Assembly: GCA_025451895.1 (NCBI GenBank)
Contig: JANWJP010000070.1
Coordinates: 1 to 34,540, forward strand
Direction of reading: 5' to 3'
Source: Robertmurraya sp.
GTDB taxonomy: Bacteria; Bacillota; Bacilli; Bacillales; Cytobacillaceae
DNA: 34,540 nt
Numbering within the stretch: the first letter of the stretch is position 1; each line of letters begins with the position of its first letter. Shown piece by piece: positions 1 to 34,540 of the stretch. The notes beneath the pieces are model-generated. The model was not told the origin of the DNA and searched no databases. It saw nothing but the letters and a program-made list of their open reading frames with translations. The translations under genes and the position numbers were made by a program.

Positions 1-358
1 CCAAAAAGGCAAGTTGGATCCCGTAAGAAGGGAAAAAGCGGGGAATGGGACTTAAAATCCTGTTTTGGATCCGGTATAAAGAAAGGCAGCTTCAGTTCGG
101 GATCTAATATTCAATTTTAGGTCCCGTTGTGTAAAGGGAAAAGATAACACGGGATCCAAAAGTGAAAATTGAATCCCGTATTGTGGAGAGAATCTTGTGA
201 AAGGGCTCTAAAAAGTAAAATTGGGTCCGTATGTGTGAGAAACCATGTGAACGGGTTCTAAAAAGTAGAGTTGGTGCCCATGTGAGTGAGAATTTTGAAA
301 ACAGGCTCTAAAAAGTCGGGCTAACTCCCGTTTGAATGAAAAAAACAAAAAAGGACTC
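1..358. repeat. Diverged tandem repeat block, period about 50-52 bp
   Basis: A GGG(A/C/T)TC-like anchor recurs at about 47, 99, 151, 203, 253, 303 and 352, giving steps of 52, 52, 52, 50, 50 and 49 bp. The best conserved part is GGNTCTAAAAAGT followed by an A/G-rich stretch and (G)TCCCGT or GTGCCCAT. Copies differ by roughly a third of positions. The first copy is cut by the window edge, so the array probably continues to the left. The repeats are contiguous with no unique spacers, so this is not a CRISPR array. No credible coding frame crosses the block. Confidence 0.75.
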
Positions 359-727
359 AACATCCTTTGGAGAGAACTCCATTTAATAAAGTGAGCCTTT
401 TTTTGGCCTTCAAAATGGCAACAAACATCACAGACTGGTTCCCGCCCGAAAAAAATACCTGAAAGTTTAATAGATAAACAAAAAGTACTTAATTTTCTTT
501 GTTTAGTCCCGTTTAAAGAAAACAGCATACGATCCCCGTGGTTCCAGCAACGTCATGCGGTGACGGCAGCGCCGGCACCTGTAAAAAATGCATTTTTTGA
601 ATCGGGGGATGCGTTCGGTTACACAAGGATTTTAAGTCTCTTTTAGCTAAATTCCTTGTTTCAGAAGCCAATCAAAAATGAAAGAAGAGTTACAAAATGC
701 CGGGAACAATCATTTTTTTGCGAACTT

Positions 728-736
728 TGTTATAAT
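728..736 (+). promoter_or_regulatory. Extended -10 promoter element
   Basis: TGTTATAAT carries a consensus TATAAT at 731-736 preceded by TGn, the extended -10 pattern of SigA promoters. No good -35 hexamer lies 16-18 bp upstream, which an extended -10 can tolerate. It lies about 40 bp upstream of the cre site and 115 bp upstream of the ATG at 851. Confidence 0.55.
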
Positions 737-776
737 ATATGTAAAGTTATCCTATGAACCTTTTTTGTACATAAAA

Positions 777-790
777 TGAAAGCGCTTACA
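777..790 (+). promoter_or_regulatory. cre site (CcpA operator)
   Basis: TGAAAGCGCTTACA fits the CcpA consensus TGWNANCGNTNWCA at every fixed position. It sits about 40 bp downstream of the -10 element and 60 bp before the start at 851, a layout typical of roadblock-type catabolite repression. The repression itself is inferred. Confidence 0.75.
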
Positions 791-850
791 CCAAGGAGAG
801 GTTAAACATAGATAATTTTGCTTAATTCAAAACGGAGGGAGGAGACAGTC

Positions 851-1213
851 ATGAGTGTTTTTACAAAGAAAAAGAGGAAGGGGTTGTTCCGTTCTAAGAA
901 AGCACCAAAGAAAACACAGAAAGCCGAGTTTGGTATTGTATTGATTACAAAAGATCCGGAAACTGATGCAAAAAGACATGAACACTCTGTGGCAGCAATT
1001 AAAAAGTATCCCGAAGTTGTGAAAACCTACAGTATTAGTGAAAAAGAAGCCCTTGAACTTGCCCCTGATTTAAAAATACCCAAGCTCCCTGCTTACGCTC
1101 TTATCAGGGAAGGTATTTACAGTGCAGAATCTTTTGGCCACCGTCTGGAACATGCTCTCATTTGTTCAAGCAAACCCACAGAAGTCATCCTTTTTCTGGA
1201 ATATATGAAATAA
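851..1213 (+). CDS. Small conserved-looking protein of unknown function
   Basis: This encodes 120 residues. The ATG at 851 is preferred over an in-frame upstream start because GGAGG/GGAG lies 7-10 bases before it. The N-terminus is strongly basic (about 20 Lys/Arg in the first 30 residues, with KKKRK and KKAPKK runs), suggesting nucleic acid, membrane or ribosome contact. The rest reads as alternating beta and alpha segments: FGIVLITK, a helix, VVKTYSI, a helix, then LKIPKLPAYALI. This order, with the final IPxxPAY, resembles a thioredoxin-like fold, but there is no CxxC motif and the only cysteine is near the C-terminus. I do not recognise the family. It is a single-gene unit between a cre-equipped promoter and a strong terminator, so expression probably responds to carbon status. 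Confidence 0.7.
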   Translation: MSVFTKKKRKGLFRSKKAPKKTQKAEFGIVLITKDPETDAKRHEHSVAAIKKYPEVVKTYSISEKEALELAPDLKIPKLPAYALIREGIYSAESFGHRLEHALICSSKPTEVILFLEYMK

Positions 1214-1272
1214 TGCAGCGCAAACGTTTGTGATTCCTTTTTTTGCGGGAATGCCATGTGATGTGGAATAAT

Positions 1273-1310
1273 AAAGGAACCCCGGGAGGCCGGCCTTCCG
1301 GGGTTCCTTT
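1273..1310 (+). terminator. Strong intrinsic terminator
   Basis: AAAGGAACCCCGG pairs with CCGGGGTTCCTTT around a short GC-rich loop. The stem is 13 bp and the 3' arm ends in TTTT. It follows the gene ending at 1213 by 60 bp and is symmetric enough to work in both directions. Confidence 0.85.
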
Positions 1311-2383
1311 TGTCTTCGCATTCGATCTTGCTTTGGCAGGATTAGAAGTTTCTAAGAATCTATTTTCATAAGAGAGGTGTATGGATGAAAAATGATTGTT
1401 CAGCCCGGTTTTCATTAGTTTTATTGGTGCTGATACCGGAAAGTTAAATAAAATTTGCGAACATTCCCCGGTTTGAATGAAGAGTTCAAACCGGAAGCAA
1501 CATCAGTGAGCGATCTGCTGCGATGCTCAAGTTCTTTTAATTTAAGAAGGACGATCATTCAGAAAAAAATCAAACTAGTTATGAGCGAATCAGGCTTTAA
1601 AAACGCAGATTATCGGACAAAGCCGTCTCGCTGCCCCCGGGGCACTAAATTCCAAAGTTTTTAAATGTTCGTTCATAAAAACCAACCAGGAGAAAGGATG
1701 CCGGCAGACTAATCACTTCATAATTACCTGCCTGGAGATGTCATGCGAAAAATACTGAGAGATGTTTTGAGATGCAATTCACTTTCAAATTTGAGTAACA
1801 GCTGTTAATACTTGTGAAATATTTCACATTAATTATCCTCCCTTAAACTGGTTTTTTCAAGATAAGAGGGGAAATTTTCACGCAAACTTCAATTTTTGTT
1901 ATTAATTTGTCCATAAATATAATTTTATGAAATCAACCTAAGCATCCTTATTTGTGCGTGTCAACAATTTTTTTCACTTTGGAAGATGGGGATTTTGTCT
2001 GCAGAAGGTTTATCACTGAAAAATTTTTTGTTCGTTCTTTATATAATAAGCGGCATGATACTACCGTGGGAATAGATAAGCTGGAACAACGAATGGAAAT
2101 TATTCAGAAGCCAAGAGAAATGGTAAAAGAATGATTGTTTTTTAAAGTGAACCGAAAGTGTTTTGTTTAACCTGCCAATAATCGGAGGAAGCGGGTTTAA
2201 GCTTCTTTAATTTAAAATGGCACCACCTTCCAAACAGTAGAAATCATAATGGAAAAGCAATTCAATCAGGAAAAAGATAAAGTGTTTCCCGTGTCACTAA
2301 AAGCAGGTAACACAGGTTTTAATTTGGCCGGGCGCCGATACCGTTATTTTATATGACCAGTGGTGAAAAAATAAAAAAGTACG
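1311..2383. other. Gene-poor kilobase, possibly decayed
   Basis: About 1.07 kb lacks any frame I would call a gene. The two longest open frames (69 and 60 residues, plus strand) have no good ribosome binding site and no recognisable composition. The only distinct signal is the Rex/Fnr-type palindrome at 1812-1829. The stretch may be what remains of a lost redox-regulated gene, but no protein remnant can be identified by eye. Confidence 0.4.
1812..1829. promoter_or_regulatory. Rex- or Fnr-type operator palindrome
   Basis: TTGTGAAATATTTCACAT is a near-perfect dyad. It matches the Firmicute Rex consensus TTGTGAANNNNTTCACAA at all but the last base, and also fits the Bacillus Fnr pattern TGTGA-N6-TCACA. 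No intact gene begins within several hundred bases downstream on either strand, so its target is unclear. Confidence 0.6.
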
Positions 2384-2424
2384 AGTGACAGGCACCTGGG
2401 AAACATATCCAGGTGCCTGTCACT
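2384..2424. terminator. Long perfect hairpin overlapping a stop codon
   Basis: AGTGACAGGCACCTGG (2384-2399) is followed by a 9-nt loop and its exact complement (2409-2424), a 16-bp perfect stem. The TGA of the minus-strand HAD gene (2420-2422) lies inside the right arm. It probably terminates that gene on the minus strand, although what follows there is not a clean U tract. From memory, palindromes of this GTGACAGGCACC type recur across Bacillaceae genomes, so it may be a dispersed element. Confidence 0.6.
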
Positions 2425-2995
2425 TTACCATAGTGATCACTGCGAAGAAGTCTTTATAATTTGAGAGATGGTAGTCCGCCTGGAGGTCGGGGTTTTGGAA
2501 TGCACATGTTTTTATTCCAAGTTCTCTGGCGGGTTTGAGGTCGATTTCCCTGTCTCCGATGACCAGATCCAGATGGTATTTTTCATGGAGGTATTTGTAG
2601 GCATCCGGAGCCGGTTTTTTTCTGAATCCGTCGTCAAGGGTGACAATTTCGGTAAAATATTTTTTTAGTCCGTAGTAATTTAAAATATCATGAGTGGATT
2701 CTCTTGCTTTGTGGGTCATGATTACATTGATGTCAGCAGCTTTTAAGACCTCCTCTACATGGGGAAAGGGAGGTTTTTCTTTTGGGTGAAGATTTTTTTC
2801 TAATGTGTGATAGTTTTCATCAAACACTTTTTTATTAATGCCAAAATGTTCAATGGCTGCTTCAGAGGAGATTTTCATATGTTTCATAATCTCTTCTTCC
2901 GTTACATCCGGGTCGGGGATGAGTTTCTTGACAGCTTTAACAATCGCAGGATATGTGTCAAATAATGTTCCGTCAAAATCCCATAGTATGTTCAA
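2420..2995 (-). CDS. HAD-superfamily phosphatase (phosphoglycolate phosphatase-like)
   Basis: The protein has 191 residues. All four HAD motifs are visible. Motif I is DFDGT near residues 6-10 (nucleophile and acid/base Asp). Motif II is the Thr of VIMTHK near 95. Motif III is the Lys of RKKPAPD. Motif IV is IGDREID. The helical segment between motifs I and II is a type C1 cap, as in phosphoglycolate phosphatase and beta-phosphoglucomutase-like enzymes. The motifs are intact, so it should be an active cytoplasmic small-molecule phosphatase; the substrate cannot be read from sequence. The ATG at 2995 is preceded on the minus strand by an AGGAGGCG ribosome site. It appears monocistronic, with the long hairpin overlapping its stop codon. 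Confidence 0.85.
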   Translation of the reverse strand: MNILWDFDGTLFDTYPAIVKAVKKLIPDPDVTEEEIMKHMKISSEAAIEHFGINKKVFDENYHTLEKNLHPKEKPPFPHVEEVLKAADINVIMTHKARESTHDILNYYGLKKYFTEIVTLDDGFRKKPAPDAYKYLHEKYHLDLVIGDREIDLKPARELGIKTCAFQNPDLQADYHLSNYKDFFAVITMVK

Positions 2996-3372
2996 TCGAA
3001 TCGCCTCCTAAAAATTGTATCGTTAGACCTATATCCACTTTACTACACTCCGGAGTTTTTTGCGAATAGCCGGAACCTTGATAAATTCCTCAATTTTCGC
3101 TTCCCATGAAGAAATCAGCACTGTTCCGTTTTATCACAAGGCATGCCGAAATATTAACTCCCCGTTCTCTGATATTTTTCGGGACTGTTTTGAAAAAAGC
3201 TGAATCGGCCAATGCCGGATTTGGTATGTCCGAGTTTAATTAACAGTCAATACGGTTTTCTTTGTTTGCCGCAATACATGCCATAAATGCCGGAAAGACG
3301 GTGACATATGATGCCGGCTATTTTAATGTTCTTCCCGTTCATTTATACTTAAAGGAGAGGTGAAATGGGGAA
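2996..3372. other. Divergent intergenic region
   Basis: This 377-bp gap separates the minus-strand HAD gene from the plus-strand TetR gene and must hold both promoters. I see no operator, RNA element or further gene that I can support. Confidence 0.4.
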
Positions 3373-3951
3373 ATGGCCAGAGAGCGTAAATTTTCAACAG
3401 ATGAATTATACAGAGCTGCCAAGCAGCTTTTGTTTGAGTATGGTTATGAAGGCTTTACGTTCAGCCTTTTAGCGGAACGTCTCAATGTATCAAGAGGCGC
3501 TATCTATAAATATTTTGAAAATAAAGAGGAATTATTAACTGAATACATGAGTTTTGAAATGGATACATTCCTGCGCGAGTTGAAAAAAGTGAAGGAAAAA
3601 CAGGGGTTTCTTGAACAATTTGATTATATTCTTCAGCTCATTTTTGATAATTCGGATATTCATCAAATTATAACTATGGGAGAGTTCATACCGGAAAATT
3701 TGACAAATAAAGCAAAGGAGAACAGACAAAAATTAGAGCGGCAGCATTTTGAAATGTACAGCCTTCTGCAAAGTGTCATCCGTTTGGGAAAAAACGAGCA
3801 GAAACTGAAAGGGAATCTGCCGGATTCTGTAATTCTCGGGTTTATTTTTATGTCAATTGCCATTCCGAATCACGCCCGCGTTCCAAAAGCTGAATGGATT
3901 GCTTCCATCAAAGAAACCTTAAAATACGGAATGTTTGCAGAAAGTAATTGA
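3373..3951 (+). CDS. TetR/AcrR-family transcriptional regulator
   Basis: The protein has 192 residues, normal for TetR regulators. Residues about 8-55 form the DNA-binding domain: a first helix (DELYRAAKQLLFEYGYEGF), then FSLLAERLNVSRGAIYKYFENKEELL, the classic TetR helix-turn-helix with the AIYKYF recognition helix and the following K-E-L-L. The remaining helical part is the variable ligand-binding and dimerisation domain. ATG at 3373 follows AGGAGAGGTG with a rather long spacing of about 10; a nearer upstream ATG is out of frame. Its stop overlaps the first of two matching palindromes, and the next gene is an MMPL exporter. It is therefore most likely the local repressor of that exporter, releasing DNA when it binds a lipophilic compound. 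Confidence 0.9.
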   Translation: MARERKFSTDELYRAAKQLLFEYGYEGFTFSLLAERLNVSRGAIYKYFENKEELLTEYMSFEMDTFLRELKKVKEKQGFLEQFDYILQLIFDNSDIHQIITMGEFIPENLTNKAKENRQKLERQHFEMYSLLQSVIRLGKNEQKLKGNLPDSVILGFIFMSIAIPNHARVPKAEWIASIKETLKYGMFAESN

Positions 3952-3962
3952 CACTAGTGTCA
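3949..3962. promoter_or_regulatory. Operator 1, probable TetR-family site
   Basis: TGACACTAGTGTCA is a perfect 14-bp palindrome overlapping the tetR stop codon and followed by CTTTGAAA. It shares its arms and right flank with the second site 62 bp downstream. The pair defines a consensus AAAGTGACA-N4-TGTCACTTT, of which this copy keeps 16 of 18 arm bases. Confidence 0.7.
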
Positions 3963-4006
3963 CTTTGAAAGATAATAGGAATATCATTTGCTAATTTTAC
4001 TTTACT

Positions 4007-4028
4007 AAAGTGACAGTGGTGTCACTTT
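4007..4028. promoter_or_regulatory. Operator 2, probable TetR-family site
   Basis: AAAGTGACA and TGTCACTTT form perfect 9-bp arms around GTGG, followed by GAAA as at the first site. The two sites bracket the likely promoter of the exporter gene, as expected for repression by a TetR-type protein. Binding by the adjacent regulator is inferred from position only. Confidence 0.7.
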
Positions 4029-4227
4029 GAAACAATTCTGTATCTCAGAACAGGGAAGGATGAACTGCCGAAAAATTCTTGCAGACAAAAAGTTGCTGTT
4101 TATTTAATTTTTTATTTAGGCTCCATCTTGCAATGAAGGATGGATATTTTTCTGCAAAAAGGAAAAAAGTCATTTCCAGATGGAAGCGGGAAAAGATTTT
4201 TGGAACAAGGAGGATCAGGAGAAACAT

Positions 4228-6336
4228 ATGAAAAAACTTTTGCAAGCGATTACGGACCGGGTAACAACAAAAAAAGGGATGTGGATTACTTTAGCCCTGT
4301 GGTTGGTTGTCACTGTTGCGTTATCTGTTTTTGCACCGATGGCTCATGATTATAAAGTATCAAGCATTCAGAGCCTGCCTGAAGATGCCCAATCAGTCAT
4401 TGCCCAAAAAAAGATAGATCAATATTTTAAAGATCAGGAAGGGATTCCGGCCATACTGGTTTTTCAAGCGAAATCAGGAGAAATCGAACTGAATGAGTTA
4501 ATTGAAGCTGTTGAAAAAATTGAAGCCGAAAAAGTGAAGGGCGTCAGGCAGATCGTTCCGGTGGGAAAAATGCCGCCGCAAGCTGCCGCAACCTTTTTTT
4601 CGGAAGACAGGACAACTGCGATAATTCCGCTTATTTATGAAGCATCCATGGAAAGCAAGGATTTGCAGAATTCAAATGAGGAAATTGAAAAAATTGTTGA
4701 GGGAACAGATTTAAATTTATATATTACAGGACCGGCAGGGATCGCAGCCGATGCCCTCGAAATGTTCTCAAGGGCAGACTTGGTTCTGATTATGGCGACA
4801 GTGGGAATTATTCTTATTTTATTGATGGTTATTTACCGATCGCCATTACTTGCATTAATACCATTATTGGCAGCAAGTTTTGTGTATATGGCTGCCAGTC
4901 AAATTCTTGGAATCATGGCTAAAAACGGACTGGAAATCAGCAATGAAACTTTATCGATTATGTCTATTCTGCTTTTTGCGACCGTGATCGATTACTCATT
5001 ATTTGTCTTTTCGAGATACCGCGAAGAATTGAAGACATATGAGGATAAATATACTGCCATGAAGATGGCGATGAGGGGAGCGGGGATGCCTGTCTTTTTC
5101 TCAGGAGGAACCGTGCTTGCGGCCATGCTTGTTCTCTTTTTTGCTGAGTTCGGGGAATACCGCAACTTTGCACCGACATTCGGGACAACAATGGCCCTTG
5201 TTATGATGGCATCCATTACCCTTGTTCCGGCTTTATTCACTCTGTTTGGAAGAAGGTCGTTCTGGCCTAAAATTCCACGGGTCGGAGAAGAAAGGGTTAA
5301 AAGCAATTCATTTTGGAGTAAGGTGGGACGGTTTGTTTCCACTAAGCCGGTCGTATCGATTCTTTTAGTAGGTTCATTCTTGTTGGCATCGGCCACCAAT
5401 ATGGTGAACCTGACTTATGAGTTCGACACGATGAAATCATTTCCGGAGGATTTAAAATCACGGATTGGCTACGAGATTTTGGAGGAAAAATTTGAAAAAG
5501 GCGATCTGGCTCCTGTAACTGTCCTTTTTGAGGGGAATCAGCCGTTAACAACTGAGGAAAGGGAGCGTTTAAGGGACGGGCTTGCCAATCAGGATTTGGT
5601 GGCAAAGGTGAATTTAAGCGGAACTGCTGAGGACGGAAAAGTGCTTAAGTTTACGCTTATTCTTGATGAAAAACCATATGCCATCGAAGCAATTGATGCT
5701 GTTGAAAAGATGATCAATGAGGCGGAACAAATTGTTCGTGACAGCGGCGCAGAAGGTTCGCTTTATTTTGCCGGAGAAACAGCGATACAAGTGGATGATC
5801 GTCACATTAATAACCGTGATATTATTGTCATAGTCTTATTGGAGACACTTTTAATTTTTATTTTGCTCGTTATTTTGACAAAATCGATGAAAATGCCTGT
5901 TTATATGATGGGAACAATCCTGATTTCATTTTTGGCTGCTTTGGGACTGGGAATGTTCCTTGCAAAGGTATTGTTTGGAATTGATACAATCAGTGACAGG
6001 GTTCCGCTCTATGCGTTTGTATTCTTGGTAGCCCTGGGAATTGACTACAATATTATGCTTGTATCAAGATTCTTGGAGGAGCGGGAAAAAAATCCTCTCA
6101 AAAAAGCGGTGGAAATTGCCGTGGCCAGTACGGGTGGTGTGATTTCTTCTGCGGGAATCATTTTAGCAGCCACCTTTGCCGTGTTAATGACCCAGCCGGT
6201 TCAACTGTTGTTTGTATTCGGGTTCATTGTGGCAGTAGGCATTCTGCTGGATACGTTCCTTGTGAGGGGAGTATTGCTTCCGGGATTGATTGTCTTGTTG
6301 GAAAAGAACAAAGTAAAAACCCAAACAGAGGGTTGA
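4228..6336 (+). CDS. MMPL/RND-family membrane transporter
   Basis: The protein has 702 residues from the ATG at 4228, chosen because AGGAG lies 6 bases before it; an upstream in-frame ATG at 4180 has no such site. The layout is that of MMPL proteins: one N-terminal membrane helix, an outer loop of about 140 residues, five helices, then a repeat of the same plan in the second half. Each half has the family's GxxxDY-like signature in a helix: ATVIDYSLFVFSRYREE in the first and ALGIDYNIMLVSRFLEE in the second. The Asp-Tyr pairs are the proton-relay residues, so both halves look functional. The role is proton-driven export of lipids or hydrophobic toxins, similar to Bacillus YdgH/YdfJ. It is probably controlled by the upstream TetR gene through the two palindromes in the intervening leader. 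Confidence 0.9.
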   Translation: MKKLLQAITDRVTTKKGMWITLALWLVVTVALSVFAPMAHDYKVSSIQSLPEDAQSVIAQKKIDQYFKDQEGIPAILVFQAKSGEIELNELIEAVEKIEAEKVKGVRQIVPVGKMPPQAAATFFSEDRTTAIIPLIYEASMESKDLQNSNEEIEKIVEGTDLNLYITGPAGIAADALEMFSRADLVLIMATVGIILILLMVIYRSPLLALIPLLAASFVYMAASQILGIMAKNGLEISNETLSIMSILLFATVIDYSLFVFSRYREELKTYEDKYTAMKMAMRGAGMPVFFSGGTVLAAMLVLFFAEFGEYRNFAPTFGTTMALVMMASITLVPALFTLFGRRSFWPKIPRVGEERVKSNSFWSKVGRFVSTKPVVSILLVGSFLLASATNMVNLTYEFDTMKSFPEDLKSRIGYEILEEKFEKGDLAPVTVLFEGNQPLTTEERERLRDGLANQDLVAKVNLSGTAEDGKVLKFTLILDEKPYAIEAIDAVEKMINEAEQIVRDSGAEGSLYFAGETAIQVDDRHINNRDIIVIVLLETLLIFILLVILTKSMKMPVYMMGTILISFLAALGLGMFLAKVLFGIDTISDRVPLYAFVFLVALGIDYNIMLVSRFLEEREKNPLKKAVEIAVASTGGVISSAGIILAATFAVLMTQPVQLLFVFGFIVAVGILLDTFLVRGVLLPGLIVLLEKNKVKTQTEG

Positions 6337-6349
6337 TTTTAAAAATCGC

Positions 6350-6384
6350 AGGGGAGCGGTGCTTTGGCATCGCTCCCCTTTTCT
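6350..6384 (+). terminator. Intrinsic terminator of the MMPL gene
   Basis: AGGGGAGCG and CGCTCCCCTTTT form a GC-rich stem around a loop containing GGTGCTTTGGCAT. It begins 14 bases after the stop codon. Confidence 0.85.
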
Positions 6385-6442
6385 CGTTTTTGAGATAAAG
6401 ATTATGGTAAAATAAAGAAAAAGAAATAAAAGGAAGATCGAT

Positions 6443-7360
6443 ATGGAAATAAAAACAGTATCAATCATTGGTTTGGGAGCACTGGGAATATTGTTCGGCC
6501 ATCATTTATCAAAAAGAATGGCAAAAGAAGACTTGCGTATCGTTGCTGATAAAGAAAGAATTGAGCGATACAAACGGGAAGGGGTTTACAGCAACGGCGA
6601 GCGCTGTGATTTTTACTATGTGACTCCGGAAGAGCCAGTCAGTCCGGCTGATTTAGTTATTTTTACTGTTAAGTTTCAGGGGTTGCCGGATGCGATTGAT
6701 GCAATAAAAAATCAAGTGGGTGAAAATACGATTATTTTATCAGCCTTAAATGGAATTTCCAGTGAGGACATGATTGCTGAAGCCTACGGAGAGGAGAAAT
6801 TGCTATACTGCGTTGCCCAGGGAATGGATGCCGTAAAGTCGGGAAACAGGCTGACCTATGATCATATGGGAATGCTCGTTTTTGGCGAAAAGAAGCCAAA
6901 TGTTATTACCGATAAGGTTAAAAGGGTGGCAGAATTTTTCCGGAGAACGGATTTTCCTTATGAAGTAGATTTGCAAATGTATAAAAGATTATGGGGCAAA
7001 TTTATGCTGAATGTGGGAGTGAATCAAACAGTAGCAGTCTATAAAAGCAATTATGGGGAGATTCAAAAAGAGGGCCCGGCCAGAGACATGATGATTGCCG
7101 CCATGAGAGAGGTAATTGCCCTGTCCGAAAAAGAGGGGGTTCATCTGACGGAGGAAGATCTTGAATACTGGTTGTCCGTATTGGCTACGCTTAGTCCGGA
7201 GGGAAAACCGTCGATGGCACAAGATGTTGATGCAAAGCGGTACAGTGAGGTTGAACTGTTTTCCGGCACGGTCATTAAACTGGGGCAAAAACATCAAGTA
7301 CCCACACCGGTCAATGAGGAGCTGTATAAACGAATAAAAGAGATTGAACGTAAATATTAG
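6443..7360 (+). CDS. panE: 2-dehydropantoate 2-reductase family protein (PanE/ApbA)
   Basis: The protein has 305 residues, the usual family size. The N-terminus has the Rossmann nucleotide-binding motif IIGLGALGILFG (residues 8-19). VIFTVKFQ near 70-77 supplies the conserved lysine position, and ALNGISSED near 95-103 carries the conserved Asn. The C-terminal helical domain has KFMLNVGVNQTVAV, the KxxxNxxxN signature of ketopantoate reductases, followed by SMAQDVDAKRYSEVE, the conserved substrate-binding segment with its late Glu. The reaction would be NADPH-dependent reduction of 2-dehydropantoate to pantoate in coenzyme A synthesis. Bacillus genomes often carry several paralogues of this family, so this copy may act on another 2-keto acid. 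It begins after a GGAAG site and stands alone between terminators. Confidence 0.85.
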   Translation: MEIKTVSIIGLGALGILFGHHLSKRMAKEDLRIVADKERIERYKREGVYSNGERCDFYYVTPEEPVSPADLVIFTVKFQGLPDAIDAIKNQVGENTIILSALNGISSEDMIAEAYGEEKLLYCVAQGMDAVKSGNRLTYDHMGMLVFGEKKPNVITDKVKRVAEFFRRTDFPYEVDLQMYKRLWGKFMLNVGVNQTVAVYKSNYGEIQKEGPARDMMIAAMREVIALSEKEGVHLTEEDLEYWLSVLATLSPEGKPSMAQDVDAKRYSEVELFSGTVIKLGQKHQVPTPVNEELYKRIKEIERKY

Positions 7361-7396
7361 TCTTTATCTTTATTATTGTCATACCTTGAAGAAAAG

Positions 7397-7427
7397 AAAA
7401 AGAGGAAGGATGGTTTTCTTCTTTTTT
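7397..7427 (+). terminator. Probable terminator of panE
   Basis: AAAAAGAGGAA pairs with TTCTTCTTTTTT, including a G-U pair, around GGATGGTT. It is A/U-rich and therefore weaker than the others in this window. Confidence 0.45.
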
Positions 7428-7565
7428 GTAGATTTGGTCTTGCAGAGATTTTAAAGCGGGACTGTTTCCGCCGCTTTTGCCGCTCTTTCACCTGACAACG
7501 CGTGGAAATGAAGGGGCGGCCGGGAAAGCCACCTCATCGGTTTCGGCGGGCATATGAATGGCGGT

Positions 7566-7627
7566 AAAAAAGTTGCTGCAAGTATTTTCATGATTCGCGA
7601 AGCTCATACTTGCCGGCAACTTTTTTT
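7566..7627 (-). terminator. Large bidirectional terminator after eutP
   Basis: AAAAAAGTTGC-TG-CAAGTA pairs with TACTTGC-CG-GCAACTTTTTTT across a loop of about 20 nt. A/U runs lie on both sides, so it can stop transcription from both panE and eutS-eutP. It begins 36 bp beyond the eutP stop. Confidence 0.8.
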
Positions 7628-7662
7628 GTCTCCTAATGATTTTTTAGCAATGTTCAGGTCGT

Positions 7663-8133
7663 TTATTTTATACTTTGCCCTGTCTCTTCCCACGGCATGA
7701 CATCGCCGTCTTCTCTGAGATGATTGAGAATTTTCCATATCCCTTCGCCGGTATAAGCACTTACATGAAAAATGGTTTTGCAACCGGCAAGACGCAGCCA
7801 TTGTTCAGCCTGCCACGGATTGGCGTTGGGACGGTCAATCTGGGTGACTATTCCAATTACCTCCCGATTGACACAAGGGGTTACATTGGGGGGATAAAGC
7901 GAGTAGGGCTCAACAGCGCTCAGAAGCAATCCGACCACGTCAGCTTCATAGGAAAATAAAGCGAGAGCCCGCCCTAGAAATTTATTTTCAGCATATTCTC
8001 CCGGTGTGTCGATAATTACATCAAAGTTGTTGACATATTGGGTCTTGTGATAAGTGATTTTTTCTCCTTTGAGAGCTTGCGTCAATGTTGTTTTGCCGCA
8101 TCCGCTCCGGCCCATTAAAATAATCTTTTTCAT
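7663..8133 (-). CDS. eutP: EutP/PduV-family small GTPase
   Basis: The protein has 156 residues. A P-loop is obvious at residues 8-16 (GRSGCGKTT). A second motif, VIDTPGEY, corresponds to G3 (DxxG-like), VTQIDRPNA to the G4 base-specificity motif, and VSAYTGEG to G5. This pattern and length match EutP/PduV, a Ras-like P-loop protein encoded with ethanolamine and propanediol microcompartments. EutP of Salmonella has been reported to have acetate kinase activity, while PduV has been linked to microcompartment positioning; which applies here is open. The start is 9 bp after eutS ends and has no clear ribosome site, so translation is probably coupled. No other eut or pdu gene is in this window. 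Confidence 0.88.
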   Translation of the reverse strand: MKKIILMGRSGCGKTTLTQALKGEKITYHKTQYVNNFDVIIDTPGEYAENKFLGRALALFSYEADVVGLLLSAVEPYSLYPPNVTPCVNREVIGIVTQIDRPNANPWQAEQWLRLAGCKTIFHVSAYTGEGIWKILNHLREDGDVMPWEETGQSIK

Positions 8134-8142
8134 AATTTTGTT

Positions 8143-8520
8143 TTACGTTCTCGTGATTTCACAGACAGTAAAATGAAGATTATTTTTGCAATAATCAATA
8201 ATGGCCCGGACGGCGGTTTCAACTTCTGAAAATCTTCCTGTGATAATTAATGTTCCGCTGAATCTGTCCAGAAACCCAAGGTCAACTCTTGCCCGTTTTG
8301 TTGCAATGTCACCGGCTATAATGGCTGTTTCTGCCGGTGTCATAGTAATAATTCCAATGGCTGCTTTTTCTTTTTCGTAGTCAATGGCAGGATCTAAACC
8401 TAATTTTTTGTATATGATTCCATCTGCATTTGCAATAATGTGGGCGATTGTTATTTGCTTGCCGGGAACAGTTTCCTGAATTATTCTCAGCTTTTCTTCC
8501 GGAGAAAGTTGATTTGCCAA
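8143..8520 (-). CDS. eutS: EutS/PduU-type microcompartment shell protein
   Basis: The protein has 125 residues from a TTG start at 8520, chosen because AAGGAG lies 9 bases upstream and the next residues align with family members. Recognisable segments are EEKLRIIQETVPGKQITIAHIIA, the YKKLGLDP stretch, AIGIITMTPAETAIIAGDIATKRARVDLGFLDRFSGTLIITG and a C-terminal VCEITRT. These match EutS, the circularly permuted single BMC-domain protein that forms a hexamer with a six-strand beta-barrel over the pore. It normally sits in the shell of the ethanolamine microcompartment. Here it is the first gene of a two-gene unit with eutP, and its usual partners (ammonia lyase, aldehyde dehydrogenase, EutM/L/N) are not nearby. 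Confidence 0.9.
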   Translation of the reverse strand: MANQLSPEEKLRIIQETVPGKQITIAHIIANADGIIYKKLGLDPAIDYEKEKAAIGIITMTPAETAIIAGDIATKRARVDLGFLDRFSGTLIITGRFSEVETAVRAIIDYCKNNLHFTVCEITRT

Positions 8521-8564
8521 TGTCAGCGGCTCCTTCCATGTTCTGATAATCTCTTATTATTATA

Positions 8565-8593
8565 ATGATATAATATTAGGGTGCTTATGTCGA
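8565..8593 (-). promoter_or_regulatory. Candidate SigA promoter for eutS-eutP
   Basis: On the minus strand TCGACA (8588-8593) and TATCAT (8565-8570) are separated by 17 bp, each one base from consensus. Transcription would begin near 8558, about 40 bases before the TTG start. Confidence 0.5.
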
Positions 8594-8974
8594 TAAAAAA
8601 GGGAAATGATACCAAGACCAGAGTACCTTCCATAATCTTTCTTTCAGCAACAATATCTTTTCTGGAAACCTTCATCAAATTGGCAAGAATGGCAGGAAAC
8701 CATATCTCAGTCATCCGCCATAAAAGAATGGATTCTTTCCGGACAAATATTCAAATTGTTGACGTATCAGATGTATCCGCTCTGGTGAAAATAGAAAAAG
8801 GGAGCAGAATATGAGTGGGTGCAAAAAAGTGTAAATAAATTAATTTAATATTTTAAGAATTTTCTTTACATTCAGTCAATTGAATTGTAAAATAAAACCA
8901 ATAAGTTCATAAAATGTTCACATTTTTGTTGAAAAGATGTCAAATAATTAAATGCGGGTAACCAGGAGGTGCAT
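8594..8974. other. Intergenic stretch upstream of the small membrane gene
   Basis: Short open frames on both strands (plus 8581-8814, minus 8523-8714) have no recognisable protein features and the minus one covers the eutS promoter. The only clear element is the promoter at 8865-8893. Confidence 0.4.
8865..8893 (+). promoter_or_regulatory. SigA-type promoter for the small membrane protein
   Basis: TTTACA (8865-8870) and TAAAAT (8888-8893) are separated by exactly 17 bp. The predicted transcript has a leader of about 75 nt before the start at 8975. Confidence 0.6.
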
Positions 8975-9169
8975 ATGGTGAGATTAAGGTTCACCTGGAT
9001 ATTCTTGTTGACTTATGTGTTATTGTTTGTGTCCTGGGCTTTTTCTATAAACGGTTTTTTGGGAATCGCCTGCACACTTTATATGGTTTCAATTTTTTCC
9101 ATGGTCGGAACAGTGATTCAACAATTGGGAACGAGAAGAAGAATTGCGCACCTGAGGCTGGTAAAATAA
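8975..9169 (+). CDS. Small two-helix membrane protein
   Basis: The protein has 64 residues. ATG at 8975 follows a near-perfect AGGAGGTG site, and a GTG one codon later is an alternative start. Two hydrophobic stretches are visible, roughly residues 6-24 (TWIFLLTYVLLFVSWAFSI) and 28-46 (GFLGIACTLYMVSIFSMVG). They are followed by a basic tail (GTRRRIAHLRLVK) that would stay in the cytoplasm. I do not recognise the family. The strong ribosome site, a fitting promoter and a downstream terminator support a real gene. Confidence 0.7.
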   Translation: MVRLRFTWIFLLTYVLLFVSWAFSINGFLGIACTLYMVSIFSMVGTVIQQLGTRRRIAHLRLVK

Positions 9170-9325
9170 TTCATATGATTGCTCCCGTTTATAAATGAAG
9201 AAATATATATGAATTGTTTGAAAAAGAAGATGATGATGTCAATATGGAAGGGTAAGTTGTAATGGTTAAAGAAAATGTTAAGGCAAAAAGAAAGGTATGC
9301 ATAAAAATGACTAAAGATAAGAGTT

Positions 9326-9366
9326 AAAAAAGAGTTCTTCTCACAAAGGGAAAAGAACTCTTTTTT
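9326..9366. terminator. Bidirectional terminator between converging genes
   Basis: AAAAAAGAGTTCTT and AAAGAACTCTTTTTT form a perfect stem around a loop of about 11 nt. It lies between the small membrane gene (plus) and dhaL (minus) and has A/U runs on both sides. Confidence 0.85.
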
Positions 9367-9425
9367 GTTTATTCTATGTGAAAATGGAAGGTTCAAATGT
9401 AATTTTTTTGAACGGAATTTACAAA

Positions 9426-10016
9426 TCAATCGAGAATATTGCTGTCAAGAAGGGTTTCAAAAAAGTATCCGCTTGAAGTTGCACCCGGATCAATATGGCC
9501 GATGGATCTGTCGCCGAGATAAGAAGCCCGGCCCTTTGTTGCCTTCATATCTTTTGTGCTTTTTACGGCTTCCCAGATTGCATCTTTTGACAGCTTGCCT
9601 TCTTCCAATGCTTTTACGGCAGGAACCCATACGTCAACCATTGTTTTTTCACCCGGTACAGCCTTGCCGCGTTTTTGAACGCTTTCGAGTCCCGCTTTAA
9701 TAACGGCGTCCACACTGTTATCATCAGTTGCCACTTGTTTGGCCATTCCCATAAAAGCTGAGCCGTAAAGGGGACCGGCCGCACCGCCAACTGAGCTTAA
9801 GAGGGCCATCGCAACAGCTTTAAAAATGTCTTGAACAGATGAAAAATCCTGGCTGTTTAATTTGTCCTTGATCATTTTTGCCCCTCTTGCCATGTTGTTG
9901 CCATGGTCACCATCGCCGATAGCCGTGTCCAGGTCAGTTAAGTATTCTTTATTTTCGATGAGCTTATCTGCAAAGGACAGAAGCCATGCATTAGTATTTT
10001 CAACTGTCAGCATCAT
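9426..10016 (-). CDS. dhaL: Dihydroxyacetone kinase ADP/ATP-binding subunit DhaL
   Basis: The protein has 196 residues, typical for a free-standing DhaL. The nucleotide-Mg2+ motif TDLDTAIGDGDHGNN (residues about 27-41) has the Asp ladder that binds two magnesium ions. SSVGGAAGPLYGSAFMG (about 75-91) and the late GRASYLGDRSIGHIDPGATSS are the other DhaL signatures. DhaL transfers phosphate to dihydroxyacetone held covalently by DhaK, making DHAP for glycolysis. AAGGAG lies 8 bases before the first ATG; a second ATG follows at once. It starts 12 bp after dhaK ends, so the two are co-transcribed. In PTS-type systems DhaL-bound ADP is recharged by DhaM, but no dhaM is adjacent. Confidence 0.93.
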   Translation of the reverse strand: MMLTVENTNAWLLSFADKLIENKEYLTDLDTAIGDGDHGNNMARGAKMIKDKLNSQDFSSVQDIFKAVAMALLSSVGGAAGPLYGSAFMGMAKQVATDDNSVDAVIKAGLESVQKRGKAVPGEKTMVDVWVPAVKALEEGKLSKDAIWEAVKSTKDMKATKGRASYLGDRSIGHIDPGATSSGYFFETLLDSNILD

Positions 10017-10028
10017 ATCGGAGTCTCC

Positions 10029-11021
10029 TTATACCCATGCTGCGGTTTCAACCGGCTGATTCAGATACTCAACCCATTTTTCATCTTCCAGCTTAATTAA
10101 GGTGAGTGAAAGTCCGGCCATTTCAATTGAAGTCATATAGGAGGCAACTTTTTTATAGTCAAAAACAAGCCCTTCTTTACTTAAAATTTCCTGAACATCA
10201 TTCATAAAAATATACAGTTCCATTAACGGTGTTCCACCAAGTCCGTTGACGAACACACCATAACGGTCTCCTTTTTTCCAATTCAACTCTTCTTTTAAGC
10301 GGCTGACAAGCTCTTCGGCAATTTCTTTTGATGATTTGATCTTTTCCCGGCGATATCCCGGTTCACCATGAATTCCAATTCCATATTCCATTTCATCATC
10401 GGCGAGTTCAAAGCCCGGTTTTCCGACGGCAGGTACTGTTGCCGGCGAAATGGCCACCCCAACGGTTTTAATATTATCAATGACTTTTTCGCCCAATGCT
10501 TTGATTTCTTCTAAAGAAAAACCAGCTTCGGCAGCGGCACCCAAAATTTTGTGGACAAGAACGGTTCCTGCCACACCGCGCCGTCCGGCAGTATAAGTAC
10601 TGTCTTCAACGGCAATATCATCGTTAACAATAACTTTCTCTACTTTAATATCTTCCATTTCAGCCATTTCCATGGCCATTTCAAAGTTCATAACGTCTCC
10701 TGTGTAGTTTTTGATAATCAGCAGGACTCCTGCACCCTGGTCTGCCTTTTTAATCGCTTCAAATACCTGGTCTGGAGTAGGTGATGTAAAAACTTCACCG
10801 CAAACGGCTGCAGAAAGCATTCCTTTTCCGACAAAACCGGCATGAGACGGTTCGTGTCCGCTTCCTCCCCCGCTCACCAGGCCGACTTTGCCTTTTCCTT
10901 CATATTTGCGATAAATAACCCCGGTTTCGCCTAAACGTTCGACTAAGTCACTGTGTGTGAATGAAAGCCCTCTTAACATTTCCTCCCAAACATCGGCCGG
11001 ATTGTTAATAATTTTTTTCAT
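10029..11021 (-). CDS. dhaK: Dihydroxyacetone kinase substrate-binding subunit DhaK
   Basis: The protein has 330 residues, the normal DhaK size. GLVSGGGSGHEPSHAGFVG (residues 47-65) is the family signature around the substrate pocket. His218 in GIGIHGEPGYRREK matches the histidine that forms the hemiaminal bond to dihydroxyacetone. NYTGDVMNF and NGLGGTPLMELY are further conserved stretches. It is the first gene of dhaK-dhaL, with an AGGAGTG site before the ATG. A cre-like site lies 40-53 bp upstream, so CcpA repression on good sugars is likely. The substrate would come from glycerol oxidation or formaldehyde-assimilating routes. Confidence 0.94.
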   Translation of the reverse strand: MKKIINNPADVWEEMLRGLSFTHSDLVERLGETGVIYRKYEGKGKVGLVSGGGSGHEPSHAGFVGKGMLSAAVCGEVFTSPTPDQVFEAIKKADQGAGVLLIIKNYTGDVMNFEMAMEMAEMEDIKVEKVIVNDDIAVEDSTYTAGRRGVAGTVLVHKILGAAAEAGFSLEEIKALGEKVIDNIKTVGVAISPATVPAVGKPGFELADDEMEYGIGIHGEPGYRREKIKSSKEIAEELVSRLKEELNWKKGDRYGVFVNGLGGTPLMELYIFMNDVQEILSKEGLVFDYKKVASYMTSIEMAGLSLTLIKLEDEKWVEYLNQPVETAAWV

Positions 11022-11060
11022 ATAGCAATCACTCCTGTTAAAATTTTGATAAAATAAACA

Positions 11061-11074
11061 TGAAAGCGCTTTAA
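11061..11074 (-). promoter_or_regulatory. cre site upstream of dhaK
   Basis: TGAAAGCGCTTTAA matches the cre consensus except for one base in the last CA. It lies 40 bp upstream of the dhaK start, within the probable promoter region, consistent with catabolite repression. Confidence 0.6.
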
Positions 11075-11611
11075 AAAAGGGTTGTATAAACCTGTATGTT
11101 ATGTAAACCTTCTGTTCACAGCATCAAGAAATTTTAAAATATTGTAAAACTAATTATATCAGAATAATTTTTAAGTATCAATGAACATTATGTTAATTTG
11201 GAAAAGCGGTCCAGCAGATAAATAGGGACCTTCGATGATAACGGATTAAAGAAATGCTGCTGTCTGACTTGCAAAAGCTGTATAATAAGAAATTAATCAC
11301 AGTATAATGATCTTCAAGACGTCAAAATGAATATAAAGATTAGAAACGTTTATTTTTCAATCATGGAATATTTTACAAATAGGCTCCGGATATAGAGACG
11401 GGAAGGGAGGTTGATCACATTAATATTCTCTTGGCAAGCATGACCGGTTCAAGATAGAGGGCAAAGCCAGATGCTGTGGCCGGAGAACAGCCGTGTCACC
11501 TGTCATTGAAAATAGAACATAAATTGATTTGCCGGAATTTTGCAAACCAACCTTTGCCAAAAGAAATAACGGTTTTTGGGAAATAAAAACGAAAGTTGAG
11601 GAGATAAACAA
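11075..11611. other. Long divergent intergenic region
   Basis: Almost 540 bp without a credible gene separates dhaK (minus) from the PH-domain gene (plus). TATAAT hexamers occur near 11280 and 11311, candidate plus-strand -10 boxes giving a leader of about 300 nt. The part from 11430 to 11510 is GC-richer than its surroundings (GGCAAAGCC, GGCCGGAGAACAGCC) and may be a structured leader or a decayed gene. I could not match it to a known riboswitch. Confidence 0.4.
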
Positions 11612-11977
11612 ATGGCTGATGTTCGGACAATAATGACTTGGACTTTTTTTGAAGAAACGACTGTACCGCCCGAAGTAAAGGAAATTCTGGTAGAGGGAGA
11701 AGTTCCGGAAATGGCTTACCGAACAGTCCGGGATGTTGCCGTTATTACTAACAAACGGTTGATTATTTCCGACAGGCAGGGTTTGACCGGTAAAAAGGTT
11801 GAGGTCTATACTATCCCGTTTAAATCCATTATTATGTATTCCTCAGAAAATGCCGGATTGATGGATATGAATGCAGAACTGGAACTGTGGACAAAGGCAG
11901 GAAATTTTAAACTCAATTTAAATAAGAGGGTTGATATAAGAAAACTTGACCGGTTGATTGGAAAATATATTCTATAA
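11612..11977 (+). CDS. Bacterial PH-domain protein
   Basis: The protein has 121 residues and starts 7 bases after GAGGAG. It is a single domain: VITNKRLIISDRQGLTGKKVEVYTIPFKSIIMYSSENAG is the characteristic beta-strand pattern of small bacterial pleckstrin-homology proteins. In these, TNKRLI precedes the phrase IPFKSI. It ends in a helix (DIRKLDRLIGKYIL) that caps the PH barrel. There are no membrane segments or catalytic motifs. Such Bacillus proteins (YozO/YvbH N-terminal type) have no settled role; some are stress-induced. It appears monocistronic, with a terminator 50 bp downstream. Confidence 0.75.
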   Translation: MADVRTIMTWTFFEETTVPPEVKEILVEGEVPEMAYRTVRDVAVITNKRLIISDRQGLTGKKVEVYTIPFKSIIMYSSENAGLMDMNAELELWTKAGNFKLNLNKRVDIRKLDRLIGKYIL

Positions 11978-12026
11978 AAATGGCGATATTGCTTTTAGTG
12001 CTTTGTTTTATGGATGCGATTTGAAT

Positions 12027-12051
12027 CCGTTCCTTAGGGGAACGGTTTTTT
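12027..12051 (+). terminator. Terminator of the PH-domain gene
   Basis: CCGTTCC and GGAACGG form the stem around TTAGG, followed by seven T residues. Confidence 0.8.
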
Positions 12052-12160
12052 ATGCACGGAAAAGGCTTCTGCCTGTAAATTAATATGTTTTTTAATCTTT
12101 CAGTCATCCGTACAGGGAAAAAAATATTTTTGTTACCGGATTTTGAAAACTGTTATAAAC

Positions 12161-12189
12161 TTGTTCTTTTTAAAATTATTTGTTAGAAT
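12161..12189 (+). promoter_or_regulatory. SigA-type promoter of the zinc-ribbon gene
   Basis: TTGTTC (12161-12166) and TAGAAT (12184-12189) are separated by 17 bp. The start codon lies 46 bp beyond the -10 box. Confidence 0.6.
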
Positions 12190-12234
12190 ACCTCTGTGGG
12201 TATGTAGACAATCAGGAATGAGGAGTTGACGGAG

Positions 12235-12432
12235 ATGGCTCTTTTTGATTTGCGCTGCAAAGACTGTCAAAAAGAATTCAAGAAAATGGTACCTTTCTCA
12301 AAGCTTCCCGAAGTTACTTGTCCTTCATGCGGAAGCGGGAATCATGAAAGGGTTTATAAAGCGAATATTAAGGGCCCGATATCGTCCTCAGGATCCGGCG
12401 GTTCCATTCCTGCAGGAAGCCGCTTCACCTGA
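12235..12432 (+). CDS. FmdB-family zinc-ribbon protein
   Basis: The protein has 65 residues. The ATG at 12235 is chosen over an upstream in-frame start because AGGAG lies 9 bases before it. The first 40 residues are the FmdB-type zinc ribbon: FDLRCKDCQKEFKKMVPF, then VTCPSCGSGNHERVYK, giving two CxxC knuckles for one zinc ion. The tail is rich in Gly and Ser (GPISSSGSGGSIPAGSRFT) and probably disordered. Members of this family are named after a regulator of formamidase genes, but most have no known job. Its own promoter and the following hairpin suggest a single-gene unit. Confidence 0.85.
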   Translation: MALFDLRCKDCQKEFKKMVPFSKLPEVTCPSCGSGNHERVYKANIKGPISSSGSGGSIPAGSRFT

Positions 12433-12555
12433 GCGGGCGGCTGTTGATCTGCGAGGTTCGCAGACTGATTTTAAGCCGGGGCCATTCCGGCAGTATATAC
12501 ATGAAGAAGCCTTTGCTTGAAGACGATTGAAAGCAAACATAGACTGAATGAATAG

Positions 12556-12596
12556 ACGAGTTCCGCGAATTCTGAATTGTGGAACTCGTTATTATT
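12556..12596 (+). terminator. Terminator after the zinc-ribbon gene
   Basis: ACGAGTTCC and GGAACTCGT form a perfect 9-bp stem around a 16-nt loop, followed by TATTATTT. The T tract is imperfect. Confidence 0.65.
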
Positions 12597-12691
12597 TAGT
12601 TGTAAAAAATTGCTAAAAATATACCAAAAATAAATATTTGAGATATTGAATATATCATAATTCTCAGAATGAAAGTAAAATAGAATAGTTC

Positions 12692-12709
12692 TTGTGAAAT
12701 AGTGAGCAA
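12692..12709 (+). promoter_or_regulatory. Decayed Rex-like half-palindrome
   Basis: TTGTGAAATAGTGAGCAA keeps the left Rex half-site (TTGTGAA) and the outer CAA of the right half, but the middle of the right half is lost. Its first ten bases are identical to those of the intact palindrome at 1812. It lies just upstream of an alcohol dehydrogenase pseudogene, a typical Rex target. Confidence 0.35.
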
Positions 12710-12725
12710 ACCGAGGTGACAATCA

Positions 12726-13408
12726 ATGTAACAAAGAATGCTAATGATGTTAAAACCAAGAACAATTTATTGGCCCCCTATTAACCTTGTTGGTCCTTGC
12801 AGCGTAAACCTGTTTGGAAATGAAATGAAAAAATCAGGCTTGAATAAGGCGTTGCTTGTAACCGATAAAGTATTAAATGAAATAGATATGGCAAGAGCAG
12901 TAAACGGTATCTGGATGAACACGGGATTGTTTACACGGTCCGTGATGATGTGAAACCGAATCCTGCAGTTAATCATGTTCATAACGGTTTTAAAGGATTT
13001 AAGAAGGAAGAATGCGATTTCGTGATCACGGCAGGAGGAGGCTCTTCACGGGATTGCGGCTCAGCCATTGCGAATTTGGCTACAAACGGCGGTCATATTA
13101 CTGAAAATGAAGGCGTCGGCAAATAAAAAAATAAGGATGTGTCCATTGTGGCGGTGAGCACAACTGCCGCGACGGTTGAAGAAGCAGCGAAAATGACGGT
13201 TGAACGGGTTCGGGAAATTTCCCGGAATGCCGGCGTCCTGTCCCTCAGCGAATTTCCGTTCTGCGCAGAGGATGTAGAAAAACTTGCAGAACAGGCCATG
13301 AATGATGCATGTACGGGAGCAAATCCGAAGCCTGTTACGAAGGAAGATATTATACAGGTCTTTATGACTGCTTATAATGATGCACCGGTTCCTGCGGGAG
13401 CCAATTAA
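12726..13408 (+). pseudogene. Iron-containing alcohol dehydrogenase, degenerate
   Basis: Pieces of one iron-dependent alcohol dehydrogenase are readable in order. The N-terminus reads KPRTIYWPPINLVGP...NKALLVTDKVLNE. After a frameshift near 12910 it continues EHGIVYTVRDDVKPNPAVNH and EECDFVITAGGGSSRDCGSAI, the NAD-binding GGGSS motif. After an in-frame TAA near 13123 come SIVAVSTTAAT and the C-terminal helices ending in NPKPVTKEDIIQVFMTAY. About 200 residues are missing between STTAAT and EEAAKMT, including the iron-binding histidines, so no active enzyme can be made. A ribosome site precedes an ATG at 12726 whose second codon is TAA, in frame with the N-terminal piece, so the original start may also be knocked out. 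The parent would have been about 385-400 residues, reducing aldehydes or oxidising alcohols with NAD(H). Confidence 0.9.
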
Positions 13409-13566
13409 TATGAAAGAGAGCACCAGTAAATCTGCCGTCGTTTTCTACTCTGTCTTGGATATTTTCCCTGTTTTTCGAATAAAAGAAACAAATTTCCCGC
13501 AAATCTGCTTTTTTTGGGCTTTTTTTGATAGGATAAAAGGAGGATTTCAAGGAGGGGTCACGAACA

Positions 13567-14466
13567 ATGAAGGGCCATGCAAAATTTGTTACAGTCATGC
13601 TCATCTTTGGCAGTATCGGAATATTTGTAAAAGGAATCAATTTGTCTTCCGTTGAAATTGCTCTGTTGCGGGGAATATTGGGAAGTCTTTTTTTAATTGG
13701 AGCAAGCATTATTATTAGAAGGAAGTTTTCTTTTGCAGGGATTAGGAGAAATTTCCTTTTACTGATTTTCTCGGGAACCGCTTTAGGCCTTAATTGGATA
13801 TTTCTTTTTGAGGCATACCGTTATACGACGATAGCTGCTTCAACTCTAAGTTATTATTTTGCGCCCATCATTGTTATAATGCTTGCACATGCAGTTCTTA
13901 AGGAAAAATTGACAATTTTAAAAACAGCCGGCATTCTTGCTGCCATGTGCGGATTATTCCTGGTTGTGACAAATGGGGACAGTGCCATTGCCGAACCGGG
14001 AAATCATGTCATCGGGATTATGTATGGCTTGCTCGCTGCTCTTTTTTATGCCGGTGTGATTTTAATGAATAAATTTATAAAAAATCTGCCGGATTTTGAT
14101 ACGACTGTAGTGCAATTAACAGTGGCTGCGATGGTTCTTTTCCCTTATGTCTTATTAAAAGAAAATATGAATTTTGCCTGGCCCGGCTTAGAATCAATCG
14201 CCTTTATCCTTATAGTCGGAATTGTTCATACGGGAATTGCCTATCTTTTATATTTTTCGGCCCTGAAAGAATTAAAGGGACAAAGTATTGCGATCATGAG
14301 TTATATTGATCCCGTATCTGCGGTGATTTTTGCGGCTGTTTTTCTTGGTGAAGGGATGACCTTCCCTCAGATAGCGGGGGGAATTCTCATCTTGGGTTCA
14401 ACCTTTTTCAGTGAATTTTTTGAGTCAAAATTAAAACGGGGCAGACCCAGGGCGGAAAGAAAATAG
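13567..14466 (+). CDS. EamA/DMT-superfamily transporter
   Basis: The protein has 299 residues with ten evenly spaced hydrophobic helices, made of two EamA repeats of five. The first repeat begins AKFVTVMLIFGSIGIFVKGI, and the second begins near residue 155 (GIMYGLLAALFYAGVILMNK). Family marks include EAYRYTTIAASTLSYYFAPI near 83-102, and GIVHTGIAYLLYFSALKEL followed by SYIDPVSAVIFA in the second repeat. The C-terminus is basic (KLKRGRPRAERK), placing it in the cytoplasm. EamA proteins export or import amino acids, metabolites or related small solutes; the substrate cannot be told here. ATG at 13567 follows AGGAGGG with a spacing of about 10. It stands alone between the dehydrogenase pseudogene and the converging lipase gene. 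Confidence 0.88.
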   Translation: MKGHAKFVTVMLIFGSIGIFVKGINLSSVEIALLRGILGSLFLIGASIIIRRKFSFAGIRRNFLLLIFSGTALGLNWIFLFEAYRYTTIAASTLSYYFAPIIVIMLAHAVLKEKLTILKTAGILAAMCGLFLVVTNGDSAIAEPGNHVIGIMYGLLAALFYAGVILMNKFIKNLPDFDTTVVQLTVAAMVLFPYVLLKENMNFAWPGLESIAFILIVGIVHTGIAYLLYFSALKELKGQSIAIMSYIDPVSAVIFAAVFLGEGMTFPQIAGGILILGSTFFSEFFESKLKRGRPRAERK

Positions 14467-14478
14467 GAAAAATGTTTA

Positions 14479-14501
14479 CAGGGCGGCAAACGATACCGCC
14501 C
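14479..14501. terminator. Short GC hairpin between converging genes
   Basis: GGGCGG and CCGCCC pair around CAAACGATA, between the EamA gene and the lipase gene. Neither side has a real U tract, so function as a terminator is uncertain. Confidence 0.4.
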
Positions 14502-14518
14502 AGCTGATTTGCATAAAA

Positions 14519-15454
14519 TTAATCATTTTTCAGTTGTTCTTCAATCCAATAAAGAATATCTCCATATACTTCGTCTTTGTTTATTTCATTTAATATTTCA
14601 TGCCGGGCTCCCGGATAAAATTTAAAGGACACTTTTTTCAGCCCTGCCTTTTGCAACCGGTGAAAGCTTTCCAATACTCCTATAGTGAATTTTCCGACCG
14701 GGTCCCGGTCTCCTGAAAGGAATAAAACGGGCAATTCTTTGGGGATTTTTTGATCGTTATCATACAGTTGGTTGAGCGCCGAGATAAAATCTTCAAAAAA
14801 GCCTGCAGTAAACACTCCGCCGCATAATGGATCATTTATGTATTTATCAACTTGTTCATCATCCCGGCTCAGCCAGTCAAAATCTGTCCGTCCAAGTTTA
14901 ACCGAGCGGTTATAACGGCCGAATGTCAAACGGTTTAATCTCAGGCTCGGGGTTCTTCGTCCGTGCTTCTTTGCCTCCCGGGAGGCAAGCCTGACTCCGA
15001 TTTTACCGAGAAAGCCCGGATGACCGCCCGTTCCGGAAAATATTACGCCGTTTATAGATCCACCAAATTTTTGGATGTAGAACCGAGAAAGAAAAGACCC
15101 CATGCTGTGACCAAGCAAAAATACGGGACAATCGGGATAATCGTTCTTAATGATGCCTGTTAAAGTGTTCATATCTTCAACAAGCGTAAAGAAATTTTTG
15201 CCGTCACCGAAATAACCCCGGTCCTCTTCGCGTTTTTCTGTTTTTCCGTGTCCACGGTGATCATTTCCGTATACATATATTTTCTTCTCTGTTAAAAATG
15301 AAGCGAAATCACTGTATCGTTCAATATGTTCCGCCATGCCGTGGGCTATCTGGAGTATTGCCCGGGGCTTCTCTTTACTAAACCATTTCTTTGTATAGAT
15401 TTCTTTACCGTCTTTCCCTGGAAAATAAAAACTGACAGTTTCCACATAAGTCAC
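14519..15454 (-). CDS. Alpha/beta hydrolase, monoacylglycerol lipase / lysophospholipase-like
   Basis: The protein has 311 residues. It has the serine hydrolase triad: Ser117 in the nucleophile elbow GHSMG, an Asp in FLSGDRDPVG near 251, and a His in PGARHEILNE near 282. IAHGMAEHIERY near 37-48 is the oxyanion-hole HG motif of this family, and GNDHRGHGKTE is the following conserved stretch. The cap between about 150 and 230 fits monoacylglycerol lipases. There is no signal peptide, so it is cytoplasmic, and would hydrolyse monoglycerides, lysophospholipids or similar esters. The gene is monocistronic on the minus strand. A GCGC palindrome near 15500 is only a poor cre match. Confidence 0.88.
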   Translation of the reverse strand: MTYVETVSFYFPGKDGKEIYTKKWFSKEKPRAILQIAHGMAEHIERYSDFASFLTEKKIYVYGNDHRGHGKTEKREEDRGYFGDGKNFFTLVEDMNTLTGIIKNDYPDCPVFLLGHSMGSFLSRFYIQKFGGSINGVIFSGTGGHPGFLGKIGVRLASREAKKHGRRTPSLRLNRLTFGRYNRSVKLGRTDFDWLSRDDEQVDKYINDPLCGGVFTAGFFEDFISALNQLYDNDQKIPKELPVLFLSGDRDPVGKFTIGVLESFHRLQKAGLKKVSFKFYPGARHEILNEINKDEVYGDILYWIEEQLKND

Positions 15455-15827
15455 TCCCGGATTCAGAAATATTAAAGTATTAAAAAGGAAGTATCTAAAA
15501 GCGCTTCATTTTCTGCTCTATTTTCATTATAAACCTAAAGAAAAACAGAGTTATCGATTTTTTTATATCTGCTGTCCGGCATGTTGTTCACGGGACAACT
15601 ATGTTATCCCCTTTTTAGCCAAATAAATGCGGCAATTATTCATGGTTGCCTGTTCCATTAAAATACGGGGTATGTTTGTACATGTAAAGCGCAGCGTGTG
15701 TTTTGGACGAAAAACATCTATTTTTTTCTGAAAGTCACGGGTCAATGGAACGGATTTTTCAGTTCTCTTTCGCATCGTCCTGCAATGATTTGGGTGTAAT
15801 TGCCTAAATTGTTAATTAAATGATTTT

Positions 15828-15845
15828 ATAGGGGTAACCCCCTAT
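15828..15845 (+). promoter_or_regulatory. CsoR/CstR-type operator
   Basis: ATAGGGGTAACCCCCTAT has perfect 7-bp arms (ATAGGGG, CCCCTAT) around TAAC. A central G/C-rich block flanked by TA-rich ends is typical of operators for the CsoR family, whose persulfide-sensing members (CstR) control cst-type sulfide genes. It lies about 24 bp upstream of the -10 box, in the -35 area, well placed for repression. No csoR/cstR gene is in the window. Confidence 0.65.
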
Positions 15846-15868
15846 GGTATTTTGGGAGTTATTACCAA

Positions 15869-15874
15869 TATAAT
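15869..15874 (+). promoter_or_regulatory. -10 box of the sulfide cluster promoter
   Basis: TATAAT at 15869-15874 is a perfect -10 hexamer, 38 bp before the ATG at 15912. The -35 region is poor and covered by the edge of the operator. Confidence 0.6.
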
Positions 15875-15911
15875 AAACTTGTAAATAAAGAATATGCGAA
15901 GGAGTCGATCT

Positions 15912-16154
15912 ATGGTTATGGCAAAAGATAAGGTTATTCTTGTTGATGCCAGAGGAGCGTTTTGTCCGGGTCCTCTGATGGAATTAATGAAGGCTTCCAG
16001 AGGGGCAAAGCCGGGAACGATTTTTCACCTTTTAACAAATGAAGAGGGTTCCCGCAGAGATGTTCCGGCCTGGGTGAAAAAAATGGGCCACGAATTTTTG
16101 GGAGAGGAACCGGATGAGGGAACTGCTTATCGGCTGATTGTAAAAATTAAATAA
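15912..16154 (+). CDS. TusA-family sulfur carrier protein
   Basis: The protein has 80 residues. ATG at 15912 lies 7 bases after AAGGAG; the more upstream in-frame start overlaps the ribosome site and a later ATG at 15918 is possible. It is a single TusA domain: VDARGAFCPGPLMELMKAS has the CPxP motif with the sulfur-carrying Cys18, followed by the PGTIFHLLTNEEGSRRDVPAWVKKMGHEFLG stretch common to TusA/SirA/YedF folds. It would carry sulfane sulfur as a cysteine persulfide and hand it between the enzymes of the cluster. In B. subtilis a comparable small TusA protein (YrkI) accompanies a TusA-rhodanese, a lactamase-fold dioxygenase and an exporter. It is first in the six-gene run. Confidence 0.88.
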   Translation: MVMAKDKVILVDARGAFCPGPLMELMKASRGAKPGTIFHLLTNEEGSRRDVPAWVKKMGHEFLGEEPDEGTAYRLIVKIK

Positions 16155-16253
16155 TGCAGAACTAATATTTTCGGAATAGACAATAAATTTTCGGGCAATC
16201 CAATATGGCAAGTAAATATCCTTATTATTGACGAAGGAGGAGCTTTTTTAAAT

Positions 16254-17393
16254 ATGAAAAAGTTATTGATCATTGGCGGCGGTACTGCCGGTACGATGCT
16301 GGCTAATAAGCTTGCGAAAGGATTGGTGCAGGAAATTGAATCAGGAGAAGCGGAAATCACCATTGTCAGTAATAAAGACTTCCATGTTTATCAGCCCGGT
16401 TTCTTATATATTCCATTTCAATTAAAACGCCCCGAAGAATTAGTCCGCTCCATTTACGATGTGATCGACTCCAAAGTGCGAATCATCATTGATGAAGCTG
16501 TCAAGATCAATGAATCGGATAAAAGGGTGACCCTTCGTTCCGGCAGTATTTTATCCTATGATTATCTGATTCTTGCAACGGGCTCCCATCCGAAGCCGGA
16601 AATGATTCCCGGCCTTGAAGAAGCAGGCCACACTTTTTTTACTATGGATACAGCATTAAAACTGCAAAAAGCCATGAACGAATTCCAGGGTGGAAAAGTG
16701 GTTGTTGCCGTCAATCTTCCTCATAAATGTCCGGTTGCGCCGCTTGAGTTTGTAATGATGTTTGAGGATTGGGCCAGAAAGCGTGGAATCCGCAATAAAA
16801 CAGATATTACCTATGCCTATCCGTTAGCGGGACCATATGGTACAGCCTCTGTTGCCGCCATGGCGGAAAGAGAGTTCAAAGCACGCGATATTAAAATTGA
16901 AACTTTCTTCATCATGGAAAAAGTGGATGTGAAAAATAAAGAACTGGTCAGTTTGGATGGACGCAGACTTCCTTTTGATTTGCTTGTGGCAGTTCCGCCT
17001 CATACAGGGGCCGATCTGATCAAAGATAGCGGATTCGGAGATCGGGACGCCTGGCTGCCGACTGACCGCCATAAACTTACTCTGGAAAATCACCAATCTA
17101 TTTTTGTCATCGGTGACGCAACAAATCTTCCGATTAGTAAAGCGGGTTCAACGGCCCATTTTGAATCGGAAATCCTTGCCGAAAATCTTATGGACATGGT
17201 TCGGGGAGGACAAGGCAATAAGCAATATACAGGAAAAGTCTTTTGTTTTATTGAAACCGGTTTAGACAAGGCTACCTATATTTCGTTTGATTATGAAAAC
17301 CCTCCCAAACCGGTGACGCCTTCAAAAATGGTTCATTTTGCCAAAGTTGGATATAACAATATGCACTGGGTGAATTTGAAAGGAATCATGTAA
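16254..17393 (+). CDS. Sulfide:quinone oxidoreductase-like flavoprotein
   Basis: The protein has 379 residues. An FAD-binding Rossmann motif opens it (LLIIGGGTAGTMLANKL), a second ATG motif lies near 107-110 (LILATGSHP), and the late VFVIGDATNLP is the FAD ribityl-contact motif. There are only two cysteines: Cys159 in NLPHKCPVAPLEF and Cys331 in KVFCFIETG. Both sit where the redox-active pair of sulfide:quinone oxidoreductases is found. The enzyme should oxidise H2S at the inner face of the membrane, reduce menaquinone and release persulfide. The C-terminal part ends in short amphipathic stretches suited to membrane association. GGAGGAG precedes the ATG. The DUF1641 gene follows 15 bp later, a pairing common for this enzyme class. 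Confidence 0.87.
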   Translation: MKKLLIIGGGTAGTMLANKLAKGLVQEIESGEAEITIVSNKDFHVYQPGFLYIPFQLKRPEELVRSIYDVIDSKVRIIIDEAVKINESDKRVTLRSGSILSYDYLILATGSHPKPEMIPGLEEAGHTFFTMDTALKLQKAMNEFQGGKVVVAVNLPHKCPVAPLEFVMMFEDWARKRGIRNKTDITYAYPLAGPYGTASVAAMAEREFKARDIKIETFFIMEKVDVKNKELVSLDGRRLPFDLLVAVPPHTGADLIKDSGFGDRDAWLPTDRHKLTLENHQSIFVIGDATNLPISKAGSTAHFESEILAENLMDMVRGGQGNKQYTGKVFCFIETGLDKATYISFDYENPPKPVTPSKMVHFAKVGYNNMHWVNLKGIM

Positions 17394-17408
17394 AAAGGGG
17401 GCGGGAAC

Positions 17409-18014
17409 ATGTCGACGGAAACAAATGTGTATGAAAATATCAGTCCTGAACTGCGGGAAGAATTGGCCGAAATGCTCCCGGTATTTGTCCGGTTGTTAAA
17501 TTTAATAAAAATGGCCGGCGATGCGATGACAGAAGAAACAGCCGCACATTTGACAGTTAAATTGGAGCGGGCGGCAAATTTGCTCCAGGTTCTGGATGAT
17601 GAAAGACTTCCGCGGTTATTAAATGGTCTATTGGAAAAAGGAGATATACTGGTTTCGCTTTTAAATAAAGTCACTGTTCTTGAGGAAAACGGCACTTTAG
17701 ATAAACTGCTCGAATTGGTTCAAGCACTCGGTACGGTAACAGATGCTTTAACAGAGGAAAGCGTCAAGCATTTGACCGGGAAATTGCTTCCGCTTGTGGA
17801 AACAGGCGATCAATTGTTGTCTTCCAGTGTGGTGAAAAAAGCCCCCCAAATTCTGGATGCGGTCGATAAAACCGTTTTGGAAATGAAAAGCCGGAAGACA
17901 GAACAATTGTCTGTATTTGGTCTTCTCGGCCTCTTAAAGAAAAAAGAAGTACAGGAGGCTGTGCAATTTGGTACAGCACTGTTAAAAAATATCTCGAATT
18001 CACAAACAAAATAG
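17409..18014 (+). CDS. DUF1641 protein, partner of sulfide:quinone oxidoreductase
   Basis: The protein has 201 residues, mostly helical with regular Leu spacing and no cysteine or membrane helix. It contains two similar halves: TEETAAHLTVKLERAANLLQ near 46-65 is echoed by TEESVKHLTGKLLPLVETGD about 76 residues later, so the protein is probably an internal duplication. The pattern is that of DUF1641, found next to SQR-type or formate dehydrogenase-type flavoproteins in Bacillaceae. Its biochemical role is unknown; a scaffold or membrane adaptor for the flavoprotein is an inference from its constant neighbour. The start follows GGGGGCGGG and lies 15 bp after the flavoprotein gene. Confidence 0.8.
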   Translation: MSTETNVYENISPELREELAEMLPVFVRLLNLIKMAGDAMTEETAAHLTVKLERAANLLQVLDDERLPRLLNGLLEKGDILVSLLNKVTVLEENGTLDKLLELVQALGTVTDALTEESVKHLTGKLLPLVETGDQLLSSSVVKKAPQILDAVDKTVLEMKSRKTEQLSVFGLLGLLKKKEVQEAVQFGTALLKNISNSQTK

Positions 18015-18026
18015 AAGGGATCTGTC

Positions 18027-18818
18027 ATGATGGAATACAGCATCGGGTTTCTGGTTGTTCTTTTCCTAATTGGTGCAGTCGGTTCCGCAATTTCAGGGAT
18101 GGTTGGAATTGGCGGGACGATTATAAAATATCCAATGCTGCTTTATATTCCTCCTTTAATGGGGCTGACAGCATTTACTGCACAAGAGGTTTCGGCAATC
18201 AGCGCAGTACAGGTGTTTTTTGCAACATTGGCCGGTATGTTTGTCTTTAAGAAAGGCGGTCTTATTAACGGGAAGCTGGTCGCATATATGGGGATTTCGA
18301 TTATCATCGGAAGTTTTGCCGGCGGCTACGGTTCAAAGTTTTTGCCAAACGATGCCATCAATCTTGTTTACGCTGTTTTCGCTTTGATTGCTGCGATTAT
18401 GATGCTGTTTCCAAAAAAGGGTGATGAAGCCGGTGAAGATACAAAGGGTGATTTCAATAAATTCATAGCCGTTTCATCAGCTCTAATCATCGGGATTGCT
18501 TCAGGTATTGTAGGAGCCGCAGGAGCTTTTATCACCGTTCCTGTCATGCTTGTCCTCCTGAAAATACCAACTAGGGTTGCTATCGGTTCCTCTTTGGCAA
18601 TTACTTTTATATCGTCCATCGGCTCCACAACGGGAAAACTGCTGGGAGGCCATATGCTTCTCGTTCCGTCCCTCGTCATGGTCGTTGCCAGTTTGATTGC
18701 CGCGCCGCTTGGAGCAAAACTGAGTACCCGTCTCAACACGAAAGTTTTACAGCATATTTTACTATTCTTAATTTGCGGTACCGTCTTAAAAATTTGGTAT
18801 GAAATTTTGTTTACGTAA
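18027..18818 (+). CDS. TauE/SafE-family anion exporter
   Basis: The protein has 263 residues with eight hydrophobic helices in two halves. The family's repeated glycine-rich segment appears as GAVGSAISGMVGIGGTIIKYPML near 14-36 and GIASGIVGAAGAFITVPVML near 154-173. These proteins move sulfite, sulfonates or thiosulfate. In this cluster the likely cargo is sulfite made by the persulfide dioxygenase, matching YrkJ of B. subtilis and TauE of Staphylococcus cst clusters. AAGGGA lies before the ATG at 18027, with an alternative ATG one codon later. The start is 12 bp after the DUF1641 stop. Confidence 0.88.
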   Translation: MMEYSIGFLVVLFLIGAVGSAISGMVGIGGTIIKYPMLLYIPPLMGLTAFTAQEVSAISAVQVFFATLAGMFVFKKGGLINGKLVAYMGISIIIGSFAGGYGSKFLPNDAINLVYAVFALIAAIMMLFPKKGDEAGEDTKGDFNKFIAVSSALIIGIASGIVGAAGAFITVPVMLVLLKIPTRVAIGSSLAITFISSIGSTTGKLLGGHMLLVPSLVMVVASLIAAPLGAKLSTRLNTKVLQHILLFLICGTVLKIWYEILFT

Positions 18819-18885
18819 CAGAAGAGAGTCAGTGCTGATCTATTTTAAGCGGCATGAATTTAGCAGAACAAAGGTGTGGGAATAT

Positions 18886-19455
18886 ATGAAAAGTGACACG
18901 AAGAGGTTGATTCTTGATTGCTCAGATTTTGACTGCCCGATGGTTCTCGCTCAATTAAAGGAAGCTCTGGAGCGGGTTGAACCGGGGCGGACGGTGGAGG
19001 TGATAACTGATTCTGAACCGAGATTTCAGATGATTCTGAAATTGTGGGCGAAGGAGACGAATGATTGTTATTATGATTTTTTTGAAAAAGATAAGCGAAT
19101 CCATCATTTTATAAAGAAGGCTTCTCCGGACATCAGGAGTCATCATGAACAGCACCCGCATGTCATTACAAACACACAGCTGAAGCAGCTTCTTTCAGGA
19201 GGGGAAAAGATTCATCTCCTGGATGTAAGGGAAGATATTGAATTTATGATTGGCCATGTGCCGGAAGCTGTCAATGTGCCGTTGTCTGATTTTACTGCAC
19301 GTATTTCCGCCTTTCCGAGGGAAGAAACGTATTATTTAATCTGCCGGACCGGAAATCGCAGTGATTTTGCCTGTAAATATATGAAAATGCTGGGATATGG
19401 AAATGTCTATAACGTTTTGCCCGGCATGTATCAATGGGACGGCGACGTCATTTAA
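18886..19455 (+). CDS. TusA-rhodanese fusion sulfurtransferase (YrkF/CstA-like)
   Basis: The protein has 189 residues. The ATG at 18886 is preferred (AAAGGTG about 10 bases upstream); longer in-frame versions run back into the exporter gene. Residues about 5-75 form a TusA domain with LDCSDFDCPMVLAQLKEAL, where Cys17 in CPM is the carrier cysteine. Residues about 95-189 form a rhodanese domain: HLLDVREDIEFMIGHVPEAVNVP, then LICRTGNRSDFACKYM with active-site Cys153 in a CRTGNRS loop. The fusion lets persulfide sulfur pass between two cysteines of one chain. B. subtilis YrkF and the N-terminal part of Staphylococcus CstA have the same domains. It is separated from the exporter by 67 bp and from the dioxygenase by 83 bp, still on the same strand without a terminator. 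Confidence 0.9.
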   Translation: MKSDTKRLILDCSDFDCPMVLAQLKEALERVEPGRTVEVITDSEPRFQMILKLWAKETNDCYYDFFEKDKRIHHFIKKASPDIRSHHEQHPHVITNTQLKQLLSGGEKIHLLDVREDIEFMIGHVPEAVNVPLSDFTARISAFPREETYYLICRTGNRSDFACKYMKMLGYGNVYNVLPGMYQWDGDVI

Positions 19456-19538
19456 ATCGGTTGTTGTTTTCGTTTATGGGAGAAGGGAAGATGTTCTATC
19501 TGTAAAAAGAATTAAAAATTTTTTTGGAGGGATAAATA

Positions 19539-20672
19539 ATGGCAATTACCGGCATTTCTGCGGAAAAATTAAACCAGTGGATTATTGATGAGGAACCTTT
19601 ATTTATACTTGATATTCGCAATGAAGAAGATTTTAATGATTGGAAAATTGACGGCGGAAACATCGAGTTTTTAAATGTTCCTTATTTTGACCTGATTGAC
19701 GGGGTCGGGGAAATCATTGATAAACTTCCAACTGACAAAAAGCTTCTTGTAGTCTGTGCCAAGGAGGGCTCCTCAAAGCTGATTGCCGAGCACATTGCCA
19801 ATGAGGGCCGGGATGTTTCGTACCTGCTTGGCGGCATGAAGGCATGGAGCGAATATCTGTATACTGTTCCTGTTTATCAGGATGAAAATATGAAAGTGTA
19901 CCAGTTGATCCGTGTCGGAAAAGGCTGCTTGTCCTATATGGTTGTTTCCGGAAAAGAAGCTCTGGTAGTTGATCCCCTAAGATTTACAGATGAATACAAA
20001 GCCCTTGCTGCGAAAGAAAATGTGACAATTACTCATATTGTTGACTCCCATCTCCATGCTGATCATATTTCCGGAGGTCATAAACTCGCGTTGGAAACCG
20101 GAGCGAAATATTACGTCATGAAAAGTGAAGGGGCAATCTTCGAATTTGAACCGCTGGAAAATTACGAAAGGATCGAATTTGAAAAAGTTAATTTAGAAGT
20201 ATTGGCTGTAAAAACCCCCGGTCATACTCCCGGAAGTGTTTCCTTTTTTGTAAATAACCGTCTTCTGTTTTCCGGTGATACGATTTTCGTAAGCGGTTTG
20301 GGGCGTCCGGACCTTGGCGGCAAAGCGAGAGAGTGGGCAAAGGATTTATATAATACGGTGTACAGTAAAGTATCTCAATTTGCCGATGATGTTCTTGTTC
20401 TTCCGGGCCATTACGGCAGTTTTACGGAGGAATTTAATGATCAGGGTTTTGTCGGCAGTCTTTTAGGGGAAATTCGCAAAAATAATGACATGATGGAAGG
20501 GAAAACAATGGATGAGTTTGTTGACGAGGTGGCAAAATCCGCATCACAGGTAACACCGCCAAATTACCAGGATATTATCGCTATTAATAAAGGTATCAAA
20601 ACTGTCACTGAAGAAACCATGCAGGAACTCGAAATCGGCCCGAACCGTTGCGCTGTTCACCATACCAATTAA
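19539..20672 (+). CDS. Rhodanese-MBL fusion persulfide dioxygenase
   Basis: The protein has 377 residues. Residues 1-105 are a rhodanese domain with DIRNEEDFNDW and active Cys73 in VVCAKEGSS. Residues about 118-330 are a metallo-beta-lactamase domain: HLHADH (171-176), His229 in TPGHTPGS, and Asp247 in FSGDTIFVSGLGRPDLGG, the non-haem iron site of ETHE1-type dioxygenases. PGHYG near 287 supplies a further ligand. It should oxidise persulfide sulfur with O2 to sulfite. The rhodanese lies before the lactamase domain, the reverse of Staphylococcus CstB, whose lactamase domain is N-terminal. TTGGAGG precedes the ATG, and a terminator follows. It is the last gene of the cluster. Confidence 0.9.
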   Translation: MAITGISAEKLNQWIIDEEPLFILDIRNEEDFNDWKIDGGNIEFLNVPYFDLIDGVGEIIDKLPTDKKLLVVCAKEGSSKLIAEHIANEGRDVSYLLGGMKAWSEYLYTVPVYQDENMKVYQLIRVGKGCLSYMVVSGKEALVVDPLRFTDEYKALAAKENVTITHIVDSHLHADHISGGHKLALETGAKYYVMKSEGAIFEFEPLENYERIEFEKVNLEVLAVKTPGHTPGSVSFFVNNRLLFSGDTIFVSGLGRPDLGGKAREWAKDLYNTVYSKVSQFADDVLVLPGHYGSFTEEFNDQGFVGSLLGEIRKNNDMMEGKTMDEFVDEVAKSASQVTPPNYQDIIAINKGIKTVTEETMQELEIGPNRCAVHHTN

Positions 20673-20966
20673 ACTTGGAAATAATTAAATACTGCCTGCG
20701 GCTGATGAGTCTCTCATCTATCCGCAGGTTTTTGTTTGTTTTCTTGTCCGCATCATCACGGATTCAGGCTAATTCGGAGTCTCAATTGGGGCAGGATAAA
20801 GCCGGCATGCAGGATGAAGATTGAAAAGCTATTTTCAAAATCCGGGGACGATATGGAGTATCCTTTTGAGAAAACAGTGAAATCATCGCTTTTAAAATAA
20901 GAATATACAAAATTTGTAATTTTATAAAGAAGTGATTAAAATTAATTAGGGAGGGGGGTATAGCGG
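20673..20966. other. Intergenic region between sulfide cluster and two-component system
   Basis: Apart from the terminator at 20695-20734 I see no defined element in these 294 bp. An A/T-rich stretch at 20890-20935 probably contains the kinase promoter, but no clear hexamer pair stands out. Confidence 0.4.
20695..20734 (+). terminator. Terminator of the sulfide cluster
   Basis: The outer stem CCTGCGG/CCGCAGG encloses an inner stem GATGAG/CTCATC with loop TCT, followed by GTTTTTGTTTG. It ends the six-gene run. Confidence 0.8.
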
Positions 20967-22010
20967 ATGATGGAAGATTCTTTTGGATTAAATGATTTTT
21001 ATTTGCGTCAAATCTATGAAAGCATTCAAGACGGTATTTTGGTCATGGATGAAAACCGGGTAATCCTGAGGATGAACCCGGCCGCAAAAAGATTGACAGG
21101 TTGGAAGATTGGAGAAAAGGTTCCTTTTTGCACTTACTGTCAATCCCGCAAAGTGAAGGAGAATGAAGAACGCTGCTATTTAATTGCCAGCCAGACCGTT
21201 CCTTATTTTCTGTCAAAAATGCCCTCATATCATGGGAAAAAAATAGATGTAGAAATGAGTACTGCTCTTATCTATAAAGAGGAAGCAACCGGGAAAAGCC
21301 ATTATCTTCTTGTGCTCAGAGATCAATCCCTGAAGCAGAAAGAGGAAGAAGCAAAAATGTCTAAGACAGTTATCAAGAAACTGATTGAGGCCAGGGAAAA
21401 TGAGCATAAGAGATTGGCGGCTGAATTGCATGACGGGGTCGGCCAATCACTGTATTCTATTTCTGTCGCTCTGGAGGCCATCGAAGCGCATATTACTGAA
21501 AAAAAGCTGTATGAATATGTGGCAGAAGTCAGAAATGAACTCGAAAAAGTGATGAACGACGTAAAATCCTATTCCTACCAATTAAGACCACAAAGTATCG
21601 ACCAGTTGGGACTTGTTCCCACCATCCACTCATTAATATCTTCATTGGAAAAAAAACTGCCGGTTACCACATTTACTTTTGAAACAAACCTGGACAAACG
21701 GTTAAATGCTGCTGCAGAAATTAATTTATACCGGGTGATTCAGGAGGCTCTTCATAACATCATGAAATACTCTTCCGCAACAAAAGTGGACATTTCCCTG
21801 ATGCAAGAAGGCAGCATGCTGTTTCTGGAAATTAACGACAACGGCATCGGATTTCAATATGATGCCGGCCGTGAAGGTTTGGGCTTGAAACATATGGAGG
21901 AACGAATTGACCAGCTTGGCGGTATGTTTACCATACAAACCAAACCCGGGAAGGGCACAAAAGTGAGAGCGGAAATTCCATATGCGGAGGTGGAAAATGG
22001 ATATGATTAA
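20967..22010 (+). CDS. NreB-like PAS sensor histidine kinase
   Basis: The protein has 347 residues and no membrane helices, so it is a cytoplasmic sensor. Residues about 8-125 form a PAS domain (YESIQDGILVMDENRVILRMNPAAKRLTGW). It contains Cys55, Cys58 and Cys70 spaced C-x2-C-x11-C, the pattern of the oxygen-labile [4Fe-4S] site of NreB; the position of the fourth cysteine is Ile73. HisKA_3 follows, with ENEHKRLAAELHDGVGQSL and phospho-acceptor His155. The ATPase domain has IQEALHNIMKYS (N box), INDNGIGF and GREGLGLKHMEERI. GGAGGGGGG lies 8 bases before the ATG. It overlaps the regulator gene by 14 bp, so translation is coupled. Oxygen, nitric oxide or sulfur redox state are reasonable signals. 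Confidence 0.88.
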   Translation: MMEDSFGLNDFYLRQIYESIQDGILVMDENRVILRMNPAAKRLTGWKIGEKVPFCTYCQSRKVKENEERCYLIASQTVPYFLSKMPSYHGKKIDVEMSTALIYKEEATGKSHYLLVLRDQSLKQKEEEAKMSKTVIKKLIEARENEHKRLAAELHDGVGQSLYSISVALEAIEAHITEKKLYEYVAEVRNELEKVMNDVKSYSYQLRPQSIDQLGLVPTIHSLISSLEKKLPVTTFTFETNLDKRLNAAAEINLYRVIQEALHNIMKYSSATKVDISLMQEGSMLFLEINDNGIGFQYDAGREGLGLKHMEERIDQLGGMFTIQTKPGKGTKVRAEIPYAEVENGYD

Positions 22011-22644
22011 GGTTTTGATTGCAGATGATCACATTTTAATAAGGAAAGGCATCCGGCTTCTGCTTGAGACCTTTGACGATATTGAAGTGGCCGCTGAAGC
22101 CGGAGACGGTGAGGAAGCCATTCGCATGACAGGAAAACATCAACCCCATGTCATTTTAATGGATTTATCCATGCCCGGCGGAATTGACGGATTTACTGCC
22201 ATAAAAGAAATTATGAAAAGGTATCCTGATGTAAAGGTAATTATTCTGACGATGCATGATGAGGAAGCATACATCCGGAAAGCGGTTGAACTTCAGGCAC
22301 ACGGATATATTTTGAAAAAGAGCCGCGGAAACGAGCTCTTTGAAGCTATACAGTCCGTTCATAAGGGAAAGCGCTTTTACCGGACGGGAATCCCGGAAGA
22401 TCAGATTAATAAAATGTTTAAAAACCGGGGGAGGAGAAGGTCCATTTTAACAAACAGGGAGCAGGAAATTGTCCGTTTGACCGTGCTCGGCTATTCGAAT
22501 TTGGAAATGGCCGAAAAATTGTCCATCAGTCATAAAACAGTTGAGAATCATAAAGCAAATATCATGTGCAAGCTTCAATTGAAAAATAAGCAGGAACTCA
22601 TTCAGTATGCGATTCAAAATCATTATCATACTTTGCCGAGGTAA
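21997..22644 (+). CDS. NarL/NreC-type response regulator
   Basis: The protein has 215 residues from the ATG at 21997, which has GGAGG 6 bases upstream; the longer in-frame start at 21982 overlaps that site. The receiver domain begins MIKVLIADDHILIRKG with the acidic pair, has phospho-acceptor Asp56 in HVILMDLSMPGG, the conserved Thr in VIILTMHDEE and the Lys in ILKKS. The LuxR-type DNA-binding domain runs from about 150: LTNREQEIVRLTVLGYSNLEMAEKL and SHKTVENHKANIMCKLQL, the recognition helix. It is the cognate partner of the overlapping kinase gene. Its targets are not visible, although the sulfide cluster is immediately upstream. A terminator follows after 40 bp. Confidence 0.92.
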   Translation: MDMIKVLIADDHILIRKGIRLLLETFDDIEVAAEAGDGEEAIRMTGKHQPHVILMDLSMPGGIDGFTAIKEIMKRYPDVKVIILTMHDEEAYIRKAVELQAHGYILKKSRGNELFEAIQSVHKGKRFYRTGIPEDQINKMFKNRGRRRSILTNREQEIVRLTVLGYSNLEMAEKLSISHKTVENHKANIMCKLQLKNKQELIQYAIQNHYHTLPR

Positions 22645-22686
22645 GCTGATGTTGGCTTGCAGCATTTTACTCCGCTGCAGGAATCA

Positions 22687-22713
22687 GTATCCGTTTCAAA
22701 CGGATATTTTTTT
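22687..22713 (+). terminator. Terminator of the two-component operon
   Basis: ATCCGTTT and AAACGGAT pair around CA or a slightly larger loop, followed by a run of seven or eight T residues. Confidence 0.8.
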
Positions 22714-22744
22714 AATTTTTTCAAAATAATTATATAACAGATGT

Positions 22745-22773
22745 TGACAATTTAGTTCTGTTATAGTACAGTT
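22745..22773 (+). promoter_or_regulatory. SigA-type promoter of the Cys-rich mini-protein
   Basis: A perfect TTGACA near 22744-22749 is followed after 17 bp by TACAGT. TATAGT occurs earlier, at a spacing of only 12 bp. The start codon lies about 30 bp beyond the -10 box. Confidence 0.6.
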
Positions 22774-22801
22774 TAAGTAACAAATGGAGGAGGCGGTAAT
22801 A

Positions 22802-22924
22802 ATGATTGAAATGAACACAAAGCCAATTGTTAAGGAATGTCGTGAGTGCGGATGTGAATTTTATGAAAAGCAGGAATCAATTCTTTATGAATGCGAGCAC
22901 TGTATTGGCACTTATGAAGAATAA
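22802..22924 (+). CDS. 40-residue Cys-rich (zinc-ribbon-like) mini-protein
   Basis: This short frame encodes 40 residues. It is supported by its own TTGACA promoter, a strong GGAGGAGG ribosome site about 9 bases before the ATG at 22802, and a strong terminator about 80 bp downstream. It contains C-x2-C-x-C near residues 13-18 (ECRECGCEF) and C-x2-C near 32-35 (YECEHCIG). That makes five cysteines, so CxxC...CxxC can bind one zinc or an iron-sulfur cluster in a rubredoxin or zinc-ribbon-like hairpin. The rest is acidic. I do not recognise a named family. Its cysteines and its position after the sulfide/redox genes invite a redox or metal role, but that is inference. Confidence 0.75.
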   Translation: MIEMNTKPIVKECRECGCEFYEKQESILYECEHCIGTYEE

Positions 22925-23002
22925 TCGGAGCAATCAAACTTTAATTCCGGAAGAAAATTCAGAAAATTTATATCATTCCGTCGCATTTCTGGAACAATTA
23001 AT

Positions 23003-23037
23003 AAAACCCGCTTCTTACTGTGGAAGCGGGTTTTTTC
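23003..23037. terminator. Bidirectional terminator
   Basis: AAAACCCGCTTC and GAAGCGGGTTTTTT form a perfect 12-bp stem around TTACTGTG. It serves the mini-protein gene on the plus strand and, through its A run, the yxcD-type gene that ends at 23044 on the minus strand. Confidence 0.9.
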
Positions 23038-23043
23038 GTATTT

Positions 23044-23334
23044 TCAGTTGATATGGGCGATAATCCCTTGTTCATCGTCTAAGACAAGCTCGATCCCTGA
23101 ATAAGGATCTTCGTTTAAAAACTCATCCAGCCACATTCTCAATGCCTCGATAATATTGGCAGTGATAAGGATCTGTTTCCGTCCGTTTGCATAGGCCTCG
23201 GCAGAAAAACCGCCATGTTCGTCATCGTAAATTAATTCAATTTCTACTTCTTCCGGCCTGATTTGTTTTTTGCGGGCAATGTAAACACATAATGCGTTAA
23301 CAATATCTTGTTCTGATATGATTAGCCTCGCCAT
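23044..23334 (-). CDS. yxcD: YxcD-family (DUF2653) protein
   Basis: The protein has 96 residues, the length of the Bacillus YxcD/DUF2653 family. It reads ISEQDIVNALCVYIARKKQ, then a strand EVEIELIYDDEHGGFSAEAYANGR, a helix NIIEALRMWLDEFLNEDP and a final acidic strand. There are no membrane segments or catalytic motifs; the function is unknown. Its start overlaps the last 13 bases of the upstream membrane protein gene, and no independent ribosome site stands out, so translation is coupled. In Bacillus genomes the same partner is usually found next to it, suggesting joint function. Confidence 0.78.
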   Translation of the reverse strand: MARLIISEQDIVNALCVYIARKKQIRPEEVEIELIYDDEHGGFSAEAYANGRKQILITANIIEALRMWLDEFLNEDPYSGIELVLDDEQGIIAHIN

Positions 23335-23777
23335 GGATTCGTCTCATCTTTCTTTTTCCGATCTTTAAAGTAAGCAAAAATCCTGGCACTGATTGCAATC
23401 AATGCAACGATTGCCAAAACGTTGATAAGCAGGCCGAGGATGGAACCGAATATGCCCCAGTCACCGAGTAAACCACCGAGCAAAAGCCCTGCCAGGCCGC
23501 CCATCATTAATCCTCCCCAAAATCCTCCCTTTGAAGAGGTGCCTTGATCCGTTTTGTTGGCTGTACTTTTATTTGCAGTAGATTTTTGTTCATCTGCCTT
23601 TTTATTTTGGAAAAAGCTGTTATTTGAGTTTTGACTGTTTTTATTCGTGTTAAAGCTCTTCTTGCCGGAACTGTACCGTTTAGCTTCTACTGTTTGAACA
23701 TCGTCCTGAAAAATAACGTTGCCGGCCGGACTAAATACAAGGGCGGCAGTAAGCAATGCTGCAATCAATTTTTTCAA
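23322..23777 (-). CDS. Secreted or membrane-anchored Gly/Asn-rich protein, YxcD partner
   Basis: The protein has 151 residues from a TTG at 23777 with GGGGGG about 8 bases upstream. Residues 1-33 are an export signal (MKKLIAALLTAALVFSPAG). A low-complexity polar segment follows (about 35-85, rich in Asn, Lys, Ser, with a repeated STANK), then a glycine-rich stretch GGFWGGLMMGGLAGLLLGGLLG and a membrane helix ILGLLINVLAIVALIAISARIFAYF, ending in a charged cytoplasmic tail. The glycine-rich region before a helix resembles the Tim44-like or glycine-zipper proteins seen in many bacteria. The role is unknown. It is the first gene of a two-gene unit with yxcD, and a nested palindrome lies about 50-90 bp upstream. 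Confidence 0.75.
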   Translation of the reverse strand: MKKLIAALLTAALVFSPAGNVIFQDDVQTVEAKRYSSGKKSFNTNKNSQNSNNSFFQNKKADEQKSTANKSTANKTDQGTSSKGGFWGGLMMGGLAGLLLGGLLGDWGIFGSILGLLINVLAIVALIAISARIFAYFKDRKKKDETNPWRG

Positions 23778-23825
23778 AATAAAATCCCCCCGAATATAAA
23801 TGTTACTTATTTTTTGTAATCATTT

Positions 23826-23865
23826 TTTCTTGAACGGTTATTGTTTACGTAAAACGTTCAAGAAA
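23826..23865 (-). promoter_or_regulatory. Nested inverted repeat upstream of the YxcD unit
   Basis: TTTCTTGAACG and CGTTCAAGAAA are perfect 11-bp arms. Their 18-nt spacer contains a second perfect palindrome, TTTACGTAAA. It lies about 50-90 bp upstream of the minus-strand start, where an operator would be expected. There is no U tract beyond it, so it is less likely to be a terminator. Confidence 0.55.
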
Positions 23866-24257
23866 GTTTCATATAAGGATTATTTTCTTAACTTTTATTG
23901 ATTATTTCAAGTAAAAAGTTTGCCGGGCCGATGTCCCGGAAAATGGAAGGAAACAGTTATTGAAATTGCAGAGCGGCCACTTTACAAAAAGAATAGATTG
24001 AAAGAAATCAGGGGAAGAAAAATAATCAGGAAGAAGAAAATACGGAAAAAATTCTCAGAAAAAGATTATCAGTTTTTTAAGTTAGAATTTTGTTCGCGTA
24101 TTTTCAAAATTACTTAACACAAAAATGAAAGAATCATTTCAGGAATTTTTCAAATTATTTTAAAGCTGATACAGCCGGAATTGTACACGCATCAGTTAAT
24201 AGTTAAAATACTTTTTTCGACAATATTCATGTTTTAGAGAAATACTTTTAATCGTTT

Positions 24258-24274
24258 TGTAACATTTTTGATAC
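24258..24274 (+). promoter_or_regulatory. WalR-like box
   Basis: TGTAACATTTTTGATAC matches the WalR (YycF) direct repeat TGTWAH-N5-TGTWAH at 11 of 12 positions. It ends 11 bp before an extended -10 box (TGTTAAAAT, 24283-24290), so it covers the -35 area, as at WalR-activated wall hydrolase promoters. Confidence 0.5.
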
Positions 24275-24312
24275 AATATTTTGTTAAAATGTGTCGTACA
24301 GGAGGAAAAAGT

Positions 24313-25395
24313 ATGCCAATATCTAAAAGAATAATACTTTTAATAACAACATGCCTGCTGTTCTTTTCCGGTTCAGTTGTTATTTATGCACAAACTGACA
24401 AAAGTTCTTTGGAAAGAATAGAAAAACATGTAAGAGAAAAAGAAAAAGAGAAGAACTCTGTCAATGCGGAACTTAAAGCGATTGAAAAAGAGATTCAATC
24501 CATAAATGATATGATGTCCCGCAATAAAGCAATTATGGCTGTAACAGAAAAAAGAATATCTGACATCAACAAAAGAATAGAAGCTAAAAAAGAAGAAATT
24601 ATTTTCTTGCAGGAAAGAATCCTTGCCCGCAAAGATATTATGAAGCAAAGGCTGGTAGCCCTTCAGCACGATCACAAACTTAGTATATTTATAGAAGTTT
24701 TAGCAGGGGCTGAAAGCTTCAGTGACTTTATAGACAGGGCAAGCGCTCTCAGCACCCTGTTCGATGCAGATAAAGAGCTTCTGCAATCTCAGGAAAGAGA
24801 TATGAAAAAACTGGAAGAAGAGAAAAAAGAAATTGACAAACAGCAGGAGATGCTCTTAAAAGAACAAAACAGACTGAAGCAGATACAGCAAAATCTGGCC
24901 AAAAATTTGGAAAGTAAAGAAAAAGTCCTGGAGAATGTACGACAAAAGCTCGAAAAAATCAATTCTGAATTAAGCGGAGCACAAAGGGAAAAAGCAGCCA
25001 TTGAAGCGAAACTGAATGCCACCAGGGACATGGCGGCAAGAGAGCGGGAAGCTGCAAACAATGGCAGTCAATCTTCTCCTGACACACAAACTCCCGGCGG
25101 GGATATTAAAGGCATGGAAATGTATGTAGTTGCAACTGCATACAGCCATGAGGAAAACGGAGCGTATACCCGATTAGGCTATAATATTCGTGAAAATCCG
25201 CATATGAAATTAATTGCCGTAGATCCGAAAGTAATCCCCCTTGGTTCAAAAGTATGGGTGGAGGGCTATGGCGTAGCGATTGCCGGTGACACCGGCGGGG
25301 CAATTAAAGGATACAAAATTGATGTATTGATGCCGACACGGGCCGATGCGCTCAAATGGGGACGTAAAACAGTAAAGATTATTGTCCTCGATTAA
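24313..25395 (+). CDS. Secreted coiled-coil protein with C-terminal 3D domain
   Basis: The protein has 360 residues from the ATG at 24313 (AGGAGG 7 bases upstream). Residues 1-28 are a signal peptide ending VIYAQ. Residues about 30-250 are a long coiled coil rich in Glu, Lys and Gln. It resembles the N-terminal domain of CwlO/PcsB-type wall proteins, including the LVALQHDHKLSIFIEVLAGAESFSDF hinge. Residues about 272-360 are a 3D domain: VVATAYSHEENGAYTR, AVDPKVIPLGSKVWVEG and GDTGGAIKGYKIDV, with the three Asp of the MltA-like fold. 3D proteins such as YocH cut or bind peptidoglycan. A coiled coil of the CwlO type usually docks on FtsEX or membranes, so the enzyme may be a regulated wall hydrolase. 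Confidence 0.87.
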   Translation: MPISKRIILLITTCLLFFSGSVVIYAQTDKSSLERIEKHVREKEKEKNSVNAELKAIEKEIQSINDMMSRNKAIMAVTEKRISDINKRIEAKKEEIIFLQERILARKDIMKQRLVALQHDHKLSIFIEVLAGAESFSDFIDRASALSTLFDADKELLQSQERDMKKLEEEKKEIDKQQEMLLKEQNRLKQIQQNLAKNLESKEKVLENVRQKLEKINSELSGAQREKAAIEAKLNATRDMAAREREAANNGSQSSPDTQTPGGDIKGMEMYVVATAYSHEENGAYTRLGYNIRENPHMKLIAVDPKVIPLGSKVWVEGYGVAIAGDTGGAIKGYKIDVLMPTRADALKWGRKTVKIIVLD

Positions 25396-25422
25396 GTAGA
25401 CTGAACGTACTATTGTAAAAGA

Positions 25423-25463
25423 AAAAAAGACGGTGTCCAATGACGGGCAGCGTCTTTTTTTAT
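25423..25463 (+). terminator. Terminator of the 3D-domain gene and intron insertion site
   Basis: AAAAAAAGACG pairs with CGTCTTTTTTT; the upper stem (TGTCC/GGGCA) has a G-G mismatch and a wobble pair. The degenerate group II intron begins 2-3 bases after the T run, the usual target for group IIC introns. Confidence 0.8.
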
Positions 25464-26082
25464 GTGCGCCCGGCATGGGTGTAATCTCTAGGGTGAAAGT
25501 CCCGAGCCGTGAAGGCAGAAGTAGTGGTTAGCTTAACGCAAGGGTGTCCGCGGTGACGCGGAATCTGAAGGAAGCGGGCGGCAAACTTCCGGTCTGAGGA
25601 ACACGAACTTCATACAAGGCTAAGGTATCATTGGATGAGTTTGCAAAACCAAGTCCTTTCTGCCGAAGGTGATACAAGGTAAATGAACCAGATATTCTGA
25701 TGGGATGGTGTGGATATTTTGCGTTAGCTGATACGAAAAGTATCTTTGGAAAACTCGACGGTTGGATTCGAAGAAGACTCCGTATGTGTTTGTGGAAAGA
25801 GTGGAAGAAACCAAGGACAAAGATACGTAACCTCATTAAATTAGGTGTTCCCAAATAGAAGGCTTATGAATGGGGGAATAGCAGGAAAGGTTATTGGCGA
25901 ATTTCCAAAAGCCCGATATTAAATAGTACCCTTGGCAATTCCTACTGAAGTAACCAAGGGCTCAAAAGTCTACTAGAACGTTATGAATTCTTGCGTCATT
26001 TATCTTAATTGAACCGCCGTATACGGATCCGTACGTACGGTGGTGTGAGAGGACGGGAGCTAACCGCTCCTTCCTACTCGAA
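25464..26082 (+). mobile_element. Degenerate group IIC (bacterial class C) intron
   Basis: It starts GTGCGCCCGGCATGGGTG, the conserved 5' end of Bacillus class C introns, followed by recognisable domain I (AGGGTGAAAGTCCCGAGCCGT, GGAATCTGAAGGAAGC, CAAACTTCCGGTCTGAGGAA in pieces). It ends with domain V (GAACCGCCGTATACGG and CGTACGTACGGTGGTGTGAG) and a domain VI hairpin near 26051-26073. Total length is about 620 bp against roughly 1.8-2 kb for an intact element. The reverse transcriptase core and most of the internal part are missing, leaving only the maturase C-terminus. The 3' boundary is accurate to a few bases. It follows an intrinsic terminator directly, in the same direction, as expected for this class. 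Confidence 0.9.
25700..26008 (+). pseudogene. C-terminal remnant of the intron-encoded protein
   Basis: In one frame the sequence reads GWCGYFALADTKSIFGKLDGW, then RRRLRMCLWKEWKKPRTK and RNLIKLGVPK, a TAG, KAYEWGNSRKGYWRISKSP, LNSTLGNSY, a TGA, SNQGLKSLLERYEFLRHLS and a TAA. This is the maturase (domain X) end of a group IIC reverse transcriptase. The two internal stops fall where family members have Trp, so each is a single TGG to TAG or TGA change. Everything upstream of GWCGYF, including the reverse transcriptase motifs, is deleted. Confidence 0.9.
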
Positions 26083-26125
26083 TGATATAGAAAGCCATAC
26101 ACAGACAAACGTTTCGGGAGTCTAA

Positions 26126-27490
26126 TCAGGAGTAAATTTCATCCGGCCGCGTGATTGCCTGCTCGGTGAGATAGACGGAGTAAGCAAGGGAAAGCTTTCT
26201 CGTCAGTATTTCAAAATTTTTCAAACGGGGGTGTGTAAAAATCGTGCGGCCCGGTTTTGAATTTGCTTCAAAAAGCCAGACTCTGCCATCCCGGTCAATT
26301 CCAATATCAAATCCAATTTCGGCAATGATTCCGTCCATTTGCTTTTCAAGGCCTTTGCTCAGTTCAAGGCAGGCTTCAGTCAGTTTTGCAGTTATGTCTG
26401 CCTGATCTTCTTTTTCCGGAAATATTTCTTCAATCGTTTGAATCGAACCTCCGTTGCGAATATGGGTTGTGGCGCTTCCGCGGCTGGCTAATTTCGCTGC
26501 GATTGCAGATAACTGCCATTGTCCGCGATGGTCTTTATTGGTATGCACCCGGAAATCGACAGGTCTTTGATCGATGCGGAGCAAATGAATTCCCTGCTGA
26601 ACAAGCATTTTATCAGGGCGGCGCTTTTTAAATACATGAGAAAACAACCCTTCAAGGGATGAGAATCTTTTGAGTTTGTTTTGACCTTTGTCTTGATAAC
26701 GGCAGTAGTAACGGTCTTCATGTTTATCGTAAATAAGTTGATGAATTCCTGTTCCTGAACTTCCGTTTACCGGCTTTAAATAGACATGACCGTAATCAGA
26801 CAACATTCTTTCAATCAAATGCAGTGAGCGGAAAGGACTGGTTTCCGGAAGGTATTTTTTTGTGGACGGGTTTTCGGCCAACCTCTCAAAGACATCGAGT
26901 TTATTAAAAAAGCCCGGATTATACCATGGAATTAAGTACTCCTTCTGCAGCCGGTTTTTTATGTTTATTAAAGTTTCATTACTTTCATAGCGCCGGTTTG
27001 GAAGCCGGTCATAAATGACATTTGGAAAAGGGATTTCTTTTTGTTCCCAGTGATCTTCGTGACAGAACAAGCCGGTAATTGTTCCTTTTTCCCAATTAAT
27101 ATGGTCTTTTCCGAAAACAAAGGCATGAATCCCGACCGTTTTTTTTACGGACAGAAGCCGGGAAAAAAAGACCGTCCTTGCTCCGATTGGCCGTACTTCG
27201 GAGTCGGAAAAACCGGCTGTAAAAATCCCCACCAGCGGTCCGATAAACATGGTGTCATCATGGTAAAAAAGGTGGAGAGACATAGGCATTCCATGGAGCA
27301 GCAATTTTTCAGCCGCTTTGGAACTGATGCTTAAAATATTCTTTTCTTTCGGATGAGGCCGGCATTCTGCCTCAATGATCATTGTACCGAAAGCCACTTT
27401 GTTGATTTCAACCGGAGGAGTTAAGCCGGATGGATAAAAGACCACCGGTTTCTCTCCTTCGAATATCTCTACCGGATAATGTCTTTTCAT
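26126..27490 (-). CDS. YheC/YheD-family ATP-grasp protein (spore coat associated)
   Basis: The protein has 454 residues, close to B. subtilis YheD in length (YheC is shorter). Residues 1-95 form an N-terminal beta-rich domain (MKRHYPVEIFEGEKPVVFYPSG). The ATP-grasp part begins about 200: LSDYGHVYLKPVNGSSGTGIHQL is the ATP-binding lysine and glycine-rich loop, MLVQQGIHLLRIDQRPVDFRVHTNKD contains conserved acid and arginine positions, and the late GFDIGIDRDGRVWLFEANSKPGR holds the magnesium-binding E-x-N. It would join an amino or carboxyl group to an acyl phosphate; the substrate is not known. B. subtilis YheC and YheD are sporulation proteins, and YheD localises to the forming coat. The ATG follows AGGGAG. 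yheB is divergently transcribed next door. Confidence 0.87.
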   Translation of the reverse strand: MKRHYPVEIFEGEKPVVFYPSGLTPPVEINKVAFGTMIIEAECRPHPKEKNILSISSKAAEKLLLHGMPMSLHLFYHDDTMFIGPLVGIFTAGFSDSEVRPIGARTVFFSRLLSVKKTVGIHAFVFGKDHINWEKGTITGLFCHEDHWEQKEIPFPNVIYDRLPNRRYESNETLINIKNRLQKEYLIPWYNPGFFNKLDVFERLAENPSTKKYLPETSPFRSLHLIERMLSDYGHVYLKPVNGSSGTGIHQLIYDKHEDRYYCRYQDKGQNKLKRFSSLEGLFSHVFKKRRPDKMLVQQGIHLLRIDQRPVDFRVHTNKDHRGQWQLSAIAAKLASRGSATTHIRNGGSIQTIEEIFPEKEDQADITAKLTEACLELSKGLEKQMDGIIAEIGFDIGIDRDGRVWLFEANSKPGRTIFTHPRLKNFEILTRKLSLAYSVYLTEQAITRPDEIYS

Positions 27491-27779
27491 ATGTGTTTTC
27501 TCCCTTCACTTATGTCCTTGTTCCATCCTGTAAAACTTTTTTATAAAACATCAACCTTTAATAACATTTGCCCGGCAAAAGTTAGGAAAAGTTAAAACAT
27601 GGGTTTGAAGCAGTCAGGCCGGGTTTTATTTGCCTGGTTTTCATTATCCCGTTATAATAGTTTTGTTTAATGATGGAAAGAACAGTTTTGTAACATGACG
27701 GAATTTTGGGCGTATGCTGATACAGTATTTTATGAAAAGTGAAGATATTTGTGTCTGAAATAAAAGCGGAAGGTAGAGA
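27491..27779. other. Divergent promoter region, yheC/D family and yheB
   Basis: On the plus strand TTGCCT (27629-27634) and TATAAT (27653-27658) are separated by 18 bp and could drive yheB with a leader of about 115 nt. Nothing equally clear is seen for the minus-strand gene. Confidence 0.45.
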
Positions 27780-28922
27780 ATGATGAAAGCAATTTTAATG
27801 ATATTGTATATGATTGTGATTGGTGCGGCAATCGGAGCCTTGACGAATCACCTGGCTATTAAAATGTTGTTCCGCCCTCATAAACCTGTGTATATAGGGG
27901 AATGGCGGGTGCCCTTTACGCCGGGACTCATTCCGAAAAGAAGGGATGAGCTGGCCGTGCAATTGGGGTTGCTTGTTTCCAAACATTTATTGACTGCAGA
28001 GAGTATCCAGAAAAAAATTTTGACTGTTCATTTTCAAAAGGAAATGACTTATTTCGTGCAAAAGGAGTTGGAAAGGCTTCTCGGCAGTGATGAAAAGGTT
28101 GGTGTAATGTTAAAAAAGCTTGGATTGCCCCATGACAAGGAAAAATTGGATCATCAATTATTATCCATGATAAAAACGAGATTTACGGCCTTGTTGGACA
28201 CATACCGGGATCGGCCGATCCGTGCTTTTTTGTCTGAAGCGTTATTGGAAAAATTGGATTCCAAACTTCCTGTCATCAGTGCTTATATTTTAAAAAAAGG
28301 TGAAGATTTCTTTTCCAGTGAAGAGGGCAAAAGGAAAATTGCCGTGATGATTGATGATTTTGCCAGACAAAGAAGCGGAATGATGGGCAATATGCTGAAA
28401 TTGGTTTTGGCAAATGTTAATTTAACCGATAAAATCCAGCAGGAAATTTTAAAGTTCTTAAAAAATGAAGGTACAATTGATTTGGTAACCGCCATTTTAA
28501 GAACGGAATGGGAAAAGATTTTGAATTGGGAAGCGGGTATGATTGAAGAGCAAATCGGCCGGGAACAGATGTTGTCTTTAGTAGAAAAATATTCATTAAG
28601 GTTGATACAGACGGAACGGCTCCTGCAGACAAAAGCTTCCAGTTTATTTGCCTCTTTTAAGGATGAGATTATCGAAAGAATTGCTCCCGAGGCGGTCAGG
28701 CTGCTGTCTTTTTGGTTTTCGGAGAAAATCGTGGATATCCTCGGACGTCTTCGTCTCGAAGATTTGATTCGGGAGCAGGTAGAATCTTTTTCTGTCCAGC
28801 GACTGGAGGAAATGGTCCTTTTGATAACAAAGAGGGAGTTTAAAATGATTACTTATTTGGGGGGAGTACTCGGAGGGTTAATCGGTTTTTTTCAAGGATT
28901 GCTTGTCCTGTTCTTTGGATAA
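27780..28922 (+). CDS. yheB: DUF445 family membrane protein YheB
   Basis: The protein has 380 residues. It begins with a membrane helix (ILMILYMIVIGAAIGALTNHLAIKMLF) and continues FRPHKPVYIGEWRVPFTPGLIPKRRDELA. The A-x-TNxLAIxMLFxP and PFTPGLIPK stretches are the signature of DUF445. Most of the rest (residues 60-350) is helical and charged, and ends in a second membrane helix (YLGGVLGGLIGFFQGLLVLFF), so both termini are anchored. The function is unknown; in Bacillus it sits beside yheA and the yheC/yheD spore genes, as here. AAGG precedes an ATG pair at 27780/27783. Confidence 0.9.
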   Translation: MMKAILMILYMIVIGAAIGALTNHLAIKMLFRPHKPVYIGEWRVPFTPGLIPKRRDELAVQLGLLVSKHLLTAESIQKKILTVHFQKEMTYFVQKELERLLGSDEKVGVMLKKLGLPHDKEKLDHQLLSMIKTRFTALLDTYRDRPIRAFLSEALLEKLDSKLPVISAYILKKGEDFFSSEEGKRKIAVMIDDFARQRSGMMGNMLKLVLANVNLTDKIQQEILKFLKNEGTIDLVTAILRTEWEKILNWEAGMIEEQIGREQMLSLVEKYSLRLIQTERLLQTKASSLFASFKDEIIERIAPEAVRLLSFWFSEKIVDILGRLRLEDLIREQVESFSVQRLEEMVLLITKREFKMITYLGGVLGGLIGFFQGLLVLFFG

Positions 28923-29100
28923 ACTGATGATGAAAAATAAGTTGTTTTCACATTTTGAATGGGAAGAGGCTGTGTCTCAAAAGGAGAGTTTTCGGAAAAA
29001 TTTGTTTTATTACAATTGAGTTGCTTTCACCTATTCTTATTCATAGTTTGTTATAGTGAAATAGACCTAAAAATCCCCCTTGATAAGGAGCTGTTTATTA

Positions 29101-29459
29101 TGGCAGTCAATCTGCGTGAACGAGCATATGAACTGGAACAGGCAATTCGAAATTGCGGTGAATTTATTCAACTGAAAGAATTGCATGAAGCAATTCAAAA
29201 GGACGATATTGCCAGGAAGATGTTTGAAAATTTTCGCGATATGCAAGTGTTTTTACAGCAAAAACAAATGCTGGGCCAGGAAATTACTGATGAAGAAGTT
29301 CAAGAAGCGCAAAAAATGATTGCAAATGTTCAGCAGCATGAAGTGATTGGAAAGTTGATGGAAGCGGAAGAGCGCATGAGCAATCTTATTACGGAACTCA
29401 GCCAAATCATTATGAAACCTTTGGAAGAACTTTATGGCCCTGTACAGCCTCGAAATTAA
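29101..29459 (+). CDS. yheA: YheA, YlbF/YmcA-family protein
   Basis: The protein has 118 residues. The start at 29101 is clear (AAGGAG 7-8 bases upstream, VNLRERAYELEQAI next); a longer in-frame reading from 28959 is rejected because it is hydrophobic and has no ribosome site. The protein is entirely helical, with the YlbF/YmcA pattern AYELEQAIRNCGEFIQLKELHEAI, an F-RDMQ-LQQKQ middle and VIGKLMEAEERMSNLITELSQII. In B. subtilis, YlbF and YmcA form the Y-complex with YaaT, which promotes competence, sporulation and RNA maturation; YheA is a paralogue without a settled role. It follows yheB on the same strand and ends at a strong terminator. Confidence 0.9.
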
Positions 29460-29473
29460 TAAAGAAGTGCCGC

Positions 29474-29513
29474 AACCCGTTCACTGTAACAGATGAACGG
29501 GTTTATTATTTTG
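29474..29513 (+). terminator. Terminator of yheB-yheA
   Basis: AACCCGTTCA and TGAACGGGTT form a perfect 10-bp stem around CTGTAACAGA, followed by TATTATTTT. Confidence 0.8.
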
Positions 29514-29643
29514 CCCGGAATTCAGAAGGGGATTTAAAAGGAAAAATTCCCTTAATGTCCGGATTTTCCTTCTTTGTTCTATTCATTTCCTTTATTTCAT
29601 AAATGTGATATAGAGACTACATCATGAATTGGAGGCAAAATGT

Positions 29644-30510
29644 GTGATTTACAGATTGCTTGCCATAAATATTGACGGTACACTGCTCCAACCTAAGGGA
29701 AAGCTTCACAGGGCTACAAAAGAAGCAATTGATTATGTGCGTGAAAAAGGGATTTATGTAACCCTTGTTACTTCCAGAAATTTTTTGTCCGCTAAAAAGG
29801 TAGCGAATGCATTAAAGCTGGACAGTCTGCTTGTCACTCACAACGGAGCGTTTATCGCCAAAGACATTGAAAAACCTGTTGCGGAACATAGAATTACTGC
29901 TGAAATTACTTTTGAAATTGTCAAGCTTCTTGAAGGAGTCGACTGTCAAGTTCGAGTCGTTCATGAGAGGTTTTGCTTGATTAATAAACCGAAATTCTTT
30001 GACAATCTTTTCGCAAAAGTGGTCTTTAATCCAAATGATCCTCTTTTTTATCCGCACCAGTATGTAGATTCCATCAGTGAAACGATTGACGGAGACCCTG
30101 TTGCTCCTCCGCTGATTGAAGTATTTTTTAATGAGGAAGGGGATTTGTTTGATTTGCACCGGGTGATCAGCACGATGTATCCGGAAGTAAGCATAATTCA
30201 ATTGCCTCCTTCAAGGCTGAATATTGTCCCGAGGGGAGTTTCTAAAGCGAATGGTTTGCTGCAGGTTGGAAAACAGCTGGGGATCAGCCGCAAAGAAATG
30301 GTTGCCATTGGTGATTCTTTAGATGATATTGAAATGATTGAAATGACAGGTCTCGGTGTTGCCATGGGGAATTCTCCGCCTGAAGTGAAAAAGAGAGCGA
30401 ACTGGATTACCCGCTCGAATCATCAGCAGGGAGTTGCATTCGTAATCAGAGAGCATTTCCGTAAACAACAGCCGCTTGATTTCTTGAGAAAAATGAATAT
30501 TATTAAATAG
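29644..30510 (+). CDS. yhaX: YhaX-like Cof-type HAD protein with altered nucleophile
   Basis: The protein has 288 residues. A GTG at 29644 is chosen: GGAGG lies 8 bases upstream, while the longer TTG version starts inside that site. The fold is Cof/HAD-IIB: a motif I strand, motif II VTLVTSRN near 40-48, a large C2 cap, motif III lysine in SKANGLLQV and motif IV IGDSLDDIEMIE with GVAMGNS after it. Motif I reads AINIDGTLL, so the first Asp, the phosphorylated nucleophile of all HAD phosphatases, is Asn9. As read, it should be unable to form the aspartyl phosphate. The remaining active-site residues are intact, so ligand binding without turnover is possible. It sits just upstream of hemZ, as yhaX does in B. 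subtilis. Confidence 0.85.
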   Translation: MIYRLLAINIDGTLLQPKGKLHRATKEAIDYVREKGIYVTLVTSRNFLSAKKVANALKLDSLLVTHNGAFIAKDIEKPVAEHRITAEITFEIVKLLEGVDCQVRVVHERFCLINKPKFFDNLFAKVVFNPNDPLFYPHQYVDSISETIDGDPVAPPLIEVFFNEEGDLFDLHRVISTMYPEVSIIQLPPSRLNIVPRGVSKANGLLQVGKQLGISRKEMVAIGDSLDDIEMIEMTGLGVAMGNSPPEVKKRANWITRSNHQQGVAFVIREHFRKQQPLDFLRKMNIIK

Positions 30511-30516
30511 ACGATC

Positions 30517-30545
30517 AGGGAAGGTATCGACCTTCCTTTTCTTGT
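30517..30545 (+). terminator. Terminator after yhaX
   Basis: GGAAGGT and ACCTTCC pair around ATCG, followed by TTTTCTTGTCTTTTTT. Confidence 0.75.
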
Positions 30546-30683
30546 CTTTTTTAAGTTTTTTTTATCCGTAAAGGGATAAGCAACAGTGTGTCCGGCTCTT
30601 TCAGTTTTTTGATATGCCCCGTCTAAGATATCCCCATTATATATTATGGGTAGAGGAACAGATTTTGCAGCAGAAATAATATG

Positions 30684-30713
30684 TTGACGTCCTCATTCTC
30701 CCTTTTGTACACT
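30684..30713 (+). promoter_or_regulatory. Candidate SigA promoter of hemZ
   Basis: TTGACG (30684-30689) and TACACT (30708-30713) are separated by 18 bp and lie 30 bp upstream of the hemZ ATG. A partial dyad (CCCAT...ATGGG) lies at 30634-30651. Confidence 0.5.
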
Positions 30714-30743
30714 TAAGAAAGTTTAAAATAAAAGGTGAATGCG

Positions 30744-32243
30744 ATGAGAATTCAAATAACCGGCCTTGATCAGCAGTTTGAATCCCAGCTGCAACTGATT
30801 GCAAATTTATTTTTTGAAAATACCGTCATTGTCTCCGGCGGGGATCCGTCTGCCGATTTGGCAGTCCGTTTTGAATTAGAGATTACTGATCAAATCAAAA
30901 TCCATGCAGTTCTTTATGATAAAAAAGGATGCAGTTTTAGTTCGGATTTTGTAAAGGATTATCCGGCGTACGGAGATAAAAAAGAACAGCGCAAAGCGGT
31001 TAAAAATGCGGCTTCCCATGTTTTTTTAACTGTGTTGCAAGAATATACAGGCATCATTCAGAAATGGGGAATTCTTACCGGTATCCGTCCTGTTAAATTG
31101 CTTCACAAACTTCTTCGGGACACAGGTTCACAGGAAAGAGCCCATCAAATTTTAAAGGAAGAATATTTGATTTCGGATGAAAAAATTCACTTGATGCAGG
31201 AGATTATTAATTGCCAACTGGAGGCGATTCCTGATCTTTATGAATTGAAAGATCAAGTCAGTATTTATATCGGCATCCCTTATTGTCCGACAAAATGCGC
31301 TTATTGTACTTTTCCTGCTTTTGCGATCGGTCCCCACAAAGATTCTGTGCGGCCGTTTTTAACCGGGCTTCATTATGAAATGCAAAAAATCGGAGAATGG
31401 CTGAAGAAAAGGAATGTTAAGATTACGACTGTTTATTTTGGCGGTGGCACGCCGACAAGCATTTCGGCAGAAGATATGGATCGTCTGTATGAGGAAATGC
31501 ACCGATCCTTTCCTGATGTGGAAAATATCAGAGAAATAACTGTGGAGGCAGGCCGTCCGGATACAATTACTCCGGAAAAATTACAAGTATTAAAAAAGTG
31601 GAAAGTTGACCGGATCAGCATCAACCCGCAATCTTATGTGGAGGAGACCCTGAAAGCAATCGGTCGCCATCATACTGTTAAAGAAACCATTGACAAGTTT
31701 CATCTTGCCAGAGAAATGGGAATGAACAATATTAACATGGACTTGATTATCGGTCTGCCCGGCGAGGGGATGGAGGAATTTGCATATTCATTGCAAAAGA
31801 CAGAAGAACTTTTGCCGGAATCGTTAACCGTCCACACCTTATCCTTTAAACGGGCATCCGAAATGACCCGGAACAGGGAGAAATATCAGGTTGCCTCAAG
31901 AGAAGAAGCAGCGAAGATGATGGTTCTCGCGCAAACATGGACAAGGGACCACGGTTATCATCCGTATTATTTGTACCGGCAAAAAAATATCCTCGGCAAT
32001 CTGGAAAATGTCGGTTATTGCCTTCCCGGCAAGGAGAGTTTGTACAATATCTTAATTATGGAAGAAAAACAAACGATTATCGGGCTGGGCTGCGGTGCCG
32101 CAAGTAAATTGATTGATGTGCAATCCGGAAAAATCACCCGTTTTGCCAACCCGAAAAACCCGGAACATTATCAGGAAAATTTTCGGAATTATACGGAGAA
32201 AAAGATCCGTCTTCTTGATGAGGTTTTTCATTTTAACCGGTAA
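30744..32243 (+). CDS. hemZ: Oxygen-independent coproporphyrinogen III oxidase-like HemZ
   Basis: The protein has 499 residues, matching B. subtilis HemZ (about 500). ATG at 30744 has AAGGTG 6 bases upstream; an earlier GTG lies inside that site. The first 165 residues are the HemZ-specific N-terminal part, with GILTGIRPVKLLHKLL. The radical SAM core follows: IPYCPTKCAYCTF with Cys181, Cys185 and Cys188 binding the [4Fe-4S] cluster, VYFGGGTPTSI for S-adenosylmethionine contact, and MDLIIGLPGEG further on. The family reaction is oxidative decarboxylation of coproporphyrinogen III without oxygen; HemZ is less clearly proven than HemN. Expression of hemZ in B. subtilis rises under oxygen limitation. 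A single-gene or two-gene unit with the following gene is likely (41 bp gap). Confidence 0.92.
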   Translation: MRIQITGLDQQFESQLQLIANLFFENTVIVSGGDPSADLAVRFELEITDQIKIHAVLYDKKGCSFSSDFVKDYPAYGDKKEQRKAVKNAASHVFLTVLQEYTGIIQKWGILTGIRPVKLLHKLLRDTGSQERAHQILKEEYLISDEKIHLMQEIINCQLEAIPDLYELKDQVSIYIGIPYCPTKCAYCTFPAFAIGPHKDSVRPFLTGLHYEMQKIGEWLKKRNVKITTVYFGGGTPTSISAEDMDRLYEEMHRSFPDVENIREITVEAGRPDTITPEKLQVLKKWKVDRISINPQSYVEETLKAIGRHHTVKETIDKFHLAREMGMNNINMDLIIGLPGEGMEEFAYSLQKTEELLPESLTVHTLSFKRASEMTRNREKYQVASREEAAKMMVLAQTWTRDHGYHPYYLYRQKNILGNLENVGYCLPGKESLYNILIMEEKQTIIGLGCGAASKLIDVQSGKITRFANPKNPEHYQENFRNYTEKKIRLLDEVFHFNR

Positions 32244-32284
32244 ACAGTTCCTCAGCACCTTTTCTTGTAATTGGAGGTGAGAGT

Positions 32285-32899
32285 TTGGATTATACAGAGT
32301 ATACAGAACCGGAAACTTGGTCGGGCGGTTATTATGAATTGTCCATCGAGATCCCCTTTGATGAAAAAGGAGCCGGTTTAAATCAGGCGCTTTACGCATT
32401 GAAAAATCTTGATATTTTTAATGGATTTTGGGAAAGACCGCAGGACTATCAATCGGAATCTTTGGCATTGCCGCTCATACTGGAAAAGGACTGTGTTATT
32501 GGGCTTTATGGATTGGTGATGTTATCAGATGGAAATACGCTTCCGTGCCTGATTTCAATTATCAGATCTGAAGGCCAATCCGACTGGCTGGATATTTCAA
32601 TCCCGCAGAGTGCAATGGCTCAAGTTTATCCTTATGAGTATCCGCCGACTGCGGAGCATAATCCGTGGCTGCTTTATGTTAATAATATGTTTATAGAAAT
32701 TGCTGAATCTGTTTATCGTCACAGTCCTTTCTTGTTGGCATTAGTAGGAGAGGAAATTTCGGGTCATACAAATCATAAGGAATTAACTCCTGCGGTTATG
32801 GAGCATCTAACTTGTATTCTGCCGCCCAAGATGCAGTCGCGAATAGGAGTGGAAGATAAAGGGAAGCGGCTTTCAAAACAACTCAGATTGTATGAGTAA
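32285..32899 (+). CDS. Unrecognised protein downstream of hemZ
   Basis: The protein has 204 residues from a TTG at 32285, placed 7 bases after GGAGGTGAG, a very strong ribosome site. No signal peptide or membrane helix is seen. The N-terminus is acidic and aromatic (DYTEYTEPETWSGGYYELSIEIPF), and alternating strands continue through CVIGLYGLVMLSDGNTLPCLISIIRS. The middle has DWLDISIPQSAMAQVYPYEYPP and NPWLLYVNNMFIEIAESVY, and the C-terminus is basic. I do not recognise the family. The strand pattern suggests a soluble alpha/beta domain. It follows hemZ by 41 bp without a terminator and ends at one, so it is probably co-expressed with hemZ. Confidence 0.72.
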   Translation: MDYTEYTEPETWSGGYYELSIEIPFDEKGAGLNQALYALKNLDIFNGFWERPQDYQSESLALPLILEKDCVIGLYGLVMLSDGNTLPCLISIIRSEGQSDWLDISIPQSAMAQVYPYEYPPTAEHNPWLLYVNNMFIEIAESVYRHSPFLLALVGEEISGHTNHKELTPAVMEHLTCILPPKMQSRIGVEDKGKRLSKQLRLYE

Positions 32900-32939
32900 T
32901 GGTCTTTAATCGAAGTAAAATTAATAAGGGAATGGACAG

Positions 32940-32982
32940 GCTGAATTAAAAGGATTTTTTCCTTTATGATTCAGCTTTTTTT
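32940..32982 (+). terminator. Terminator after the unrecognised gene
   Basis: GCTGAATTAAAAGGA pairs with TCCTTTATGATTCAGC, with a small bulge, and is followed by seven T residues. Confidence 0.8.
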
Positions 32983-33446
32983 GCGGGAAAATTGCGTGCT
33001 TAATAGGGGCAAGAGAGGTAATTTCCGGAGGAAAATCTGAAAAACGGGCGCTAACCTGTGAGCAGACAGTATAATGATTACAGGAGTATTTTGCACGTTT
33101 AAATTAATGTTGGAGTAACTTGCACGATAATTTATGTATCTTTCAACGGGTATCCGTTAACGAACAACTTCTTGCGAGAATGTATTGATCTGTTTTTAGT
33201 CCACTGTTTTTTTGTGGCAAAACTATAGTTATAGATATTTTGGCTCCGGGTGATTGCAATGTCCGGGGACATCCTCTGCAAAAAAGACTGTATTCCCGGA
33301 AGATGAAGTGTTTCAATGATGGAGATATATCGAATTGCCGGTTGCTGATGTCTTTTGTAATATAATGTTATTTTTCTGCAGGTTAAGCAGCTTTTGTTAT
33401 GTAATTCGTTTCTATGAAAGATGACATTTTTAATGGAGTGGTGAAA
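32983..33446. other. Intergenic region before the DUF364 gene
   Basis: About 460 bp without a credible gene. It has A/T-rich stretches (GTATAATGATTACAGG near 33069, TAATATAATGTTA near 33357) that may be -10 boxes. TATAAT near 33361 lies 80-85 bp before the start at 33447 and is the best candidate. I see no operator or RNA fold that I can name. Confidence 0.4.
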
Positions 33447-34205
33447 ATGCTGATCAACAGAGTATTTAAAGAAGCGGAACCCATTTTGAAAGAACGGAGC
33501 ATTGAAGACGCAATAATCGGCTTGACAATTGCGGCTGTATCTTTGGATGACGGCAGTGTGGGAACTTGTTTTATTTTGCATGAGGAACTGGAGAACCTCC
33601 ATGAAATTGCTTTTGAACCGGAAGAAATAAAGGGAATGCCTGCCGTGGAGATGGGCAAGTGGGCGGTAAATCCGAATGAACATATTTTAAAAAGAATACT
33701 GGGGATTGCCGCGATAAATGCTTGTTCTTCGGCATCCTGCTTCCCCGATGCACAGGAGGCTGATGCATCGAAGTCAATTCAAGTCCGGACGGATGATACA
33801 GTGGGGTTTATCGGGTATATCCGGAATTTAGTAAATAAAATGGAGGAAAAAGCAAAAAAAGTAATTGTTTATGATAATGCCGAAAAGGAAAATGTCCATC
33901 CCCCGGAAACACAGCCTTTGTTGCTTCCAACATGTGATATTGTTTATATTTCAGGCACAACTTTTGTAAACAATACAATTGATAATTTGCTGGACACATG
34001 CAGGAATGCCAGAGAAATAATCTTGGTCGGGCCAACGGTTCCAATGTTTCCTGATGCTTATAAAAATACAAACATAACTGTGATTGCCGGGGGAATTTGG
34101 AAAAAAGAATCTAAAGATGGACTTTTTGCGCGGGTGGCATTAAACGGCGGCATCCCTTCTTTGAGCCGGTTTATGACCAAATTGTCAGTAAGGGTCAATA
34201 ATTAA
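33447..34205 (+). CDS. DUF4213/DUF364 protein (putative heavy-metal chelation family)
   Basis: The protein has 252 residues from the ATG at 33447, chosen because GGAG lies 8 bases upstream; the in-frame ATG at 33414 has no ribosome site. Residues about 1-100 match the DUF4213 N-terminal domain (DAIIGLTIAAVSLDDGSVGTCF, then WAVNPNEHILKRILGIAAINACSS). Residues about 110-250 are the Rossmann-like DUF364 domain: DTVGFIGYIRNLVNKMEEKAKKVIVYD, CDIVYISGTTFVNNTIDNLL, then IILVGPTVPMFPDAYKNTNITVIAGG. The family is described as possibly chelating metals, often beside metal-transport or cofactor genes; none is adjacent here. Cysteines are clustered (CSSASC near residues 92-97), which could bind a metal. 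Confidence 0.82.
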   Translation: MLINRVFKEAEPILKERSIEDAIIGLTIAAVSLDDGSVGTCFILHEELENLHEIAFEPEEIKGMPAVEMGKWAVNPNEHILKRILGIAAINACSSASCFPDAQEADASKSIQVRTDDTVGFIGYIRNLVNKMEEKAKKVIVYDNAEKENVHPPETQPLLLPTCDIVYISGTTFVNNTIDNLLDTCRNAREIILVGPTVPMFPDAYKNTNITVIAGGIWKKESKDGLFARVALNGGIPSLSRFMTKLSVRVNN

Positions 34206-34254
34206 ACAAGCGTTCCAGCGATCAGGTATGATACGAAAAGATGATTATTTTTGT

Positions 34255-34283
34255 CCCATCAAAGGTTTTGATGGGGTTTTTTT
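34255..34283 (+). terminator. Terminator of the DUF364 gene
   Basis: CCCATCAAA and TTTGATGGGG form a stem around GGT, followed by seven T residues, 50 bp after the stop. Confidence 0.85.
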
Positions 34284-34330
34284 ATGTAAAAGTTTGCTCA
34301 CAATGATTGTGAACTCTGCGGTTTTAAAGA

Positions 34331-34540
34331 GCATTTGTTTTATGAATGCTTTAATGGACAAAACCTGGCTGCAAAAAGAATCAGGGATGTCTTTATGAAG
34401 GGTTAAGTGGACAAGTTAGTCGTGAAAAATGATTGAAATGTCTTCATGAACGGTTCTAGAGGACAAAATGGCCGCGAAAACTGCTCAAGATGTCTTCATG
34501 AACGGTTCTAGAGGACAAAATGGCCGCGAAAACTGCTCAA
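34331..34540. repeat. Tandem repeat block, period 52 bp, at the right edge
   Basis: About four copies. Anchors resembling GAACGGTTCTA lie near 34348, 34400, 34451 and 34503 (steps 52, 51, 52). The last two units (34437-34488 and 34489-34540) are identical except for one base, while earlier ones are diverged (for example GGGTTAAGTGGACAA). The window ends on a unit boundary, so the array probably continues. The period and the GAACGG(G)TTCTA core resemble the block at the left edge. Confidence 0.85.

Follow-up and report, generated by a model that had tools for sequence, protein, structure and literature searches.

A detached pduU-pduV-type gene pair in a Robertmurraya draft genome, a probable satellite of a propanediol-utilisation microcompartment locus

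A two-gene pduU-pduV-type locus in the genome of a Robertmurraya sp. is probably a satellite locus of a propanediol-utilisation microcompartment, encoding a minor shell tile and its PduV partner. The 34,540-nt stretch of DNA analysed (the window) is the entire contig C70 of a draft genome of 216 contigs, estimated at 94.86% completeness. A preliminary description made from the window had called the pair an orphan, perhaps the remnant of a lost eut operon. Neither idea is supported once the other contigs are considered: C183 carries a pdu operon that encodes diol dehydratase, its reactivase, PduP, PduO and shell proteins, and C100 a pduS-pduT-type pair. Since the main microcompartment operon lies elsewhere in the genome, the pair is better described as a satellite than as an orphan. 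Support for this reading comes from the intact genes, the partner operon without pduU and pduV, the recurrence of such pairs, purifying selection, and promoter-like and terminator-like sites. The features of the locus are:

8565 to 8593, minus strand: promoter-like site TCGACA-17-TATCAT, sigma-70-like (consensus scan, 10/12)
8530 to 8537, minus strand: ribosome-binding-like GGAAGGAG before the TTG start (read off the sequence)
8143 to 8520, minus strand: pduU-type gene, permuted EutS/PduU-family BMC-H shell protein, 125 aa, TTG start (PF00936)
8365 to 8394, minus strand: IDY loop insert of PduU, approximately residues 43-52, clade mark (pattern LGLxPx[IV]DY)
7663 to 8133, minus strand: pduV-type gene, PduV/EutP-family small G protein, 156 aa (PF10662)
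8089 to 8112, minus strand: PduV P-loop GRSGCGKT (alignment; G8, G13 and K14 invariant in 30 rows)
7834 to 7845, minus strand: PduV G4 motif TQID (pattern; TKxD in most PduV rows)
7690 to 7710, minus strand: PduV C-terminal tail motif DGDxxPW (pattern; low AlphaFold confidence)
7566 to 7626, minus strand: terminator-like hairpin with an A-run and a T-run on its flanks, between the convergent pduV and panE-like genes (fold)

As the preliminary description had it, both genes are intact. They have the coordinates given there and lie on the minus strand; the pduU-type gene is upstream, with a gap of 9 bp. Its product scores 54.1 bits against PF00936 (cut-off 24.5), and the pduV-type product 174 bits against PF10662 (cut-off 21), placing the latter in the PduV/EutP family. 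The earlier eutS-eutP label is too specific. In NCBIfam, the first protein is nearest to the EutS model but under its cut-off (107.7 vs 123) and the second is nearest to the EutP/PduV model but slightly under (132.3 vs 138.35), while its score against the EutP acetate kinase equivalog (NF012011) is just 42.7 bits with a cut-off of 258; PduU/PduV-type is therefore the better label. PDB sequence matches of the PduU-type protein are 4axi, 3cgi, and 3ia0; the 3cgi PduU sequence, unlike the window's, has no IDY loop. The AlphaFold monomer model of PduU (mean pLDDT 89.5) has a helix of lower confidence at its N-terminus and places the IDY loop in a block of lower confidence (73). In a Foldseek search with this model, chains of 4axi, CutR, EutS, and PduU take the first 15 places (TMq 0.74-0.81), as expected for a permuted BMC-H fold. 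The PduV model (mean pLDDT 88.1) matches IF2, Era, and Rho/Ras-like folds.

The pair had also been credited with its own promoter and terminator, and sites of both kinds are present. The promoter-like site, 45-73 bases upstream of the TTG codon, has a score that 9 of 200 approximate shuffles reach; for the hairpin that follows pduV the fold z is -3.58, and none of 200 shuffles was equally stable. In a search for a regulatory word common to the promoters of pduU, pduA, pduS, ackA, the pocR-type kinase gene, ADH, and dhaK, made without a chance control, the longest shared strings were of 10-13 bases. On the contig, 7.6 kb holding TetR, MMPL, and panE-like genes separate the pair from one end, and 26 kb separate it from the other. 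Genes for dihydroxyacetone kinase subunits (dhaK-dhaL, 9426-11021) lie upstream on the same strand, and a possible sulfur-type cluster occupies 16254-20672 (a pyridine nucleotide-disulphide oxidoreductase, a DUF1641 protein, a TauE exporter, and a rhodanese/metallo-beta-lactamase protein). There is indeed no other shell gene in the window: whole-genome searches gave no further BMC-domain, EutN-type, or EutP-type match on C70.

Genome-wide there are eight BMC-domain matches: five on C183, two within one PduT-type gene on C100, and the one in the window. The window's PduV match is the only strong one, with two weak others (26 and 20.8 bits). C183 (23 kb) carries a B12-dependent pdu operon without pduU and pduV. 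Gene names on C183 follow the nearest model or the position (the latter for D, which had no search of its own; NCBIfam gave no match for H). The genes are of types pduA, B, C, D, E, G, H, N, O, and P, with a K-like shell gene, a second gene of A/J type, and an EutJ-type gene, together with ackA, a PocR-domain histidine kinase, a response regulator, an iron alcohol dehydrogenase, and a weakly flavoprotein-like gene. The shell types represented are BMC-H, PduB-type BMC-T, and BMC-P. PduL was not found in the draft genome, so the operon is not the textbook set. A search for a glycyl-radical diol dehydratase in this genome gave only a PFL-like protein on C169, matching at 24-40% identity. A second detached pair, of pduS-pduT type, is found on C100 (1957-3851 of locus L011, G000:C100), about 2 kb from the contig end, and is 65-69% identical to the Clostridium ljungdahlii and C. 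ragsdalei copies. A small ORF at that contig end resembles an IS200-type transposase. The preliminary description had named an operon elsewhere in the genome without exactly these two genes as the observation that would tell against it, and this is essentially what C183 offers: it has neither pduU nor pduV, although pduS and pduT are detached as well and PduL was not found.

Arrangements of this general kind are already published, both as stand-alone pduU-pduV clusters (PMC7593272) and as satellite loci (PMC4207490). The latter were defined in 2014 (Axen, PMC4207490) and surveyed in 2021 (Sutter, PMC8217296); like the locus described here, they hold a contiguous subset of shell genes in a genome with a full BMC locus elsewhere. 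C70 has the BMC-H or BMC-P gene alone that the 2014 wording calls for (one PF00936 match, no PF03319 match), and with a single shell gene contiguity is given; because pduV is itself BMC-related, the strict wording would make the locus “satellite-like.” A PduV/EutP gene was reported near 57% of satellite-like loci (PMC4207490). In their available portions, both surveys treat satellites generally and do not single out the PduU-PduV clade described below.

A close published parallel is Acetobacterium woodii, which, according to the accessible text of PMC7593272, has two-gene pduU-pduV clusters (clusters 2 and 3) outside a pdu cluster without them. As in the present genome, that pdu cluster is accompanied by a two-component system. 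Its cluster 3 pduU is 375 bp long, a size like that in the window's clade, as far as the description goes; the cluster was absent from the best 80 of 171 related loci. A. woodii also has two stand-alone clusters, whereas the present genome has one pair. Transcription of the A. woodii pairs was 20-30 fold weaker than that of the main cluster, and the study questioned whether the pairs are important for microcompartment formation on the substrates tested (PMC7593272).

The window's PduU belongs to a distinct lineage, marked by the IDY loop. The pattern LGLxPx[IV]DY is found in the window and in 22 of 80 named loci (the best 80 of the 171 related loci), and in none of the other 58. In a concatenated PduU-PduV tree of 68 rows, from which the insert columns had been removed, the 23 clade rows were joined with SH-aLRT 100 (a quick search with SH-aLRT only and with long-branch warnings). 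Stand-alone and linked states require at least three changes on this tree, with L053 labelled stand-alone and L042 and L046 left out.

Linkage was scored as a tblastn match in the flanks to any of 25 reference proteins taken from the genome of the window (27 if PduU and PduV are included). A response-regulator match alone was not counted, so that L046-L050, with such a match about 8 kb upstream, are stand-alone. By this measure, 14 of the 22 named clade loci have no other microcompartment gene in their available flanks, and in 11 of the 14 no less than 3.4 kb is clear in each direction; L042, L046, and L053 are near contig ends, one flank of L053 being just 0.5 kb. None of the 14 genomes has a further BMC-domain match on the contig of the pair (the longest being 492 kb). 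Thirteen have a BMC-domain gene on other contigs and 11 a BMC-P gene, so that a shell would normally be available to stand-alone pairs; the three without a BMC-P match (G068, G072, and G073) are all MAGs. Outside the clade, 54 of the 58 loci have a microcompartment-gene match, the others (L059, L081, L088, L091) being on contigs of 3.9-10.5 kb.

A sigma-70-like site of at least 9/12 precedes 11 of 13 stand-alone copies vs 1 of 8 linked ones, but only six of the 13 stand-alone sites have scores reached by at most 10 of 200 shuffles (again approximate), and L047-L050 are near copies of one another. Among the neighbours listed (parts of those of L050, L051, L053, and the window lay outside the list), none is conserved beside stand-alone pairs across lineages. 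Near relatives do have common flanks, such as a run of genes in L039, L040, and L043. A lacto-N-biose-phosphorylase-family gene, identified by domain search for L048, is directly downstream of pduV in L047, L048, and L050 (10930-13071 in L047 and L048).

The preliminary description had raised the idea of a retained pair, and had proposed looking for recurrence in related genomes with low dN/dS. The idea is supported by such recurrence in the 14 stand-alone loci, which are under purifying selection: in nine comparisons per gene between close stand-alone relatives, omega was 0.00-0.06 for PduU and 0.01-0.07 for PduV. Values in two comparisons of linked copies were much the same (0.04-0.10). These are simple Nei-Gojobori estimates from related pairs that overlap in part, dS being close to 2 in some of them; comparisons involving the window were saturated and gave no omega.

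The microcompartments that these pairs might serve are varied. At least five of the eight linked clade members (L044, L045, L052, L057, and L058) are in operons with a glycyl-radical enzyme and its activase, identified by domain search for L044 and L057 and by BLAST likeness for L045, L052, and L058. These operons, which we take to be GRM5-like and GRM3-like, thus have PduU and PduV of the window's clade, whereas the window's partner operon has the B12-dependent PduC and PduE. Loci of these kinds have been described (PMC3557285, PMC12016505, in the sections available). The remote operons of stand-alone genomes (12 regions taken, with ORFs typed in eight) also differ: PduCDE-type in RGIG9057, glycyl-radical in C. 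ljungdahlii, and aldolase-type in Anaerobium acetethylicum and the Lapin MAG G070, as judged by protein starts like the L044 Aldolase_II. In C. ljungdahlii, choline and 1,2-propanediol microcompartments are reported to be inducible (PMC12016505). C. ragsdalei has an additional EutS-sized match at an eut-like locus (C3:72876).

The clade's PduV proteins are in part altered as well. The window's protein has a conventional P-loop (GxxxxGK[ST], as GRSGCGKT). The [NT]KxD motif confers guanine specificity on canonical GTPases, and here it is replaced by TQID, which weakens any claim that the protein is a strict GTPase but does not affect its PduV membership. TQ instead of TK occurs in 14 of the 23 clade rows and was not seen in 45 other PduV rows (the pattern missed one of these, which the alignment reads as TKKD). 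In L046-L051 the motif is TQIN; with both its lysine and its aspartate replaced, guanine specificity may be lost in these proteins. The DGDxxPW tail is found in 11 of the 23 clade rows and in none of the 45 others.

Detachment is rare in the phylum as sampled and frequent in the IDY clade. Among 249 genomes across the phylum, including the present one, 41 have a PduU/EutS match: 25 strong (at least 117 bits) and 16 weak only (at most 31.6 bits). Outside the present genome there are 26 strong places in 24 genomes, none with the IDY pattern, and 24 of the 26 have other microcompartment genes nearby (in flanks of about 10 kb each, or less at contig ends); in the clade, 14 of 22 loci are stand-alone. 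In G181 the nearest other BMC gene is 16 kb from the pair on the same contig. The pair at L163 (G142:C87:1-7764) opens a 7.7 kb contig, and the genome, 99% complete, has no BMC-domain match besides the shell gene of this pair; given its position, this may be a true orphan or an assembly gap. A set of 60 relatives yielded ten full-length PduU/EutS matches, at 52-57% identity, and one partial match; the neighbourhoods of the ten all include further microcompartment-gene matches. In the same-family Bacillaceae bacterium Marseille-Q3522 (L071), the order is pduU-pduV-pocR-pduABCDEGHK.

The pair was probably acquired horizontally from Clostridia, to judge from a Clostridium-like pair on a Bacillaceae-like contig. 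PduU is 72% identical to the C. ljungdahlii and C. ragsdalei proteins and PduV 74-77%; identities to L071 are 53% and 43%, and PduU has 52-57% identity to the ten relatives of the family or order in which its match is full. By comparison, a radical-SAM protein encoded in the window is 64-67% identical to those of six same-family genomes and 38-43% to five others; in G014, a seventh genome of the family, the match is just 32%. Among the loci compared, a biased set, C183 PduB, C, E, and G are nearest to L071 and PduD to L096 and then L071, while the C100 PduS and PduT are nearest to C. ljungdahlii or C. ragsdalei. The donor branch would be one whose PduU and PduV also occur in glycyl-radical (GRM) operons, with the pair now partnered with a B12-type pdu operon.

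As a satellite, the locus would supply PduU hexamers that enter the shell built from the C183 operon as a minor tile, and PduV would dock on the outward PduU barrel and act on the organelle from outside. The suggestion that a PduU tile and PduV are added to the C183 shell draws on the available text of several Salmonella papers. PduU and PduV make contact in two-hybrid assays, the PduU barrel being the predicted dock and PduV thought to be outside the shell (PMC4315436); PduV-eGFP gives organelle-like patches (PMC7181861); and PduV did not co-localise with the cargo protein PduE when shell and cargo were split (PMC9132943). Both proteins are low in copy number in the Salmonella organelle, with about 130 PduU monomers and 7 PduV, the latter close to background according to the authors (PMC7181861). 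They belong to the same families as those of the window, but their genes are within the pdu operon there and detached here (PMC4315436, PMC7181861, PMC9132943). In Salmonella, EutP of the eut system appeared cytosolic, and EutS and PduU appeared dispensable for assembly (PMC12487888). Positioning or partitioning of the organelle is the leading candidate for what PduV does, tentative as that assignment is. A housekeeping-type promoter of its own would free the pair from the diol-induced control of the main operon, allowing independent expression.

Several observations sit uneasily with the satellite reading: the genome is a draft, in which C70 might lie near C183; no PduL was found; the A. woodii pairs are poorly transcribed; EutP appeared cytosolic; and G072 has no other BMC gene that could be found. 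One alternative is a substrate-specific accessory, in which PduU alters shell permeability for one metabolite and PduV/EutP is an acetate kinase, both expressed on that substrate only. The A. woodii authors proposed such a role for clusters 2 and 3 (PMC7593272), EutP is reported as an acetate kinase (cited in PMC12487888), and dhaK and dhaL adjoin the pair in the window. The window's protein is far below the EutP equivalog cut-off, however, an acetate/propionate kinase gene already lies beside the C183 operon, and stand-alone lineages have no common neighbour among those listed, making this rather unlikely. An assembly effect, in which a closed chromosome would show the pair close to the pdu operon, is also unlikely. 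The draft state, the 7.6 kb separating the pair from a contig end, the mere 23 kb of C183, and the 16 kb gap in G181 would all be consistent with it, but a comparison of five contig ends (the far end of C100 lay outside it) found no overlap, neither flank has another BMC gene, and contigs of named genomes with a stand-alone copy, as long as 492 kb, have no BMC gene besides it.

A shell-independent job, with PduU and PduV as a minimal scaffold or polar marker without a microcompartment, is suggested by G072 and G142, which have the pair and no other BMC-domain gene that was found, G142 at 99% completeness. L050, the G072 locus, is a stand-alone pair in a MAG with no other PF00936 or PF03319 match (G072 being the genome searched for BMC-P on this point), and a check for a shell operon there located the flanking gene in a different gene order. 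Yet G072 has no completeness figure, the G142 pair is outside the IDY clade and at the very start of its contig, and 13 of the 14 genomes with the clade's stand-alone pair have other BMC genes; we consider this very unlikely. Decay of a lost eut or GRM operon has in its favor the linked clade relatives, at least five, in GRM-type operons, and the window's genome, in which no such operon was found. It is the least credible of these alternatives, given two intact ORFs with their own promoter-like and terminator-like sites, and the low omega between stand-alone relatives.

Beyond the satellite reading there is a more speculative idea, which we regard as doubtful but worth stating: PduU-PduV might be an exchangeable outer-surface adaptor module with its own history, the IDY lineage (in part with the altered PduV nucleotide motif and DGDxxPW tail) having left GRM-type operons, gained its own promoter, spread horizontally, and come to serve any host microcompartment, whether glycyl-radical, aldolase-type, or B12-dependent, for example in positioning. 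No description of the IDY clade, its GRM relatives, or the PduV motif changes was found in the available portions of the literature searched; they are possibly new, although this is no proof of their being unpublished. A detached pair like this one, found on a single contig, calls for a search of the whole genome before it is called an orphan. With its own promoter-like site, it also makes the function of PduV and the PduU barrel testable by deleting two genes, leaving the main operon untouched.
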